Shown here piece after piece: positions 1 through 64,000 of a stretch of DNA of 64,000 bases. Source of the stretch: Cephaloticoccus sp. (GTDB taxonomy: Bacteria > Verrucomicrobiota > Verrucomicrobiia > Opitutales > Opitutaceae); the NCBI GenBank assembly GCA_030833445.1, contig JAURHD010000001.1, positions 1-64,000 on the forward strand, read 5' to 3'. How positions within the stretch are numbered: position 1 is the first letter of the stretch; each line of letters opens with the position of its first letter. Under the pieces are notes generated by a model. That model was not told where the DNA came from and made no database searches. It saw only the letters and a list, made by a program, of their open reading frames with translations. Made by a program: the position numbers and the translations under genes.

Positions 1-32
1 CCTCAGCTTCTAAGCTGGGTCGTTACTCCTAA
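1..32 (+). CDS. 3' end of an upstream gene (partial)
   Basis: The third frame reads SASKLGRYS and then TAA at 30-32, followed 14 bp later by a strong terminator, so the window probably begins inside the last codons of a forward gene. Nine residues are too few to identify the product. An alternative is that these bases are the 3' end of a non-coding transcript: CAGCTTCTAAGCTG at 4-17 is a perfect small palindrome. Confidence 0.3.
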   Translation, partial: SASKLGRYS

Positions 33-46
33 CGTCTGCCTTTCGA

Positions 47-77
47 GGGCGGAGACCTCCGGGTCTCCGCCCTTTTT
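47..77 (+). terminator. Rho-independent terminator
   Basis: An 11-bp perfect GC-rich stem (GGGCGGAGACC with GGTCTCCGCCC) closes a TCCG tetraloop and is followed directly by five T residues. It ends the transcript entering from the left edge and isolates the lipoprotein gene that follows. Confidence 0.9.
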
Positions 78-155
78 ATTGCTAAAATTAATCCCGGGCG
101 TGTAACTGAATTCCAGCCTAGAGGCGTCTCAATTGAACATCCATATCTACACCCC

Positions 156-662
156 ATGAAATCCACGCTCACTTTAGTCTGTATGGTTACCGCCGCCTTT
201 TTGGCTGGTTGCGAAATGTCCGGCGTCTCCGGTCGGATCGAAGAAAAGTCCGCGGTCTTCAGCAGCCTCACCCCGGAGCAAAAACAGATCATCGAGGCCG
301 GGGACATCGATCTCGGGTTCACCCCTGACATGGTGTATATGGCTTTGGGCAAACCCTCGATGTCTGAGGTCAAGGACAGTCCCGATGGCCCCGTGACCAT
401 GTGGACCTACAATCGGTATTACCCCAGCAATCGCGCCGTCTCAATCAGCGTATCCTATGCCAGCGGCATGCATGATGTCTCACCCAATGCTAGACCCTAC
501 GAAAACCGGCTGCGGCCCCAAGCTGATCAATCTCAACGCGGTTTTGTAGAAAATAATGGTCCCTCGATGGCACCGGAACCCGCCGACCTTCCGGCCGATA
601 CACTCTACGTGCTTTTCTTCAAGGGGCAGGTTTATGATCTTAAGCTGGCCAGCCAAGGCTAA
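156..662 (+). CDS. BamE/SmpA-like outer-membrane lipoprotein
   Basis: This is a 168-residue exported lipoprotein. The first 18 residues form a type II signal peptide ending in the lipobox LAGC, with the acylated cysteine at residue 19. Residues 48-90 (IEAGDIDLGFTPDMVYMALG and the following KPS) resemble the helical 'G.t.eqV..llG.P' pattern of BamE/SmpA-type domains, followed by a strand with a WTYNRYY motif. The C-terminus is proline-rich. A role in the envelope is likely, but nothing shows that it belongs to the Bam complex. It lies 20 bp upstream of a VOC gene and may share its transcript. Confidence 0.7.
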   Translation: MKSTLTLVCMVTAAFLAGCEMSGVSGRIEEKSAVFSSLTPEQKQIIEAGDIDLGFTPDMVYMALGKPSMSEVKDSPDGPVTMWTYNRYYPSNRAVSISVSYASGMHDVSPNARPYENRLRPQADQSQRGFVENNGPSMAPEPADLPADTLYVLFFKGQVYDLKLASQG

Positions 663-682
663 GGCTGGGTTGGTTTACACGT

Positions 683-1105
683 ATGCCCCGCGCGAAAACC
701 AAATCTATTTCCAATAAAAAGGCCCTGATCCCCGTTCGCGCGGTGGACTTCGTGATGTATAACACGAAGGACATCAAAAAGACGCGGGCCTTTTATCAAA
801 AGTTGTTCGGGTTTAAGAAGGGGGAAGAATGGAATGATTGGTGGTCAGAGTTTGCCACCGAACCCCTGACGCTCTGCTTGAACGGGACCGAGCACGATCG
901 TCACCCTGATTGGGATTGGAGCGGTCCGGCCTGCGTAGCCTTGGCGGTGGACGATGTGCCTGCAGCTATTGCCAAGTGCCACAAAAAGGGGGTCAAGGTG
1001 CTGATTAAACCGACCGAAACCCGGGTTTGCTGGATGGCTTGGATCGCAGATCCTGACGGAAACCGGATCTGCCTGCATTCACGCAAGGACGGAACCTCCG
1101 GGTAA
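683..1105 (+). CDS. VOC (glyoxalase/bleomycin-resistance) family protein
   Basis: This 140-residue protein is one vicinal-oxygen-chelate module. After a basic N-terminal stretch of about 18 residues come 'VDFVMYNTKDIKKTRAFYQK', a central strand 'LTLCLNG', and 'ACVALAVDDVPAAIAKCHKK', ending with 'WIADPDGNRICLHSR', the usual last strand of the fold. These proteins act as dimers of beta-alpha-beta3 units around a metal site. The substrate cannot be told from sequence. The gene starts 20 bp after the lipoprotein gene stop, so the two are probably cotranscribed. Confidence 0.8.
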   Translation: MPRAKTKSISNKKALIPVRAVDFVMYNTKDIKKTRAFYQKLFGFKKGEEWNDWWSEFATEPLTLCLNGTEHDRHPDWDWSGPACVALAVDDVPAAIAKCHKKGVKVLIKPTETRVCWMAWIADPDGNRICLHSRKDGTSG

Positions 1106-1182
1106 ATTACCACCCGACGGATGCGCACGAGTTGCGCGAATCGCCGGGTTGTAATGTGCCAACGCCCTGCCGGGCAGGAGAA

Positions 1183-1641
1183 TTACTCCTTCCAATAGCC
1201 TTCGTAAAACCGGTAGCCATTGCCTTCTTTCACCCAGCGTGGATCAACCCATTGCGCGGTCGGAGTGGACGGCATAGCCCAGTGTCCGGACATCCATTCA
1301 TAGCGTTGATTACGCCAGGTCCAGAATCCCTCTATCCAGACGTAAGCGGATGAAGGACGATCCGGACGTGCGATCGGCACATCTTTGCGCGGCGGCGGTG
1401 TCTGGGTAACAATAATCGTGCTGGTCGCTGCGTTGGATGCCGTGGCTGGTTGAGTTGTCACAACCACGGGCGATGAGGTGGTATCCACCGTTGAGGTGGG
1501 CGGGGGCGGGGGCGGAGCGGAAGTCACGTGGGATTCCGGTTGGGTGGCACAGCCGGCAATGAGGCAGATGGCGCCACAGACCAGAGATGCCCGACTGAAG
1601 TGAGTCACAGGGTGACTACGGGCAGATTGAATTGTTTTCAT
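1183..1641 (-). CDS. YXWGXW-repeat-type lipoprotein
   Basis: This is a 152-residue lipoprotein read from ATG at 1641; an in-frame TTG two codons earlier is less likely. The signal peptide ends in LIAGC with the cysteine near residue 31. A threonine/proline-rich linker (six consecutive prolines, then TSTVDTTSSP) leads to a C-terminal aromatic domain with 'YVWIEGFWTWRNQRYEWMSG' and 'WVDPRW', the W/G/Y spacing typical of YXWGXW repeat proteins. Such proteins sit at the outer membrane and have no established biochemical role. It is convergent with the VOC gene. A short palindrome (CCTGCCGGGCAGG) lies between them but has no T-tract. Confidence 0.7.
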   Translation of the reverse strand: MKTIQSARSHPVTHFSRASLVCGAICLIAGCATQPESHVTSAPPPPPPTSTVDTTSSPVVVTTQPATASNAATSTIIVTQTPPPRKDVPIARPDRPSSAYVWIEGFWTWRNQRYEWMSGHWAMPSTPTAQWVDPRWVKEGNGYRFYEGYWKE

Positions 1642-1721
1642 ACCCAATTAGCAGACCCTCAAAATGCCCAGCGGTTCTCACTGGATCGAAAATTAACTGA
1701 AGGAGGTGGTAACCCGATAGA

Positions 1722-2933
1722 TCAGCGGCGTTTCTTGAGCAGCACCAATCCGAGGAATACCACGGCCAATACCGCCGGGAGGGCCGCCATTCGACCCAAG
1801 GTTGCCAAACCGGCATCGGCTTGCAACGCCGCCCATTCCGTCGCCGACAGGTCGGTGGCGAAACGGCCGCCTAGTTTGGCCACGATACCTTCGTCGTAAA
1901 AACGTCCGATCACCGGCAGCACGAAACTCACACTGAGCATGCCTGCGCCGCCCATGATCGCGAGGCCGAGTGCCCCGGTCTTGGGAAAGTTCTCGTTCAC
2001 ATATCCCAGCATGGTGGGCCAGAAGAAACAGACCCCGAGGGCAAAAATGGTCGCCGACCCAAACAGCATGACGCCGCTCGAATGACTCATGGCATAAAGC
2101 CCCAAGGCGCTCAGCACCGCACTGACCAGCAGCATCCCGGAAGGAGCCAGCCGGTGCACAAACACACCGGCAAACTGACGCCCCACGGCCATCAGTCCGG
2201 TAATCCAGACCAGCACGAGGATGCCCGAAACCCCGGCATTGGTCAGAATATTTGGGATCCATTGGCCCGGCCCGAGCTCGGTTGCCGCGGTCAACAGCAT
2301 GCAGACCACCATCAGCAGGAACATCGGCCGCACGCAGGCACCAAACATGGCCCCGGTTGAAACTCCGGACTCCACTCGCTCGGTGCGCGGGAATGACTGG
2401 CCTAAAAACATGAAACCATAGGCCACGGTGGGCACCAGCATGGCGGCAAATTGGACCTTCCAACCCAGGCCGGCGTGGCCGAAAGCAAAGGCCAGCAATC
2501 CGCCGATCACCACCCCACCGGGAAACCAGACGTGGAAATGATTCAGCTTCGTTGTTTTGTCTTTGGGATAAAGGGCCGCAACGAGCGGATTACACGCCGC
2601 TTCCACCGAACCGTTGGCAATGCCGAACAACAGTGTGCCGGAATATAGGCTCCAATAATCCCAGGCAAAAATCGTGAGTAGGATGCCGCCGAGATGGCCA
2701 AAAAATGCGAGCCCCGCGATCCGCTTCATGCCGATGGCATCGCACAGGGGTCCGCCAAATAGCATGGCCAAGGTAAAGCCCCAGAAGGCCGTGCCGTTGA
2801 TCCACCCAACCTGTTCATGGGTGAGTTGAAATTCCGTGGCCCAGGCACCCGCGGCTTCGCCGCGCAGTGCAAAACTCATGGCCGTGACAATCAAGGCGAC
2901 ACAACTCGCCGCAAATAGTCGGGAGACATTCAT
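1722..2933 (-). CDS. MFS transporter (fucose-permease-like)
   Basis: This is a 403-residue major facilitator protein with about 12 hydrophobic helices. Translation is taken from ATG at 2933 (MNVSRLFAASCVALIV), because the 38 residues upstream are hydrophilic and not protein-like. The inter-helix motif 'LFGGPLCDAIGMKRI' after TM2 is a recognisable form of MFS motif A. The segment 'LNHFHVWFPGGVVIGG' in TM4-5 resembles the FHS/fucose-permease branch, so import of a small sugar or similar solute is likely, although the substrate is unknown. It stands alone between convergent and codirectional genes. Confidence 0.8.
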   Translation of the reverse strand: MNVSRLFAASCVALIVTAMSFALRGEAAGAWATEFQLTHEQVGWINGTAFWGFTLAMLFGGPLCDAIGMKRIAGLAFFGHLGGILLTIFAWDYWSLYSGTLLFGIANGSVEAACNPLVAALYPKDKTTKLNHFHVWFPGGVVIGGLLAFAFGHAGLGWKVQFAAMLVPTVAYGFMFLGQSFPRTERVESGVSTGAMFGACVRPMFLLMVVCMLLTAATELGPGQWIPNILTNAGVSGILVLVWITGLMAVGRQFAGVFVHRLAPSGMLLVSAVLSALGLYAMSHSSGVMLFGSATIFALGVCFFWPTMLGYVNENFPKTGALGLAIMGGAGMLSVSFVLPVIGRFYDEGIVAKLGGRFATDLSATEWAALQADAGLATLGRMAALPAVLAVVFLGLVLLKKRR

Positions 2934-3033
2934 ATCGATTGGGGTATGGGGTTGGCGGTCCCGTGACCGCAGGGGGAAAGCATCCCCAGAACAGCAAATC
3001 CCTCGTTCACTGTCGAAGCGGAAATCGGAACAG

Positions 3034-3066
3034 AAAAAAGGCGGCAAGTCCGATGACCGCCGCCGG
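3034..3066 (-). terminator. Terminator of the pntAB operon
   Basis: On the minus strand the stem GGCGGC / GCCGCC is followed by TTTTTT (the A-run at 3034-3039 on the plus strand). It lies about 25 bp beyond the pntB stop and fits as the end of the transhydrogenase transcript. Confidence 0.7.
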
Positions 3067-3089
3067 AAATCAAAAGTGAACCCGGAAGA

Positions 3090-4523
3090 TTAGCCTGCTG
3101 CCAGGCTCTTGAACTCGGATACGACGCCCTGCAAGGAACCCTTGGCATCGCCGTAAAGCATGCGCGTGTTGGGCAGCAGGAAGAGTTGGTTTTCCAGTCC
3201 GGAGAAACCCGTGCCCTTGCCGCGCTTGAGACAGATCACGGTGCGGGCCTCATGCGCCTTGATGATCGGCATGCCATAGATCGGTGAACCCTTGTCGCTG
3301 GAAGCGGCGGGGTTCACCACGTCGTTGGCCCCAATCACGATCGCAACATCCATCGTGGGCATAAGTGGATTAATCGAATCCATCTCGACCAGTTGCTCAT
3401 AAGGCACGTTGGCTTCGGCGAGCAGCACATTCATGTGTCCGGGCATACGCCCCGCCACCGGGTGAATGGCAAACCGCACCTCGGCACCGTTGTTTTCCAA
3501 CATCTCACCCAATTCGCGCACCACATGCTGCGCTTGGGAAACCGCCATGCCGTAACCGGGAATGATGACCACCTGCCGAGCGGCTTCGAGCACCGCAAAC
3601 GTGTCCTCGGCCGAGATCGGTTTGAGTTCGCCCTGCACCACCCCTGCCGACGCTGCACCCGTGCTCGGAACCGGTGCAGCCCCAAAGCCGGAGAAGAGCA
3701 CATTGGCGAGTGAACGGTTCATCGCCTTGCACATAATGGCGGTCAGGATCACGCCACTGGTGCCAACCAAACAGCCGGCGACCACCAACACGTTGTTGCT
3801 GATCACGAAGCCGGCGGCACAGGCCGCGACACCGGAAAGACTGTTCAGCATCGAGATAACCACCGGCATGTCACCCCCACCGATCGGCATGACCAGCGTC
3901 CAGCCCAATACGAGGGACAACGTGATAAATACACCGACGGCCATTAGCTGCACTTGGGGATCACCCGACACCACGTAGACAATGCCCGATAGCACGGTAA
4001 GGACGACGAACAGACCGTTCACCAAATGCTGGCCCCGAAACAGGATCGGTCGGCCGCTCAACCATTCCGCCAATTTGCAGAAGGCGTAGATCGAGCCAGT
4101 AAAGGTAATGCCACCGATCAGGATGGTCAGATAGATCACCGCCGAGGTGAAGGCCGGATGATCTGGCATCACGGTGCCGCCGCGAATGCGGCAATATTCC
4201 GCCGCTCCGACAATCAGCGAAGCCAAACCGCCAAAACCATTCAACAGCGCAACCATTTCGGGCATCGAGGTCATCTTGATCAATCTCGCGCAGGCGAGGC
4301 CGATCACAGTGCCTGCCACCAAACCGACGACGATCCACTTGTATTCGATCACGTTGTGGTCGAGCAGCGTCACGACGATGGCGATGAGCATGCCGATGCC
4401 TGAGATCAGGTTGCCTTTGCGGGCCGTGCCTTGACGCCCGAGCATTTTCAAGCCGAGCACGAACAGAATCGATGCCAGGATATACGCCGAGTTGATCAAG
4501 ATCTCGCGAGTTTCATTACTCAT
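3090..4523 (-). CDS. pntB: NAD(P) transhydrogenase subunit beta
   Basis: This is the 477-residue beta subunit of the proton-translocating transhydrogenase, which moves hydride from NADH to NADP+ using the proton gradient. Eight or nine hydrophobic helices occupy roughly residues 5-260. The C-terminal NADP(H)-binding domain III follows: 'VIIPGYGMAVSQAQHVVREL' and 'FAIHPVAGRMPGHMNVLLAE' are characteristic, as are 'VIGANDVVNP' and 'KRGKGTGFSGLENQLF'. The length is normal. Its start overlaps the stop of the small subunit by 4 bp (ATGA), so the three pnt genes are translationally coupled. Confidence 0.96.
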   Translation of the reverse strand: MSNETREILINSAYILASILFVLGLKMLGRQGTARKGNLISGIGMLIAIVVTLLDHNVIEYKWIVVGLVAGTVIGLACARLIKMTSMPEMVALLNGFGGLASLIVGAAEYCRIRGGTVMPDHPAFTSAVIYLTILIGGITFTGSIYAFCKLAEWLSGRPILFRGQHLVNGLFVVLTVLSGIVYVVSGDPQVQLMAVGVFITLSLVLGWTLVMPIGGGDMPVVISMLNSLSGVAACAAGFVISNNVLVVAGCLVGTSGVILTAIMCKAMNRSLANVLFSGFGAAPVPSTGAASAGVVQGELKPISAEDTFAVLEAARQVVIIPGYGMAVSQAQHVVRELGEMLENNGAEVRFAIHPVAGRMPGHMNVLLAEANVPYEQLVEMDSINPLMPTMDVAIVIGANDVVNPAASSDKGSPIYGMPIIKAHEARTVICLKRGKGTGFSGLENQLFLLPNTRMLYGDAKGSLQGVVSEFKSLAAG

Positions 4524-4831
4524 GACGAACCCTCCTTCTTCGCTGGGGCCGTATCTTTTTTCTTGAACATACCGAGCATGCGGTCGGTGACAAAGTAGCC
4601 GCCGATCACATTGATCATCGCGAGGGTAACCGCCGTGGTGCCCAGCACCGTGGTAACCCAGGATCCGTCATCGGCGCCGGCCACAATCAAGGCGCCGACA
4701 ATGGTCACGCCTGAGATAGCATTCGAGCCCGACATCAGGGGGGTGTGCAGCTGGGACGGGACCTTGGCGATAAGTTCAAAGCCGAGAAATCCGGCGAGCG
4801 TAAAAATAAAAAAAAGAAGAATCAGTTCCAT
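4520..4831 (-). CDS. pntA2: NAD(P) transhydrogenase subunit alpha, membrane part
   Basis: This 103-residue protein carries the three or four transmembrane helices that in E. coli form the C-terminal third of PntA. 'GFLGFELIAKVPSQLHTPLM' and 'SGSNAISGVTIVGALIVAG' are the conserved helix boundaries of this domain II segment. A split alpha subunit (three-gene form) is common outside the enterobacteria. The gene starts 12 bp after the soluble alpha subunit and overlaps pntB by 4 bp. Confidence 0.95.
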   Translation of the reverse strand: MELILLFFIFTLAGFLGFELIAKVPSQLHTPLMSGSNAISGVTIVGALIVAGADDGSWVTTVLGTTAVTLAMINVIGGYFVTDRMLGMFKKKDTAPAKKEGSS

Positions 4832-4843
4832 GAAAGCGTGGGG

Positions 4844-5977
4844 TTAGGATTTGGACGCAAACTGCGGGTGCACGATCGCGCCGCCGTGGGTGATGAGACA
4901 GCCCTTGAGAATTTCATCCTCCAGATCTGCCTTCAGTGACTTGGCTTGCTCATCCCAGAAATGGGTGAACCAAGCGGCATAGTTGGCGGCGAGCACCTGG
5001 GTCGCGTGGTGACCCACCGTGCCTTCCAAACAAGGATGCCCAATGATGATCACCCCGTTGTCGGTGACCACATCTTCGCCGGCTTTCGAGCCTTCCACAT
5101 TACCGCCACTCTCCACCGCTATATCCACCACCACACTGCCGGACTTCATTCCGGCGAGCATCGCCTTGGTCACGAGCAGGGGTGCATTGCGGCCAAAGAG
5201 TTTTGCCGTGGTGATCACGATATCCGACTGGGCAATGATCTTAGCCATTCCGGCTTGTTGCTTGGCGACTTGCTCGGGAGTGAGGGCTTTGGCGTAGCCC
5301 CCGGCGGTCTGACCGGTTTCACCGAGATCGATTTTGACGAACTTGGCCCCGAGGGAACGCACCTGCTCTTCCACCACCGGCCGGGTATCAAAAGCCTCGA
5401 CGCGAGCGCCGAGCCGTTTCGCCGTGGCAATCGCCTGCAAACCCGCGACGCCGGCCCCAATCACAAAGACTCGCGCCGGCAAAATCGTGCCCGCTGGCGT
5501 CATCATCATGGGCAAAGCCATCTGCTGACGTTGAGCCGCCTCGATCACCGCCGCGTAACCCGCCAAACTGGCCTGTGAACTGAGCGCATCCATTTTCTGC
5601 GCCAATGTCGTGCGCGGAATCATTTCCAAACTCGCCGCACTGACCCCAGCTTGGACAAAGGCTCCGATCAAGTCGGGTTCATTAAAAGGGTCGAGGAAAC
5701 TCAGGTGCCAGGCACCCCGTTTCATTTTGGCCACTTCCGCCACCGCCGGTTTGCGCACGCGTAAAACCAAATCCGCTGAAGCCAAAGCCGCATCGTGATC
5801 CGCGGCAAATTTGACGCCTGCTTTTTCGTAATCGGCATCGACATAGTGGCTGGCAAGACCGAGTCCGGGTTGGACGTGAACCTCGAGACCCAACTTGATC
5901 AGACCGGCGGCACTAGTGGGAGTAAGCGCCGCACGAGTCTCACCGGGAGTGGACTCCGCAGTAACATAGCATTTCAT
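4844..5977 (-). CDS. pntA1: NAD(P) transhydrogenase subunit alpha, NAD-binding part
   Basis: This is the soluble domain I of the split transhydrogenase, 377 residues from ATG at 5977 (MKCYVTAESTPGETRAALTP). A longer reading adds 29 non-homologous residues. Family signatures are the N-terminal 'ESTPGETRAALTP', 'EMIPRTTLAQKMDALSSQAS' and the Rossmann motif 'VFVIGAGVAGLQAIATAKRL'. The same fold occurs in alanine dehydrogenase, but the pntA2-pntB context settles the assignment. It is the first gene of a three-gene operon divergent from asnS. No clear Shine-Dalgarno is visible before the start. Confidence 0.95.
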   Translation of the reverse strand: MKCYVTAESTPGETRAALTPTSAAGLIKLGLEVHVQPGLGLASHYVDADYEKAGVKFAADHDAALASADLVLRVRKPAVAEVAKMKRGAWHLSFLDPFNEPDLIGAFVQAGVSAASLEMIPRTTLAQKMDALSSQASLAGYAAVIEAAQRQQMALPMMMTPAGTILPARVFVIGAGVAGLQAIATAKRLGARVEAFDTRPVVEEQVRSLGAKFVKIDLGETGQTAGGYAKALTPEQVAKQQAGMAKIIAQSDIVITTAKLFGRNAPLLVTKAMLAGMKSGSVVVDIAVESGGNVEGSKAGEDVVTDNGVIIIGHPCLEGTVGHHATQVLAANYAAWFTHFWDEQAKSLKADLEDEILKGCLITHGGAIVHPQFASKS

Positions 5978-6144
5978 ACGCAATTCTAGGGGGTTAAAGG
6001 AACATTGGACCCTACCTTCAACGCAGACTGCTTCAATGCCATTCACACGTCGAGGCCGTCCCATTGTGTCATGTTGCCCAGCGGGCAGATCATTTACGCG
6101 TTTGCGTCACCAAGCGGGATTCGCTTCGTTTTGGGTAAAACCAC

Positions 6145-7542
6145 ATGCAACGCACTCTCGTTAAAGACGCCCTCAACTCCACCGGCCCGATCGACACCAT
6201 CCTACTGCAGGGTTGGGTCCGCACTCGCCGCGATGCCAAGGCATTCTCATTCATAGAACTCAATGATGGTTCCTGCCTCAAAGGCATGCAGGTCATCGTA
6301 GACGCAACGCTCCCCGACTATGCAGCGGTCAACCGCGCCAACACGGGCGCATCCGTCTCCGTGCGGGGCAAACTCGTCGAGTCCAAGGGCGGAGGTCAAA
6401 AATGGGAAGTAATCGCCGAGACCTTTGCCGTATTGGGCGAGGCCGATACTGACTACCCGCTGCAGAAAAAAGGCCATACCATGGAATTTCTCCGGGAGAT
6501 TGCGCACCTGCGCCCTCGATCGAATTTGTTTGGCGCCGTGTTTCGGGTGCGCAGCCGGCTGGCCTATGCGGTTCACCAATTTTTTCAGGAACGGAATTTC
6601 CACTACGTGCATACGCCGATCGTCACGGCCAGTGATGCTGAAGGTGCAGGGGACATGTTCCGGGTCACCACCCTCGATCTCGCCAACCCGCCCAAAACTG
6701 AAAATGGCGAGATCGACAATGCCGAGGACTTCTTCGGCAAAAAAACTTTTCTCACCGTGTCCGGGCAACTGGAGGCGGAGATATTCGCCTGCGCCCTCAG
6801 CAACGTCTACACTTTCGGACCGACTTTTCGGGCGGAAAACTCCCACACGTCCCGCCACGCATCTGAGTTTTGGATGATCGAACCCGAAGTCGCTTTTTGC
6901 GACCTGCAAGGGGACATGGACCTGGCCGAGGATTTCGTGAAATACCTCATCCGCGACATCCGCGAACAATGCGCCGGTGATTTGGAATTCTTCTCCAAGT
7001 TCGTGGACAAGGATCTGCTTACCCGCCTCGACTTCGTGTTGGAAAAACCTTTTGTCCGCTGCAGCTATACCGAGGCAGTGGAAATCCTTGAGCAGAGCGG
7101 AAAGACTTGGGAGCATCCCGTCGCTTGGGGCGACAATCTGCAATCGGAACATGAACGCTACCTGACTGAGGAACACTTCAAGTGCCCCGTCACGGTCTAC
7201 AACTACCCGCGCGCCATCAAGGCGTTCTACATGCGGCAAACTGACGGTTGTGCACCCGGTCGGGAAACGGTCGCAGCCATGGATCTGCTGGTGCCGGGCA
7301 TCGGCGAAATCATCGGCGGCAGCCAACGCGAAGAACGACTCGACAAGTTGAAGGCCGGCATGGCCCTGCACCATCTCGATGAGAAAAATTATTGGTGGTA
7401 TCTGGACCTCCGCCGTTACGGCAGCGTGCCCCACGCCGGGTTCGGCCTCGGCTTTGAACGCATGCTGATGTTCGTCACCGGTGTCGCCAATATCCGCGAT
7501 GTCATCCCATTCGCCCGCACGCCGGGCACGGCGGAATTTTGA
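6145..7542 (+). CDS. asnS: Asparaginyl-tRNA synthetase
   Basis: This is a 465-residue class IIb synthetase that charges tRNA-Asn. The N-terminal OB-fold anticodon-binding domain covers about residues 15-105 ('[20 protein letters not shown]'). The catalytic core has motif 2 '[20 protein letters not shown]' and motif 3 '[20 protein letters not shown]', which ends in '[10 protein letters not shown]'. Residues '[10 protein letters not shown]' fit the Asn rather than the Asp or Lys enzymes. The length is normal. The 167-bp divergent spacer to pntA1 must hold both promoters. The only clear hairpin after it is the inverted repeat near 7.65 kb. Confidence 0.96.
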
Positions 7543-7647
7543 CACCTGCAGTGAGGCCGCGTTAGGGAGTAACAGATTAGCCGAAATTCATTATTCCGTG
7601 CGTCACATAATCCCCACTGATAATGACCTGTCCACGACTGCATTTGT

Positions 7648-7680
7648 AGAGTAATCCCGTAAACAACGGATAATTACTCT
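7648..7680 (+). promoter_or_regulatory. Inverted repeat upstream of the PEP-CTERM gene
   Basis: AGAGTAAT at 7648-7655 is mirrored exactly by ATTACTCT at 7673-7680, with an inner CCGT/ACGG pair and an AAACA loop. It lies 70-100 bp upstream of the PEP-CTERM start and 26 bp before a -10-like TATAAA at 7706-7711. It has no T-tract, so an operator or a transcript-end hairpin for asnS are both possible. Confidence 0.5.
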
Positions 7681-7749
7681 CCTAAACCGTGCATGGCGCG
7701 GCCCATATAAAAAGCATCCACATTCAACTAAACGCATCGAAGGCCACTT

Positions 7750-8562
7750 ATGAAAAAATTATTACCCTTGGCCGTCGGTATGGCTGCGTGCCTGCTGGCT
7801 GCTATCCCTGCGACCGCCCAGTCACTCATTGGTGCCTGGACTTATGGTGATACCTCGTCGCCGACTTCAACCGGCACAGGAGTGTTCGTGTTTTTATCCA
7901 ATGGAGCTTATTTTCATGCCGAAAGTGACAACACCGACGATGGGGCCAACGGCATGGATGGAGTGGAACGTGGCACCTACTCTTATAATGATGGCACCGG
8001 CACTTTCACTTTCAATTCAAATGCTGTTAACACCAACGGGGGCTGGGGGCTCTCTGATATGACTCCAGGGGATACCTTGGCTATAGATATCTCGGGCGAT
8101 ACTTTTTCCGTGGATGGCGGCGGTTATGATTTCACCCGCGTTACTGGTTCAAACAATTTGATCGGCGCTTGGACTTTTGGTGACAGTCTGAATCCGGATG
8201 CCAACGGAACAGGCGTCATCGTATTCATGGAAAATTTGGTATACTTCCATATTGAAACCGACAATACCGACGTAGATGGCATGAACGGGATGGAACGCGG
8301 CACCTACACTTGGAATCAAATCACCGGCGCATTCTCCTCGACCCAAGCAGTGGATACCAACGGACAATGGGGATTGTCCGACACCTATTCGGGCATGCTT
8401 GTCAGTGTCACGGGCAATACCTTGAATGCCACGGATACCGACGGACCCGGTTCCGGCACTTTCTCAGCCAGCAGGGTCTCAGCCGTGCCTGAACCTTCAA
8501 CCTATGCTGTGATGGCCGGCGCGTTGGTTCTTGGGATCGCAATCCTTCGTCGCCGTATATAA
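7750..8562 (+). CDS. PEP-CTERM protein with two tandem repeats
   Basis: This is a 270-residue secreted surface protein. A signal peptide (ending 'IPATAQ', residue 24) precedes two homologous repeats of about 110 residues, each opening with 'LIGAWT.GD' and running through 'GTGVFVF' or 'GTGVIVF', 'YFH.E.DNTD' and 'NG.WGLSD'. The C-terminus is a complete exosortase sorting signal: VPEPSTYA, a hydrophobic helix and RRR. Exosortase should cleave there and anchor or release the protein. A good ribosome site (GAAGG) precedes the ATG. The function is unknown; no exosortase gene is in the window. Confidence 0.85.
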   Translation: MKKLLPLAVGMAACLLAAIPATAQSLIGAWTYGDTSSPTSTGTGVFVFLSNGAYFHAESDNTDDGANGMDGVERGTYSYNDGTGTFTFNSNAVNTNGGWGLSDMTPGDTLAIDISGDTFSVDGGGYDFTRVTGSNNLIGAWTFGDSLNPDANGTGVIVFMENLVYFHIETDNTDVDGMNGMERGTYTWNQITGAFSSTQAVDTNGQWGLSDTYSGMLVSVTGNTLNATDTDGPGSGTFSASRVSAVPEPSTYAVMAGALVLGIAILRRRI

Positions 8563-8588
8563 AACTAAGATCTAATCTTCTTTCTCAT

Positions 8589-8624
8589 AACAAAGGCTAG
8601 GTGGGCACCTCGCCTTTGTTGTTT
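8589..8624 (+). terminator. Terminator after the PEP-CTERM gene
   Basis: The stem AACAAAGGC / GCCTTTGTT encloses a further AGGT/ACCT pairing and is followed by GTTT. It lies 27 bp after the stop codon. The T-tract is short, so efficiency is uncertain. Confidence 0.7.
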
Positions 8625-8658
8625 AAAAAAATTGCGGCGTTCGGATGCCGCGCGGCAC

Positions 8659-10140
8659 TCACTCCTTGGTGCTCGACGGTTTCTTTGAGCGGGGACGCTT
8701 CGGCGTTTTCTTCGCCTCGGCCTGCACTGGTTTCGCTTGAAGTGAGAGCTCACCTTTGGCGTTTTTGCTCAGCCAAAATGCCTCGCCGGCTTGATCAAGC
8801 GTCACGGGTTTCTCGCGGGCTTTCTCCGGCACTTTGAATCCCGTAGCCACTAAGGTCGCCAGCAAATCTTCCGTCGATTGATTGGTTTCCTTGGCGAGGG
8901 TTTCAAGATCGGCCGCTTGGGCGCCACCGCGGGCCGGTTTGAGCATTGGCCGCAATCGGGTCAGGATACCATCGGCACCGTTCGACTCACTCTTCCCCGA
9001 GTCATTCGATCCGGCATCGGACTTACCTTTCGGTTTCTCTGGAGCTGGATCTGACTTTTTCCGGCCATTGATCCAAACGCCGCCACGCTGATCTTGATTC
9101 AGCCACCACAATTCGTCGCCAATTTCAATGGGCGCAGCTTCCTGGTCCTTATCAGGCAGCGCCAAACCAAGGGTGACAAAGGCCGCCATCAGTTCCTGTT
9201 CAGAGCATTTGAAGGCACGCGTTAGAAAGCTTACGCTGCCGGCTCCCCCGGCATCATGCCGATTGCGCCGCATCTTGGGCCGAATCGCGTCCAATAGATC
9301 AGATCCTTCAGGCAGAGCCTTGCCAGTGAACTGCGGCTTGGCGGCTTCCTTGGGCTTGGATTTCTCTACAGGTTTTTCCGCCGGTTGCTTGGCGGTCGGT
9401 TTGGATTCTTCGGCCACCTCAATCGGCTGACCGGGCACGATTCGATACACCGGCATGGGTTTCTCCTTGGTGTTGATCCAGAGTTCGCCCCGGCGGTTGA
9501 TATTTACCCAGAAGAGGTCGCCGTCGTATTCGAGATAGGCGGTCTTGGAATCTTCATCCTCCGGCATGACGAATCCGCACTCTTTCAGCGCACCCAACAC
9601 GTCGGACTCATCGAAGCCCCATTTCTTAGCCAGAAAATCAACGCCCACCGACATGCCGGGACCACGTTGATTGCGGCGCATGTGCGGCCGGATGGCTTCA
9701 AAGAAGGTCGGGAGTTCATCTTCCTCGACTAATTGATCCCACTCATCCTTCGGCTCGTCATCATCCGCATCGGGATCCTGATCGCGGGAAGTATCCACGG
9801 GACTGCGGTAACCATCATCCGGGGCCACCTGCTCGGCCAAGGCGGTTTCTGGTTCCGTAGCCGGATTGGCAGCCATGCCTTTGAACTTGGCCTCAAACTC
9901 AGCGCGAATTTTGTCCGCTTCGGCTTTAGCGGCACTCGCGGCGGCATCTTCCAGAGTCCAGTCACGTTGGGTGGAACGTCGGGCCAGTCCATTGAAGGCC
10001 AGGGGATTGTCCGGAGGGGTGCGAAAATCTATCACCTCCCATTCTTCCTTACCCAGATCGTTAAGAAATTTTTCCAACATCGCGGGGGACGCAAAACCGC
10101 CTTTGCCGCTGGAGATGACCTTATATTCCCAAATTGCCAT
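8659..10140 (-). CDS. DUF4177-like protein with three degenerate repeats
   Basis: This is a 493-residue cytoplasmic protein of unknown function. Residues 1-60 ('MAIWEYKVISSGKGG...LGKEEWEVIDF') resemble DUF4177-type domains. Three repeats of about 80 residues follow, near 145-230, 280-360 and 395-475. Each opens with '(A/R).(I/L)RP.(M/L)(K/R)', has a winged-helix-like helix block ('FLAKKWGFDESDVLGALKEC'), and ends in a strand pair with 'LFWVN', 'LWWLN' or 'AFWLS' followed by 'GELW' or 'GGVW'. Linkers and the C-terminus are rich in K, E, P and A and probably disordered. The repeats could be nucleic-acid binding, but no catalytic motif is visible. Confidence 0.65.
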   Translation of the reverse strand: MAIWEYKVISSGKGGFASPAMLEKFLNDLGKEEWEVIDFRTPPDNPLAFNGLARRSTQRDWTLEDAAASAAKAEADKIRAEFEAKFKGMAANPATEPETALAEQVAPDDGYRSPVDTSRDQDPDADDDEPKDEWDQLVEEDELPTFFEAIRPHMRRNQRGPGMSVGVDFLAKKWGFDESDVLGALKECGFVMPEDEDSKTAYLEYDGDLFWVNINRRGELWINTKEKPMPVYRIVPGQPIEVAEESKPTAKQPAEKPVEKSKPKEAAKPQFTGKALPEGSDLLDAIRPKMRRNRHDAGGAGSVSFLTRAFKCSEQELMAAFVTLGLALPDKDQEAAPIEIGDELWWLNQDQRGGVWINGRKKSDPAPEKPKGKSDAGSNDSGKSESNGADGILTRLRPMLKPARGGAQAADLETLAKETNQSTEDLLATLVATGFKVPEKAREKPVTLDQAGEAFWLSKNAKGELSLQAKPVQAEAKKTPKRPRSKKPSSTKE

Positions 10141-10217
10141 AAATGATGATGCTTCCGAAAGGTTTCAGGAATCCCAGATGGCAGGGGTATTGCCGAGCTA
10201 AATCTGGTTAAGTCTGA

Positions 10218-11360
10218 CTAAGGCCGGGTGATCGCGGATAGAAACCAGCTGACGGTATAGGTGCTAAGTTGCCCGCCCGGGCCGTTAAGATTGAATTCAA
10301 AGGCATGGGTCGCCCAAGGCAGCTCGACGAACAGGTGCGGTCTACCCGCGGCTTCCAGTTGGGCTGCCAAGCGCTCGCTGTGACGCCGCCAGACCAACGT
10401 ATCGATGGTCCCGTGAATCAAAAGGGTCGGTGGGGTGGTTTCCGTATCAACGTTGAGTTGGGCACTCGCAGAATGATACAGCGAAGCGCGTTCCTCATCG
10501 GGGGGTCCGCCCATATATTGGCGCATGAGCTTGAGTGAGTTGAGGGCATCGTCCTCGCGCGACACTGACCAGGCGAACGGCATGTCGTGCGGCGCATAGA
10601 ACGCGATCACGCCACGAATGGACGGATCGTGAGCGGTGTAGCCTACCGCCGAGGCAATCTGGCCGCCAGCCGATCGACCGAATAAAACCAAACGCGTGGC
10701 ATTAATCCCCAATTGATGCGCGTGCGACTTCAGCCATGCGATGGCTGCCAACACATCATCACGCTGGGCCGGCCATGGGTGGGCCGGGGCCAATCGATAA
10801 TCCACCGCCACCACCGCATAACCTTGGGCGACCAACCAATCATCAAAACCTGTAATCTCAGATCGATCGCCGCTATCCCAACCGCCCCCATGCACCACGA
10901 TGACGCAAGGGCACGGCTCGGATACCTGGGATGGTCGACGAAAATCCAATTTCAATCCCGGGGCATATTCGTGCGTTTCAACCGGGGCCACCGCCGGGAT
11001 CGCGCGCACCAGACCGCCCAAAGAAAAAACCGGGCCGGTTGGTTTAACCGGGCCGAATACAGCAGCCAAACGATCGGGCAAGGCTCGGCCCACCAGACCT
11101 GCCTCCACCAGGGGTTTCAGGAAAAACCCCACCGCCAAAGCACACAGAAGCAGTCCCGGTATAGCCAACCCGACTGATTCGCCCCGGCTAACCCAGATCA
11201 ATGCCGCCAAACCCAATGGCAAAAATGCGAGCAGATAACCGTATTCGCCCGCCATCAAAGCCAGCTTCCAATTCACCGCGACCGGCACGCGAAACACGGT
11301 CAGCAATGACAGACCCAAGCAAAGCATAGCCAATAGAAGTAACAGGAGCTTGGGCACCAT
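10218..11360 (-). CDS. Membrane-anchored alpha/beta hydrolase
   Basis: This is a 380-residue esterase/lipase-like protein. Three hydrophobic helices cover about residues 1-95. A hydrolase domain follows with the oxyanion motif HGGGW, the nucleophile elbow GRSAGG (catalytic Ser), an aspartate in 'LLIHGTIDTLVW' and a histidine in 'ATHAFEFN'. The HGGGW/GxSAGG combination is that of the hormone-sensitive-lipase and carboxylesterase group. The helices suggest the catalytic domain is tethered at the membrane. The substrate is unknown. It diverges from the pseudouridine synthase gene with about 80 bp between the starts. Confidence 0.8.
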   Translation of the reverse strand: MVPKLLLLLLAMLCLGLSLLTVFRVPVAVNWKLALMAGEYGYLLAFLPLGLAALIWVSRGESVGLAIPGLLLCALAVGFFLKPLVEAGLVGRALPDRLAAVFGPVKPTGPVFSLGGLVRAIPAVAPVETHEYAPGLKLDFRRPSQVSEPCPCVIVVHGGGWDSGDRSEITGFDDWLVAQGYAVVAVDYRLAPAHPWPAQRDDVLAAIAWLKSHAHQLGINATRLVLFGRSAGGQIASAVGYTAHDPSIRGVIAFYAPHDMPFAWSVSREDDALNSLKLMRQYMGGPPDEERASLYHSASAQLNVDTETTPPTLLIHGTIDTLVWRRHSERLAAQLEAAGRPHLFVELPWATHAFEFNLNGPGGQLSTYTVSWFLSAITRP

Positions 11361-11441
11361 ACTTCTACTACGTGCTAAATACCGATAAGTTTGAAGCTAT
11401 TTTCGGCGTGTGCTTGGAGTGTGGCCTGTTTGCATGGCGCT

Positions 11442-12140
11442 ATGCGCCGGCTGGATCAACTACTCGCCAATCTTGGTTACTGTTCACGACGGGAAGCCCG
11501 TGACTGGGTCAATGCCGGGCGAGTCACCATCAATGGCAAAATAGCTGACGATTCCGGTCGCAAGGCCGAAGCTGCCAGCGTGCTGGTTGATGGTGAGCCA
11601 CTCGACCATCCAGACGGGCTCCTGTTGCTGATGCATAAACCAATCGGTCTCGTTTGTTCGCACGATGAGCGCGAGGGGCCCAATGTGTATTCACTCCTGC
11701 CGCCACGTTGGCGGCAGCGTAATCCCCAAGTCACCAGTATCGGCCGGCTCGACAAAGAAACCAGCGGACTGCTTTTGTTGACCGACCAATCAGCCTTGGT
11801 TCATCGGCTGACGTCACCCAAACACAAAGTGCCGAAGGTCTATCGCGCCCAACTCGATCGCGAAACCCCGGCAGACTTGGCAGCCTTGTTTGCGAGTGGC
11901 ACCCTGCAGCTCGACGGGGAGAAAACCTCGTGCTCACCCGCGGTGCTGCAAATGATGAGCCCGTTGGAGGCAGAATTGACCCTGACCGAAGGCAAATATC
12001 ATCAGGTCCGGCGGATGTTTGCGACCCAAGGTTGCACGGTGACGGCACTGCACCGATTCAAGTTCGGCAGTCTGGAACTGGGCGATCTACCAGCCGGCCA
12101 ATGGCGGGAAATGCCCTTGAGCCATTTTGATCCAGCCTGA
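11442..12140 (+). CDS. RsuA/RluB-family pseudouridine synthase
   Basis: This is a 232-residue enzyme converting uridine to pseudouridine in rRNA. The start ATG at 11442 (MRRLDQLLANLGYCSRREAR) places the S4 RNA-binding domain at the N-terminus. An upstream ATG at 11391 adds 17 residues that do not fit. 'GRLDKETSGLLLLT' contains the catalytic aspartate, and 'LTEGKYHQVRRMFATQGCTV' is the conserved C-terminal motif. RsuA (16S) and RluB/E/F (23S) specificities cannot be separated from sequence alone. A YhbY-type gene follows 57 bp downstream, so this is a small ribosome-maturation cluster. Confidence 0.88.
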   Translation: MRRLDQLLANLGYCSRREARDWVNAGRVTINGKIADDSGRKAEAASVLVDGEPLDHPDGLLLLMHKPIGLVCSHDEREGPNVYSLLPPRWRQRNPQVTSIGRLDKETSGLLLLTDQSALVHRLTSPKHKVPKVYRAQLDRETPADLAALFASGTLQLDGEKTSCSPAVLQMMSPLEAELTLTEGKYHQVRRMFATQGCTVTALHRFKFGSLELGDLPAGQWREMPLSHFDPA

Positions 12141-12197
12141 CTTCGCTCTACAATCAGTCTTGGCGGATGAGCCACTTTGCGAGAGCGTGCCCCCAAC

Positions 12198-12506
12198 ATG
12201 TATGATTTTCCTCTCAACGGTGCCCAGAAAAAGCACCTTCGTAGCTTAGGTCAGCAACTCGACCCGGTATTGAAGCTGGGGAAAGGTGGCCTGACGCCGG
12301 CCTTCCTTTCGGAACTGCAAATTCAGCTGCGGGCCAACGAATTGATCAAACTGCGCTTTCTAGGGCTCGATCGCACCGAAAGGGATACCCTATGCACAAC
12401 GATTAGCGATGAAGGTCGTTGCGTCTCCTTGGGCACCATCGGGCACACCGCATTGTTCTACCGGCAACAACCAGACAAAGCCAAACGCACCATCACCCTA
12501 CCCTAG
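12198..12506 (+). CDS. yhbY: CRS1/YhbY (CRM) RNA-binding protein
   Basis: This is a 102-residue single CRM domain. 'LNGAQKKHLRSLGQQLDPVL', 'KLGKGGLTPAFLSELQIQLR' and 'NELIKLRF' match the YhbY family, which associates with pre-50S particles. The usual GxxG loop is seen as GKGG. The start is ATG at 12198; an in-frame TTG seven codons earlier is unlikely. The pattern ends 'GHTALFYRQQPDKAKR', as expected. The position after a pseudouridine synthase supports a role in ribosome assembly. Confidence 0.88.
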   Translation: MYDFPLNGAQKKHLRSLGQQLDPVLKLGKGGLTPAFLSELQIQLRANELIKLRFLGLDRTERDTLCTTISDEGRCVSLGTIGHTALFYRQQPDKAKRTITLP

Positions 12507-12570
12507 GTTTTATTTTCCGTAATTGCGAATTACCCGAGTTTCGACATGGTGCCGTCTAATCCATTATTCG

Positions 12571-12913
12571 ATGAAAACTCGTATTCTGTCCGTTAGTCTA
12601 AGTCTCGCCAGCACTGCGCTCCTTATGGGCGGTTGCAACACCGCTACCGGAAGCGAGTGTCCATAATCAGAGCGCACCCGGGCCTGCCGTTGGCACGGCA
12701 CTGGGCACCGCCGTCGGCGCGGTCGGCAGTAATGTCGTGGGGGTAGTCACCGGTGCCGCCGAGGGTGCCGCTGCCGCTACGAAAGCCACCTTCACCAACG
12801 AGCACCGGATCGTGCGCTCATGGCGCACCGAGACCACTGCCGATGGCCGCACCATCCAGGTGCCGGTTGAAATCGAGGTCGATGAAAACGGACGGCCCAT
12901 CGAAAAGAAATAA
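12571..12913 (+). pseudogene. Frameshifted small lipoprotein gene
   Basis: ATG at 12571 opens a lipoprotein signal peptide (MKTRILSVSLSLASTALLMG, then GC, with the lipidated Cys at residue 22) that stops at TAA 12664-12666 after only 31 codons. The next frame is open from before that stop to TAA at 12911-12913. It reads a glycine/alanine-rich segment ('GTALGTAVGAVGSNVVGVVT') and then 'NEHRIVRSWRTETT' and 'VPVEIEVDENGRPIEKK', with no start codon of its own. Together they make one coherent glycine-zipper-type lipoprotein of about 113 residues split by one frameshift near 12650-12664. A sequencing error or programmed shifting cannot be excluded. Confidence 0.65.
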
Positions 12914-12947
12914 GCCACCACTAATAATTCGGTCGGGCCGGACACAA

Positions 12948-12975
12948 AAAAGCGCACCCCGCTGGGTGCGCTTTT
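12948..12975. terminator. Bidirectional terminator
   Basis: A 10-bp perfect stem (AAGCGCACCC / GGGTGCGCTT, loop CGCT) is flanked by A-runs on the left and T-runs on the right. It therefore terminates both the forward frameshifted lipoprotein gene and the reverse envelope operon that ends at 12997. Confidence 0.88.
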
Positions 12976-12996
12976 GTTTTGGCCCTAAACTAGGAT

Positions 12997-13605
12997 TTAC
13001 CAGCCAACCTTACCCGCATTCTTGGTTTGCTTCGCAATCGAACGCTCCTCTTCCCATACGGTCAGGCCAGTCTTGGGCTGCACGAGGGACATCTGGAACG
13101 AATAGGTGTTCTGCGTCACCTTTTTGTTGCGGTCGGTCTGCTGGATCAGCTTCGCGTAGAGGGTGTAGTCAGGCACGAGCAACTTCTGCTTCTTCCCGGA
13201 CTGCATCTCTTCGAGCTCTGCTGCCTCACTCGCGACCACCGCGCGCTCGCCCAGACCCATCGTGTTGGTGATGGCAATCTTGCCGGTTTGGGTGAGGGCC
13301 ACCCGGATCTTTTTGATCAGGAGATCGGTATCGATCATCAGGGTGGTCGCGTTGATCACGCGATCAACTGCGAGCACGGCCGGGGTGCGTGGCGCACTGT
13401 CCAAGGCGCTGCTGGAAAGCAGCGAATTGACGAGTTGATCGGCCGCATTGGCCCAATCCTGCGAATTGATCGCAGAGGTGTTCACGGCTTCGGGACCTTG
13501 CGAATCAATGGTCCGGGTTTCGGTCACGGTTTCACAACCGGTGAGCAAAAGGGATGCACTGATGGTCAGTAGACCCAGCAGCTTGGTGGAAGAATTCATT
13601 TTCAT
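12997..13605 (-). CDS. lpoB: LpoB-type penicillin-binding-protein activator lipoprotein
   Basis: This is a 202-residue outer-membrane lipoprotein with the lipobox LLLTGC and acylated Cys24. After a linker, residues 45-200 form the LpoB-type domain: 'WANAADQLVNSLLSSSALDS', 'VLAVDRVINATTLMIDTDLL', 'KIRVALTQTGK' and a C-terminal 'SLVQPKTGLTVWEEERSIAK'. In E. coli LpoB reaches through peptidoglycan to stimulate PBP1b. The target here is unknown. It is the last gene of the reverse envelope operon, 14 bp after the YcfL gene, the same pairing as ycfL-lpoB in enterobacteria. Confidence 0.88.
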   Translation of the reverse strand: MKMNSSTKLLGLLTISASLLLTGCETVTETRTIDSQGPEAVNTSAINSQDWANAADQLVNSLLSSSALDSAPRTPAVLAVDRVINATTLMIDTDLLIKKIRVALTQTGKIAITNTMGLGERAVVASEAAELEEMQSGKKQKLLVPDYTLYAKLIQQTDRNKKVTQNTYSFQMSLVQPKTGLTVWEEERSIAKQTKNAGKVGW

Positions 13606-13619
13606 AGTTGGAGATGGTT

Positions 13620-14054
13620 TTATTCGCGGAATTTAAGACGGAAATCCGCAGCGCGTGGTGTAACGGCTACGGTGGAGATAGTTTGAGTTTCACGTCCTTG
13701 AAGCAGGATGGACTTCCAAGTTTCATTGGGCGAGTTGACGGCCATGCCATCTTGATCAACCCATTCAAACTTGTAGTTCAAGGTGCGTGATTTGTTTTTC
13801 AGGTTCTCCACCGTGGCCTGGATCTTGAGCAAATTGCCCGAGACCGTGGCTTGATTGATGGAAACCACCCGGAAGGTGCCGGCCAACGTGTTATCGGTGA
13901 TAATACGTTTGTCGGCGACGTAGCTGGGCGCTGCCTCTGACTGGGCACGTTCATACGTGTTCACGTTGGTGGAGCAACCCACCAACATCAGGCCGAGGCC
14001 CGCTGCGACCAAGGCCGCGGGTTTGGTAGTGATAAAATACTTCATGGATTTCAT
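13620..14054 (-). CDS. YcfL-family lipoprotein
   Basis: This is a 144-residue lipoprotein with lipobox LMLVGC (Cys27). The body matches YcfL (DUF1425) proteins: 'FRVVSINQATVSGNLLKIQA', 'NLKNKSRTLNYKFEWVDQDG' and 'ETWKSILLQGRETQTISTVA', a small immunoglobulin-like beta fold. YcfL has no established biochemical function but is repeatedly found beside lpoB. Its start overlaps the stop of the preceding gene by 4 bp (ATGA), which indicates translational coupling. Confidence 0.85.
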   Translation of the reverse strand: MKSMKYFITTKPAALVAAGLGLMLVGCSTNVNTYERAQSEAAPSYVADKRIITDNTLAGTFRVVSINQATVSGNLLKIQATVENLKNKSRTLNYKFEWVDQDGMAVNSPNETWKSILLQGRETQTISTVAVTPRAADFRLKFRE

Positions 14055-15661
14055 TTAAGAGCGAATTGTGAGACGTAAAGCGGAGCCGATGGTGACGCCG
14101 ACTTTACATAAACAACATTAACTGATCCGGGTTCCACCGTGATCGTCTTTTGGGTTCCCCCGGCGGAGATGGTAAGCTCCCGGTTGGCCGGGGTGGCGAT
14201 ACGGGCATATTGGAATTCCTTGGGCAAGGAGTTCCAAGTGCGGGTATCGGCGATATTGGTGGCGGAGTTAATACCGCCCATGATCAAACCGGCCGCCAGA
14301 CCGGCCCACATGCCACCACGATCTTCGGCCTGCTTCTGCACCACCGATTGAATGATGGCTTTGGTGGCGGTGGTAATGAGGGTCTTGGTGACAACCAGCG
14401 GCCACTCATTTTTGAAGTCATTGGCGATCACGCTGTCCATGCTGGCAACCGTCGACGTATAGACGATCGATTCACCAACGGCTACGCCCAAGGTAGGAAT
14501 GTAGCTGTCATTATAAACCAGTTTGGGGAAGGATGCGCCCACATAGGCCAGCTTGCTGGTGACCAGGTAGGTGGGAATGTCGATGCGGGTCTGGTCACGT
14601 GTAGGTGCGGTGCCGGTCTCGAAGATGACGTAGGTTACATTTTCCGGGGCCTTACCTTTGGCGGCCATGGTGGCAGCCTCCAAATCAGTCGCTACATAAG
14701 TGTTTTCTGGCACCATGCTGGCAACGCGCTCGAACGACTTGCGCCCACGTTCCCAATCGGAACCGCCTTCACCCAACACGGTGTAGAACAAACCATCCAT
14801 AAATACCGCGAACGGATTTACGTAGTCGCCATACGCCTTCATTGGGGCCAGCGAGGCATCCAGGGTGGATTGCAGCAGAGGCCCGGTCTTCGGGTCGTTC
14901 ATTGCCTTATTGGAATCGTAGGAAGCAGATTTTCCCTCCTCGTCCTTGAGCTTACCTTGACGAGCTAGTTCCACTTCTTCCTGGGCAGCTGAAATCCGCT
15001 TTTCATTGGCCGACACCGCATCCCGTTGACGCTCCAGCGAGCGGTTCAGCTCGACGCGGGCTTTGTCCTTCTCACCCAGCGCAAGATAGCTCAGCGCCTT
15101 GTAGGCATTCATCATGACCTTGTCGTAGGAACGACCGCGGTATGGCAGGTTGGCTTGATTGGAAATGGCGGCACCAATTTCAGAGCCCACCTTCACTTTG
15201 GCTTCTTCCTCCCATTCGTTGACCTTAGTCTCAGCCTCGTCGAAGGCCTGAATCGAACGAGTATAATAATAGGCGTGAACTTCTTCCGGGGTCGGGACCA
15301 CGGGCACAGCTACAATGGGTTGCCCATTCTCATCGAGGGTCGGAGCGACCGCTTCGGCAGGAAGCGCAACCGGGGGCGGAGACACCATTCCCGGATCCGC
15401 CATACTGGCGGCCAGGAGAGTGGCTCCTTGCTCAAGACGGAGGAGGAGTTCGTCTTTTTTGCCGACATTGGCTTCGACCTGACGGTCAATCTGCATCACG
15501 GCCTCAGCGAGACTGCCACTCCGAGTGGCTTGGGTGAACTGGGCGGTTTGTTGGGTATAAGTCGCACATCCGCTGCCAACGAGTATCCACGCAAGGGCGC
15601 AGCTCGTCAGGGTTAAGGATGCCAACCGGCGGTGGGTGGTGCTGTTGCTTATATTTTTCAT
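14051..15661 (-). CDS. COG3014-like lipoprotein with TPR-like region
   Basis: This is a 536-residue lipoprotein (lipobox around 'VGSGCATY', Cys32). Residues about 45-320 are helical and tetratricopeptide-like ('VMMNAYKALSYLALGEKDKA', 'NPFAVFMDGLFYTVLGEGGS', 'WERGRKSFERVASMVPENTY'). The C-terminal third is glycine- and strand-rich, with 'GGMWAGLAAGLIMGGINSAT' and 'WNSLPKEFQYARI'. Proteins of this kind occur with YcfL and LpoB in gammaproteobacteria and are uncharacterised. A proline/valine-rich insert near residues 93-125 is probably flexible. The tight overlap with ycfL makes a shared function likely. Confidence 0.75.
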   Translation of the reverse strand: MKNISNSTTHRRLASLTLTSCALAWILVGSGCATYTQQTAQFTQATRSGSLAEAVMQIDRQVEANVGKKDELLLRLEQGATLLAASMADPGMVSPPPVALPAEAVAPTLDENGQPIVAVPVVPTPEEVHAYYYTRSIQAFDEAETKVNEWEEEAKVKVGSEIGAAISNQANLPYRGRSYDKVMMNAYKALSYLALGEKDKARVELNRSLERQRDAVSANEKRISAAQEEVELARQGKLKDEEGKSASYDSNKAMNDPKTGPLLQSTLDASLAPMKAYGDYVNPFAVFMDGLFYTVLGEGGSDWERGRKSFERVASMVPENTYVATDLEAATMAAKGKAPENVTYVIFETGTAPTRDQTRIDIPTYLVTSKLAYVGASFPKLVYNDSYIPTLGVAVGESIVYTSTVASMDSVIANDFKNEWPLVVTKTLITTATKAIIQSVVQKQAEDRGGMWAGLAAGLIMGGINSATNIADTRTWNSLPKEFQYARIATPANRELTISAGGTQKTITVEPGSVNVVYVKSASPSAPLYVSQFALK

Positions 15662-15700
15662 GCTGGAAACTGGAAGGTAACTTAAGATGAAACCGAAAAA

Positions 15701-16591
15701 TTAGTCTTCGCTGTCGTCGACATCCTCGATGAGCCGAACCACGGCTCCACGGTCAATGCCGGTGTCTTCAACGATTTCGGCTTGGGAATATTGGGGCGTC
15801 ACGCGGGTCACCTTTACTTTGCCCACATATACTTCCTCATGCATGACATCACCGGTGTCGGGATCGACCAGGTCGTCTCCCATTATCATCACTTCCCACA
15901 CTTGGCCGACCTTGATCCCGGATTGATCATTGCGATTGATCGTCACGACTTGGTCCCGCTTGGCGATTACGCGCGCCGGATAAATGAAATCAACCGACCG
16001 CAGCGCCAATTTCTTGGCGAGTTCGCGGGTCGCCTGGTTGATGAGGTCATCACTGGCCTCGCCCACCCGATCCACCGTGTTTTTGGAGCGCGCTTCGGAA
16101 TCGCGGACCTTCACGTTGATATTGGCCGTGCCGACGACGAGACCGGTGGAGCCGACCATAACCTTGGCCACCGCGGACGCTTCAACGGAACGCTGCATCA
16201 TGGTCTTGCCGAGGGAGGCAAAGGTGCGGGTCTCCTGCCGGTCATTGAAACTGTCGACCCGGATGGTGAGCACATAATCGGCCTTGCTGAAGATGAAGGT
16301 GCCGCCAGTGGCGCCGGCTTCCTCCAACAACGCGTCTGCATCAGAACGATCATAGACATCGAAGCGACGGGTATTGACGATGCTGTCATAGACTTGGGAG
16401 TCCAAGGCTTGCAGAACTTGCTCAATGGAGAGCGAAACGCCTTGGGCGCACATGCGCTTGGCCACGGCCTCCGTGGAGGTGATCTTGGTGATCACGATGC
16501 TTTTCTTGCCACCGCCAGTCTGGGCGGTTGCGAATGGGGTGAAAGCCACCCCGAGGGCGAGTAAGGCGAGGAGAGGACGATAGAGTTTCAT
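15701..16591 (-). CDS. CsgG/HfaB-family secreted protein
   Basis: This is a 296-residue protein from ATG at 16591, where a standard signal peptide (MKLYRPLLALLALGVAFTPF, cleavage near ATA-Q) begins; the 51 upstream codons are not coding. The body has the CsgG pattern: 'SIEQVLQALDSQVYDSIVNT', 'RRFDVYDRSDADALLEEAGA', 'ADYVLTIRVDSFND' and 'KLALRSVDF'. Unlike CsgG it has no lipobox and no obvious pore-forming hairpins, and it carries a C-terminal SH3-like or beta region ('GIKVGQVWEVM'). Export of curli is therefore unlikely, and a periplasmic adaptor role is more plausible. Confidence 0.75.
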   Translation of the reverse strand: MKLYRPLLALLALGVAFTPFATAQTGGGKKSIVITKITSTEAVAKRMCAQGVSLSIEQVLQALDSQVYDSIVNTRRFDVYDRSDADALLEEAGATGGTFIFSKADYVLTIRVDSFNDRQETRTFASLGKTMMQRSVEASAVAKVMVGSTGLVVGTANINVKVRDSEARSKNTVDRVGEASDDLINQATRELAKKLALRSVDFIYPARVIAKRDQVVTINRNDQSGIKVGQVWEVMIMGDDLVDPDTGDVMHEEVYVGKVKVTRVTPQYSQAEIVEDTGIDRGAVVRLIEDVDDSED

Positions 16592-16625
16592 ATTGGGAAT
16601 ATCTGAGGTTGGTGTCGGGTGTGGA

Positions 16626-17843
16626 TTACCAATCGAAGAGTGAACGTTTTCCCACATTGATGGTGGGAGCGTCATCGGTATCCACCTTGAAGCCGCTGTT
16701 CTGCAGCATCGTGGCCTTGCCTTGAAGCACCTTGACTTGGGCATCGGTAAGTTTGGCCCCGTCTTTCAAGGTATTCATGAAAGCGGTGAGTTCCTGCCAA
16801 CGGGCGAGGCCTTCGGGACTCATCTGCATGGCAATGGTCAAGGTCTGACCTTCGACCGCGTTGATGGTCCGCTCCCAAGTTTGGTATCCTTCGCGGCTAA
16901 GTCGGATTTTGCTCAAGCCGGGGCGAAGTTGGATTTTACCGGGGGCTGAACCCACCGCGACCCCGTCGACTTCGACGGAAACGTTGAGCGGAGCCACGGC
17001 CAGTTTACCATTGGGAATCGAAACCGTATTTTCCGGTCCAATTTGAACGTCGGGAATGTAAAGATCCGCCGTTTCAACATTGATCGTGATACTGACCGGA
17101 CCCGCTTTACTGGCAGGGGCCGCAATACGTTTTTGGGCGATCTTGGCCCGGAGGGCACCAGCAATTTGAGTGGTCGCATCATCCAGCAGGTCAGCCAGAA
17201 TAGGCTCCATGTCAGGATCAACAAATGCCACGGCCACCGTCTGCTTGGGCGCAGATGAACCGGGAGCCGCCACCGGCGTGGAAGGATCGGACGGAACTAC
17301 CGTAAAGCCCGAATTGGCATGAACCGTATTCTGTTCAGTCTTCGTGGAGGTGACCACTCCGCCGGTGAGTGAACCTCCGGCATTGGCATCGACCACTTTA
17401 TAGCTCAAACGCAGCGTATAAGTGTAATTGGCCAGTTGAACACCATAGGCGTTCACGTTGCGCTTCTGTTTGGAGAGACTGGTAATGGAGGCAGACAGGA
17501 TATAATCCGCACCCATGCTCTGCGCCAGGCGCAAGGCGGTGGCTTGATCAGCCAGTTGGGCGGACAACGTTTCATCCGCTTGGTCGGCTGACGGATCCAA
17601 TTGACGGGCGGCATCCACCACCAGATCGCGGCTCATCAAGCTGAATCCGACGTCCGTGAGTTTGGCGGTGAGTAAATCTTCCAGCACGGGAAGCTGGGTA
17701 TCGTATTCCGGCCCGGCCCGGTTGGTTACAAATACGGCTGTATTATAAACGTTGTCACCGGAGGATTGTTCTGCGGCGTGGACTGTCACCGTGGCGATGC
17801 CCAGGAGCAACATCGCGATTATCATCTTCAATTTATTGATCAT
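16626..17843 (-). CDS. Secreted CsgG-fold-like protein with C-terminal PEGA domain
   Basis: This is a 405-residue exported protein with a signal peptide to about residue 23. Residues 30-160 ('YNTAVFVTNRAG', 'LEDLLTAKLTDVGFSLMSRD', 'GADYILSASI') have the strand-helix order of CsgG/TolB-N-type domains. A Ser/Pro-rich linker and a second alpha/beta segment follow. Residues about 295-345 are a PEGA domain ('PLNVSVEVDGVAVGSAPGKI', 'LRLSREGYQTWERTI'-like), a surface-associated beta module. It lies 34 bp upstream of the CsgG-like gene. A structured RNA element sits in its 5' leader. Confidence 0.65.
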   Translation of the reverse strand: MINKLKMIIAMLLLGIATVTVHAAEQSSGDNVYNTAVFVTNRAGPEYDTQLPVLEDLLTAKLTDVGFSLMSRDLVVDAARQLDPSADQADETLSAQLADQATALRLAQSMGADYILSASITSLSKQKRNVNAYGVQLANYTYTLRLSYKVVDANAGGSLTGGVVTSTKTEQNTVHANSGFTVVPSDPSTPVAAPGSSAPKQTVAVAFVDPDMEPILADLLDDATTQIAGALRAKIAQKRIAAPASKAGPVSITINVETADLYIPDVQIGPENTVSIPNGKLAVAPLNVSVEVDGVAVGSAPGKIQLRPGLSKIRLSREGYQTWERTINAVEGQTLTIAMQMSPEGLARWQELTAFMNTLKDGAKLTDAQVKVLQGKATMLQNSGFKVDTDDAPTINVGKRSLFDW

Positions 17844-17863
17844 GGAGAATTCAGGTTAAATTC

Positions 17864-17931
17864 GACGATACACCCCCAAAGATCTGTGCAGCGGGGGTTT
17901 CGAAACACTTGGATTTCGGGCAAGTATCGTC
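17864..17931 (-). promoter_or_regulatory. Three-way-junction RNA element in the leader of the envelope operon
   Basis: The segment folds into three perfect helices. P1 is GACGATAC 17864-17871 with GTATCGTC 17924-17931. P2 is ACCCCC 17872-17877 with GGGGGT 17893-17898. P3 is CGAAA 17901-17905 with TTTCG 17914-17918, extendable by two G-U pairs. P1 and P2 abut without a gap. The element lies 21-88 nt upstream of the PEGA gene start on the coding strand, a position typical of cis-regulatory RNAs. It matches no riboswitch class that I recognise. It could also act on the opposite strand. Confidence 0.5.
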
Positions 17932-17942
17932 AATAAGTCTCA

Positions 17943-17975
17943 TTCCAAACGGGATATTTTCCCGGGCTATTGGAA
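17943..17975 (-). terminator. Intra-operon hairpin
   Basis: TTCCAA 17943-17948 pairs with TTGGAA 17970-17975 and encloses GGGA/TCCC. It begins 16 bp after the stop of the first gene of the operon. No T-tract follows on the minus strand, so it may stabilise the upstream mRNA or weakly attenuate rather than fully terminate. Confidence 0.4.
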
Positions 17976-17991
17976 CAAGTCAGAGGGATTC

Positions 17992-18591
17992 CTACTTTCT
18001 TTTGAGCAGGGCTCGTTGATAAGCCTTGTTAATGGCCACATCGTAGCCGTTTTCCAGTTCCGGATAGATCGACATGGCAGCGGCCAATGCCTGCTGCAGC
18101 CCTGCCTCCTTGCCGTGGGTGACCTGTAAGTAGACCGCATAGTCATCCAAATCGTCAAATGACATGGAAGACGTCTTGGTGATGTATTTTTGCCCGCCCA
18201 AGGCAGCCACCGCACCCGCTTCCTTGCCTTTTTTCTTCATAAAACCGGAGGCCAGTCCGCCAAAGGGCACCTTCGAGGCCACGGCATTGCCGGCCATCCC
18301 TCCCGCCTTTTCCCCCGCCATCGCGCCAAGTTTTACGTTGAATGTTTTCGTCGCCCACTCGGTCAGTTCGCCGGTCTCGTTATAGGGTAAAAGGTATTTG
18401 CCCTTCGTGTTAGGCTTGGGCGTGGGAGCTTCCAAGGTGATCGAGTATTGCGCATACTTGGTCATCAATTGCAGGGCCTTGCCCAAGACAACCTGGGCTT
18501 TGATGACATCGGCCATGGTATCGGCGGCACGCAGGGCAACCGGAGTAACGGACAGAATGAATACGGCTAAATAACGAAGTGCTGGTTTCAT
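17992..18591 (-). CDS. Secreted protein of unknown function
   Basis: This is a 199-residue exported protein with signal peptide MKPALRYLAVFILSVTPVAL (cleavage near RAA-D). The mature part has a helical start ('ADVIKAQVVLGKALQLMTKY'), a strand region, a glycine-rich low-complexity stretch ('MAGEKAGGMAGNAVASKVPF') like membrane-inserting glycine zippers, and a C-terminal helical part. I do not recognise the family. It is the first gene of the reverse envelope run, separated from the PEGA gene by 148 bp holding a hairpin and the three-way-junction element, so it may also be made alone. Confidence 0.6.
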   Translation of the reverse strand: MKPALRYLAVFILSVTPVALRAADTMADVIKAQVVLGKALQLMTKYAQYSITLEAPTPKPNTKGKYLLPYNETGELTEWATKTFNVKLGAMAGEKAGGMAGNAVASKVPFGGLASGFMKKKGKEAGAVAALGGQKYITKTSSMSFDDLDDYAVYLQVTHGKEAGLQQALAAAMSIYPELENGYDVAINKAYQRALLKRK

Positions 18592-18707
18592 GAACTGATT
18601 TGTTGAGTGGTGGAAAAACTCCTCCCCCGGGCATGGCCAAGGGAGTCAAAACAGTGCTTGAGATAATGAGGCTAAAAACATGAAGCAAGGCCCCAAGGTG
18701 CCGCGCC

Positions 18708-18727
18708 ATACGCATACTTGCGTAGAG
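18708..18727 (-). promoter_or_regulatory. 20-bp palindromic motif, copy 1
   Basis: ATACGCATACTTGCGTAGAG contains the perfect inverted repeat TACGCA-N4-TGCGTA. Eighteen of the 20 bases recur at 31032-31051 in the promoter of a PEP-CTERM gene. Here it lies 117-136 bp upstream of the reverse operon start and 20 bp upstream of the -35 box of the forward promoter, so either direction could be controlled. Confidence 0.55.
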
Positions 18728-18747
18728 GTGTTGGCTGGAGCCCACAG

Positions 18748-18776
18748 TTGACTAGCAGGTCGCCAAGAGTTTTAAT
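18748..18776 (+). promoter_or_regulatory. Sigma-70-type promoter of the rsgA leader transcript
   Basis: TTGACT (-35, 18748-18753) and TTTAAT (-10, 18771-18776) are separated by exactly 17 bp. Transcription should begin near 18783, about 47 nt before the leader peptide ATG. Confidence 0.7.
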
Positions 18777-18829
18777 CAGGCCAATCGCTTCCGACGAAGC
18801 CAATCGCAACCCTCAACCACGGACCCATC

Positions 18830-18889
18830 ATGACCCAAATTGTCATTACCATTTCTTGTCTGCCCGTGGCGGTTGCCTGTCGCGCGTAA
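18830..18889 (+). CDS. Leader peptide of a putative attenuator (19 codons)
   Basis: ATG at 18830 opens a 19-residue peptide, MTQIVITISCLPVAVACRA, ending TAA at 18887-18889. Codons 4-8 are Ile-Val-Ile-Thr-Ile, a cluster like the control codons of branched-chain or threonine leader peptides. The stop falls in the first of three hairpins. The ribosome site is weak (CGGA about 12 bp upstream). It might be a non-translated small RNA instead. The arrangement with promoter, anti-terminator and terminator is the main support. Confidence 0.5.
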   Translation: MTQIVITISCLPVAVACRA

Positions 18890-18915
18890 TTATACGCGCA
18901 CTTCTACCAATGAGT

Positions 18916-18942
18916 AAGGCCGCCGCTCCAGGCGGCTTTTTT
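18916..18942 (+). terminator. Attenuator terminator before rsgA
   Basis: AAGGCCGCC pairs with GGCGGCTTT around a GCTCCA loop and runs into a six-T tract. The alternative partner of its left arm is GTGGCGGTT at 18866-18874 inside the leader ORF (nine pairs with 18918-18926, including G-U), which would prevent the terminator from forming. Confidence 0.75.
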
Positions 18943-19033
18943 GCACCCACCACAACGATCTGGGTGCACGCGCCCCGTCACGGTTGAGCGCTTGTTTTAC
19001 CACTCATTCTTTCCCTTTTCTCCGTTTCCTACG

Positions 19034-20110
19034 ATGACTCTCTCTTCTCTCGGCTGGGATGATGCGCATGCCGCAAATTTTCAGCCCTATCTCAATTCAG
19101 ATTTTCAACCCGCCCGGGTGGCCCGCGCGCATAAACATGCGTGCGAAGTGCTCATCCCGTCCGGTTTGTTTCCCGCGGCCTGCACCGGCCGCTTGCTGCA
19201 CGAATCCCTGACTCACGCTGATCTACCGGCCGTCGGTGACTGGGTGGTGGCCCGGGCCCGTCCCGATGGATCCCGTTTGGACATTCATGCCGTGCTACCC
19301 CGCCGCACCAAATTCTCCCGACGGGCGGCCGGTGATCGTGACATCGAACAGATTGTCGCCGCCAATGTGGATACGGTGTTTCTCGTATCCTCGCTGGACG
19401 ATAATTACAATCTGCGCCGGATCGAACGCTACCTCATCATCGCATGGGAGAGTGGCGCCCAACCGGTGGTCGTTCTCAATAAGGCGGATCTTCATTCCGA
19501 TCCATCCACGGCACAGGCCGAGGTAACCGCGGTAGCCCCGGGTGCACCGGTCATCGCACTCAGCGCACTGGACGGCTCCGGCATCGAAGCCCTCGCACCT
19601 TGGTTGACCCCCGGGCAGACAGTCGCCCTTTTGGGTTCATCCGGCGTGGGCAAATCCACGTTGGTCAATTGCCTGTTGGGGGCGGACATTCAGGACACTG
19701 GAGGGGTCAGTGAAGCCAACTTCAAAGGGCGGCACACCACCACCCGACGTGAACTCCTGGTCGCACCCTCCGGCGCGCTGGTGATCGATACCCCGGGGAT
19801 GCGCGAGCTGCAATTCTGGCCGGCCGATGCAGCCGCGGTGGACGATACCTTTTCCGACCTCTTGGAAATTACCCGCCAATGCCGGTTTCACGATTGTCGC
19901 CACAACGGTGAACCCGGTTGTGCCGTGGTGGCGGCGCTCGATTCGGGCGAATTGGACGCGGCGCGCTGGGACAGTTATCTGAAACTGCAACGCGAACAGG
20001 CCTTCGCGGCCCGCAAGGCCGACGCCAGTTTGGAACGAGTCGCCAAGCAATCGTGGAAAAAACTCACCGCCCTGGGTCGCGAACGCGCGCGTTGGAAACA
20101 GGGCGAGTGA
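19034..20110 (+). CDS. rsgA: Ribosome small-subunit-dependent GTPase A
   Basis: This is a 358-residue circularly permuted GTPase that helps late 30S maturation. The start is ATG at 19034 (MTLSSLGWDDAHAANFQPYL); the upstream reading is not homologous. An N-terminal OB-fold is followed by G4 'NKADL' before the P-loop 'GSSGVGKSTLVN' and G3 'DTPGMRE', the permuted order typical of RsgA/YjeQ. The C-terminal zinc knuckle is visible as 'CRFHDCRHNGEPGC'. A leader peptide and terminator precede the gene, so its expression may be attenuated, which would be unusual for rsgA. Confidence 0.95.
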   Translation: MTLSSLGWDDAHAANFQPYLNSDFQPARVARAHKHACEVLIPSGLFPAACTGRLLHESLTHADLPAVGDWVVARARPDGSRLDIHAVLPRRTKFSRRAAGDRDIEQIVAANVDTVFLVSSLDDNYNLRRIERYLIIAWESGAQPVVVLNKADLHSDPSTAQAEVTAVAPGAPVIALSALDGSGIEALAPWLTPGQTVALLGSSGVGKSTLVNCLLGADIQDTGGVSEANFKGRHTTTRRELLVAPSGALVIDTPGMRELQFWPADAAAVDDTFSDLLEITRQCRFHDCRHNGEPGCAVVAALDSGELDAARWDSYLKLQREQAFAARKADASLERVAKQSWKKLTALGRERARWKQGE

Positions 20111-20178
20111 ACTGAGGCATCCATTCACCGGACACCACTATGATTGACGATGCACAGCCAACTTGCAAAGCTACGGGT

Positions 20179-21051
20179 ATGTTCACAATCATCGGTGGTG
20201 ACGGTAAAGAGTATGGTCCCGTAACCTTGGAGCAGGTGCGCAACTGGGTGGCCGATGGCCGGGCCAATCATGACACGCAGGCCAAACGCGCAGGGGATGA
20301 GCAGTGGCGCAGACTCGGTGATTTTGCCGAGTTCAACGAAATGGGCACTCTACAACCTCCGCGCGCACCCGATCCGACTCCCGCAGTCGCCTCGATTGTG
20401 CCCAACGGATCGATCCATGTGGATCCCAAGGCCTATGCGGATGATCTGATCGCGCGTGCGGGTAAACTCGATATTGGTAGTTGTCTTGAGCGCAGCTGGG
20501 AATTGTTGAAAGCCCACTTCTGGCCCATCGTGGGCACCACCGCGGGTTCCTTGATCATCATGATGCTGGCGAGCTTGGTGCCCGTCCTTGGCATATTCGT
20601 GGGGTTTCTCTTCAGTGGCATCTTCTACGGCGGACTATTCGCTTACTATCTAAAGACCATCCGGGGCAAACCGACTGAGTTTGGCGATATCTTCAGTGGA
20701 TTCCAAATTGCGTTCGTGCCTTTGCTCCTGGCAACGCTCGTTTCCCAACTACTGATAACTGCCGGCATTCTGCTACTGATCCTGCCGGGCATCTACTTGG
20801 CCGTGGCCTACGCCTTCATCTTTCTGCTGATTGTGGACAAGCGATTGGAATTTTGGGCCGCGATGGAAGTCAGCCGGCGGGTTATCACCGCCCAATGGTG
20901 GCGGATGTTAGGCCTGTTGATTCTGGGCAGTATCATCGGACTGCTCGGGGTTGTGGGCTTGGTGATCGGTATTTTTATCACCATCCCCATCTATTACGGA
21001 GCCATCGCGTATGCATACGAGGATCTGTGTAATCCCCCGCCCAAACTGTAG
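20179..21051 (+). CDS. GYF_2-domain membrane protein
   Basis: This is a 290-residue protein from ATG at 20179 (MFTIIGGDGKEYGPVTLEQV), where the GYF_2 domain begins; an ATG 13 codons earlier (20140) is also possible. Residues 1-60 carry the 'Y.I.g.dgkeYGPvt..qv..W..dGR' pattern. After a proline-rich linker, about five transmembrane helices follow from residue 115 ('PIVGTTAGSLIIMMLASLVP'). This architecture is common in Verrucomicrobiota and Planctomycetota and is uncharacterised; the membrane part resembles DUF975-like integral proteins. It follows rsgA by 68 bp. Confidence 0.7.
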   Translation: MFTIIGGDGKEYGPVTLEQVRNWVADGRANHDTQAKRAGDEQWRRLGDFAEFNEMGTLQPPRAPDPTPAVASIVPNGSIHVDPKAYADDLIARAGKLDIGSCLERSWELLKAHFWPIVGTTAGSLIIMMLASLVPVLGIFVGFLFSGIFYGGLFAYYLKTIRGKPTEFGDIFSGFQIAFVPLLLATLVSQLLITAGILLLILPGIYLAVAYAFIFLLIVDKRLEFWAAMEVSRRVITAQWWRMLGLLILGSIIGLLGVVGLVIGIFITIPIYYGAIAYAYEDLCNPPPKL

Positions 21052-21054
21052 CAG

Positions 21055-21498
21055 TTATTTGGCGGTTCCGTTCCGCTTGAGTAACGCATCGAGCGACAAT
21101 TTCCCGGGACCAAAGCAAAAGATAATCAACGCAGCCAAGAGGAACAGAAACGGCGACGCCGAGGTGAATTTGTCAGGATCGCTGAAGATGGCCTGCACTG
21201 CTTCTTGATCAGCGGTGGCGTAGGCGATCACCATCACGAACATCAGCGGCACGGATACGATGCGCGAGCCGAGGCCAAGCAGGAGCAGTAATCCGCCCGC
21301 CGCTTCGGTCGTGCCGGCCAAGATGGCATTCACCTTGGGCAGTGGGATATTGAGGCTTTCAAAGAATCCGGCCGTGCGATCGAGGTGCATCAACTTGCCC
21401 TTGCCAGTGAGGAAGAACTGCCAACCCCAGAAGAGGCGGATGGCCAGGAGTAAAAAACACTGCAACTTGGTGCCGATCGAGATCAGCAGGGATTCCAA
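21055..21498 (-). CDS. DoxX-family membrane protein
   Basis: This is a 147-residue protein with four predicted helices. 'RLFWGWQFFLTGKGKLMHLD', 'GTTEAAGGLLLLLGLGSRIV' and 'SASPFLFLLAALIIFCFGPG' are the DoxX signature regions. DoxX proteins are thiol- or quinone-linked membrane proteins of uncertain role. It is the last gene of a reverse run that begins with the glycosidase-like gene, and it starts 16 bp after the hydroxyacid dehydrogenase stop. Confidence 0.85.
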   Translation of the reverse strand: MESLLISIGTKLQCFLLLAIRLFWGWQFFLTGKGKLMHLDRTAGFFESLNIPLPKVNAILAGTTEAAGGLLLLLGLGSRIVSVPLMFVMVIAYATADQEAVQAIFSDPDKFTSASPFLFLLAALIIFCFGPGKLSLDALLKRNGTAK

Positions 21499-21514
21499 TT
21501 TATTGTAGCCGGCT

Positions 21515-22489
21515 TTAGACCACGCGGTCGGTCAGCGATTTCGCGCCCCGGGCAAACAATGCCAGATTGGCCAGAAAATGTTTCACCAATGCTTCGTCCT
21601 GATCGCGTCGCCCACCGGCGGTATGAGGCGTGACGTAACAATTGGGCGTCGTCCAAAGCGGATGATCCGGCGCCAATGGTTCTGGATCAAATACATCGAG
21701 ATACGCGTGACCCAAGCGGCCTGATAGCAAAGATTCGATCAAGGCTTGGTCGTCGACCGTGCTGCCGCGGCCCACGTTATAAAAGCGCGCCCCGCGCTTC
21801 ACACATGAGAGCCGGCGGGCATTAACGAAGCGGTGCGTCGACGCGTTGTCGGGCAGGATATTGACGACATGATCGGCTTCACCCAACACGCTGCTCAGCT
21901 TGTCTTCCGCGATGATCCGCACGCCGGGCTCGCTCTTGGTTTGCCGGCGCACGGCGTAAATGGTCACGCCAAACGGCGCCAGCAACTCGGCCAAACGACG
22001 GCCGATGGCACCATAGCCCAGCATTAAAACCGTCTGACCCGTCAACAAGGTGGCATGATAACGCCGCGCTTCGTAATGCCACGAGTGATCGGTCAATTGA
22101 TCCCGATGCGATGGCAGTAGATTGCGGCCAAGGGCCAGCATCATGGCCATCACGTGCTGGGCACAGGGATCGGCAAATACCTCTGACGCATTGGTGAAAG
22201 CGGTGCCGCGTTCACGCATGGCTTCCTTGAATTCCGCGGTATCAAATCGGCCGTAGCCCGCCGAATTCACTTCGATCCAGCGCACTTTCTTGGAAGCCAA
22301 ACAATCCGTGATCGCGGGTTGGCCGAATAAAACGTCAGCCTGGGCCGTCGTGGGATCAGGCTTTCCGGCCTGCAGCACATTGTTGGAACGATCCGCGCCC
22401 CAGATCACAGTATGCGCCTGCGTGCCCTCGATCAGGATTCGCGTAGCCGCATCGTCAAACTTGCCGTTGCACCATATCGTCAAGGGCAT
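21515..22489 (-). CDS. D-2-hydroxyacid dehydrogenase
   Basis: This is a 324-residue NAD-dependent reductase of 2-oxoacids, read from ATG 22489 (a GTG two codons earlier is possible). The Rossmann motif is 'LMLGYGAIGRRLAELLAPFG', and the catalytic His is in 'NCYVTPHTAGGRRDQ', with the conserved 'FYNVGRGSTVDDQALIESLL' and 'AYLDVFDPEPL'. The substrate among glyoxylate, hydroxypyruvate and phosphoglycerate is not determined. No ACT domain is present, so it is not a standard SerA. The start lies directly next to the apt stop. Confidence 0.85.
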   Translation of the reverse strand: MPLTIWCNGKFDDAATRILIEGTQAHTVIWGADRSNNVLQAGKPDPTTAQADVLFGQPAITDCLASKKVRWIEVNSAGYGRFDTAEFKEAMRERGTAFTNASEVFADPCAQHVMAMMLALGRNLLPSHRDQLTDHSWHYEARRYHATLLTGQTVLMLGYGAIGRRLAELLAPFGVTIYAVRRQTKSEPGVRIIAEDKLSSVLGEADHVVNILPDNASTHRFVNARRLSCVKRGARFYNVGRGSTVDDQALIESLLSGRLGHAYLDVFDPEPLAPDHPLWTTPNCYVTPHTAGGRRDQDEALVKHFLANLALFARGAKSLTDRVV

Positions 22490-22491
22490 GG

Positions 22492-23043
22492 TCACTCGCT
22501 TTCGTTGAAGCTGCAGAGCGCGTGCACATCAAATCCATCGGCTTGCAGGAGTTTCGATCCACCCAGTTCGGGCAAATCGATCACCGCCGCCACGCCCGTC
22601 ACCACGCCACCGATCGAGGCAAAGAGTTTGGCCGCCGCCAGCAGGGTGCCACCCGTTGCAATCAGATCGTCCAGGATCAACACCCGTTGTCCCGGCTGAC
22701 ACGCATCGGTGTGGATCTCCACTGCGGCCGTGCCATATTCCAACGCATAATCCTGTGATACCGTTTCATAGGGCAATTTGCCCTTTTTGCGCACCGGCAC
22801 GAAGGGCTTGTGCATCTGGTAGGCCAACGCACCGCCAAGAATAAATCCGCGCGCATCCACCGCCGCAATGATGTCGACCCCATGCCGGGTGCAATCCAAT
22901 GAAAATGCCTCGACCATGACTCGGATTGTTTCCGGATTATTAAATAATGTGGTCACGTCGCGGAAATTAACCCCCGGTTTCGGCCAATTCCGCACGGTGC
23001 GGACGCAGGCCTTGAGATAGGCGGCAAGTTCGTCGGAGTTCAT
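22492..23043 (-). CDS. apt: Adenine phosphoribosyltransferase
   Basis: This is a 183-residue purine-salvage enzyme that makes AMP from adenine and PRPP. The start ATG 23043 gives MNSDELAAYLKACVRTVRNW, followed by 'KPGVNFRDVTTLFNNPE', the typical APRT opening. The PRPP loop is 'RVLILDDLIATGGTLLAAAK', and 'AVDARGFILGGALAY' is the substrate-site segment. The length is normal. It sits between a YbaY-type lipoprotein and the hydroxyacid dehydrogenase. Confidence 0.94.
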   Translation of the reverse strand: MNSDELAAYLKACVRTVRNWPKPGVNFRDVTTLFNNPETIRVMVEAFSLDCTRHGVDIIAAVDARGFILGGALAYQMHKPFVPVRKKGKLPYETVSQDYALEYGTAAVEIHTDACQPGQRVLILDDLIATGGTLLAAAKLFASIGGVVTGVAAVIDLPELGGSKLLQADGFDVHALCSFNESE

Positions 23044-23109
23044 GCGAGATTCATGACGCCCGGCGACCGTGGCCCGCGCAAGCAAATCCGCGAATCGGCG
23101 CTCCCCGGT

Positions 23110-23532
23110 TCAGTTTTCTTTGGTCGGCTCAACCCAAACCTCGTGTGGCTGCGAGGCATTCTCGGGCGTCACGATGTGGGCATCCATGGAGAAAAACCGC
23201 ATCCGCCCCTCCACCTCGATGCGGGCCTCAATCACATAGCGACGCTTGGCCGTGATACCACCATACGGATAGGGCAGTTCGAATTTCATCGGTGGATTGC
23301 CCGGATTGGAAATACTGCGTTCGGCCAGGATTACCGCCGGAGCATCCGTGCGCGTGATATCGAGTAAACGTATGGTCAGCACGGCCGTGGACGGCAGGGC
23401 GATTCGCGCCCGATACGATACCGTGCCGGTCATGACTGGTCGGTCCGGCCGGACCAACCCGCCGTCGGATGAACACCCCGCCAAAGACAGGGCCAACACC
23501 CCGATCATCAAAAAACCGGGGATGTTTTTCAT
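23110..23532 (-). CDS. YbaY-family lipoprotein
   Basis: This is a 140-residue lipoprotein from ATG 23532 with lipobox SLAGC (Cys20). The mature domain, with 'VMTGTVSYRARIALPSTAVL', 'RLLDITRTDAPAVILAERSI' and 'MKFELPYPYGGI', matches YbaY, a small beta-sandwich that also occurs in other type III secretion pilotin-like proteins. The function is unknown. Its start overlaps the preceding gene's stop by 4 bp, so it is translationally coupled to the glycosidase-like gene. Confidence 0.78.
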   Translation of the reverse strand: MKNIPGFLMIGVLALSLAGCSSDGGLVRPDRPVMTGTVSYRARIALPSTAVLTIRLLDITRTDAPAVILAERSISNPGNPPMKFELPYPYGGITAKRRYVIEARIEVEGRMRFFSMDAHIVTPENASQPHEVWVEPTKEN

Positions 23533-24719
23533 ATCAGTTCCTCCGAGATCATGGCCATGGCACGTAACTCTTCCACCCGATCGTTGATCGTCGTCAACAA
23601 TTCCGTGTGTTCGCACGCCTCAGATTCGTCATTGTGCACTAAGCCACTGCCAAACGGGGCACGCTCGCCAGCCCGATCATGCCAGCGACTCCATACATAG
23701 CCCACAACCGCGGGATGGGCCACCGCCCGGGCCAGCCCCAGCCGACCTTTGCGTAACATGCGTTCAAGGGAAGTGGGGCCGAGTGAACGACGCGCGACCG
23801 GTTCATCATAAAACGATTTGGCGGCCCAACTAAAATCCCCGAGCAGGACCGGCCGGGCCAACGCGTCGGTCAGTTCCGTGTGGTCCACCAAGCTGGCATC
23901 GGCGTTGGTCGCACCTACCGTGCGCAGGGCTTCACTCACCGGACCACCCCACCGGCAGCCCAAGAAGAGGTGATTCGGCGCGGATAGACGAATTGCCGCA
24001 CTTGTGCCCGTAAAATAGCGTTGGGCAAATTCGCGAACCCAACGGTCATCATCCCGCAGATAACCACGGGTCGTGATACCCTGCTCCTGTTTGGTCATGC
24101 CACGTAGGGATTCTTTGTTGGCCAGTTTCAACCCCCATGCTGCAGCTACTGCGGCAAGTTTGCCATCGTGCAGAGCCAGCACAAATTCCCAAGCCGCGTG
24201 GTAGGCAGCCAGCCCCGGCTCAAGACTCAGGCAGATTTGCAGCAAACCCGGCCGATCAGTTGCCGCGATCGGCGGCCAGCCAGGGTTGTCGTCCGACAAC
24301 CAACCGATTAACTGCCGGTTTTCAGCCAGCGGCTCACAAACCTGGCCCGCTCGTTCTCGAGCCTGTCGCGGCCAATCAGCATTAAAGACATCCGGCAGAC
24401 GCACCCCGCCCAAATTCAAAGGGGTTCCCGTGCTGGTGAAGTCGACCACCCGCAAGAAGGGCAACCCCTCTTCCAAGTATAGCCGGTCACTGCCACAGCC
24501 GAGTGCATTGAAACCCCAACTGCGCAATCGCGCCGCCGGGTCGTGGGTCGCATCGGGATCCGCCCCGACCCCATGCACCCCCTTGGCAAAAAAGGGACGA
24601 TCCATAGGGTCGATGAGCCACCACTGGCCCGCATGCGTGCGGCCAAGTCGGAAATAGCCGGAAGTCCCCCGCAGGCTCTCCCGTTTAAAATCATCCAAGG
24701 GGTCGCTGGATAAAGCCAT
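23529..24719 (-). CDS. Agarase-like glycoside hydrolase (uncharacterised)
   Basis: This is a 396-residue protein from ATG 24719 with no signal peptide. The opening 'GYFRLGRTHAGQWWLIDPMD' then 'RPFFAKGVHGVG' has the 'G.w.lv.PdG.pFfs.Gv' pattern that starts the TIM barrel of agarase-type (GH50-like) enzymes. 'YLEEGLPFLRVVDF', 'IGWLSDDNPGWP' and 'HLFLGCRWGGPVSEALRTVG' follow the expected barrel order. Catalytic acids cannot be assigned with certainty. The lack of a signal peptide suggests intracellular or auxiliary action. It is divergent from the sugar-kinase gene, 79 bp between starts. Confidence 0.6.
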   Translation of the reverse strand: MALSSDPLDDFKRESLRGTSGYFRLGRTHAGQWWLIDPMDRPFFAKGVHGVGADPDATHDPAARLRSWGFNALGCGSDRLYLEEGLPFLRVVDFTSTGTPLNLGGVRLPDVFNADWPRQARERAGQVCEPLAENRQLIGWLSDDNPGWPPIAATDRPGLLQICLSLEPGLAAYHAAWEFVLALHDGKLAAVAAAWGLKLANKESLRGMTKQEQGITTRGYLRDDDRWVREFAQRYFTGTSAAIRLSAPNHLFLGCRWGGPVSEALRTVGATNADASLVDHTELTDALARPVLLGDFSWAAKSFYDEPVARRSLGPTSLERMLRKGRLGLARAVAHPAVVGYVWSRWHDRAGERAPFGSGLVHNDESEACEHTELLTTINDRVEELRAMAMISEELI

Positions 24720-24798
24720 GCGCCGCGAATGTGCAGGCGCGGGGCAAAAATGCAAAGCACGATTGCCGCGAGTCATTCAATCGTTTTGCCTGCCGCAG

Positions 24799-25842
24799 AT
24801 GACCCCACCCCGCTTCGATGAACTGATGGCCCGTTTCGCCAAACTACGCGTGGGTGTAATCGGTGATTTTTCCCTCGATCGCTATTTCGATATCGATCCT
24901 GACCGTGCCGAGATTTCCATCGAGACCGAACTGCCGGTGCACAACGTCACCCGGGTGCGTTGCCAACCCGGTGCGGCGGGCAACATCACGCAGAACATCG
25001 CGGCGCTGGGCGCCACCACGCTTTGGCCGGTGGGCTACTGCGGCGACGATGGCGAAGGGTTCGAGCTGCGCCGGGCTCTCGGCAAAATTCCCGGGGTCAA
25101 TCTCACCCACTTCCAAACTACGGCCAATCGGCAGACCTTTACTTATTCGAAGCCGCTATTGCATCGGCCGGATCACAATCCCGAGGAGCTTTCACGCCTC
25201 GATATCAAGGATTGGACGTCGGCCCCCATGGAAGTGGAGGTTCAGCTGATCGCCAGCTTGCGCGAGCTCGCGCCGGGGCTCGATGCCCTGATCGTAATGG
25301 ATCAGGCCGGCGTCAAAGGCATGGGTGCAATCACTTCGGCTGTGCTGGAAACCGTGGCCCAGCTCCAGCGGGACTACCCCGACTTGGTCGTTCTCGCGGA
25401 CAGTCGCCACGGACTGGATCGTTTCCCGCCCTCGACCTTCAAGATGAACGCATCCGAGTTCGCCCATCTGATCGGCGTGCCCACGCATGAATGTCACTTA
25501 ATAGGCGACATTGCCACACGGGCCGACACCTTGGCGGAACGCAACGGACGACCGATTTTCATTACCCTGGCGGAACGGGGTATCATCGGGGCTGCCCCAG
25601 GCGAATCCGCCCAACACATCCCTGCCCTGCCGGTTCGCGGACCGATTGATATTGTCGGGGCTGGCGATACCGCCACCGCCACGCTCAGTCTGGCGCTCGC
25701 AGCCAAGGCCACCTTAACCGAAGCGATGGAGCTGGCTCAGGTCGCCGCCTCGTTGGTTGTTCACCAAGTCGGCACAACGGGTGTGGCCAATCACACCGAA
25801 ATGCGTCAGTTATTTTTCCATGAGCGCCGCTGCATTACCTGA
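24799..25842 (+). CDS. PfkB-family kinase, RfaE/HldE-like
   Basis: This is a 347-residue ribokinase-fold enzyme from ATG 24799. 'VGVIGDFSLDRYFDIDPDRA' and 'RCQPGAAGNITQNIAALGAT' give the substrate lid, and 'GPIDIVGAGDTATATLSLAL' holds the catalytic aspartate of PfkB kinases. The N-terminal layout resembles RfaE/HldE domain I (heptose-7-phosphate kinase). The next gene, a heptosyltransferase that overlaps its end by 23 bp, supports a role in lipopolysaccharide core sugar metabolism. No cytidylyltransferase domain is present. Other carbohydrate kinase activities are possible. Confidence 0.75.
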   Translation: MTPPRFDELMARFAKLRVGVIGDFSLDRYFDIDPDRAEISIETELPVHNVTRVRCQPGAAGNITQNIAALGATTLWPVGYCGDDGEGFELRRALGKIPGVNLTHFQTTANRQTFTYSKPLLHRPDHNPEELSRLDIKDWTSAPMEVEVQLIASLRELAPGLDALIVMDQAGVKGMGAITSAVLETVAQLQRDYPDLVVLADSRHGLDRFPPSTFKMNASEFAHLIGVPTHECHLIGDIATRADTLAERNGRPIFITLAERGIIGAAPGESAQHIPALPVRGPIDIVGAGDTATATLSLALAAKATLTEAMELAQVAASLVVHQVGTTGVANHTEMRQLFFHERRCIT

Positions 25843-26863
25843 CATCCAGCTCCCGCTGCCCCGGCGGCGCAGCATGTGGCAACGCCCCACCCTGTTGGTC
25901 GCCGAATTGCGCGGCATGGGAGATTTGGCAATCCTCATGCCCTTTCTCCAAGCCGCGACCAAGAGCTATGATGTTTCCTTGTTAGCCGTGCCCAACGCGG
26001 CGGGCTTGCTGCAGCGCTTTGCACCCGATGTGGAATTGATTCCATGCGTCGCGCCTTGGGCTCTGTTTTCCGGAGGCTGGGATCTGCCCCGCTGGCCTTG
26101 GTCGCGCTTGGCGGGGGTCGTGCGCGCCTTGCGTGAACGTGAGTTCAAGGCCGCGGTCTCGGTCTGGCCTCTGATGTCGGATCATTTTTTCCTTAAATTG
26201 ACCCGTCCGGGAAAATTAATCGGGTTTGGTCAGCGCGGCGGCCGTTGGTTGCTTGATCGCGATCTGCGCCGCGAGGAACATACGCACCGATCCGAGGCGT
26301 GGCGACGCATTGCCAATGAACTTGGCTTGCCGGTGATACCGGCCAGCCAACCCCGGTTGCGCCCAGCGGTGGATCACCGAGTGGTGCTGCACAGTGGTGC
26401 TTCGCAACGCCTGCGGGTGTGGCCATTGGAACGCTACGCTACATTGATCAAAAATTTGCGCCACACCGGCTGGTCGATTGATGTGCTCTGCGACCGCTGG
26501 CAACTCCCTCAATGGCACGAATTGGGCGAATCCGCGGCCCGGGTGCCGGTTGATATGGCTGACTTGGTTGAAACCATTGCCCGCGGCACCGCGTTTCTCG
26601 GCAATGATTCCGGACCCGGCCATGTCGCCGCCCTCTGCGGAGTGCCAACCTTTACGATCTTCGGCCCCCAAGTCCCGGCTCTGTTCGCCCCGGGTCATCC
26701 TCAGGCAGCTTGGGTCGATGGACTGCCCTGTCCGCACAAACCCTGTTTTGATCGCTGCCGGTTCGCCGAACCGTTCTGTCTGACCGGCATTGATCGCGAT
26801 GATGTCTGGCAGCGACTCGCGCCTTGGCTGCAAACCCTCGAGAACACTCATGCTGAAAAATAG
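25820..26863 (+). CDS. GT9-family heptosyltransferase
   Basis: This is a 347-residue glycosyltransferase of the GT-B fold from ATG 25820. 'LLVAELRGMGDLAILMPFLQ' is the N-terminal acceptor-domain motif of WaaC/WaaF-type enzymes. 'HSGASQRLRVWPLERYATLI' and 'LGNDSGPGHVAALCGVPTFT' form the nucleotide-sugar site. It ends with a cysteine-rich 'CPHKPCFDRCRFAEPFC' tail common in GT9. It most likely adds heptose or a related sugar to lipid A core. The start overlaps the kinase gene by 23 bp and the end overlaps the next start by 14 bp, so the three genes form one operon. Confidence 0.85.
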   Translation: MSAAALPDIQLPLPRRRSMWQRPTLLVAELRGMGDLAILMPFLQAATKSYDVSLLAVPNAAGLLQRFAPDVELIPCVAPWALFSGGWDLPRWPWSRLAGVVRALREREFKAAVSVWPLMSDHFFLKLTRPGKLIGFGQRGGRWLLDRDLRREEHTHRSEAWRRIANELGLPVIPASQPRLRPAVDHRVVLHSGASQRLRVWPLERYATLIKNLRHTGWSIDVLCDRWQLPQWHELGESAARVPVDMADLVETIARGTAFLGNDSGPGHVAALCGVPTFTIFGPQVPALFAPGHPQAAWVDGLPCPHKPCFDRCRFAEPFCLTGIDRDDVWQRLAPWLQTLENTHAEK

Positions 26864-27632
26864 AAGTGCCGTCGTAACCGGTTCCACCAGTGGCATCGGC
26901 TTGGGCATTGCCCGGGCCTTCGCCCGGGTCGGGGTCAATGTCATGCTCAACGGGTTTGGCGACGCGCCCACGATTGTGAAACTGCAGAGTGAGCTCGCCG
27001 CTGAAACTGGCGTGCAAATTTTGCATCATCCCGCCGATGTCAGTAAAGCCGATCAAGTAGCCGCCTTGATCAAGGCGGCCGAAACCGCGTTTGGTTCGGT
27101 TGATATCCTGATCAACAACGCGGGGATCCAACACGTGTCACCCATCGAGGAATTCACCGACGAGCGCTGGAGCGCCGTGCAAAATATTATTCTCAATTCC
27201 AGCTTTCACGCCATCAAGGCCGCTTTGCCCGGCATGAAGGCACGCAACTGGGGCCGCATTATCAACCTCGTCTCGGTTCACGGCCTCGTCGCTTCTCCCT
27301 TTAAGTCTGCGTATGTCACGGCGAAGCATGGTCAAATCGGACTGACCAAAACGGTCGCACTCGAAGTCGCCGAAACCGGCATCACCTGCAACGCGATCTG
27401 TCCCGGCTATGTGCGCACTCCGCTGGTCGAAGGCCAGATTGAAGCCCAGGCCAAGGCACACAACCTGCCCCATGACCGGGTTATCCGCGAAGTTATCCTC
27501 GCAGCCCAACCCACCAAACGATTTGTCGAGATCGACGACGTGGCAGCACTGGCCGTGTTTCTCTGCGGCGATGCCGCCGGTTCGATCACCGGCGCATCCA
27601 TCCCGATCGACGGCGGGTGGAGTGCACGGTAA
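26850..27632 (+). CDS. 3-hydroxybutyrate dehydrogenase
   Basis: This is a 260-residue SDR enzyme from ATG 26850. The cofactor motif 'TGSTSGIGLGIA', 'LINNAGIQHVSPIEEF' and the catalytic 'SAYVTAKHGQIGLTKTVALE' (Tyr-x3-Lys) are all present. 'CPGYVRTPLVEGQIEAQAKA' and 'PTKRFVEIDDVAALAVFLC' are typical of D-3-hydroxybutyrate dehydrogenases, which interconvert 3-hydroxybutyrate and acetoacetate. Other SDR substrates are possible. It is the last gene of the kinase/glycosyltransferase run, although its function looks unrelated. Confidence 0.82.
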   Translation: MLKNRSAVVTGSTSGIGLGIARAFARVGVNVMLNGFGDAPTIVKLQSELAAETGVQILHHPADVSKADQVAALIKAAETAFGSVDILINNAGIQHVSPIEEFTDERWSAVQNIILNSSFHAIKAALPGMKARNWGRIINLVSVHGLVASPFKSAYVTAKHGQIGLTKTVALEVAETGITCNAICPGYVRTPLVEGQIEAQAKAHNLPHDRVIREVILAAQPTKRFVEIDDVAALAVFLCGDAAGSITGASIPIDGGWSAR

Positions 27633-27637
27633 GCTTG

Positions 27638-28624
27638 CTACTCAGCCCACGGGTCGAAAAGCACCTTGATGGCCTTTTTAGTTTTCAAGAGTTCCACGCC
27701 TTCGACGTAACGGGTGAAGGGCAGGGTTTTTGAAACCAAGGGCGAAAGGTCCAGTTTACCTTGGATCACAAATTTCAGCGCCGTTTCAGCCGCCGCACGA
27801 TTGTGGTCGCCGTAACCCATCAGAGTCACGCCCGGCCCCCACATATGGCGCGCACCGTAGGGCACGTCTTCACGCAGCACGCCAAAGATCGTCACGCAGC
27901 GCTTGGTGCGATCCATGAGAAAACTGATGGAGGGCGGCAGACCCGTGCAATCGACCGCATCGTCGAGTGTCTTCGGCCCATTGCGATCTGCTTTCCAAGT
28001 CGCAGGGTTGGGCGCGCAGGTGCGATCCGCACCGAGTTTGCGCGCCAAGGCGCGGCGACTCGCGACCATGTCGATGCCGACCACTTCGCTCGCGCCGTGC
28101 GCCTTGGCCAATTGCACGGCCACCAATCCCGCCGGGCCCAGGCCCGCGATGCCGACACGGCGGCCCTTGACTCCGCCCAGTTGCGCGAGTTGCTGAAACG
28201 AAACCTCGACGCACATCGCCAGTTCGAGCGAAGCAATTTGTTTCGCGGTCAACTTGCGCGGAATCGGCAGCAGGGATTTTTCAGGAAAGGCATTGTATTG
28301 CGCGTAAAATCCCGGACGCGGTTGTCCCGTGTCCTGCCACGCAACCACGCGCATACCGACTTTGAGTTTCTTCACCCCATTACCCACGCCAACCACTTCG
28401 CCCATCGCTTCGTGACCGGGCGCGCCGGGAATATAGGGATAGCTGAGCTTCATGCCGGGAAACATCGGCACGCCACCAAGGATGTGCATGTCCCAGTGCG
28501 GACAGGTCGTGACTCCAAGCACCCTCACGAGCACTTCACCGGCAGCCGGCCGGGGCATCGGTGCGTCGCGCCACGCGACTTGACCGGGTTTCTCAACAAC
28601 GAGGGTTTTCATGGTGTTACTCAT
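27638..28624 (-). CDS. Zinc-containing MDR alcohol dehydrogenase
   Basis: This is a 328-residue dehydrogenase/reductase from ATG 28624. The Zn-site cysteine region is 'GVTTCPHWDMHILGGVPMFP', with 'PGAPGHEAMGEVVGVGNGVK' (GHE motif). 'RVGIAGLGPAGLVAVQLAKA' is the NAD(P)-binding fold, and 'FGVLREDVPYGARHMWGPG' closes the domain. There is no canonical second structural-zinc quartet. The substrate is unknown. The gene begins 9 bp after the stop of the related dehydrogenase, so the two form a pair. It is convergent with the 3-hydroxybutyrate dehydrogenase gene. Confidence 0.8.
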   Translation of the reverse strand: MSNTMKTLVVEKPGQVAWRDAPMPRPAAGEVLVRVLGVTTCPHWDMHILGGVPMFPGMKLSYPYIPGAPGHEAMGEVVGVGNGVKKLKVGMRVVAWQDTGQPRPGFYAQYNAFPEKSLLPIPRKLTAKQIASLELAMCVEVSFQQLAQLGGVKGRRVGIAGLGPAGLVAVQLAKAHGASEVVGIDMVASRRALARKLGADRTCAPNPATWKADRNGPKTLDDAVDCTGLPPSISFLMDRTKRCVTIFGVLREDVPYGARHMWGPGVTLMGYGDHNRAAAETALKFVIQGKLDLSPLVSKTLPFTRYVEGVELLKTKKAIKVLFDPWAE

Positions 28625-28632
28625 GGGAAAAT

Positions 28633-29652
28633 TTACTTTCGCGCCGCCGGCCATTCAAACACCACGCCCAAGACGGGTTCGCGTTTGGATTCGATCAAGG
28701 CCCAGGCCTCCGCCGCCTGTTCCACGGCAAATCGGTGGGTGATCAAATCCAAGGTATTCAGCCGCCCGTCGGCAATCCAGCGCATCGTTGCTACGAGTCG
28801 CTCTTGGGTAGCACCGGAGACAAGATCAAACGTCAGCTCGTAATTGCGGAATTCCTGCAGGGCCAGCAGCAGGTTCACCTCGGTCGCCTTCGGATAAAAT
28901 CCGGCGATCACCATGTGGCCGTTGCGGCGCATGATCGGCAGATAATCGCGCAGGGCTTGCATGCTGCCGGCTGTCTCGACCAACGCCTGCACCGGCCCCA
29001 GCCCGAGATCGCGCACGGCCCGCACGCCATTATCAGAACCTGACCGGATCGTGCGGCCATATTTTTCGAAACGGGCCAACCGATCGGCGTGCCGGCCCAC
29101 CATCACGACTTCAGCGCCGCGCGCCGCCAGCGTTTGACCGGCCCATTGTCCAACCAAGCCATCACCCATGATCACGGCCAGTTGTCCGGGCTGAATCTGC
29201 GGACGCGATCCGCAATTATAGCCCACTTGCGTCAACACGAGGCCGGAATAGGCCACTGGGTCGAGTCCTGACGGCAAAGGGATCAATGCACCCTGTGAAC
29301 AAACCGACGGGGAAACATGCCCCGCATATTGATTGTCAAACATGCCCAGCACACGGCTCATCGAGGCAAAGACCATGTCACCCGGTTTGAAACGCGTGAC
29401 TGACGCACCGACGCTCAGCACACGGCCGACCTTCTGATAACCGGCCACATAGGGAAACGGGTCCGGATCTCCCGGCAACCACGCCACGTCACCCGAGATG
29501 CGTTCGCCGCGCAAAAACGATCCCTCGGTCCCGTTGCTGATCCACGAGTGGTGCAATTGGACGACCACATCCTCTGGACCCGGTTCGGGGCTTTCGATCT
29601 CGCGATACTCGACTTGGTTGCGGGCGGTAAAAACGACGGCGTGACTTTTCAT
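28633..29652 (-). CDS. Zinc-independent MDR-superfamily dehydrogenase
   Basis: This is a 339-residue MDR protein. 'YREIESPEPGPEDVVVQLHH' opens the catalytic fold, and 'SWISNGTEGSFLRGERISG' replaces the Zn cysteine region. 'LAVIMGDGLVGQWAGQTLAA' is the nucleotide-binding motif, and 'MVIAGFYPKATEVNLLLALQ' follows. The absence of catalytic zinc ligands suggests it works like quinone reductases or the BchC-type branch. It is translated just before the second dehydrogenase and may act on the same pathway. Confidence 0.75.
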   Translation of the reverse strand: MKSHAVVFTARNQVEYREIESPEPGPEDVVVQLHHSWISNGTEGSFLRGERISGDVAWLPGDPDPFPYVAGYQKVGRVLSVGASVTRFKPGDMVFASMSRVLGMFDNQYAGHVSPSVCSQGALIPLPSGLDPVAYSGLVLTQVGYNCGSRPQIQPGQLAVIMGDGLVGQWAGQTLAARGAEVVMVGRHADRLARFEKYGRTIRSGSDNGVRAVRDLGLGPVQALVETAGSMQALRDYLPIMRRNGHMVIAGFYPKATEVNLLLALQEFRNYELTFDLVSGATQERLVATMRWIADGRLNTLDLITHRFAVEQAAEAWALIESKREPVLGVVFEWPAARK

Positions 29653-29716
29653 GGACTCGACCGGCAGTCACGGGCGCAGGGTTCGGGATGTCAAACCCCG
29701 GTTCTGTTTGTCATGC

Positions 29717-30994
29717 TCAGGACGACTTTCGCCGGCGCCACACCGTCAATCCCAGGAACAATGATCCTGCGATCAATGCATAGGTGGATGGTTCGGGGAC
29801 CGCGGAGACCAGCATCGTGGAGTAGATGCCACTCCCGCCGTCAAATCCGGCACGAAACACCAGATAGTCCCCGGCCAGCCCCTCCTGACTAAACGCCAAG
29901 CTAGTGATGGTATGTCCATCAACCAAATCTCCCGTGCCAATCAGGCGGCTTAGTATCGTATTATCGTAAAGGTAGATCGCGCTGCCGCCGCTGTAGTTAC
30001 CTAAAAATGCAATGTGACCGTTATCCGTAGCGAAGCCCCCGAACCCGGTAAAATTTCCGGTGCCTCCCAGGGCCGTCATCGAGGTGTCTACCAGCAAGGA
30101 GATGGTCCCGCCGGCAATGTCTTGGGTATAAAGTCCGACGCCAGCATTGTTGTTAAAATAGCCTTTGAATAGCACGAGATCCCCGTCGAGATCCGGCGGA
30201 CTTTCGAATTTCGAGAAACTTCCCGCCTGTCCGGGGACTGCCGTCGAGGTGTTGGCGAGTGTCACCAACCCATGTTCGTTGCTGTAGGCGCCTAGCAGCG
30301 TCATCACACCCGGGGTGGTGTTGGCAGCGAAGGCGATGTTCCCCGTCGCCGTGACAGCGAGTTCCGAACTAAATCCGTAGGAACCGGCCATACCGGGAAT
30401 CGTCGTGTTTTTATCGAGAATCTTCACGGTGTTCGTGCCGGTCGCATCCGTGGTGTAAATACCTAGCTGCGTATACCCAGCATTATTGCCGATAAACGTC
30501 ATCGTCGATCCCCGCAGATAACTGGCCCCAAAGCCGTCGAAGTTTCCGCTGCCCGATGGAATGCTAGTGCTCGAGTTTGCCCAACTCGTATAGCTCGTTC
30601 CGTTGTAAAAATACAGTCCGTTGGAATTACCGGCATCAGTCGCACGAAACCCCACCCGACCGTCATCAATCGACACACCGCTAAAGGCTTTGAACTCTCC
30701 ACCGCTGACGGTATGATCCGCAATACGGCTGAGCCCGTCGGCTGTTTTTAAATATATCCCAGGATACTGGGTATAGGTGTAGGGATAATCTGGTAAACTA
30801 CTACCAGGCGTTGAGATAAACGCGACGTTGCCGGCAGCGTCGATAGATCCGGAACTGCTGAACAATTCAAAATTACCCGACTTACCCGGAATTGGCGTCG
30901 TCGTGTCGGCAATCGTGGTGAAAGTCTGGGCAGGCAAAGCCGTTGCGATACCCAGCGCTACAGCTAAAGTGGTTAGGTGGCGGGTTGAAATCAT
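29717..30994 (-). CDS. PEP-CTERM repeat protein (DUF7453-like)
   Basis: This is a 425-residue secreted protein with a signal peptide ('LAVALGIATALPAQ'). At least five repeats share a pattern like 'T.T.VPG..G.F..F' about every 60-70 residues (for example 'DTTTPIPGKSGNF', 'NTTIPGMAGSYGF', 'NTSTAVPGQAGSF', 'DTSMTALGGTGNFTGFG'), as in DUF7453-type beta-propeller-like surface proteins. It ends with VPEPSTYA, a hydrophobic helix and RRRKSS, a full exosortase signal. The promoter upstream contains TTGACA and the shared palindromic motif. The function is unknown, probably cell-surface or matrix. Confidence 0.8.
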   Translation of the reverse strand: MISTRHLTTLAVALGIATALPAQTFTTIADTTTPIPGKSGNFELFSSSGSIDAAGNVAFISTPGSSLPDYPYTYTQYPGIYLKTADGLSRIADHTVSGGEFKAFSGVSIDDGRVGFRATDAGNSNGLYFYNGTSYTSWANSSTSIPSGSGNFDGFGASYLRGSTMTFIGNNAGYTQLGIYTTDATGTNTVKILDKNTTIPGMAGSYGFSSELAVTATGNIAFAANTTPGVMTLLGAYSNEHGLVTLANTSTAVPGQAGSFSKFESPPDLDGDLVLFKGYFNNNAGVGLYTQDIAGGTISLLVDTSMTALGGTGNFTGFGGFATDNGHIAFLGNYSGGSAIYLYDNTILSRLIGTGDLVDGHTITSLAFSQEGLAGDYLVFRAGFDGGSGIYSTMLVSAVPEPSTYALIAGSLFLGLTVWRRRKSS

Positions 30995-31031
30995 TCCAGA
31001 CTACTCTACGTGATCCAGCCCCGGGGAGGAT

Positions 31032-31051
31032 ATACGCATACATGCGTAGTG
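31032..31051 (-). promoter_or_regulatory. 20-bp palindromic motif, copy 2
   Basis: ATACGCATACATGCGTAGTG matches the copy at 18708-18727 at 18 of 20 positions and contains TACGCA-N4-TGCGTA. It lies 38-57 bp upstream of the PEP-CTERM start and overlaps where the -10 box of the reverse promoter should be, as an operator would. A second smaller palindrome, CGTAG-TGA-CTACG, overlaps its right end. Confidence 0.55.
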
Positions 31052-31062
31052 ACTACGTTTTA

Positions 31063-31068
31063 TGTCAA
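31063..31068 (-). promoter_or_regulatory. -35 box of the PEP-CTERM gene
   Basis: TTGACA on the minus strand is a perfect -35 element, about 70 bp upstream of the PEP-CTERM ATG. The -10 region 17-18 bp further on (CATGTA) is poor and lies within the palindromic motif, suggesting dependence on the factor that binds there. Confidence 0.5.
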
Positions 31069-31076
31069 GAGAAGGC

Positions 31077-33011
31077 TTACTTCACCACATTTCCCAATGT
31101 CTTGATCGTATCGAGAGTGTGCGGATTTTCCACACTGGTGAGATCGCCGGCCGGCTGGCCGGTGTAAACCCGCAGTATCATCCCTCGCAGAATCTTTCCG
31201 CTGCGGGTCTTGGGCAAGGCCGAGACAATGTGCACGGCTTTCGGTGCGAGCGGCTTGCCCATTTGCGTCGCGACATGGCTGATCAACTCAGACGTCTCCA
31301 CCGTTGCGCCCGGTTTCAAAACCACAAAGCACACCAGCACCTGACCCTTGAGCTCGTCTGGTGCGCCAATCGTCGCGGCTTCGCTTACAGCGGGATGCGA
31401 GGTCAGCACGCCTTCGACTTCGGCCGGACCCACCCGTTTGCCGGCGACCTTGATCGTATCGTCACTACGCCCGAGCACAAACCATGAGCCGTCTTCATCC
31501 TGTCGCGCCCAATCACCGTGATACCAGACTTCCGGCCAGCGGCTAAAATAGGTTTCCAGATAACGTGCATCATCATTGAGGAAACTTTTGGTCATCGAGG
31601 GCGCAGGTTGGCGGCAGACTAGATGGCCCACGGCACCCTTGGCCGCGACTTCTCCCTCATCATTCAGGGCCACCACATCCATACCGAGGGCGGGCGCGCC
31701 GAGCGAACTAGGGCGCAGCGGTGTCAAAGGCGTGCAGGAAAGCAAGCAACCCAGCAATTCGGTGCCACCGGAAATATTGATAATCGGACAACGCCCGCCG
31801 CCGACATGGGCAAAAAACCATTTGTAGCTCGTTTCGTCCCACGGTTCACCGGTCGAGCCCAACACACGTAGATGCGACAGATCATAACCCGACGGTCCTT
31901 TGCCGTCGGTCACCCGCATGAACAAACGAACCAGCGTCGGAGAGGCCGCAAAGGTGACCACCTTCAATCGCTCCAGCGTGCGCCACAGCCGATCGCTGTC
32001 AGGAAAATCCGGCGCTCCATCGAAGAGCACGATTGGGGTGCGGTAAAAAAGACAGCCGATTATTTCCCACGGACCCATCATCCAGCCAATGTCGGTAAAC
32101 CAAAAAAAGGGTTCACCGGGTTGCACGTTGAAAGCATAGCGCAGTTCTTTGCTGGTTTGGGCCAGACAACCCGCATGCGTGTGCACAGTGCCCTTCGGCC
32201 GACCGGTCGTGCCACTGGTGTAGATGATCATGGCCGACTCCTCCGCGGCTGTCTCTACCCCGTCATAAGGCGTGCCATAGCCGCCACTGTAGACGAATTC
32301 CCGCCACGCTGGTGAATCAAACATCAGGACGTGCTGGATGCTGGGCACCTGCACGGCCGCCGCCCGCGCAATATCCCCGGTCTTTACCGTCTTGCCTCGT
32401 CGATGGAGATGCTCGACCGCAAATAGAAACTTGGCATCGCATGAAGCCAGCCGTTCAACGACGGCGGCTTCACCATAGCCGCAGAATATCGGCACAAAGC
32501 GGGCCCCGATCTTGAAAGTCGCCATCATGATCTCAACCGTCTGCACGCACATCGGGGCATAGAGGCCAACGCTGTCACCCCGCTTGACCCCCAGCTCGGT
32601 CAACTTGCGGCAGCACGCATCAATCGTTTTTTTCAATTGCGCGAAGGTGTAGCTGCCGCGCGATTCCGGCACATCGGAATCCGATTCGGTATAGAGTGCG
32701 ATCTCATTGCCGTGTCCGTCGCGCACGTGCCGATCGATACAATTATGGGTGATGTTTACCTCTCCATCCACAAACCACTTCGTCCACGCAAACCCACGTG
32801 AATCGTCCTTAACCTGCGAGTAGGGTTTCGACCATTCGATGCCGCAGTCTTTGACGGCGGCATCCCAAAACCGGGCTGTATTGCGCACCGAGGCCGCGTG
32901 CAAATCGGCCTGCGTTTCATGGCCATTTGCGCGCATGAACTTCGCCAAATGCGACTCCCGCGTCCATGCGTGATCTTCCGGTTTCCAGAGATAAGGGGGG
33001 GTAACAGCCAT
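31077..33011 (-). CDS. Acyl-CoA synthetase of the acetyl-CoA synthetase type
   Basis: This is a 644-residue AMP-forming ligase. The N-terminal 'TARFWDAAVKDCGIEWSKPY' and 'KWFVDGEVNITHNCIDRH' belong to the acetyl-CoA synthetase group. The AMP-binding motif is 'AMIIYTSGTTGRPKGTVHTH', the adenylation core has 'SGGTEL' and 'VWYHGDWARQDEDGSWFVLG', and the C-terminal catalytic lysine is in 'PKTRSGKILRG'. Its acyl substrate is probably short-chain. It is followed by a thiolase in the same direction, giving a short-chain acyl-CoA set. Confidence 0.82.
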   Translation of the reverse strand: MAVTPPYLWKPEDHAWTRESHLAKFMRANGHETQADLHAASVRNTARFWDAAVKDCGIEWSKPYSQVKDDSRGFAWTKWFVDGEVNITHNCIDRHVRDGHGNEIALYTESDSDVPESRGSYTFAQLKKTIDACCRKLTELGVKRGDSVGLYAPMCVQTVEIMMATFKIGARFVPIFCGYGEAAVVERLASCDAKFLFAVEHLHRRGKTVKTGDIARAAAVQVPSIQHVLMFDSPAWREFVYSGGYGTPYDGVETAAEESAMIIYTSGTTGRPKGTVHTHAGCLAQTSKELRYAFNVQPGEPFFWFTDIGWMMGPWEIIGCLFYRTPIVLFDGAPDFPDSDRLWRTLERLKVVTFAASPTLVRLFMRVTDGKGPSGYDLSHLRVLGSTGEPWDETSYKWFFAHVGGGRCPIINISGGTELLGCLLSCTPLTPLRPSSLGAPALGMDVVALNDEGEVAAKGAVGHLVCRQPAPSMTKSFLNDDARYLETYFSRWPEVWYHGDWARQDEDGSWFVLGRSDDTIKVAGKRVGPAEVEGVLTSHPAVSEAATIGAPDELKGQVLVCFVVLKPGATVETSELISHVATQMGKPLAPKAVHIVSALPKTRSGKILRGMILRVYTGQPAGDLTSVENPHTLDTIKTLGNVVK

Positions 33012-33032
33012 GGGTTAAAATTCAACAGAGAC

Positions 33033-34211
33033 TCAGCACAACTCGACGCAGACGGCCAGACCTTCGCCGCCGCCAATACAGATAGCAGCCACGCCACGTT
33101 TTAGTCCGCGGGCTTTAAGGGCGGCAATCAGCGTGACGACAATCCGCGCTCCGGAACACCCAATCGGATGGCCAAGGGAAATCGCGCCGCCGTCAACATT
33201 GAGCCTGTCAGGTGACACATTGAGTTCGTGCATGAAGGCCATCGGCACCACGGCAAAGGCTTCATTGACTTCCCAGAGATCAACGTCGCCGACAGGCCAC
33301 CCGGCGGCTGACAACGCCTGCCGCGTGGCCTGCACCGGGGCAGTCGTAAACCAAAGTGGTTCCTGGGCATGCGCCCCAAATGACACTATCCGAGCCACCG
33401 GTTGGTGACTGTTTTCCTGCGCGTAGTCAGCGGTGCACAGCACCAAGGCAGCAGCACCGTCGTTGATAGAAGAAGCGTTGGCAGGTGTGATCGTGCCATC
33501 CTTTTGAAACGCCGGTTTCAACTGCGGGATCTTATCGTAGTTTACTTTGGCCGGACCTTCGTCGATTTCCACCTTGGTGGTGTTACCTTTGCGGTCGGTA
33601 ATTTCCACCGGGGTAATCTCCCGCGCAAATCGACCACTTTGCTGGGCGGCGTTGGCCCGCTTAAACGATTCGATGGCGTAGGCATCCTGCGCTTCCCGAC
33701 TAAAGTTATATTTTGTCGCACACTGCTCGGCACAACTGCCCATATGAATGTCGTTATAGGGATCCCACAATCCGTCACTAATCACCGAATCGATCACTTG
33801 TTGATGCCCGATACGAAAACCTTCACGCGCCTTGGGTAACAGATAAGGCGCGCGGGTCATGTTCTCCATGCCGCCGGCAACAAACAATGAACCCATGCCG
33901 GCCTGCAGGGCATGAGCACCCTGCATCACCGCCTGCAAACCTGACCCACACACCTTGTGAATGGTGGCGGTGCGCACCGCCTTCGACAATCCGGCTTGAA
34001 TCGCGGCCTGCCGGGTCGGAGCCTGACCCTGCCCTGCCTGGAGCACATTGCCCATGAGCACATCCGTGATCTTATCCGCCGTTACACCGGCTTGGACCAC
34101 GGCACCGCGTATGGCAGTCGCCCCAAGTTCGGAAGCAGGTGTTGATGCAAAGGCTCCTTGAAAATTACCGATCGGGGTGCGCGTGGCGGCCAGAATAACA
34201 ATATCAGTCAT
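33033..34211 (-). CDS. Acetyl-CoA C-acyltransferase (thiolase)
   Basis: This is a 392-residue thiolase from ATG 34211. The nucleophilic cysteine is in 'IHKVCGSGLQAVMQGAHALQ'; the His of 'LGHPIGCSGARIVVTLIAAL' and the Cys of 'GVAAICIGGGEGLAVCVE' complete the active site. The biosynthetic and degradative types are not separable by sequence alone. With the CoA synthetase downstream and a 3-hydroxybutyrate dehydrogenase 6 kb away, acetoacetate or polyhydroxybutyrate metabolism is plausible. Confidence 0.9.
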   Translation of the reverse strand: MTDIVILAATRTPIGNFQGAFASTPASELGATAIRGAVVQAGVTADKITDVLMGNVLQAGQGQAPTRQAAIQAGLSKAVRTATIHKVCGSGLQAVMQGAHALQAGMGSLFVAGGMENMTRAPYLLPKAREGFRIGHQQVIDSVISDGLWDPYNDIHMGSCAEQCATKYNFSREAQDAYAIESFKRANAAQQSGRFAREITPVEITDRKGNTTKVEIDEGPAKVNYDKIPQLKPAFQKDGTITPANASSINDGAAALVLCTADYAQENSHQPVARIVSFGAHAQEPLWFTTAPVQATRQALSAAGWPVGDVDLWEVNEAFAVVPMAFMHELNVSPDRLNVDGGAISLGHPIGCSGARIVVTLIAALKARGLKRGVAAICIGGGEGLAVCVELC

Positions 34212-34265
34212 GAGGTAAATTGTATGAGCCAAATGCTAGCATCCAACGGTTCGGTGAGACCAGCA

Positions 34266-34874
34266 TCAATCCGGTCGTTCAAGCGTGAAGATATCGCGCG
34301 TTGAGGAATACTCTTCTCCGCCCATACGACCAATCAGATCGAGTTTGGCGGGATCGGGTTCGCCGTTTGCATCCAACATATCATCGCCAATGTGCACGGT
34401 CAGAATCCGACCAAATACCACATTCGCTGCCAAGGGGCCATCGCCGATCAGCACAACCCGGTCCAGCGCACATTCAAACGCCACCGGAGCAGCAGCCACC
34501 CGCAGTGGCTTCACGTGAGTGGATTGGGTGCTCGCGATGCCGAATTTTTCAAACTCGCTCTCCCCGTAAGGCAAGAGGGCGGCGCATTGATTCATTTGTT
34601 CGCCGAGTGAGCGGGAGACCAAATTTACCACGAATTCCGGCACGGCTTCGATATTGCGCAACGTGTCCTTTTTCTGCCCCTGCCGATTATTGACCGGCAC
34701 AAACATCAGGGTTGGGGGATTGGCACAGACTCCTTGAAAAAACGAAAATGGAGCCAAGTTTGTCCTGCCGGTGGCGTCCACCGTCGACACCCAGGCGATG
34801 GGACGGGGCAAAATAGTCGAGATCATCCACCGGTATGCATCCCGGGGCGGCAAATTCGTGAAGTCGAGTTGCAT
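34266..34874 (-). CDS. Flavin reductase / FMN-binding split-barrel protein
   Basis: This is a 202-residue protein of the flavin reductase-like domain. 'LPRPIAWVSTVDATGRTNLA' then 'PFSFFQGVCANPPTLMFVPV' match the FMN-binding split barrel, and 'EFVVNLVSRSLGEQMNQCAA' follows. These enzymes reduce FMN with NAD(P)H or supply reduced flavin to oxygenases. No partner oxygenase is next to it. It lies downstream of a 190-bp divergent region shared with the receiver gene. Confidence 0.8.
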   Translation of the reverse strand: MQLDFTNLPPRDAYRWMISTILPRPIAWVSTVDATGRTNLAPFSFFQGVCANPPTLMFVPVNNRQGQKKDTLRNIEAVPEFVVNLVSRSLGEQMNQCAALLPYGESEFEKFGIASTQSTHVKPLRVAAAPVAFECALDRVVLIGDGPLAANVVFGRILTVHIGDDMLDANGEPDPAKLDLIGRMGGEEYSSTRDIFTLERPD

Positions 34875-34997
34875 GTAGCTTTAGTTGGTCAGACTCAACA
34901 TGTAGTAAAGCTCCGATTGGTATATCCATTTCGGCATCCTTGTATCGGTGGTGTATGCGGTAATCAGTCTAAAACAATCACCGCGGCCAATTAACCG

Positions 34998-35026
34998 TTG
35001 ATATATATACTGGATTAAACTGATAT
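34998..35026 (+). promoter_or_regulatory. Candidate promoter of the receiver gene
   Basis: TTGATA (34998-35003) and TGATAT (35021-35026) are 17 bp apart, in an AT-rich stretch about 45-70 bp upstream of the receiver start. The match is fair, not strong. Confidence 0.45.
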
Positions 35027-35067
35027 AAGCCCCCGGACCGATACCCGTCAGAAACAAAACCTGCACC

Positions 35068-35457
35068 ATGGCGCACATTCTCGTAATTGATGACGAAGAG
35101 AGTATCCGCAGCATGCTGGTGATAATTCTGCAGCGGGCCGGGCATGAGGTCACGGTCGCTGAAAATGGCAAGATCGGCATGAATCGCTTCAAGGCCGGGG
35201 GGGCAGATTTAATCATCACGGATTTGGTCATGCCCGAGCAGGAAGGCGTGGAAACGATCATGCAGTTGCGTCAGCAACATCCCGATTTGCCGATCATCGC
35301 CATGTCGGGCGGTGGCTCACGTGCCGATACCTATTTAGCTATCTGCAAGCGACTCGGGGTGCGTTGCACTTTGGCAAAACCTTTTACCATGGAGGAGCTG
35401 ATCAACGCGGTGAACTCGGTGCTCGGCAATGAAGAGCCCAATCTTACGGCCCGTTAG
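35068..35457 (+). CDS. Stand-alone response regulator receiver protein
   Basis: This is a 129-residue CheY-like domain with no output domain. Acidic residues DDEE (9-12), phospho-acceptor Asp52 in 'LIITDLVMPEQEG', Ser80 in 'IIAMSGGGS' and Lys104 in 'CTLAKPFTMEEL' form a complete phosphorylation site. It probably relays phosphate to or from an unidentified partner. No histidine kinase is near; the closest one (46 kb) has its own regulator. The gene stands alone with its own promoter candidate. Confidence 0.88.
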   Translation: MAHILVIDDEESIRSMLVIILQRAGHEVTVAENGKIGMNRFKAGGADLIITDLVMPEQEGVETIMQLRQQHPDLPIIAMSGGGSRADTYLAICKRLGVRCTLAKPFTMEELINAVNSVLGNEEPNLTAR

Positions 35458-35630
35458 CTCATGGTCTCGTTGAGGTAAGAGTGGCGGTGAAGCCCAGATG
35501 TTAACCGGTAAGGTTTTCATCATCCGCCTTATTGACCGTTCATCCACTTTCCCTTCGCGTTAGCCAAGATAGGTCTAATCATAATCCATCTTATCCCACC
35601 GCCGATCAAACCACCGACCTGAAATATTTT

Positions 35631-38459
35631 ATGCATCCGATACTGCGCACCCTCATCACCGGTCTCTCACTAACCGCCGCCACCCTAGCCTGTGCCGCCA
35701 CAAATTTGTCGGACATCCCGCCGCGGGTAAAGGCATCCACCGACAAAGCTGAGTTTCGTCACCTGGTGTTGGATAACGGTCTGCGTGTCCTCCTCGTTTC
35801 GGACCCCAAATTCAATAAATCGGCCGCCGCGCTGGTAGTTACTACCGGCCAGATTGATGACCCGTTCGACATGGTGGGCCTCGCTCACTTCACGGAGCAC
35901 ATGCTTTTTCTTGGCACCGAGAAATACCCGGAGGTCGCCAGTTACGGCGCCTTCATCAAGAGCAATGGGGGCTACAACAACGCCTACACCACGACCGATT
36001 ACACCAACTACCAGTTCGAGATCCGGCATGAGGCGTTTCCCGAGGCGCTGGATCGCTTTGCCCAGTTCTTTATCGCCCCGCTCTTTAATCCCGACTTCAC
36101 CGCCCGTGAGGTAAATGCCGTCAACAACGAGGCGATGCGACACGTGCAGAATGACAGTCGCCGGGTCATCAATGTGCGCCGCGAGATATACAACCCGGCC
36201 GCTGGTGAGAGCAAATTTTCAACCGGCAACAAGCTAACCCTTGCACAGGCCGATGCCGCTGCGGTGCGGGCTTTCTATGAATCCCATTACAGTTCGGACC
36301 GCATGGCATTGGCCCTGACCGGCACGGCTTCGCTGGATGAACTGGAAAAGCTCGCCCGTGAAAAATTTTCGGACGTAACCAAACGCGATCTTCCGGCCAT
36401 CAAACGCGAACCCATTTTCCTGCCCAAGGAGGCCGCCCTGCGCCTCGCCACGGTGGAGCCGGTAAAAGAAATTCGCCAACTCGAGTTGGAGTTCGTGCTA
36501 CCTGCCACTCGGCCGGATTTTGCGAGCAAACCAGGTGAACTGTTGAGCGCATTGCTCAATTACCCGGGACAAGGTGGGCTGATTCAGAAACTAAAGGACG
36601 CCGGTCTGGCCACGGGCGTTGGAGGCGGTATCTGGGAGCGCACGCCAAATTACGGTTCCATGTTTATCGACATTGATCTCACGCCGGCAGGTGAGGCCGC
36701 ATATCATGAGGTGCTAGAAATCACTTTCGCTTACATTCACTTTTTGCAAGCAGCCCCCTTCCCTGCCGCATTCTACCAAGATCAGGCTCGCATTGCCGCT
36801 TTGCAGGAAACTTATGCCGACCGGGGCGAGGGCGCACCCTTGGCCACCGCCATGGCCAACCAAGCCATGTTCTACCCTCTTCAGCTCGCCGAACGTGCGC
36901 CCTACATCTGGGCAAAGTCAGATGAACCCGCCTATCGTAATCTGTTAAACGCGCTGACGCCGGACAATCTGTTGGTCACCCTCGCGGCGAAAGGTGTGCC
37001 GACCGATAAGCAGGAAGAAATCTATGGCACGGCCTATGCCTACACCAAAACCCAAGGCGCCACTTACGACAGTTTGGTCAATCCCACCGCCGTCGAAGGA
37101 TTTGCCCTGCCGGCCGCCAATCCCTTCATGCCTGCATCGACGCAACTGGTCGCCGAGCGCCCGCTCCAGTTGATTGATGAACCGGGCTTGAAACTCTATT
37201 ACTCAGCCGACGTGGAATTTCAGCGTCCTCAAACCACGTTGATCTTCCGGTTTGTGCCACGCCGCCAAATCGCAGGACTGGAAGGCGACCTGTTGTTGGA
37301 TTTTTATCAAACCTGTCTGACCGATGCGTTGGAACCTGCGGCAGGAGATGCAGCCCTCGCCGGCGTATCCTATTCTTTGGTCCTCGGGTTGGAGGGCATG
37401 ACTCTCACCGCCAGTGGCTTTGGTGATTCTCCAGCCCGTTTCGCCCAATATGTAGCCGATCACCTGCTGACTTTCGAGGTGACGCCCGCGCGCTATGAAG
37501 CCTTGAAAGAAAGAACGCTCCGGGGATTGCGTAGTTATGATCAGACCGAGGCTTACAAATTAGCCCGGGATCAGGCCAATGCGGTTCTGCGTGAATATGT
37601 ATATCTGCCCACTGAAAAACTGGCCCGGGCTCTATCGGTCACCTGGGAAGAAACCCAGGCCTTTGCTAAAAATTATTTTGCCGCCGGCATCATAGAATCC
37701 GTGGTTCACGGCCACATCACGGAGCAAAACGCCGCGGCCGCCGCCCGGGGTTTCACCAAAGCCATTGGAGCCAAGGCTGCGCCGGCCACCGAGCTGCTGC
37801 GTCGGAAGCATTTGGCCATGGAAGCCGGAGAAACCGTGGTGGATACAGGGAAGATTGCGGGGGCCAATTCCGCCTTCTGGGAACTCTGCCTCTTGCCCAA
37901 TGACACGCCGCAATTACGGGCTGCCGCCAAGGTGCTCGGTAATTTTCTGTCCGAACCTTTTTATACCGAACTACGCACGAAGCAGCAGTTGGGTTATATC
38001 GTGGGTTCCGGTGACAGTGCCTCGTTGCAGCAATATCTGCAGCTCTTCGTAATCCAATCGAGTGGCTACGGGCCTGATGAACTCCGCCAAAAGGCTGACG
38101 CCTTCCTCGCCACCCTCCCGGAACAACTGGCTGCATTACCGGACGACCAATTTGCCACGTTAAAAGCGGGAGCAAAATCTGAATTCGACGAAAAGCCCAA
38201 GAGTATCGCCGAGAAAGCCGCTCGCATGTTCGCACTGGGATACGACTACGACCGCAACTGGGAGCGTCGCGCCGAAACCCTCGCAGCATTGGAATCACTC
38301 AAAAAGTCGGATGTCGAAGCTCTGCTCCAAACTATCCTGGATCCGGCAAGTGCCCGGCGAATCGTCGTATTGCTATCTTGCGAGGCACATCCCGGCAGCG
38401 AAATCGGTGCCACCTTTACAAATCGCGATGAATGGAAGACCACCCGGAACTACCAATAG
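35631..38459 (+). CDS. M16-family zinc metalloprotease (pitrilysin-like)
   Basis: This is a 942-residue exported protease from ATG 35631, where a signal peptide begins (MHPILRTLITGLSLTAATLA, cleavage near ACA-A). The inverted zinc motif HFTEH is at residues 86-90 and is followed by 'MLFLGTEKYPEVASYGAFIK'. Residues 'NSGGYNNAYTTTDYTNYQFE'-like lie about 20 further on. Four M16 repeats fill the rest, including 'RDQANAVLREYVYLPTEKLA' and 'ELRTKQQLGYIVGSGDSASL'. The length is that of pitrilysin/insulinase enzymes, which degrade peptides in the periplasm. Confidence 0.88.
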   Translation: MHPILRTLITGLSLTAATLACAATNLSDIPPRVKASTDKAEFRHLVLDNGLRVLLVSDPKFNKSAAALVVTTGQIDDPFDMVGLAHFTEHMLFLGTEKYPEVASYGAFIKSNGGYNNAYTTTDYTNYQFEIRHEAFPEALDRFAQFFIAPLFNPDFTAREVNAVNNEAMRHVQNDSRRVINVRREIYNPAAGESKFSTGNKLTLAQADAAAVRAFYESHYSSDRMALALTGTASLDELEKLAREKFSDVTKRDLPAIKREPIFLPKEAALRLATVEPVKEIRQLELEFVLPATRPDFASKPGELLSALLNYPGQGGLIQKLKDAGLATGVGGGIWERTPNYGSMFIDIDLTPAGEAAYHEVLEITFAYIHFLQAAPFPAAFYQDQARIAALQETYADRGEGAPLATAMANQAMFYPLQLAERAPYIWAKSDEPAYRNLLNALTPDNLLVTLAAKGVPTDKQEEIYGTAYAYTKTQGATYDSLVNPTAVEGFALPAANPFMPASTQLVAERPLQLIDEPGLKLYYSADVEFQRPQTTLIFRFVPRRQIAGLEGDLLLDFYQTCLTDALEPAAGDAALAGVSYSLVLGLEGMTLTASGFGDSPARFAQYVADHLLTFEVTPARYEALKERTLRGLRSYDQTEAYKLARDQANAVLREYVYLPTEKLARALSVTWEETQAFAKNYFAAGIIESVVHGHITEQNAAAAARGFTKAIGAKAAPATELLRRKHLAMEAGETVVDTGKIAGANSAFWELCLLPNDTPQLRAAAKVLGNFLSEPFYTELRTKQQLGYIVGSGDSASLQQYLQLFVIQSSGYGPDELRQKADAFLATLPEQLAALPDDQFATLKAGAKSEFDEKPKSIAEKAARMFALGYDYDRNWERRAETLAALESLKKSDVEALLQTILDPASARRIVVLLSCEAHPGSEIGATFTNRDEWKTTRNYQ

Positions 38460-38839
38460 TAAACAACGATCCGTTTACCCGGGTCGTTGTTAGACAACCA
38501 CGGTTGAGAGGGCTGCTTCCACCGCCTTGACCAAGGCCGGTCAGGATTGGCCGCAGCGGAAATTATCCCGTTAAAGCTCATACTACCAGCCCCACTGAAA
38601 CCAAATCCTGACCAACCTCCCGGATTTGCCAGCAAGATGGTTTCTGCCCCGATCACCATGAGCGAAGTCACAAATAGCGGCAGTGCTTCAGTCACCCACA
38701 GGATGGCGGCCAGCACCAGTATGCCACACATGTAGGCCTGTTCACGGGGCCACCCGCCGGCCATGGCCAGGCCCGTCACCAAGATCGCGAGCGGCCCCGC
38801 CAACCAGCGACCACCTTGATTCCAACGGTTACCAGTCAT
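38450..38839 (-). pseudogene. Remnant of an SLC13/DASS-type permease
   Basis: From ATG 38839 the reverse strand reads 129 codons. The first 90 or so resemble the N-terminus of SLC13-type anion transporters ('GILVLAAILWVTEALPLFVT', 'SLMVIGAETILLANPGG'). Such proteins are about 450-600 residues long, so most of the gene is missing, and the residues after 'ISAAANPD' look random. In another frame the sequence reads 'PALVKAVEAALSTVVV' and stops at TAA 38490-38492, just before the hairpin, which could be the original C-terminus joined after an internal deletion. Confidence 0.6.
38462..38491 (+). terminator. Strong hairpin after the M16 protease
   Basis: An 11-bp stem (AACAACGATCC / GGGTCGTTGTT with one G-U) starts two bases after the protease stop codon. 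The plus-strand T-tract is poor, while the opposite strand ends in GTTGTTTACT. It may serve both directions between the protease and the decayed permease. Confidence 0.5.
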
Positions 38840-38872
38840 GCTGACCAATTCTAAAGCAAGAACCACGGACCG

Positions 38873-38908
38873 CGAGCAAAGAAAAGGCGCGGAATAGTCC
38901 GCGCCTTT
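38873..38908 (-). terminator. Terminator of the ATP synthase operon
   Basis: AAAGGCGCGGA pairs with TCCGCGCCTTT (11 bp, ATAG loop), 22 bp after the atpC stop. On the reverse strand it is followed by TTTTCTTTG, the expected uridine tract. Confidence 0.85.
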
Positions 38909-38929
38909 ATAATTTGAACTGTCGGAAGT

Positions 38930-39337
38930 TTACCGACGGCGACGCTTGAGGGCCAATTGCGTCCCGGAGTAACGAACCAGACTCTGCAAGTGTTCGTATT
39001 GTTGAGGATCAATATGCTTGGCCTCCTCCATTTTTTCCTGGGCACGTTTCATCGCCTCTTCCACTGCGTGCTCGTCGATCTTTTCCTCGGAACATGCATG
39101 CTCGGCCAAGACCGAGACTTTATCACCGGAGATCTGGGCAAACCCTCCGCCAACCGCGAGCAGTTGCGTGGTGTTTCCCTTGGTCACCAGCAATTCGCCG
39201 TGATCCACCTGCGTGAGCAGCGGAATATGACCGGGCAGCACCCCAATCTCGCCCTCCACCGTCGGGATAACGACATTGTCCACCGTGTCGGAATAGACGC
39301 GGGCTTCTGGCGTGACGATTTCGAGGGTGAGTGGCAT
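38930..39337 (-). CDS. atpC: ATP synthase epsilon subunit
   Basis: This is a 135-residue central-stalk subunit. The N-terminal beta sandwich has 'LTLEIVTPEARVYSDTVDNV', 'GEIGVLPGHIPLLTQVDHGE' and 'LAVGGGFAQISGDKVSVLAE', and the C-terminus is the regulatory helix pair. The length is usual. It is the last gene of the atp operon, 7 bp after atpD. Confidence 0.94.
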   Translation of the reverse strand: MPLTLEIVTPEARVYSDTVDNVVIPTVEGEIGVLPGHIPLLTQVDHGELLVTKGNTTQLLAVGGGFAQISGDKVSVLAEHACSEEKIDEHAVEEAMKRAQEKMEEAKHIDPQQYEHLQSLVRYSGTQLALKRRRR

Positions 39338-39344
39338 GGGGTAA

Positions 39345-40769
<1,425 letters not shown>

Positions 40770-40803
40770 TTAAATGCAGTGGGTAGGATTGCGGGTTTTG
40801 AAA

Positions 40804-41682
40804 TTATGCGCCAACGAATTGAGCGGCGGCGATTTCCAGAATTTCCTGGGTGATCGCTGCCTGACGGGCTTTGTTGTATTCGAGAGTAAGGTCGTCCAGC
40901 AGGCTGGTGGCATTGTCCTTGGCGGTTTTCATCGCCACCATACGGGCGCTGAATTCCGAAGCCTTGGCTGAAAGCACCAGCTGATGGATGTAACGGTTGA
41001 CGTAGAACGGCAGGAGAGCCTCGAGCACTTGCGCGGCATCGGGCTCGAACAACATTTGCCGATCATCTGTCGTGGCGGAACGCACAGTCCCGGCTTCACC
41101 TTGAAGGTTGGTGATGAAGTCGCGCAGATTGTTCAGCGGAAGAATGGGGCGAATGGTCGCCTGTTGCACCAGGGTGTTTTTGTATCGGGGATAAATGACT
41201 TCGATCGTATCCACGACCCCGTCGAGATACTGTTTGGTCATGAATTCAATCGCGACCTTCACGTCATTGAAGCTGCCGCGATCATCCACGTGAAAATCGG
41301 CGATCAAATCCCGCTTGGTGCGGGCCAGAAATTGCGTGCCCTTGCGACCAATCGCCACGAATTTGGCCGGCGTCTTGATATCGGTAACCAGCTTGAGGAG
41401 ATTTGCATTCAGCGCACCGCACAGACCGATATTGGTCGTGATCAACAGAATGCCGCGGGTTTTCACCTCGCGACGGGTCAGAAAAGGATGGTGCGATTCG
41501 TCAACGCGTGAAGCCAGGGCCGCGAGCATGTCCGCCATCAATTGGGCGTAAGGACGCCCGGCCAAGGTGGCTTGCTGCGCTCGCTTCATCTTCGACGCAG
41601 CCACCAGCTCCATCGCCTTGGTGATCTGGCGGGTGTTTTTTACCGATTTGATTCGGCGGCGGATGTCGCGGGTTGAGGCCAT
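40804..41682 (-). CDS. atpG: ATP synthase gamma subunit
   Basis: This is the 292-residue rotor subunit. The N-terminal 'MASTRDIRRRIKSVKNTRQI' and 'TKAMELVAASKMKRAQQATL' form the coiled coil with the C-terminal 'ASEFSARMVAMKTAKDNATS', the two conserved helix ends of the family. The middle Rossmann-like domain contains 'LLITTNIGLCGALNANLLKL'. It lies between atpA and atpD as expected. Confidence 0.96.
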   Translation of the reverse strand: MASTRDIRRRIKSVKNTRQITKAMELVAASKMKRAQQATLAGRPYAQLMADMLAALASRVDESHHPFLTRREVKTRGILLITTNIGLCGALNANLLKLVTDIKTPAKFVAIGRKGTQFLARTKRDLIADFHVDDRGSFNDVKVAIEFMTKQYLDGVVDTIEVIYPRYKNTLVQQATIRPILPLNNLRDFITNLQGEAGTVRSATTDDRQMLFEPDAAQVLEALLPFYVNRYIHQLVLSAKASEFSARMVAMKTAKDNATSLLDDLTLEYNKARQAAITQEILEIAAAQFVGA

Positions 41683-41719
41683 GCGTTTTGGTTAACGAAG
41701 ATCGATACTCGGCAACTAA

Positions 41720-43249
41720 TTATTTGGCAGTGTAGCTGGACTTCCATTCGTCGCAGGCCGCCTTCAGCTTGGCTTCGATATCGTCGTCGAGCTTGGCCTT
41801 GTTACGAATTTCCGTGAGCAGCGCATCCTTGCGGCTGACAAAGTAATCTTTCAGAGAAGCCGAAGCGGCCACGACATTCTTGGGCTCAATGTCATTAAAC
41901 AAGCCGTGCTGCATGCCGAAGAGCACCGAGACTTGAACCTCGATGGGCATCGGGCTGAACGCGGGTTGCTTGAAGAGTTCGACGATACGGGCACCACGGT
42001 CGAGCTGACCCTTGGTCTTGGCATCAAGATCGGAACCAAACTGCGCGAATGCGGCCAATTCACGGAACTGAGCGAGCTCACCCTTGAGCTTACCACCGAC
42101 CTGCTTGGTGGCCTTGATCTGCGCGGCGGAACCTACGCGGGATACGGAGAGACCAACGGAGACGGCGGGACGGATACCTTGGTTGAAAAGATCGGTTTCC
42201 AAGAAGATCTGACCATCGGTGATCGAAATCACGTTGGTCGGAATGTAAGCGGACACGTCACCAGCCTGCGTTTCAATGATCGGCAAGGCCGTCAAAGAAC
42301 CTTTGCCATCGAGACGAGCGGAACGCTCCAAGAGGCGCGAGTGGAGATAAAACACATCACCCGGATAGGCTTCACGACCGGAAGGACGCTTCAAGATCAG
42401 GGAAATCTGGCGATAGGCGACCGCATGCTTGGAAAGGTCATCATAAACGATGAGCGCATCCATGCCATTTTCCATGAACCACTCACCCATGGCGGCACCG
42501 GAGAAGGGCGCGAGGAATTGATTGGCCGGATTGTCGGCGGCGGGAGCGGTAACAATGATCGTGTATTCGAGTGCACCCGCGGCCTCGAGGGCGGACATCG
42601 TGCGAACGATGTTCGAATTTTTCTGCCCAACGCCGACGTAGATCGAGTAGACGGGACGGAAGTCTTTGTCGCCACTGGCGATGCCGACCTTGTTCATCTT
42701 GGCCTGATTGATGATGGTATCAATCGCGATGGTGGTCTTGCCCGTGCCACGGTCACCGATGATGAGCTCACGCTGACCACGACCGATCGGAATCATGGAA
42801 TCGATAGCCATGATACCCGTGAAGAGCGGCTGGGAAACGGATTTTCGGACGATAATACCCGGGGCGATTTTTTCGACCGGATAGGATTCCTTCGACTCGA
42901 TCGGTCCCTTGCCATCAACGGGATTGCCTAGCGCGTCAACGGCGCGGCCGAGCAGCGCTTTGCCCACGGGCACGGAGAGTAGTTTGCCAGTGGTGTAAAC
43001 TTCGTCGCCTTCCTTCAGCTGGGAAACGTCGCCGAGCACCACGCAACCGACTTCATCTTGCTCAAGATTGAGCGCGATGCCGATGGCGCCGCCGGGGAAC
43101 TGCACCATTTCGTTATACATCACGTCGGAGAGGCCGTCGATTTTGGCGACGCCGTCTGCGACGGTCCGGATAGTGCCGGTGTTCTTCTTAACCGCCTTGT
43201 TGGAAAGTTTGGCGATCTGTTGTTCAATTTGTTCGAGGACGGTGCTCAT
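41720..43249 (-). CDS. atpA: ATP synthase alpha subunit
   Basis: This is the 509-residue non-catalytic nucleotide-binding F1 subunit. The P-loop GDRGTGKT is at residues 165-172. '[20 protein letters not shown]', '[20 protein letters not shown]' and '[20 protein letters not shown]' are the signature stretches. The N-terminus is the usual b/delta-binding helix. It is preceded by atpH (36 bp gap) and followed by atpG. Confidence 0.97.
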
Positions 43250-43285
43250 GGCGCTTGCGGGAAGGGTTGGGTTTTCTGAAAGGGA

Positions 43286-43678
43286 TTAAACGGCGGAGAG
43301 TTGCTCGAGTTGGCCGGCGATGGAGGCTTCGTAAACGTCATCACCAATGCGGAGACGCAAACCGGCGATCAGGGCTGCGTTGTGCACGGCCGAAGCGGTG
43401 ACCTGACGCTTGTATTTTTGCGTCAAGGCTCCCTCCAAGCTGCGCAGGACCCCATCCTTGATCGATCCGGCGTGTTCCACGATGGCACTGCTCTTCGCCA
43501 GTTCGCGGGTGATGTATTGTAGATAGGCTTGCAACACCATGACCGGATTGGCCGGCTGGTGTTTTTCGACATAAGCCAAGACACCACCCACCTGCGCAGC
43601 ATCAACCACCCCGTTGACGAGGCTCATCTTAAAGAGCTGGCGGGCGAGTTGCTGGGCTTGCTTGTGGTGGGCGGCCAT
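43286..43678 (-). CDS. atpH: ATP synthase delta subunit (short form)
   Basis: This is the 130-residue peripheral-stalk subunit. The C-terminal part 'NAALIAGLRLRIGDDVYEAS' is the typical delta motif (G-[ILV]-x-[ILV]-[RK]-x-G-D), and the N-terminal helices are seen in 'QLARQLFKMSLVNGVVDAAQ'. Delta subunits usually have 175-185 residues, so 45-50 are missing from the helical N-terminal region. Gene order between atpF and atpA confirms the identity. Confidence 0.88.
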   Translation of the reverse strand: MAAHHKQAQQLARQLFKMSLVNGVVDAAQVGGVLAYVEKHQPANPVMVLQAYLQYITRELAKSSAIVEHAGSIKDGVLRSLEGALTQKYKRQVTASAVHNAALIAGLRLRIGDDVYEASIAGQLEQLSAV

Positions 43679-43695
43679 GACTTGTGAAATAGGAC

Positions 43696-44247
43696 TTAGA
43701 CGACGTTCAGTTCGCGAGCAGCAGATTCATTGTAAGCGGCGCGATCGGCATCCGAAAGCTGCTTGGCCAAGACGCGTTCGGTCGTGGCGATGACGAGGCG
43801 GGCGATTTCTTCGCGAGCTTCAGCTATGGTCTTGCGGCGTTCGAGTTCGATCGCCTGCTGGGCCTTGACCAACAGGTCATTGGCCTTGGCAGTGGCTTCC
43901 TGGGTTTGCTTATCCAGAAAGTCTTTCGCACTGGCGCGGGCTTCGTTGATGATGGCGCCAGCCTTGACTTGGGCCTGTTGCACAATCGCGGCGCTCTCCT
44001 GATGGGTAGCGTCGAGCTTGGCCTTCATCTCTTCGGCATACTTGAGACCGGATTCGATCTTGGTCGCACGTTCGTCCATCGCCGCGATGGTCGGCTTGAT
44101 GGCAAACTTGTAGAGCACCCCCATGACAATGAGGAAGCTGATCGCTTGAATGACGACGTAGTTTACCTGCAGACCATAGGTGGACTGCAGACTGGACTCA
44201 GCAGCCGCATGGGCGGCTTCAACGGTGGCGATCAAGAGTGGCTGCAT
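43696..44247 (-). CDS. atpF: ATP synthase b subunit
   Basis: This is the 183-residue peripheral-stalk protein with one N-terminal transmembrane helix ('[20 protein letters not shown]') followed by a long charged coiled coil rich in A, K, E and R ('[20 protein letters not shown]'). It follows atpE and precedes atpH, as in most operons. Confidence 0.94.
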
Positions 44248-44308
44248 GGTGAAAGGGAAATGGTGACGCAGGGTAGCTGCGCCACCGGGTTGGAAAACGT
44301 ATCTCTAA

Positions 44309-44518
44309 TTACTTGGCGAGGAACAGCGCGAGAATACCGAGACCTTCGGCGAGCGCCATACCGATAATGGCCTGCACGAGGATCTTGCCGGAAGCGCCGG
44401 GATTGCGGCCCACTGCCTCAGCGGCCTTTAGACCAATGAGACCGACGCCGAGAGCGGCACCGAGGAGACCAAATGCGCTGGCGATGTTGCCAGTGAGTTC
44501 AGCGATTGTGAGGATCAT
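44309..44518 (-). CDS. atpE: ATP synthase c subunit
   Basis: This is a 69-residue hairpin from ATG 44518 (MILTIAELTGNIASAFGLLG); a longer reading adds 14 polar residues. The GxGxG-type helix 1, the cytoplasmic loop 'GRNPGASGK' and the ion-binding Glu58 in 'IIGMALAEGLGILALF' are clear. The residues after Glu58 (G-L rather than S-T) lack the Ser/Thr ligands of Na+-binding rings, so proton coupling is inferred. Length and position are normal. Confidence 0.95.
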   Translation of the reverse strand: MILTIAELTGNIASAFGLLGAALGVGLIGLKAAEAVGRNPGASGKILVQAIIGMALAEGLGILALFLAK

Positions 44519-44587
44519 GATGTTTTGTTTTTGGTTGTTGGGTTTCCGCCGTGCGCGCACTGGGCACGCTCCCGACGGGAAAGGGTT

Positions 44588-45469
44588 TTAGTGATGCGCC
44601 TCCGCGCCGTGGGCTTCGTCGTGTTCGTGGTCATCACCGTGATTACAGAGCAAACCAATGTAGACCGAGGTCAGCAGGGTAAAGACCAAGGCCTGAATCA
44701 GGCCGACCAGCAGCTCCATGAAATAGAAGATGAAGAAAAAGCCGGTGCCGTGCAGCAGATTTTCGCCACCAAATACATTGCCAAACAAACGGACCGAAAG
44801 AGTGAACGGGCGTATAGCTATCGAGAACACTTCGATAAAGCCGACGATGATAAAGACGAGTGCGAGGATGGGATAGAGCCAGCCAGGGGTGTCGTTCTTG
44901 TCCGCCTTGTTGCCGAACAAGTCCCAGAGAATCAACTTGGGACCAGCAATCTTGAAAACAATGATGGCCCAAGCGCCAAAGGATATCGCCGCCAATGCAA
45001 TGGTTCCATTGAAGTCCGAATTGAAGGGACGGATAAAGGGTTGGGTGATGATGAAATGACCCTCGGCATCATAGTGACCCATGCCGATTGTTCCGACCCC
45101 GGGAATGAGCCCCATCCAATTGTGGAATAAGATGAAAAGAAAGAGCGTCACCAAAAGCGGGAATGACATTGGAAAGGCTTTCTTTCCAACGATCGGCTCA
45201 AAGAGTTCGCGCAAGGCTTCGATCAGTGACTCCACGACAGCCTGCCCTTTGCCTGGCAGTAGCTGGGGCTTACCCACCAACTTCAAAACCAAAAATACCA
45301 ACAGAGCAGAAATTACCCAACCGGTAATCATACTATTGGTCAGCGCCCAACCGTGCCCGAAATCAACCAGTTTGGCGGCACTTGGATCCACGCCTTCGCT
45401 AGCCAAGGCAGAGATGCCCGAAGCGATGAATGTGAGGCCGAAAGTGGCGAGTTTGGTGACTCGTGACAT
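44588..45469 (-). CDS. atpB: ATP synthase a subunit
   Basis: This is a membrane subunit of about 293 residues from ATG 45469. Helix 4 region 'GEGG'-free but conserved 'SLIEALRELFEPIVGKKAFP' and the essential arginine helix 'FSIAIRPFTLSVRLFGNVFG' (Arg in SVRLFGN) are clear, with 'LVGLIQALVFTLLTSVYIGL' at the end. It finishes with an acidic histidine-rich tail (HGDDHEHDEAHGAEAHH). It is the first gene of the operon; no atpI precedes it. Confidence 0.92.
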   Translation of the reverse strand: MSRVTKLATFGLTFIASGISALASEGVDPSAAKLVDFGHGWALTNSMITGWVISALLVFLVLKLVGKPQLLPGKGQAVVESLIEALRELFEPIVGKKAFPMSFPLLVTLFLFILFHNWMGLIPGVGTIGMGHYDAEGHFIITQPFIRPFNSDFNGTIALAAISFGAWAIIVFKIAGPKLILWDLFGNKADKNDTPGWLYPILALVFIIVGFIEVFSIAIRPFTLSVRLFGNVFGGENLLHGTGFFFIFYFMELLVGLIQALVFTLLTSVYIGLLCNHGDDHEHDEAHGAEAHH

Positions 45470-45504
45470 GGTAGCGTGGAACAAAAAGAGGATTGGAAAG
45501 GAAA

Positions 45505-45534
45505 TAGCTAGGGAAGCGCTCCTTTGGGCGTCAA
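45505..45534 (-). promoter_or_regulatory. Promoter of the ATP synthase operon
   Basis: On the reverse strand, TTGACG at 45534-45529 and TAGCTA at 45510-45505 are 18 bp apart and end 36 bp before the atpB ATG, a short leader. The -35 matches the consensus at five of six positions. Confidence 0.6.
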
Positions 45535-45604
45535 CCCTCTAAAGTAGGTATGTGACTGCCTGAAGCGATAATTAGTGACCAAGGGGCACGCTATCCATGG
45601 TTGC

Positions 45605-46198
45605 TTATGCCTGATCTGTGAGGGCCACGACAGAGGATTGATAGTCAAGGGCACGATTTTGAAAAACCGTGGGTTGCTCAAAGGGCCAGGGCTCATTGAC
45701 CAAATTCCAACGGGATGATGCCTGGAAAAACCCCGCAGCCTCCTCGAAATAAGGGCCATGATCCGTCCGGAAATACAACCGGGCTCCCGGCGCGGACTTC
45801 GTCGCCAGTAAATCGAGAAAATCAGGCCTGATCAGGCGATGTTTGTTATGTCGCCTTTTCGGCCATGGATCAGGGAAAAGAACGAAAATGTGCTCCAAAA
45901 CGTGGTTTTTCGGCAGATTTTCGACCAACATTCGCGCTTCTGTGAGCAAAAAGGCCACATTGGGCAGTTTTGCCCGGCGGGTCTTTTTTTCTGCACGTTC
46001 CAAGCGGTCGCGGATGATATCTATTCCTAAGCAAAATTCGTCCGGATGGGTCGCGGCATAAGCCGCAAGATAATGCCCATGCCCACAGCCTATCTCGAGG
46101 GTCAGTTTACTGGGCTGGTTACGCAGCACGACTTCGAGCTGTGATAGCAGCTCGGCCCGACGGGTCGCGGCGACAGCTTGAGCCAGTTCAAGAGGCAT
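45605..46198 (-). CDS. trmB: tRNA (guanine-N7-)-methyltransferase
   Basis: This is a 197-residue SAM-dependent enzyme that makes m7G46 in tRNA. The SAM motif 'LEIGCGHGHYLAAYAATHPD' and the TrmB signature 'HIFVLFPDPWPKRRHNKHRL' are present, with 'LYFRTDHGPYFEEAAGFF' at the end of the fold. The length is normal. It follows the histidine-kinase gene by 51 bp on the same strand. Confidence 0.93.
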   Translation of the reverse strand: MPLELAQAVAATRRAELLSQLEVVLRNQPSKLTLEIGCGHGHYLAAYAATHPDEFCLGIDIIRDRLERAEKKTRRAKLPNVAFLLTEARMLVENLPKNHVLEHIFVLFPDPWPKRRHNKHRLIRPDFLDLLATKSAPGARLYFRTDHGPYFEEAAGFFQASSRWNLVNEPWPFEQPTVFQNRALDYQSSVVALTDQA

Positions 46199-46249
46199 GA
46201 TGCCAAGGCGCTAGGTTGCCACTAGGCGCGGAGCAAGCCCGCACTTTGC

Positions 46250-47515
46250 TTAGTCACGTTGTGGCAGGGTAAAATAGAATGCACTCCCCTGTCCCGGCTG
46301 GCTTTCCGCCCAAACCCGGCCGCCATGCAACTGCACGATATGCTTCACGATACTCAAACCAAGTCCGGTGCCGCCCTTCTCTCTCGAGCGGCCTTTATCC
46401 ACCCGATAGAATCGTTCGAATATGTGAGGCAAGTCCTCGGCCGGAATCCCCCACCCATTGTCCCGCACACAGATCTCGACTTCCTTCTCACGCAGACGGG
46501 CCGAAACATCGATTCGTGAGCCCGCCTGGGTATATTTCAGCGCATTATCGATCAAGTTTTCAAAAATCTGGGTAATTTTGAGTGGATCAATCAGCACGCT
46601 GCCAATTGCCGGATCAATGGAGATAAACAACTGGTGTTGAGCACCGCTCGGTCGTCCGCGGTAATCATCGATCAGTCCGCTGATGAGATCCGGCAGAGCG
46701 ATCGACTCGCGGGCCAACCCAGGATTGATCGATTCCAGCCGAGAAAGCGTCAACAGATCATCCAAAAGGGAATTCAACCGCTCCGTATGCCGCTGAATCG
46801 TATTCAGAAAACGATCTCGGTCCTCAATAGGCATATCACGGTGACTATCCACCAAGGTCTCAACGTAGCCTTTAATCACACTAAGTGGCGTGCGCAGCTC
46901 ATGGGAGACATTCGCCACGAAATCCTTACGCAGGGCCTCCAGCTTGCGCTGGCGAGTGATGTCGTGGAGCACGAAGAGGGCCCATTTATCTTTTTGCCCA
47001 TCCAAAGGCGGCACCAAGGCGCCGGTGACTTCCGCCCAAATTGACTCGTTCCCGCGGACAAATTCGATGGGTTGCTGTGCAGGGGATTTACCAGCCCGCA
47101 CTGACTCCACATAATCCAAAAACTCACGACTTTGCAGCACGAGTTCGAGTCGCGTGCCCATGATGTTTTTTGCATCGGGAAAAATCCCCTGTAGCGCATG
47201 ATTGGCGAGGAGGATGTGATTGCGGTCGTCCACAATCAGCACCGCCTCCTGCAGACTGCCAAGCGTGGCCTCGAGTTGGGCCAATTGACTGGATCGATAC
47301 TGCTGCAATCGGTTGATCTCTTCCGAAGAAGCATTGATCGCATTGCACAGCCGGCCCCAATCGGCCCCAAAATGTGCCGGTCCTTCCTCCAATAAAAATC
47401 GCTGATTTTGCCGCACCGCCTGCTCCAAAGCACGGAGCCCCTGTCGATGTTGTCGCAATTTATACAGGGCAACACCAAGCGCCACAGCCAGAAGCAGCGT
47501 GAGCAGTTGGAGCAT
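46250..47515 (-). CDS. phoR: PhoR-like sensor histidine kinase
   Basis: This is a 421-residue membrane kinase. One N-terminal transmembrane helix (residues 2-19) is followed by a PAS domain (about 80-190, 'AVLIVDDRNHILLANHALQG'). The HisKA box 'DFVANVSHELRTPLSVIKGY' has phospho-acceptor His205, and the HATPase region has 'NLIDNALKYTQAGSRIDVSA' (N-box) and 'GGTGLGLSIVKHIVQLHGGR' (G2). The layout matches PhoR. The response regulator gene overlaps its start by 1 bp. No pst or phoU gene is in the window. Confidence 0.85.
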   Translation of the reverse strand: MLQLLTLLLAVALGVALYKLRQHRQGLRALEQAVRQNQRFLLEEGPAHFGADWGRLCNAINASSEEINRLQQYRSSQLAQLEATLGSLQEAVLIVDDRNHILLANHALQGIFPDAKNIMGTRLELVLQSREFLDYVESVRAGKSPAQQPIEFVRGNESIWAEVTGALVPPLDGQKDKWALFVLHDITRQRKLEALRKDFVANVSHELRTPLSVIKGYVETLVDSHRDMPIEDRDRFLNTIQRHTERLNSLLDDLLTLSRLESINPGLARESIALPDLISGLIDDYRGRPSGAQHQLFISIDPAIGSVLIDPLKITQIFENLIDNALKYTQAGSRIDVSARLREKEVEICVRDNGWGIPAEDLPHIFERFYRVDKGRSREKGGTGLGLSIVKHIVQLHGGRVWAESQPGQGSAFYFTLPQRD

Positions 47516-48228
47516 TAGACGTTCACCGCCCTTTGTTCAGCCATGCGATACCCCACTCCACGGATCGTTTCGATCCAGTCCGCTTGATCTTCGAGTTTTT
47601 CCCGCAGTCGGCGCACATGGGTATCCACGGTGCGCGTTTCAATCTCCGTCTCGTAGTTCCAAACATTGATCAGGAGATGCTCGCGGGTCTGCACCCGACC
47701 CCGGCGCTCCATCAACAGTCGGAGCAATTTAAATTCGGTCGCAGTCAGCTCAATGGGCCGGCCGTGCAGGACTACTTCGTGCCGGGCTATGTCCATCACT
47801 ATTTCCCCGGCCTGCAGCTTGCGTTGTTCTACTGATTGACCCTCACCGGCTCGACGAAGAATCGATTGCACCCTCAGAACCAACTCTTTGGTGCTAAATG
47901 GTTTACTTACATAATCATCAGCACCACTCTCCAAACCTTGGATCCGATCGCCCTCCTCCGCTTTGGCGGTCAAAAATATCACCGGCACGCTCTTCAAAGT
48001 CGGATCGGCGCGCAGCATTCGGCAAATTTGAATGCCATTCAACTCCGGCATCATCACATCCAGAATGACGAGATCCGGCAGAAATGTCCGGGCCAGGCCG
48101 ACACTGGCATTGGGATTGTTGACCGCCTCCACGTCAAATCCCTTGGCCTTGAGGGTATAGACGAGCAAATCGGTGACATCCGGCTCATCATCCACTACCA
48201 AAATCTTCTTAGGTTTTGTATCCGACAT
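47515..48228 (-). CDS. phoB: PhoB-like OmpR-family response regulator
   Basis: This is a 237-residue regulator from ATG 48228 (a TTG three codons upstream is less likely). The receiver domain has 'VVDDEPD' and phospho-acceptor Asp57 in 'LVILDVMMPELNG', with Lys in 'DYVSKPFSTKEL'. The winged-helix domain has 'ELTATEFKLLRLLMERRGRV' and 'VDTHVRRLREKLED'. With the PhoR-like kinase it probably forms the phosphate-starvation pair, though other signals are possible. Confidence 0.87.
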   Translation of the reverse strand: MSDTKPKKILVVDDEPDVTDLLVYTLKAKGFDVEAVNNPNASVGLARTFLPDLVILDVMMPELNGIQICRMLRADPTLKSVPVIFLTAKAEEGDRIQGLESGADDYVSKPFSTKELVLRVQSILRRAGEGQSVEQRKLQAGEIVMDIARHEVVLHGRPIELTATEFKLLRLLMERRGRVQTREHLLINVWNYETEIETRTVDTHVRRLREKLEDQADWIETIRGVGYRMAEQRAVNV

Positions 48229-48334
48229 ATACGCCAAGTGTATTGTCTCTAATTCAGCGGACGAGTGAAATTGGGGCGCGTTTCACAAATGTTACAACCG
48301 TAAAAACCGGCCAAAAATTCGAACCAAAGCTAGG

Positions 48335-50203
48335 TTATGATTTGTTCTTTTTACCGGCCGCGATCTGAACCATCAGGATACTGATATCGGCCGGATTCAC
48401 CCCACTGATCCGACTCGCCTGCCCCAATGTATAGGGCTTAAATTCGGCCAGCTTTAAGGCACTCTCCCGGCGCAGACCTTTAATAGATGTGAAATCCAAG
48501 GATTTTGGAATTTGAATCACTTCAATGTCGCCCATTCGAGCTATCTGGCGCTGCTCGCGATCTAAATATCCTTGGTATTTAACATGATACATAACTTCAT
48601 CACGAATGGATGCCGCCACGGAGAGGAACTCGGCGGGTAATTCATGCCCGTCCTCCCCTCGGCGAATATGCTCCCCCCAAGATTTGCCTGCCGTTCGGTT
48701 ATTTTCCAACCAGGATTGCCAGTGCTTAATTTGGGCAAGCTTGGTTTCAATATTTTTTATCCGTTTATCTGATATGAGGTTGTGGGATTTGGCGTGGTGG
48801 ATTAATCGACTCTCCGCACTCCCGTGATTAAAGAGTAAACGATGTTCAGCCCGGCTGGTAAACATGCGGTAGGGCTCGTTGGTCCCCTTGGTCACCAGAT
48901 CGTCGATTAACACACCGATATACCCCTCGTGACGCTTGATAATGAGCGGCTCCGCTCCCCTCACCTTTTGCACTGCATTCACCCCGGCAATCAGTCCCTG
49001 GCACGCGGCTTCTTCATAACCTGAGGTTCCATTAATCTGGCCGGCAAAAAAGAGGTTCTCAACCTTCTTGGATTCCAAGGTGGGATATAATTGGGTTGGC
49101 GGCGCAAAGTCGTATTCGACGGCATAGGCCGGTCTCAGCAGCTGAGCCTGCTCCATTCCGGGCACACTGTGCACCAAATCCAACTGCACATCAAACGGCA
49201 GACTCGTGGACAGCCCGTTAACGTAGTATTCGTTGGTCGAACGTCCCTCGGGCTCCAAATACAGTAAATGCCGAGGTTTGTCCGCGAAACGGACGAATTT
49301 ATCTTCGATACTCGGACAATACCGTGGACCGACACCTTCAATTTCACCGCCGTAAAGCGCAGATCGTTTTAGGTTATCCCGGACGATTTGAGCCGTTTCA
49401 GGCGTGGTATGGGTCATCCAACAGGAAACCTGCTTGGTTCCTGGCAGCCAGCCCAAGCGACTTTCGCCGGTTTGTTCCACGTGGAACATGTCGCCCGAAT
49501 CCCGGGTATCGTGAAACGCGAACAGTGTCGGATTAGCGTCGCCACGCTGTTCTTCCATTTTGGAGAAATCCAAACTGCGGCCCAGCAACCGCGGCGGCGT
49601 GCCGGTTTTCAGGCGCTGCAGTTCAATGCCAGCTTCCAAAAAACTGGCCGAAAGCGTTTTCGCTGTGAAATCCCCCAATCGGCCACCTTCGTTCTTGTTT
49701 TGGCCAATATGCATGAGACCCCGCAAAAATGTGCCGGTCGTCACAACGACCGTATGGCTGGAGAACTCTATATCCAGATTAGTCTTAACGCCTACGACGC
49801 GATCACCCTCAAACACCAAACCCGTTACCATGGCCTGAAACACCTGTAAATTCGGCTGCAACTCCAAGGTATGCTTCAGCCGGAATTGATAAGCCTTCTT
49901 GTCACACTGGGCGCGGGGAGACTGAACCGCTGGCCCCTTGGACTGATTCAGGAGGCGAAACTGAATTCCAGTCAGATCAGTATTAATCGCCATCTCACCA
50001 CCCAAAGCATCAATCTCACGGACGATCTGACCCTTGGCTTGGCCGCCAATGGCTGGGTTACAGCTCATCTGGGCAATCGTGTCGATATTGCCGGTAAGGA
50101 GTAGGGTAGAGGCACCAATTCGCGAAGCGGCTAAGGCGGCCTCAACGCCAGCATGGCCGGCGCCGCAAACGATCACATCGAAAGGTATCTTATTGTATAT
50201 CAT
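48335..50203 (-). CDS. mnmG: tRNA uridine-5-carboxymethylaminomethyl modification enzyme MnmG
   Basis: This is a 622-residue FAD enzyme that with MnmE modifies U34 of tRNA. The FAD motif 'DVIVCGAGHAGVEAALAASR' and the family motifs 'SCNPAIGGQAKGQIVREIDA', 'GRYCPSIEDK'-like 'GVGPRYCPSIEDKFVRFADK' and 'GQINGTSGYEEAACQGL' are present, and the C-terminus carries the MnmE-binding helical domain. It lies directly after mnmE (12 bp). The next gene is phoB, not rsmG. A parS-like site lies inside its coding region. Confidence 0.97.
   Translation of the reverse strand: MIYNKIPFDVIVCGAGHAGVEAALAASRIGASTLLLTGNIDTIAQMSCNPAIGGQAKGQIVREIDALGGEMAINTDLTGIQFRLLNQSKGPAVQSPRAQCDKKAYQFRLKHTLELQPNLQVFQAMVTGLVFEGDRVVGVKTNLDIEFSSHTVVVTTGTFLRGLMHIGQNKNEGGRLGDFTAKTLSASFLEAGIELQRLKTGTPPRLLGRSLDFSKMEEQRGDANPTLFAFHDTRDSGDMFHVEQTGESRLGWLPGTKQVSCWMTHTTPETAQIVRDNLKRSALYGGEIEGVGPRYCPSIEDKFVRFADKPRHLLYLEPEGRSTNEYYVNGLSTSLPFDVQLDLVHSVPGMEQAQLLRPAYAVEYDFAPPTQLYPTLESKKVENLFFAGQINGTSGYEEAACQGLIAGVNAVQKVRGAEPLIIKRHEGYIGVLIDDLVTKGTNEPYRMFTSRAEHRLLFNHGSAESRLIHHAKSHNLISDKRIKNIETKLAQIKHWQSWLENNRTAGKSWGEHIRRGEDGHELPAEFLSVAASIRDEVMYHVKYQGYLDREQRQIARMGDIEVIQIPKSLDFTSIKGLRRESALKLAEFKPYTLGQASRISGVNPADISILMVQIAAGKKNKS
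49473..49488. promoter_or_regulatory. parS-like centromere site, perfect 16-bp palindrome
   Basis: TGTTCCACGTGGAACA is identical to the parS consensus of pseudomonads and close to the B. subtilis parS (TGTTTCACGTGAAACA). It encodes M-F-H-V-E-Q in mnmG. A second copy with the inner 14 bp intact lies 950 bp away in mnmE. ParB binding is inferred. Confidence 0.75.
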
Positions 50204-50215
50204 AATTATACAATA

Positions 50216-51571
50216 CTACTTGCCGATGCAAAACGTAGCAAACAAGTGATCAAGCATACGCTCATTATCAATTTTCCCGGCAATTTCGCCATAGGCGGCC
50301 AATGCGCCTCGCAGCTCACTGGCCAGCAGCTCTATGGGTTCTGAATCGAGCAGTTGGTGCTTCGCCGTTTCCAGCCCCAACTTGGCGCGGGAGAGGGCAT
50401 CCGCATGGCGCGCGTTCACCGCAATCAAGTCGTCACCCAGTTCCACGTGGAACGATGCAGCCCGGTTTTGCAGCGCTAGGCGCAGTTGCTCAAGCCCATC
50501 ACTTGTAACCATAGATGTGGAAATCCGATCATAAGCAGCCCAGTCAGCATCAACTACCGGTTTGGTCGGCAAATCGGATTTATTGGTAATCAGCAGGGTG
50601 GTTTTGGGGTCGAGTTTCTTCAGCACCACCTCAGGGAGTGTCGGCATCGGCAAAGATCCGTCCACCACCAGCAAAACGATATCAGCGGCTTCCATGCATT
50701 CGATCGACTTTTCAATGCCCAGTCGTTCCAACTCCGCTGCGGCAGGGTTCAAGCCCGCCGTGTCTATCAATCGCAAGGCGTAGTCTCCCAATAAGATACG
50801 CTCTTCAATGTAATCCCGAGTCGTCCCAGGTTGATCACTTACCAACGCCCGTTCACGACCAACCAAAGCATTGAGCAGCGAACTCTTACCGGCATTAGGC
50901 ACGCCGAGAATTACAACCTTCAAACCATCGCGCAGAATATTTCCGTAATGATTGGTTGATAAAAGCTTATCGGTTTTAGACTCGAGCTCTTTCAGTGCCT
51001 TGCTTACCCATTTCTGATCCTCCTGGGGCAAATCCTCCTCAGGAAAATCGATATAAGCCTCAATCCGTGCCAGCAAGGCCAGCAAGTCCTCAATCAATAC
51101 ATGCATATGGCGCCCGAGTGACCCCCGCAGTTGCTGATTCGCTAGGGCTAAAGCGCGTTCACCCCGCGCATGTATTAAATCCATGACCGCTTCGGCCTGA
51201 CTTAAATCCATCCGGCCATTCAGGAAGGCGCGCTGGGTAAATTCGCCGGCTTCAGCCGACCGACAGCCCCGAACCAACAGATCCTCCAGAATACGCTGGG
51301 CAATGTAGGGATTGCCGTGACCTGCAATTTCCAAGGTGTCTTCACCGGTATAGGAGGCGGGCCCTTTGAAAAACGTCAGCAACACATCATCGAGCAATTT
51401 ACCCGTGGCATCGCGATAATCCGCCCGTTGCACCGTGCGCGGGGAGGGGACTTCCCCAATCAGTTCAGCGGTAATGCGTGCAGTATCTGGACCACTGATA
51501 CGCAGCAACGCGATCGCCGAAGTTCCGTTCGGCGTAGCGAGTGCAACAATGGTGTCCAGCGTGGATGCCAT
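50216..51571 (-). CDS. mnmE: tRNA modification GTPase MnmE
   Basis: This is a 451-residue GTPase from ATG 51571 (MASTLDTIVALATPNGTSAI). The N-terminal tetrahydrofolate-binding domain precedes a helical region that frames the G domain: 'VVILGVPNAGKSSLLNALVG' (P-loop), 'DTAGLN' and 'TNKSDLP'. It ends in the catalytic C-terminal motif CIGK. It acts with MnmG on wobble uridines. It lies 12 bp upstream of mnmG and carries the second parS-like site. Confidence 0.97.
   Translation of the reverse strand: MASTLDTIVALATPNGTSAIALLRISGPDTARITAELIGEVPSPRTVQRADYRDATGKLLDDVLLTFFKGPASYTGEDTLEIAGHGNPYIAQRILEDLLVRGCRSAEAGEFTQRAFLNGRMDLSQAEAVMDLIHARGERALALANQQLRGSLGRHMHVLIEDLLALLARIEAYIDFPEEDLPQEDQKWVSKALKELESKTDKLLSTNHYGNILRDGLKVVILGVPNAGKSSLLNALVGRERALVSDQPGTTRDYIEERILLGDYALRLIDTAGLNPAAAELERLGIEKSIECMEAADIVLLVVDGSLPMPTLPEVVLKKLDPKTTLLITNKSDLPTKPVVDADWAAYDRISTSMVTSDGLEQLRLALQNRAASFHVELGDDLIAVNARHADALSRAKLGLETAKHQLLDSEPIELLASELRGALAAYGEIAGKIDNERMLDHLFATFCIGK
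50440..50453. promoter_or_regulatory. parS-like site, second copy
   Basis: GTTCCACGTGGAAC is a perfect 14-bp palindrome, the inner part of the site at 49473-49488; the outermost bases (A and G) do not pair. It encodes F-H-V-E in mnmE, the same residues as in mnmG. Confidence 0.6.
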
Positions 51572-51612
51572 GGCACGCAGGCAAGCCTGCGCCACGGCAA
51601 ATGCAAAAAAAA

Positions 51613-52878
51613 TCAGCGGGGATCTACCATCATCGGAGCCACCCGCACCCCATCCACTATGCGATCACCCGGATATACGATTACCCGATCGCCGGATTTC
51701 AGGCCATCCAACAACTCGGCCTCCAATCCATTACTATGGCCTAGACGCACATTCCGCAACGCAGCCGTGCGCCCGTCGAGCACGTAGGTTTCCCATTGAT
51801 CCCCTCGTTGAAAAAAAGCACCGGCAGGTGCCTTCAACACATCGGGGTTTTCCCAAGTCACGATTCTCGCTTCGACCCGGTAAGCATCACCCAGGGTGGG
51901 GCGGCTATCAACGGAATCGATTATATCCACGATCACATTTACGCGCTGTTCCTCGACGCCCAAAGCCGAGATTTTCGTAAAGGCTGCAGGCTCAACTACA
52001 CGCACCCGGCCTGCCAAAGGCAATGCGCCGCCCCATTTTTGTAATTCAACGCGTGCTCCGGGTTGAATCGCGACGGCATCACGAGACAACACTTCGATGC
52101 GGGCCTCGATATCTGTAGGATCACCCACTTCAACCAAAGGAGTTCCCGCCATCACAACGCGTTCACTCTCCTGATAGACTCGCAATATCCGTCCGCTGAC
52201 CGGTGATGTAATGACATAGGGTTTCGGCCGTTCGTCGCCCGTTGCCTGACCACGGAGCAACAAAGCCCGCGCCTGCTGTAGTTCAAATTCAGTTACATTT
52301 AAGGCGAACTGCGCCGCGCGGCTGTTTTGCTCCGCACTGATCGCCCGCAATTCCGCCGCTTCGTATTCCTGCTGTGAAACCGATCCCGCCGCCATGAGTT
52401 GCCTCGTGCGTTCAAAATCGGTATAAGCCAACTTGGCCGTGGCTACCGCTGATTGCAGCTGGGCAGAAACTTGCTCAAGCGCCGCTTCAGCCGCATGCAC
52501 TTGGGCCTCGGCTTGCGCTTGGCTCCGGGCATCCAACAAATCCGCCCCGCGCGTATCCAAGACCGCCAATACCGTTTTCCCGGCTTCCACCACTGCGCCG
52601 GGTTTCCAGTCGATGCGGCGCAATAACCCGCCCATGGGGCTCGAGACAACATAGCGATTCTTTACCCGCGTCATGCCTTCTTCATCCACGGTTACCTGCA
52701 AGGAACCACGGGCAACCGTGCCCAATTCGACCGGCTGCGCCTTGGGCCAGAGTCCAACCACAATGAGCGCAACCAAAATCAACGCACCCAGCCAGGGTAG
52801 ATAGCGGGACCAGCTCGCCTTGCGTGTTGCTTTTCCCACTACAGCAGGACCAGCGCCTTTAAACTTGCTTGGGTTCAT
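51613..52878 (-). CDS. HlyD-type membrane-fusion protein of an ABC efflux system
   Basis: This is a 421-residue adaptor. One transmembrane helix (residues about 26-44) anchors it. 'RYVVSSPMGGLLRRIDWKPG' begins the lipoyl/barrel-sandwich domain. A coiled coil follows ('QAEAQVHAAEAALEQVSAQL'), then the beta barrel and membrane-proximal domains ('APAGAFFQRGDQWETYVLDG'). It couples the inner-membrane transporter to an outer-membrane channel, which is not in the window. The next genes on the transcript, 6 and 9 bp apart, are the permease and ATPase. Confidence 0.85.
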   Translation of the reverse strand: MNPSKFKGAGPAVVGKATRKASWSRYLPWLGALILVALIVVGLWPKAQPVELGTVARGSLQVTVDEEGMTRVKNRYVVSSPMGGLLRRIDWKPGAVVEAGKTVLAVLDTRGADLLDARSQAQAEAQVHAAEAALEQVSAQLQSAVATAKLAYTDFERTRQLMAAGSVSQQEYEAAELRAISAEQNSRAAQFALNVTEFELQQARALLLRGQATGDERPKPYVITSPVSGRILRVYQESERVVMAGTPLVEVGDPTDIEARIEVLSRDAVAIQPGARVELQKWGGALPLAGRVRVVEPAAFTKISALGVEEQRVNVIVDIIDSVDSRPTLGDAYRVEARIVTWENPDVLKAPAGAFFQRGDQWETYVLDGRTAALRNVRLGHSNGLEAELLDGLKSGDRVIVYPGDRIVDGVRVAPMMVDPR

Positions 52879-52884
52879 ATATAT

Positions 52885-55251
52885 TTAATCACGGGCTTTG
52901 AGGACCCCGACAAGATCGAGTTGATTGAGTCGCCGGCAAGCCAACAGCGCCGAAAGTGAGGATGCCACAGTGACCACGAGCACCGCAAACGCGTAGTTGG
53001 CCGGAGTAAGGATCAGCGGCAGTCGCACAAATTCGGTGTTCACCGTTTGGATGATGGCCCCCGCCAATCCGGAACCTACCAACAGTCCGAAGGGCAGGGC
53101 GATCAGGGTCAGAATGACAAGCTCACCCACCAACACGACACCAACTTCACCTTGGGTAAACCCCACCACGCGCAAGGTAGCCAATTCACGCTGTCGCTCC
53201 GATAACGAAATACGCGCACTGTTATAGACGATGCCAAAGGCAACCACCGTGGCGAAGGTGAGATAAATTTTTTGGATCAGTCCGATACTCTCAGCCGTGG
53301 TTTTGCGAAAGCCTTCCCGTATGGCGCGCTTGTTCACAATCCCACGGATGTGGGGTGTCTCTTTCGCTGCTTGGAGAAATTCGGCCCAACTACCCGCCGC
53401 AATCGTGAGATATGCTCCGGTTACGCGGTCTCCTTCGCCCAACGCATGATTCAAAGCATCAATCTCCATGTAGGCGGCCGTGCCAGCAAAGTCCTCGGCC
53501 AACGCCGCGATTGGCAGCACCAATTCCTGACGTCGGCCATCCAACACCCGGACATTCACCTGGTCGCCGAGACCCACTTGCAGCACCTCCGCCAATTTCG
53601 CGGATAACACGATACCGTGTTCCGGCAGGATCAACTGGCGCTCACGGGTATCAATGATGCGATTGAGCACCGCTTTGGCAGGGAGTCCGAGCAATGAAAT
53701 GCGGCGAGTGTGGTTACCCGCGCGCAGTTCCACCGATGCCGCGCGCATGGGTTCGGCCAAGGTCACTCCGGGCAACTGGCGCAAATCATCCAGAGCTTGA
53801 GGCGACCCCGGCTCGATCAGTGAAGCAATCACCGTCTGCCGTTGCATCATGTCCCACTGGTAATCGAGCACGTAGTTGATCCCGTCACGAAATGAACTGG
53901 GCACCACCAAAATTCCCGTGGCCAGGGCGAGAGCGACGCAGGTCAGCACCGATCGCACGGGTCGGCGTTGAATATTGCGCAGGGCCATGCGCAGTGAGGG
54001 ACTCATGGCTCGACCGATTTTATAGCGTTCAAAAAAGGCCGTTCTAAAGTTTGCCGGTGGCTCGGGTCGCATGGCTTCGGCCGGCGGCAAACGCACTGCG
54101 GCCTGCACCGCACCCCACACGCCGACGACTGCCGCCAAGGTGCTGACCACCACCGCCACGGAAAGAACTCCTTGGGCCAAGCGAAAATCGAGATGAGGAA
54201 ACCGAAAAAAGAGGTGATACATTTCCACCAGTCGATGCCCCAACGCAATGCCGCCCACGATGCCTAGACCGGTGCCGACCAATACAATCACGAGTGCAAA
54301 TTTCAGATAGTGTCCGCCAACCTCGCGGTTGGAAAAACCGAAGGCTTTCAAGATCGCGATCTGCTCGCGTTGCAGCGTGATCTGCCGACTCATCACCGCA
54401 TTGGTCATGAACGCGGCCACACCGAGAAACACCAGGGGAAAGCCCACGGACAAACCCTGCAAAACCTTGATCTCATCGCGCAAGCGGGTGTGCGACACAT
54501 GGGATTCGCGGCCGTATGCTCCGCGCCCACCGTAGGGGCGCAGGATTCGATCGATCTCTGCAATCACCACTTCCTGTCGCGCACCGGGCGCCAGTGAAAT
54601 GGATATCTGGTTGAAGGCCCCATCCATGTTGGCCGCAGTAGCCAGCTCCTTGTATGGCATCCAAAATATCCCGTAACTGCGATTATCCGGCAGGGCGGCA
54701 CCCGGAGGTGCTTCGAACACATACTCCGGCGATAGCACGATACCGGTCAGGCGCAGCGGTTGTTGTTTACCGTATAGCACGGCCGACAGCTCGTTGCCGG
54801 GTTGTAATTGGTGCGCCTCCGCAAAGGCTTCCCCCACGAGTATCTGACCCAGAGCTCCCTGACCTTCGAGCATACGACCTTTGCGCAGATACAGCCGGTT
54901 AAGCACTGCCAATCCGTGTTCAGGTAGGGAAAGAAACAACCCGGTGGCCGGTTCCAACATGCCGGGCAGTTCCAATCGTCCGGTCAGGGCGATACTCGTT
55001 TGCACGGCCGCCACGCCACGGATGGCCGCCAGGTCATCCGCCACCGCATCCGGCGCCCGTTTCAATTGTGCGAAGACATCGGCAAAGCGGTAATTGCGAT
55101 AATACTCATCCCGCGTCGTCTCGAGCGTAAGGATCAGGCTCCGCGTCATGATCATCATCGACAAACCGCAGGCCATCACCAAGGCCACTGCGAGTGCCTG
55201 TGACTTCAAGCCCAGCAAGTCTCGTCGCAGTTTAAGATCGAGCAGGGCCAT
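52885..55251 (-). CDS. FtsX-like ABC permease with two FtsX domains
   Basis: This is a 788-residue permease with two homologous halves, each with large extracytoplasmic loops. 'LGVAAFMTNAVMSRQITLQR' and 'LVFLGVAAF' mark the first set of helices near residues 270-390. The second set is 'LTFATVVAFGIVYNSARISL' to 'VGVVLVGELVILTLIALPFG' near 650-770. 'LATLRVVGFTQGEVG' and 'EQIAILKAFGFSNREVG' are the paired cytoplasmic motifs of FtsX domains. The architecture fits MacB/LolE-like or DevC-like transporters that move lipophilic substrates or act mechanically. Confidence 0.88.
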   Translation of the reverse strand: MALLDLKLRRDLLGLKSQALAVALVMACGLSMMIMTRSLILTLETTRDEYYRNYRFADVFAQLKRAPDAVADDLAAIRGVAAVQTSIALTGRLELPGMLEPATGLFLSLPEHGLAVLNRLYLRKGRMLEGQGALGQILVGEAFAEAHQLQPGNELSAVLYGKQQPLRLTGIVLSPEYVFEAPPGAALPDNRSYGIFWMPYKELATAANMDGAFNQISISLAPGARQEVVIAEIDRILRPYGGRGAYGRESHVSHTRLRDEIKVLQGLSVGFPLVFLGVAAFMTNAVMSRQITLQREQIAILKAFGFSNREVGGHYLKFALVIVLVGTGLGIVGGIALGHRLVEMYHLFFRFPHLDFRLAQGVLSVAVVVSTLAAVVGVWGAVQAAVRLPPAEAMRPEPPANFRTAFFERYKIGRAMSPSLRMALRNIQRRPVRSVLTCVALALATGILVVPSSFRDGINYVLDYQWDMMQRQTVIASLIEPGSPQALDDLRQLPGVTLAEPMRAASVELRAGNHTRRISLLGLPAKAVLNRIIDTRERQLILPEHGIVLSAKLAEVLQVGLGDQVNVRVLDGRRQELVLPIAALAEDFAGTAAYMEIDALNHALGEGDRVTGAYLTIAAGSWAEFLQAAKETPHIRGIVNKRAIREGFRKTTAESIGLIQKIYLTFATVVAFGIVYNSARISLSERQRELATLRVVGFTQGEVGVVLVGELVILTLIALPFGLLVGSGLAGAIIQTVNTEFVRLPLILTPANYAFAVLVVTVASSLSALLACRRLNQLDLVGVLKARD

Positions 55252-55260
55252 GGAATGATT

Positions 55261-56013
55261 TCACCAAACCAAGGTGCTGACCGCTGCCCGGGTCACATTG
55301 CGATGCTCACCCGTGATGCGACCATCGGAAAGGGTCAGCACACGATCCGCCACGTCAGCGAGCACCGCATTATGCGTGATCACGAGAGTCAGGGTGCCCA
55401 ATTCACGATTAATGCGCTCGATCGCCTCCAACACCGTGAGTCCGGTTTTCACATCGAGCGCCCCGGTTGGTTCGTCACACATCAGCACGGCGGGGCGTTT
55501 TGCAATCGCCCGCGCAATCGCGACGCGCTGCTGCTCCCCACCGGATAGCTGTGCCGGAAAATGATCCATGCGCGCACCCAGTCCCACCATTTCCAAGGCT
55601 TCCTCGGGTGACATGGGGTGGGGGGCGATTTCCGTGATCAAGGCTACATTCTCACGGGCCGTAAGGCTGGGGATGAGATTATAGAACTGAAAAACAAAGC
55701 CCACGGCTTCACGGCGGTAGTGCGTCAACTCGGCCTCATCCGCTCCACCCAAATCCCATCCCCGATAGAGGAGAGTGCCGCCGGTCGGGGAATCGAGTCC
55801 GCCGAGTAAATTCAACAAGGTCGACTTCCCACTGCCGGAAGCACCCAGCACAACCATGAATTCTCCTTCCCGGCAATCGAGGTCCACTCCAGCAAGTGCT
55901 CTGACCTCGGATTCGCCGTCTCCATAAATTTTGGTCAGTCCGCGCACTTCAAATACTGACCCGATGGCGGGAGGCGGCCCCGGACGATTGGAAGTGTGAG
56001 CGATGGTCGACAT
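55261..56013 (-). CDS. ABC transporter ATP-binding protein (LolD/MacB type)
   Basis: This is a 250-residue ATPase. Walker A '[20 protein letters not shown]' (residues 57-65 hold the core), signature '[20 protein letters not shown]', Walker B '[12 protein letters not shown]' and the switch histidine in '[20 protein letters not shown]' are all present. It drives the FtsX-type permease and belongs with the HlyD-type adaptor. It is the first gene of the three-gene run. Confidence 0.92.
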
Positions 56014-56109
56014 GACTGTGTCCTGCTAGGAAACCCGCGCACAGAACCGGCGCAACCGGCAAACCATGTTAAAAACTAAACGTCCCAACCAAACGCCGGC
56101 TCACCGAAA

Positions 56110-56688
56110 CTAATTCTTTAGACGTGAAGCCTGAACAATGGTGATCGGTGGGGTCAGTTTCTGCACCTCAACCGGAGACAGCTGAATCGCCCTGACGACA
56201 TCCATGCCTCGGATCACTTGGCCGAAAGCGGCGAAGCCTTGGCCGTCCGGATTGCGCTCCCCGCCAAAATCAAGCTCCGGTTGGTCGTTCACACAAATGA
56301 AGAAATCCGAGGTCGCAGTATCCGGTTCGAGTCGAGCCATCGAGATGGTGCCGTCGAGATGCTTTAGCCCGGTGTCACGCGTGCGCTCAAGCGTAATTGG
56401 TGGCAGTTCCTCACCCTCGCGTGCCGGGTTCTGTCCCGCTTGAATCACCTCAATTTTGATCTTGTTGGCCGGCTGATTGGCCATGGTGGCGGCGCGGTAA
56501 AAGACCCCACCGTCATAGAAGCCTTCGTCCACGTAGTGCAAAAAATTCTGCACCGTGCCGGGCGCACGCTCTGGATACAGTTCAACTTCGATTTCACCCA
56601 GTCGGGTGGTCAACAAGACGCGCACAGGTTCAACCGCACGAAGCGACAGAACGGCCAATAGTCCGAGGCAGCACAAAAATAATTTCAT
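56110..56688 (-). CDS. Peptidyl-prolyl cis-trans isomerase, cyclophilin type
   Basis: This is a 192-residue exported enzyme with a signal peptide (MKLFLCCLGLLAVLSLRAVE). The cyclophilin fold has 'RLGEIEVELYPERAPGTVQN', 'GTISMARLEPDTATSDFFIC' and 'GFAAFGQVIRGMDVVRAIQL'. It probably assists folding in the periplasm. It is 10 bp upstream of nothing related; the GH43-like gene precedes it on the same strand. Confidence 0.88.
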   Translation of the reverse strand: MKLFLCCLGLLAVLSLRAVEPVRVLLTTRLGEIEVELYPERAPGTVQNFLHYVDEGFYDGGVFYRAATMANQPANKIKIEVIQAGQNPAREGEELPPITLERTRDTGLKHLDGTISMARLEPDTATSDFFICVNDQPELDFGGERNPDGQGFAAFGQVIRGMDVVRAIQLSPVEVQKLTPPITIVQASRLKN

Positions 56689-56697
56689 GGCCCGGTG

Positions 56698-57585
56698 CTA
56701 ACCCAAGCGCAAACTGCCGGCAACCTCAGCGCACGGGAAAAAGCGCGGGTGCTCTGGTGGTGGATCGTTGGGTTGGTGCAAGGTAAGCTGGAGTCGGCCT
56801 GAAAAATCCCGAAATAACATCGCGTGTCCACCATTGCGGTCGAAGAGCGGTTCCGCATCGAAAGCCCAAGGCCCGGCAAGGGTGTTCGATGCGCTATGCG
56901 CCACGCCTGTGGCATAACCCGCGCGGCTCCAGCTGGAAAATATTATGGAAAGCGAACCATCGGCACCGTGAAATGGAAACGCCCCGTCGGCCACGTAGCA
57001 CGGACCATCCTTGGCCCAATGCGGCACGGAGACCCATGGGGCGTCATTGACCTGAAATAAGTCAATCGGCGCATCTGCGGTGGTCAGCAAATCATCGGTC
57101 AGCGGCACAGCGGAGTAACGGCCATTGCGAATCGCCGGCCAGTCGCGGCTGAAAATCATCCACGGCTTGCCGTCGGGCGCGATATACAGGGTGCCGTCGA
57201 GACAATCGGCATTGGGTGGCGTCAATGCGCCGACGCTGTGCGGCACAAACGGCCCGAGCGGATCATCTGCCACAAGAATTTGCGTCCCCCGGGGGATCGT
57301 CGTTCCCTTGAAACTGGCGAAGAGGTAGTAACGACCACGCCAAACGTGCACTTCGGGCGCCCAGAAATCACGCGTGCCCCAGAAACCAGGCTCAGGGCGG
57401 AAAATTGGGAACGGTCCTTCCCAATTGACCAGATCGCGGCTGCGGTAGCCATCGAAGCCCACACGCTGGTCTTCGCCCCATGGCGCCTTGTCGGTTGTGC
57501 CGTAGAGATAGTAAACTCGCTCGGGCAACACCGGCAGCACGAACGGGTCACGGATCTGTATATCGTCGCACCGAAGCAGACTCAT
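56698..57585 (-). CDS. GH43-like glycoside hydrolase
   Basis: This is a 295-residue five-bladed beta-propeller enzyme of the GH43/GH117-like group. 'IQIRDPFVLP' holds the catalytic-base Asp, 'FWAPEVHVWRGRYYLFASFK' is the blade-II motif, and a candidate catalytic acid (Glu) is in 'APEVHV'. No signal peptide is seen, so it acts inside the cell. The substrate may be an arabinoside, xyloside or similar plant/algal sugar. It starts 18 bp after the recA stop, so transcription may continue from recA. Confidence 0.75.
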   Translation of the reverse strand: MSLLRCDDIQIRDPFVLPVLPERVYYLYGTTDKAPWGEDQRVGFDGYRSRDLVNWEGPFPIFRPEPGFWGTRDFWAPEVHVWRGRYYLFASFKGTTIPRGTQILVADDPLGPFVPHSVGALTPPNADCLDGTLYIAPDGKPWMIFSRDWPAIRNGRYSAVPLTDDLLTTADAPIDLFQVNDAPWVSVPHWAKDGPCYVADGAFPFHGADGSLSIIFSSWSRAGYATGVAHSASNTLAGPWAFDAEPLFDRNGGHAMLFRDFSGRLQLTLHQPNDPPPEHPRFFPCAEVAGSLRLG

Positions 57586-57603
57586 GTAACGAAAGTCGCG
57601 GGA

Positions 57604-58677
57604 CTATTCCTTGCTCTCGCTGTCGCCGGTGATGTTTTCACCGCCCTTGACGTTTACCTTGGCGAGCACCGCTTCGGTAATTTGCGCAGCCAGCTCCGGC
57701 TTCTCCTTGAGCGCCAGCTTGGCGGCATCCCGGCCCTGCCCAATCAGATCGCCGTTGAATGAAATCCAAGCACCACGCTTCTCGAGAATTTTGTGCTCCA
57801 CGCCCAAGTCGATCATCGAACCCGTCTGCGAGATACCCTCGTCATACATGATGTCGAATTCGCACTCGGTGAATGGTGGCGCGACCTTGTTCTTTACGAT
57901 CTTAATCTTGGTGCGGTTGCCGATGACCTTGCCGTCGGGTTGCTTGATCTGGTCGCGACGGCGAATGTCGATACGCACGCTGGCGAAAAACTTCAGAGCG
58001 CGGCCGCCAGAGGTGGTCTCTGGGCTGCCGAACATCACGCCGATTTTTTCGCGAATCTGATTGGTGAAAATACAAATGCAGTTCGTCTTGCTAACGACCG
58101 CCGTAAGCCGGCGCATCGCCTGTGACATGAGCCGAGCTTGCGCACCGACCGTCGCATCACCCATTTGCCCGTCGAGTTCCGCCCGGGTCGTCAATGCGGC
58201 CACTGAGTCGAGCACGATCACGTCAATGGAATTGGAGCGGATCAGCGTCTCCATGATGTTGAGCGCGTCTTCGCCGGAATCAGGCTGTGAGACGAGCAGG
58301 TCATCCAGATTGACCCCCGCCACGCGGGCGTATTTCGGATCGAGCGCATGCTCCACGTCGATGAAGGCGGCCAAACCGCCGCGCTTTTGCGCCTCGGCAA
58401 TCACACTCAAACAAAATGTCGTCTTACCGGATGATTCCGGGCCGTAGATTTCCACGATACGTCCCTTGGGCAATCCACCGACGCCCAAGGCCAAATCCAC
58501 CGCCAGTGATCCCGTGGGCAGAGTTTCCACCTTCATATGGGCATTGCTGCCCAAGCGCATGATCGAACCTTCGCCGAATTGCTTGGTGATGGATGAGAGG
58601 GCGAGCTCGATATTTTTTTCGCGGCCGGTGTTGGCGAGGGCGGTAGCAGTGGTTTTGGCGGGAGCGGCTTTGGACAT
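57604..58677 (-). CDS. recA: Recombinase RecA
   Basis: This is the 357-residue strand-exchange protein. P-loop GPESSGKT is at residues 79-86. Other markers are '[20 protein letters not shown]' and '[20 protein letters not shown]' (Walker B). '[20 protein letters not shown]' is loop L1, and '[20 protein letters not shown]' follows L2. The C-terminus is acidic. The promoter overlaps an inverted repeat typical in position of an SOS operator. Confidence 0.97.
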
Positions 58678-58712
58678 GGGAACGTAGGGTTAATTTATAA
58701 AGGTCAGATCCT

Positions 58713-58741
58713 ATCGTAGGTCAGTGACAGGGTTATGTCAG
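58713..58741 (-). promoter_or_regulatory. recA promoter with overlapping inverted repeat
   Basis: On the reverse strand CTGACA (-35, 58741-58736) and TACGAT (-10, 58718-58713) are 17 bp apart, about 36 bp before the recA ATG. TGACA-N6-TGTCA (58725-58740) overlaps the -35 box. A LexA-type repressor binding there would fit, but the sequence is not a known LexA consensus. Confidence 0.55.
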
Positions 58742-58786
58742 TAGCCTTTCGCTACCGCTCAAAACGCGCAAGGCCGGAGTATCGGA

Positions 58787-59143
58787 TTAACGCACACCCG
58801 GCTTGAAAGCCGTGGCAAAATACACGGCCAGCAGTAAAAACCCAAAGCTTACTCCGTAGTTCCAAGTCAGTTTTTCCTTCAGGACCAGCCAGGCAAAGAT
58901 CACGAACACGCCCAGGGTGATGCACTCTTGGACAATCTTCAGCTGATAGCCGGTGAACGTGCCCGAGAGATAGCCAAGGCGGTTCGCTGGAACCATGAAA
59001 CAATACTCCAAGAGTGCGATGCCCCAGGAGAACAGAATCACCCAAACCAGCGGTTTGTTATCGAGAAAGCGGAGTTTCAAATGCCCATACCACGCGAGAG
59101 TCATGAAGACATTGGAACAAACAAGGAGCAGGATGGTTTTCAT
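58787..59143 (-). CDS. DUF486-family DMT membrane protein
   Basis: This is a 118-residue protein from ATG 59143 with four predicted transmembrane helices ('TILLLVCSNVFMTLAWYGHL', 'WVILFSWGIALLEYCFMVPA', 'EKLTWNYGVSFGFLLLAVYF'). 'ANRLGYLSGTFTGYQLKIVQ' is the loop conserved in DUF486 proteins, short relatives of the drug/metabolite transporters. The function is unknown. Confidence 0.82.
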   Translation of the reverse strand: MKTILLLVCSNVFMTLAWYGHLKLRFLDNKPLVWVILFSWGIALLEYCFMVPANRLGYLSGTFTGYQLKIVQECITLGVFVIFAWLVLKEKLTWNYGVSFGFLLLAVYFATAFKPGVR

Positions 59144-59181
59144 GGTTGAAAGCGAAATACTCCTTGCGGGAGACGAAACCC

Positions 59182-60162
59182 TCAGGTCGGCGACTGATAA
59201 TAGTCCTGATACCAATCGACAAAACGCCGCAGGCCGTCCTCAAGTGCCACGCGCGGCGCATAGCCAATGGCCGCCTGCACCCGCTCCAAGGAGGCGCAGG
59301 TTTCCGGCACATCGGCCAGCTGGGATGGCATCAGATTGAGGGTCGCTGGTCGGCCGATGAGTTGCTCCAGCATTTGCACAAAGAGCAACAGCTCAACCGG
59401 ACGGTTATGACCGATGTTGAAAATGCGATAAGGCGGCACCGGCTTTTCGACCGGCGGATAGAGCAGCACCTTTAACACGCCGTCCACAATATCATCGATG
59501 TAGGTGAAATCGCGGCGGGCCTTGCCTTCCCCAAATAGGTTGATCGGTTCGCCGGCAAAGATCGCCTTGGCGAACAGGCTCGGGGCGGTGTCGGGTCGAC
59601 CCCAAGGGCCATAGACGTTGAAAAACCGCAATCCGGTCAGTGCCAATCCGTGCAAATGGGCATAACTGTGCGCCATCGCCTCATTGGCTTTCTTGGTCGC
59701 CCCGTAAAATGATAACGGATGACTGGTGTCGTCCCCTTCGGCAAAGGGCACCTTGGCGGTCGCGCCATAGACACTGCTCGAGGAGGCAAAGACGGTGTGT
59801 TTGGGCGGATGTGACCGCGCGGCTTCCAGCACTTGGTGAAAACCCACCAGGTTGCTCTGCACGTAGGCTTCGGGATGCGTCACACTGTAGCGCACATTTG
59901 CCTGCGCCCCGAGGTGCACCACGTAATCGGGTTTATAGTGACCCCAAAGGCCAATCAACTTGCCCGGTTCAGCAAAATCAGACTGCACAAAACGAAAATT
60001 ATCCCGGTCCGTCAGCTGCGCCAACCGCGCCCGTTTCAACCCCACGTCGTAGTAGTCGTTGAGGTTGTCCACGCCCAGCACGTCGCAGCTCGGTGTGGCC
60101 GCGAGGCGCGCACAAACATGGTAGCCGATAAAGCCGGCTGCGCCGGTCACGAGCACTTTCAT
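59182..60162 (-). CDS. NAD-dependent epimerase, UDP-glucuronate 4-epimerase-like
   Basis: This is a 326-residue extended SDR. 'VTGAAGFIGYHVCARL' (NAD site) and 'GVDNLNDYYDVGLKRARLAQ', the long motif of UDP-glucuronate/UDP-glucose epimerases, are followed by 'KVPFAEGDDTSHPLSFYGAT' with the catalytic Tyr-x3-Lys (YGATK) and 'TGLRFFNVYGPWGRPDTAPS'. It makes UDP-galacturonate or a related sugar for the envelope. It is convergent with nothing and lies 55 bp after the PhyH-type gene stop. Confidence 0.86.
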   Translation of the reverse strand: MKVLVTGAAGFIGYHVCARLAATPSCDVLGVDNLNDYYDVGLKRARLAQLTDRDNFRFVQSDFAEPGKLIGLWGHYKPDYVVHLGAQANVRYSVTHPEAYVQSNLVGFHQVLEAARSHPPKHTVFASSSSVYGATAKVPFAEGDDTSHPLSFYGATKKANEAMAHSYAHLHGLALTGLRFFNVYGPWGRPDTAPSLFAKAIFAGEPINLFGEGKARRDFTYIDDIVDGVLKVLLYPPVEKPVPPYRIFNIGHNRPVELLLFVQMLEQLIGRPATLNLMPSQLADVPETCASLERVQAAIGYAPRVALEDGLRRFVDWYQDYYQSPT

Positions 60163-60217
60163 TCGCGTGGGTATGCCGCATCGAATCGGCGGCGGCTAGG
60201 CGAAAGTGTCGCAGTCT

Positions 60218-61081
60218 TTAGCAGGTCACGTCCTTGCCCTCGCTACCGAAATGTTTGAGCCGCTCGTCATTGTCGGGCAGCGTGGAAACATCGGCCGGGG
60301 CATAGTGAAATTGCAGGGCGCGGCGGCGTTTTTCCGAAGAGTTGTGCGGAGTGCCATGGGGCAGGAGGCCGCTGAAGAACAACATGCCGCCCGGTTTTAG
60401 CGGCGCGGCGACCGACTTTTGCCCGAGAATGTTGGTGTCACAAATCTGCCAATCCCGGCGTTGAAAATGGATCTGCGGGCCTTGCTTGTGCTGACCGGGC
60501 ATGAACTGCATGCAGCCGTTCTCGATCGTGGCCTCGTCCAACGCAGTCCAGGTGCCGATCACCGGGGTGCCCTGCGGATAATTGAAATAGGCATTGTCCT
60601 GATGCCAGGGTTTCTCACGTCCTAGGCGCGGGGGTTTCACCAGTGCCATGTCCTGAAACATGTGCGGAGCGCGGTTGCCGAGCATCGTGGTGATAGCCTT
60701 GATCAACTTCGGGTGATGCGAAATCGCCTTCAACCGTGTCTCATATTCAACGAAAAACATCAGCTTGCGCACAGCATCCTGCCGGGCCTCAAGTCCCAGG
60801 GTGGGGAGGATAGCCTGAGCCTTCGCCTCAAACATGATGTTCGTAAAGTCCGGAACCTTACCCATGATCAGATCAACCAGCCCTTGAAGCGCCTGCTTAA
60901 CCTCTTCCGGATTAAACGCTTGGCGAACGATCAAATAGCCTTGCTCATTGAAGAACTCAATCTGCTCCGGACCGATATCCTCAAAATGCTCCACGCCATA
61001 GCCGACGCCGGATGGCTGGTAGAGCTCGGGGGCATGCATGTCGGAACCATGATCAATGATTGGGGCGGCGGAAGTGCTCAT
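60218..61081 (-). CDS. Phytanoyl-CoA dioxygenase family protein
   Basis: This is a 287-residue Fe(II)/2-oxoglutarate oxygenase from ATG 61081 (MSTSAAPIIDHGSDMHAPEL). 'FFNEQGYLIVRQAFNPEEVK' opens the double-stranded beta helix; the iron ligands H-x-D are in 'KPWHQDNAYFNYP', and the distal His is in 'LPHGTPHNSSEKRRRALQFH'. Such enzymes hydroxylate small molecules; the substrate is not known. It diverges from an AraC regulator, a common arrangement for inducible degradation genes in this group. Confidence 0.85.
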   Translation of the reverse strand: MSTSAAPIIDHGSDMHAPELYQPSGVGYGVEHFEDIGPEQIEFFNEQGYLIVRQAFNPEEVKQALQGLVDLIMGKVPDFTNIMFEAKAQAILPTLGLEARQDAVRKLMFFVEYETRLKAISHHPKLIKAITTMLGNRAPHMFQDMALVKPPRLGREKPWHQDNAYFNYPQGTPVIGTWTALDEATIENGCMQFMPGQHKQGPQIHFQRRDWQICDTNILGQKSVAAPLKPGGMLFFSGLLPHGTPHNSSEKRRRALQFHYAPADVSTLPDNDERLKHFGSEGKDVTC

Positions 61082-61194
61082 AAAATTGGGAAGTAAAGGG
61101 CAGGGGATGAGGGCGACTGGGGACATCGTAGCAAATTCTTGGGTTGAGATGCCATGCATAACCCCGCTATTAATTTGTGTTTATCCGCTATTTA

Positions 61195-62019
61195 ATGAAG
61201 GACCCATTAGCCATGCAATTCAGACCCAATCAGAGCGGTCGGGTGCGCTGCGAACCCGGCTGGCACTTGGGGCCCAGTTGGTCCAAGGCCCTGCAGGACT
61301 TTGATCTTTGGTATGTATGGGATGGGCGCGGCCAAATGCAGTTGTCCTCTGGCGAGATCACGTTGCGTCCAGGTGTCTGCCTGTGGATGAGACCGGGCCG
61401 GACCTATGAAGCCGTGCAGGATGCCAAGGCTCCACTCGGGGTAAACTACATCCATTTTTCACCCAATTCTGGGAGCGAAAATTTGCCTTTATCCGCTTTC
61501 ACTCCACCATTTGAAGTCCATCGCACCCGCCAGGTGGAATTTGTGGACACCCTGATGAAACGGATCATCGAACTGGGACCTGAAACGCACGCGGCCGCCA
61601 CGACAACCGCTCTGCTCTCAGGGTTGCTGGCTGAGTTGACCCGGGAGCATGCCGCCGCCGCGAAAATGGCGACATCTGCCACGGAACAGCATCACCGTGA
61701 TGTGATTATGCAAACCGCTGCGCAAATTCGCGAGAGTCCGGCCCAAACCCCCACGGTAAATGAATTGGCCGTCAATACAGGCTACAGCGTGGACCATTTT
61801 TCCCGGATTTTCCTGAAAATCGTGGGCACCAGACCGCAGGACTACATTATTAATGCCAAAATCGAGCGGGCCCGGCAACTATTGGCCGAGTCGGATTTGA
61901 CCGTAGGGTCGATCTCGGAAGTTGTTGGTTTTCAGGATATATTCTATTTTTCCCGCCAATTTACCCAGAAGACCGGGGCCACCCCGACGGAGTTTCGCCG
62001 GGGTTTGCGAATCATTTGA
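61195..62019 (+). CDS. AraC-family transcriptional regulator
   Basis: This is a regulator of about 274 residues from ATG 61195; another ATG at 61213, preceded by GAAGGA, is also good. The N-terminal cupin-like sensing domain has 'DLWYVWDGRGQMQLSSGEIT', and two helix-turn-helix motifs fill the C-terminus: 'VNELAVNTGYSVDHFSRIF' and 'SISEVVGFQDIFYFSRQFTQ'. Sugar sensing is likely from the domain type. It is divergent from the PhyH-type oxygenase gene, probably its target. Confidence 0.87.
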   Translation: MKDPLAMQFRPNQSGRVRCEPGWHLGPSWSKALQDFDLWYVWDGRGQMQLSSGEITLRPGVCLWMRPGRTYEAVQDAKAPLGVNYIHFSPNSGSENLPLSAFTPPFEVHRTRQVEFVDTLMKRIIELGPETHAAATTTALLSGLLAELTREHAAAAKMATSATEQHHRDVIMQTAAQIRESPAQTPTVNELAVNTGYSVDHFSRIFLKIVGTRPQDYIINAKIERARQLLAESDLTVGSISEVVGFQDIFYFSRQFTQKTGATPTEFRRGLRII

Positions 62020-62113
62020 GTGAGATATGCCATAGATTTCCCAAACTTGCTCTTGCCGCCTTAAAAGTGCGTCCACTACCTTGCACGGCTCACCACTTGA
62101 GGCACATTACACC

Positions 62114-62449
62114 ATGAAGATTAAAGCATATCTCAAACCGCATTGCGGATGGTCTAACGGAGTCCGTGCCATCATGCAGAAACACGCTCTCCCGTTTGAG
62201 GATATCGATATCATCAACAACCGCGCAAATTACGCGGAAATGGTCCAAAAATCGGGTCAGCCTCTCTCTCCCTGCGTGGAGATCGACGGCGTGATGCTGG
62301 CAGATGTATCGGGCGAGGAAGTTGAAAACTATCTTTTGAGCAACGACTTGGTTAAACCTACCGAGTTAGCGGCCGATGTCCCCACCAACGCGGGATGCTC
62401 GGACGAAGAACACGCCAAATTGGCTACTAAAACCATACGATTTTTCTAG
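62114..62449 (+). CDS. Glutaredoxin-like protein with CGWS motif
   Basis: This is a 111-residue thioredoxin-fold protein from ATG 62114. 'MKIKAYLKPHCGWSNGVRAI' places the active site as C11-G-W-S14, so only one active-site cysteine is present (monothiol). 'QPLSPCVEIDGVML' is the cis-Pro region, with an extra Cys54, and the C-terminal extension (residues 85-111) holds Cys95. It might use a non-adjacent cysteine pair or act in glutathione/iron-sulfur chemistry. It lies 96 bp before gltB with a terminator between. Confidence 0.72.
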   Translation: MKIKAYLKPHCGWSNGVRAIMQKHALPFEDIDIINNRANYAEMVQKSGQPLSPCVEIDGVMLADVSGEEVENYLLSNDLVKPTELAADVPTNAGCSDEEHAKLATKTIRFF

Positions 62450-62477
62450 CCTGAGAGCATCCGAAATAACCATCCGG

Positions 62478-62510
62478 GCCGGCTCTCGCAACACGGGACC
62501 GGCTTTTTTT
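62478..62510 (+). terminator. Terminator after the glutaredoxin-like gene
   Basis: GCCGG pairs with CCGGC and an inner TCTCG/CGGGA pairing extends the stem. Seven T residues follow. It lies 28 bp beyond the stop and separates this gene from gltB. Confidence 0.8.
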
Positions 62511-62545
62511 GCGCCCCAACTTCCCCCTTCCACTCGATTACAAAA

Positions 62546-64000
62546 ATGACCAGCACAGACGCTCACCCTACCGGCAACTTCCGCGCTCGCACCGGCCCAC
62601 CAGCCAAACAGGGTTTGTATGATCCATTTTTTGAACACGATGCCTGTGGAGTTGGCTTTGTCGCCGACATGCACGGTCGCAAGACCCACCAGACCTTGCT
62701 CAACGGTCTGCAAGTGCTGACCAACCTGGACCATCGCGGTGCCGCCGGCAGCGAACCCAATACCGGTGACGGCGCCGGCGTGCTACTGCAGATGCCGCAC
62801 AAGTTCTTCAAGGAGGTCTGCGGCAAATCACAGATCACGCTACCTGCACCCGGAGAATACGGTTGTGGCACGATATTCCTGCCCCGCAATCCCGCCGTCC
62901 GACGCAAGATCGAGGAGAAACTTACACAGATCATCCAATCAGAAGAGCAAGTCGTCCTCGGCTGGCGCACGGTCCCGACCGACAATTCCTCACTCGGCGA
63001 CACGGCCAAATCCTGCGAGCCGTTCATGCGCCAGATTTTCGTCGGTCGTGGGGCGGACATCACCGACGAAAATGCCTTTGAGCGCAAACTCTACATCATC
63101 CGCAAGCGCGCCTACAGCGAGATTCGCACCTCCACCATGGCGGGCGCCGAATCGTGGTATGTCGCCAGCCTCTCTTGCCGCACCTTGGTTTACAAAGGCA
63201 TGCTGCTGACCGATCAGTTGGCGAAGTATTTCCCTGATCTCTCCAACCCGTCGATGGAGACCGCCATCGCGCTCGTGCATTCCCGTTTCAGCACGAACAC
63301 ATTTCCCAGTTGGGACCGCGCACATCCCTACCGCTACGTCGCGCACAACGGCGAGATCAACACGCTCCGCGGCAACATCAATTGGATGCACGCGCGCGAA
63401 GCCCTGTTTGAGTCCGAACTTTTCGGCGAAGACATCAAGAAGGCCCTGCCCATCGTCAATCCGAACGGCAGTGACTCGGCGATGTTCGACAACGCACTGG
63501 AGCTGCTCGTGTTGGCCGGCCGGCCGCTGGCCCACGCGATCATGATGATGATCCCCGAGCCTTGGTCCGGGGACCAGAACATGGATGACGACCGCCGCGC
63601 GTTCTACCAGTATCACTCCTGTTTGATGGAGCCATGGGACGGACCCGCGGCCATCGCGTTTACCGACGGCCGCCAAATCGGCGCCATTCTTGATCGCAAC
63701 GGCCTGCGCCCGTCGCGCTTTTGTGTGACGACGGATGGCCTGGTCATCATGGCGTCGGAATCTGGCGTGCTCGACATCCCGCCGGAAAACATTCTCCGCA
63801 AAGGCCGTCTCCAACCTGGACGTCTCTTCCTCGTGGATACCGAGCAGGGCCGCATCATTGAGGACGAAGAGATTAAACAGCAGTTGGCCAGCGAACGTCC
63901 CTACCGGACTTGGATCAACGAGCATCTCGTCCATCTTTCGGATCTGCCCGAGGCCCCGTCGATTCCGCCGCCGGATCACGAAACGCTGCTCCAACGGCAA
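62546..64000 (+). CDS. gltB: Glutamate synthase large subunit (5' part)
   Basis: The open frame from ATG 62546 runs 485 codons to the window edge, so about a third of the usual 1500 residues is present. The N-terminal glutamine-amidotransferase nucleophile is Cys34 in '[20 protein letters not shown]', made N-terminal by loss of a 33-residue propeptide. '[20 protein letters not shown]', '[20 protein letters not shown]', '[20 protein letters not shown]' and '[12 protein letters not shown]' are GltB landmarks. The enzyme makes two glutamates from glutamine and 2-oxoglutarate. Confidence 0.95.

Follow-up and report, generated by a model that had tools for sequence, protein, structure and literature searches.

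The sequence upstream of rsgA in the window, by which we mean the whole stretch of 64,000 nucleotides that was analyzed, probably encodes a ribosome-mediated transcription attenuator that senses stalls in early elongation and induces a second type of RsgA, a ribosome small-subunit-dependent GTPase; we give this modeled reading a probability of about 0.7. A promoter, a 19-codon open reading frame (ORF), a terminator and rsgA follow one another in this order in the sequence, and the promoter TTGACT-17-TTTAAT, the ORF, the terminator with its six T and the identity of the next gene were all found where the original prediction had placed them. The element is conserved in relatives, the coding frame of its ORF is kept, it is linked in cis to rsgA, and mutually exclusive folds are predicted for its RNA. 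The parts of the locus are as follows.

18748-18776, + strand: promoter, TTGACT (18748-18753), a 17-nt spacer and TTTAAT (18771-18776), from the sequence
18787-18800, + strand: P0, a 5' stem-loop GCTTC-CGAC-GAAGC close to the predicted start of the transcript, from the fold
18806-18822, + strand: segment a (GCAACCCTCAACCACGG), which forms P1 with segment b, by predicted pairing
18830-18889, + strand: leader ORF MTQIVITISCLPVAVACRA, 19 codons and a TAA stop with the ATG at 18830, from the sequence and frame conservation
18839-18844, + strand: codons 4 and 5, ATT GTC, a rare codon followed by Val, from codon usage and leader comparison
18864-18876, + strand: segment b (CCGTGGCGGTTGC), the partner of segment a, by predicted pairing
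18871-18878, + strand: antiterminator segment GGTTGCCT, which pairs with the terminator left arm (18917-18924) in ensemble folding
18882-18899, + strand: P2, a hairpin GCGCGTA-ATTA-TACGCGC around the stop codon, from the fold
18917-18942, + strand: intrinsic terminator with the stem AGGCCGCC (18917-18924) and GGCGGCTT (18931-18938) and six T (18937-18942), from the sequence
19034-20110, + strand: rsgA of the second type ("LGW", our own label), a ribosome small-subunit-dependent GTPase, from protein profiles

The RsgA of the window opens with LxxLGW, scored 161.3 bits against TIGR00157 (cut-off 100) and was also matched by Pfam RsgA_GTPase. No tRNA or Rfam match was obtained in the window, and the best sub-threshold Rfam scores for the leader were those of isrK (21.1 bits) and Phe_leader (20.8 bits). 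The leader RNA of 164 nt folds better than its shuffles (z -3.2), one of 200 shuffles being as good. A second hairpin, GCACCCA...TGGGTGC, lies without a T-run at 18943-18967 between the terminator and rsgA, and was not seen by eye in the genus alignment. The gene that follows rsgA (20140-21051) encodes a GYF_2 domain and a weak BPSS1780-like membrane part below the cut-off.

Conservation of the leader in the Opitutaceae

Of nine genomes searched in the genus, six carry this rsgA and three do not (one of these three is 74% complete). The leader is present in all six genomes with rsgA, each time with an ORF of 19 codons. In these leaders TTGAC stands 33-35 nt before the pre-start block CCCTCAACCACGGA, which has one change each in two of them, and the ORF block CCGTGGC[GT]G, the terminator and the stop-codon hairpin (weak in G002) recur. 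Among 25 rsgA loci from other genomes, 12 have the leader, 12 lack it (including L065), and one, L050, is truncated at the end of a contig, so that its leader region is not readable although the RsgA tree described below labels it as leaderless. L047 (genome G111), a close relative of L048 (G132), has no leader between rsgA and the preceding gene, which we take to be YhbY-like, and may be a case of natural leader loss.

A covariance model built from 18 copies was run on 252 family genomes and gave 30 matches at 80-141 bits. The next match (47.6 bits) precedes an rsgA gene in G061, while the remaining matches among those listed reach at most 43 bits; two weaker matches, the second copy of G061 and that of G021, are also at rsgA. 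The strong copies stand immediately upstream of rsgA in 29 of 30 cases. The thirtieth, G189, has no rsgA within about 1.5 kb and lacks the T-run of the terminator, and this genome has presumably lost the gene. The gene after the G189 leader matches, through its first part, the GYF-domain start of the gene that follows rsgA in the window, with 62% identity over 66 residues, and the two genes have the GYF part alone in common. When another 20 rsgA regions from the family were read by eye, diverged leaders were seen in four and no leader in 16. Where a genome has two rsgA genes, the leader is found on one copy in G147, G163, G018 and G021 and on both in G061. In a sample of 273 genomes of the order (family included), matches outside the family (E up to 1e-6) reached at most 38.7 bits, and the five outside-family loci that were read (L102-L106) have no rsgA within about 1.5 kb; with these weak matches and no rsgA at the loci read, the idea that the full RNA element extends more widely through the order was rejected.

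The promoter is conserved in its upstream part. In 31 of the 34 leaders defined below (3.2 expected), TTGAC was found no further than 110 nt from the leader ATG, in all 31 at -68 to -86 relative to it, and the -10 element is poorly conserved across leaders. A strict promoter scan reported no sigma-70 site at the leader promoter, because the scan requires an A that TTTAAT does not have. Just 5' of the promoter, a perfect inverted repeat TACGCA-N4-TGCGTA (18709-18724) looks operator-like; it occurs at three places in the whole genome, including 31033-31048 in the window, and similar repeats were seen by eye at about the same place 5' of rsgA in several relatives.

The leader set comprises 34 peptides of 16-21 codons, namely the 30 strong covariance-model copies and the four diverged leaders found by eye, and the starts of G061a, G061b, G021a and G070 were picked by hand. 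A GGTTG-type site lies in a single frame, 32, 35, 38 or 41 nt from the ATG, in 29 of the 30 strong copies, with G163 as the lone exception (this count is by listed sites; a tally of last matches gives 25/30, four leaders having TGCTGA at the stop codon). Among the four diverged leaders, the site is in another frame in three and has no match in one. At the sequence level, the leader ORF appears to be under coding constraint. A leader-peptide attenuator in cis with rsgA, as originally predicted, is a model that holds up in relatives, where the element is conserved and the ORF frame is kept across indels.

The start MxxxV is conserved among the 34 leader peptides. Codon 5 encodes Val in 29, Ala in three and Ile in two of them, and codon 4 encodes Ile in 17, Leu in nine, Ser in three, Thr in two, and Pro, Met and Val in one each. 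The third base of codon 4 is T in 31/34 leaders, all 17 Ile codons being ATT and all nine Leu codons CTT. Codons were called rare when their usage was under 15% in the rsgA genes of the leader loci, in which ATT accounts for 14% of Ile and CTT for 6.5% of Leu. By this measure codon 4 is rare in 31 of 33 scorable leaders (31/34 overall), and the counts are 5/15, 1/10, 10/31, 10/23 and 7/22 for codons 2, 3, 5, 6 and 7 and 4/16, 6/28, 3/22 and 3/32 for codons 8, 9, 10 and 11, all of them including related, non-independent leaders. The run Ile-Val-Ile-Thr-Ile, which forms codons 4-8 of the window's leader ORF, was found in none of the 33 other leaders; relatives have, for example, MNEIVHSQTSLPPVG or MTSSVIALPCLSVAA. 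What the relatives conserve is the ORF and its frame, while the cluster of Ile, Leu and Val codons does not extend beyond codons 4-5, and even there with exceptions. A further candidate, a conserved +1-frame ORF that starts at an NTG overlapping codons 4-5, is open to the terminator in the window and was rejected, as it does not persist in one relative checked by hand.

Predicted RNA folds and the position of the ribosome

Several of the hairpins are seen across the leader set. The terminator is present in 33/34 leaders, the exception being G189, which also has no rsgA nearby. The stop-codon hairpin P2 folds better than shuffles in 29/34 leaders (mean z -1.1), and a 38-nt window holding P0 does so in 27/34 (mean z -0.9); compensated versions of P0, GCCTC/GAGGC and GCAGC/GCTGC, were noticed by eye in relatives. 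RNAalifold on a MAFFT alignment recovered the terminator and the stop hairpin and did not recover P0 and P1. A start-codon hairpin, AUGAC/GUCAU, appears in the window's fold and was set aside, as by eye it is not in one register in relatives.

The pairings that would form the switch were compared with a null of synonymous ORFs that keep the peptide, 25 per leader, for which codon weights were assumed except in the case of I, L, V, P, S, T and A. G189, which has no terminator T-run, was left out of the duplex, synonymous-null and ribosome-scan tests, so that 33 of 34 leaders were used. A ribosome at codon 4 was modeled by removing the RNA before position +28. The largest per-base pairing probability of P1, which joins the ORF end to the upstream region, was 0.95 against 0.55 for synonymous ORFs (p 8e-9); sequestration of the terminator left arm with the ribosome at codon 4 was 0.73 against 0.59 (p 2e-6); and the gain in sequestration, stalled minus untranslated RNA, was 0.22 against 0.06 (p 1e-6), all three p values treating related leaders as independent. 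Swapping the upstream region between genera lowered P1 weakly, the own region being better in 21/34 leaders (p 0.025).

With the ribosome moved codon by codon, a scan that gives leader values without a synonymous null, left-arm sequestration was 0.69-0.76 at codons 1-8 (0.73 at codon 8), 0.61 at codon 9, 0.40 at codon 10, 0.30 at codons 11-12, 0.36-0.47 at codons 13-17 and 0.26 at codon 20; with the ribosome at the stop codon it was 0.25. The terminator and antiterminator folds are thus predicted to be mutually exclusive and dependent on ribosome position, and the original idea of alternative folds that follow the ribosome is upheld in the model by the high values at codons 1-8 and the low ones at codons 10-12. 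The left arm is, however, partly paired even without translation (0.51), so that the free state is not clearly OFF, and the renewed rise at codons 13-17 likewise speaks against the reading.

The register of the antiterminator differs from the one first proposed. Nine pairs, three of them G-U, can indeed be drawn between 18866-18874 and 18918-18926, but ensemble folding puts the partner at 18871-18878, in a shifted register, and a best-duplex test of the ORF end with the terminator arm gave values no better than those of synonymous ORFs (mean z -0.21; 15/33 better than the null mean). This duplex result speaks against the antiterminator, and with the shifted partner it led to rejection of the earlier register. 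The predicted partner contains GGTTG in 17/33 leaders, and in several others it is weak or lies elsewhere.

On these folds the following mechanism is proposed. RNA polymerase would start near 18780, as we infer, and make P0, the leader ORF and the terminator. When the leader is untranslated, or when the ribosome has gone from the stop codon, segment b would pair with segment a to form P1, the terminator arm would be free, and transcription would end at 18942. If the ribosome instead were held at codons 1-8, it would keep a and b apart, b would pair with the terminator left arm, and polymerase would read into rsgA. The conserved features of the leader lie in its first five codons, within the predicted ON window for a held ribosome, and the stall point would most likely be the rare codon 4 with the Val codon after it. 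What is sensed would most likely be a general slowing or block of early elongation, that is, translation stress such as that caused by drugs that target the ribosome or by too little charged tRNA; the output would be more second-type RsgA, which may help small subunits.

Second-type rsgA genes in other phyla

GTDB contigs were scanned with an alignment of ten second-type RsgA proteins, which gave 80 loci. The LxxLGW type also occurs in Cyanobacteria, Bacillota, Acidobacteria and others. The cyanobacterial genes are often preceded by a short ORF that opens with MAESV, MTELV, MSELV, MTESV or similar, and a Shine-Dalgarno-like stretch was seen by eye at 16 of the 17 motif-bearing ORFs. The strict regular expression M[TSAN]E[LISF][VIL], composed after the cyanobacterial peptides had been seen, matched 17/27 cyanobacterial and 5/11 Opitutales loci, with 0.0 expected from shuffles, and 0/19 Bacillota and 0/21 other loci; there were no matches on the reverse strand or at locus ends. 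It also matches 14/34 Opitutaceae leaders, and these counts overlap, as some Opitutales loci are genomes of the family set (L127 is G006). A looser expression matched 23/27 cyanobacterial (5.0 expected), 10/11 Opitutales (0.4), 6/19 Bacillota (3.7) and 2/21 other loci (2.3). L135 and L137 were left out of the counts of both the expressions and the Shine-Dalgarno ORFs, and the test of the latter also left out L142, L179, L190 and L193 of the 80 loci.

Among the 17 cyanobacterial ORFs, codon 4 is TCG in 11, TTA in three, TTT in two and CTT in one. Ser at this position is TCG in all 11 cases, a codon that makes up 6.5% of Ser in the rsgA genes concerned; these 11 are not independent, because codons 2-5 are near-identical in many of the ORFs. 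The three TTA, at 20% of Leu, are not rare, and the two TTT were unscored.

The possible outputs of these leaders were also compared. No more than 70 nt separate a terminator from the tblastn-defined start of rsgA in 8/19 Bacillota loci, these 19 loci of the contig scan being the Bacillota evidence, and in 0/27 cyanobacterial loci. ORFs with a Shine-Dalgarno sequence were observed in 16/19 Bacillota (8.6 expected), 19/27 cyanobacterial (9.0), 10/19 mixed other (5.5) and 0/9 Opitutales loci (0.3); since the excess in this test, which also took in folding energy, is similar in the unrelated groups Bacillota, cyanobacteria and the mixed rest, it is weak evidence. The predicted release of the ribosome-binding site of cyanobacterial rsgA is small (0.44 free, about 0.52 with early stalls). 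By eye, the short ORF end upstream of a second-type rsgA of Anoxybacillus (L138, upstream of position 1501) can pair with CCTCTATGATC, which adjoins a sequence with complementarity to the ribosome-binding site of rsgA in the manner of an erm-like translation attenuator. Upstream of a second-type rsgA of Phenylobacterium (L191, upstream of position 1501) there is a short ORF MTVLHAAPLRRARQQG, which resembles MTVLHAEQV of the cyanobacterial locus L172.

A quick RsgA tree with a midpoint root was made from 92 rows, part of the scan loci, and 38 of its 89 branches are open. The proteins of the Opitutaceae leader loci form one group (support 92, not starred), which includes the leaderless L047 and also L050; the cyanobacterial proteins form another (support 99), and those of Bacillota fall on the cyanobacterial side of the midpoint root. 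This grouping means that the opening motif is either old or convergent. We consider tentatively, with somewhat less than even odds, that second-type RsgA proteins of several phyla are controlled by one family of stall sensors, with MxE[LIS]V-like leader peptides and a rare codon 4, whose output would be a terminator in Opitutaceae and probably masking of the ribosome-binding site in cyanobacteria. On this reading the leaders would make up a family of ribosome-stress sensors that act in cis and induce a small-subunit GTPase.

Nature of the signal and comparison with known systems

The likeness to the cyanobacterial peptides suggests, as far as sequences can tell, a sensor of slow or stalled translation and not a simple amino-acid sensor. 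A more specific form of stall sensing is possible, if rather doubtful, namely a drug-inducible leader of the erm/hflXr type, in which a ribosome-targeting antibiotic would arrest the ribosome on the peptide and RsgA would be induced as a protective or recycling factor. Short-ORF leaders stand on second-type rsgA in both Opitutaceae and cyanobacteria, and terminators lie near the gene in 8/19 Bacillota loci. Streptomyces coelicolor has two RsgA paralogs, and the available part of one study names one of them, SCO6149, among genes activated by WblC that respond to tetracycline, unlike their paralogs (PMC7157823); the ribosome GTPase paralog HflXr is described, in the text accessible to us, as induced via a leader of 14 residues (PMC6310831). 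The RLR arrest motif, on the other hand, was seen by eye in 0/34 leader peptides, no report of a drug response of this leader was found in the literature searched, and the early conserved codons would equally fit a general sensor like toiL, as far as the available portion of its description goes (PMC12121999).

The original prediction had linked the leader to Ile/Val supply, as a classical amino-acid attenuator in which rsgA is switched on when the ribosome stalls at codons 4-8 for want of charged Ile or Val (or Leu) tRNA. This we regard as unlikely, although most leaders have Ile/Leu-Val at codons 4-5, within the predicted ON window, and although Ile, Leu and Val make up 39% of the window's own leader and 30% of 633 codons over the 34 leaders, against 21.5% in the window's RsgA, which is a mild enrichment. 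Some leaders have Ser, Thr, Pro or Met at codon 4 or Ala at codon 5, and the five-codon run of the window recurs in no other leader. A general early-elongation sensor fits better than an Ile/Val sensor because Ser, Pro and Thr are tolerated at codon 4; the latter is also disfavored because the opening is shared with the cyanobacterial peptides, which are mostly MAESV, MTESV or MSELV and have Ser at codon 4 in 11/17 cases before the same gene type. The target, rsgA in 29/30 copies, is moreover no biosynthesis or uptake gene of these amino acids.

An independent small RNA of 160 nt, with rsgA transcribed from elsewhere, had been named as the alternative and would agree with the own promoter, own terminator and compact fold and with the persistence of the G189 leader without rsgA within about 1.5 kb, but it is very improbable because of the cis linkage to rsgA at 29/30 elements, the ORF frame is kept, and the missing T-run of G189 fits decay; a terminated leader RNA would still accumulate.

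If the early-elongation attenuator proposed here is correct, cells would measure early translation elongation and respond with a GTPase dedicated to the small subunit. It would also give a handle on the role of second-type RsgA, make testable why some bacteria keep two rsgA genes, and provide a short natural sequence for stall studies.

None of the matches listed in the open-licence literature searched was a paper on a leader peptide ahead of rsgA. The available part of a review that contains both RsgA and "leader peptide" has the latter in a reference title on ErmBL (PMC6912228). The principle of attenuation is already known; the rsgA target, the cross-phylum opening motif and the rare codon 4 were not found in the literature searched, among the matches listed. 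The Rfam family Phe_leader (RF01859) matches end to end over 18829-18945, but with 20.8 bits against a gathering score of 55 and an E value of 0.33 the leader is not a member.

Ribosome-mediated transcription attenuators of the trp/ilv/thr type are known systems. The rsgA leader shares with them a leader ORF, mutually exclusive pairings of ORF segments, an intrinsic terminator and, in the model, ribosome position as the switch. It differs from them in that its target is a ribosome-assembly GTPase, its competing segment lies 5' of the start codon, and its peptides have no conserved run of a single amino acid, the start being well conserved at codons 4-5 alone. Another known system is the hflXr leader rli80 of Listeria, where, in the part of the report available, transcription attenuation with a short ORF likewise controls a paralog of a ribosome-associated GTPase; the rsgA leaders lack the RLR motif and precede a different GTPase (PMC6310831). 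The toiL upstream ORF of E. coli, as presented in the accessible text, is a short ORF too, put forward as a reader of ribosome stalls of many kinds; it acts on translation with Rho-dependent termination, whereas the rsgA leader has an intrinsic terminator (PMC12121999).
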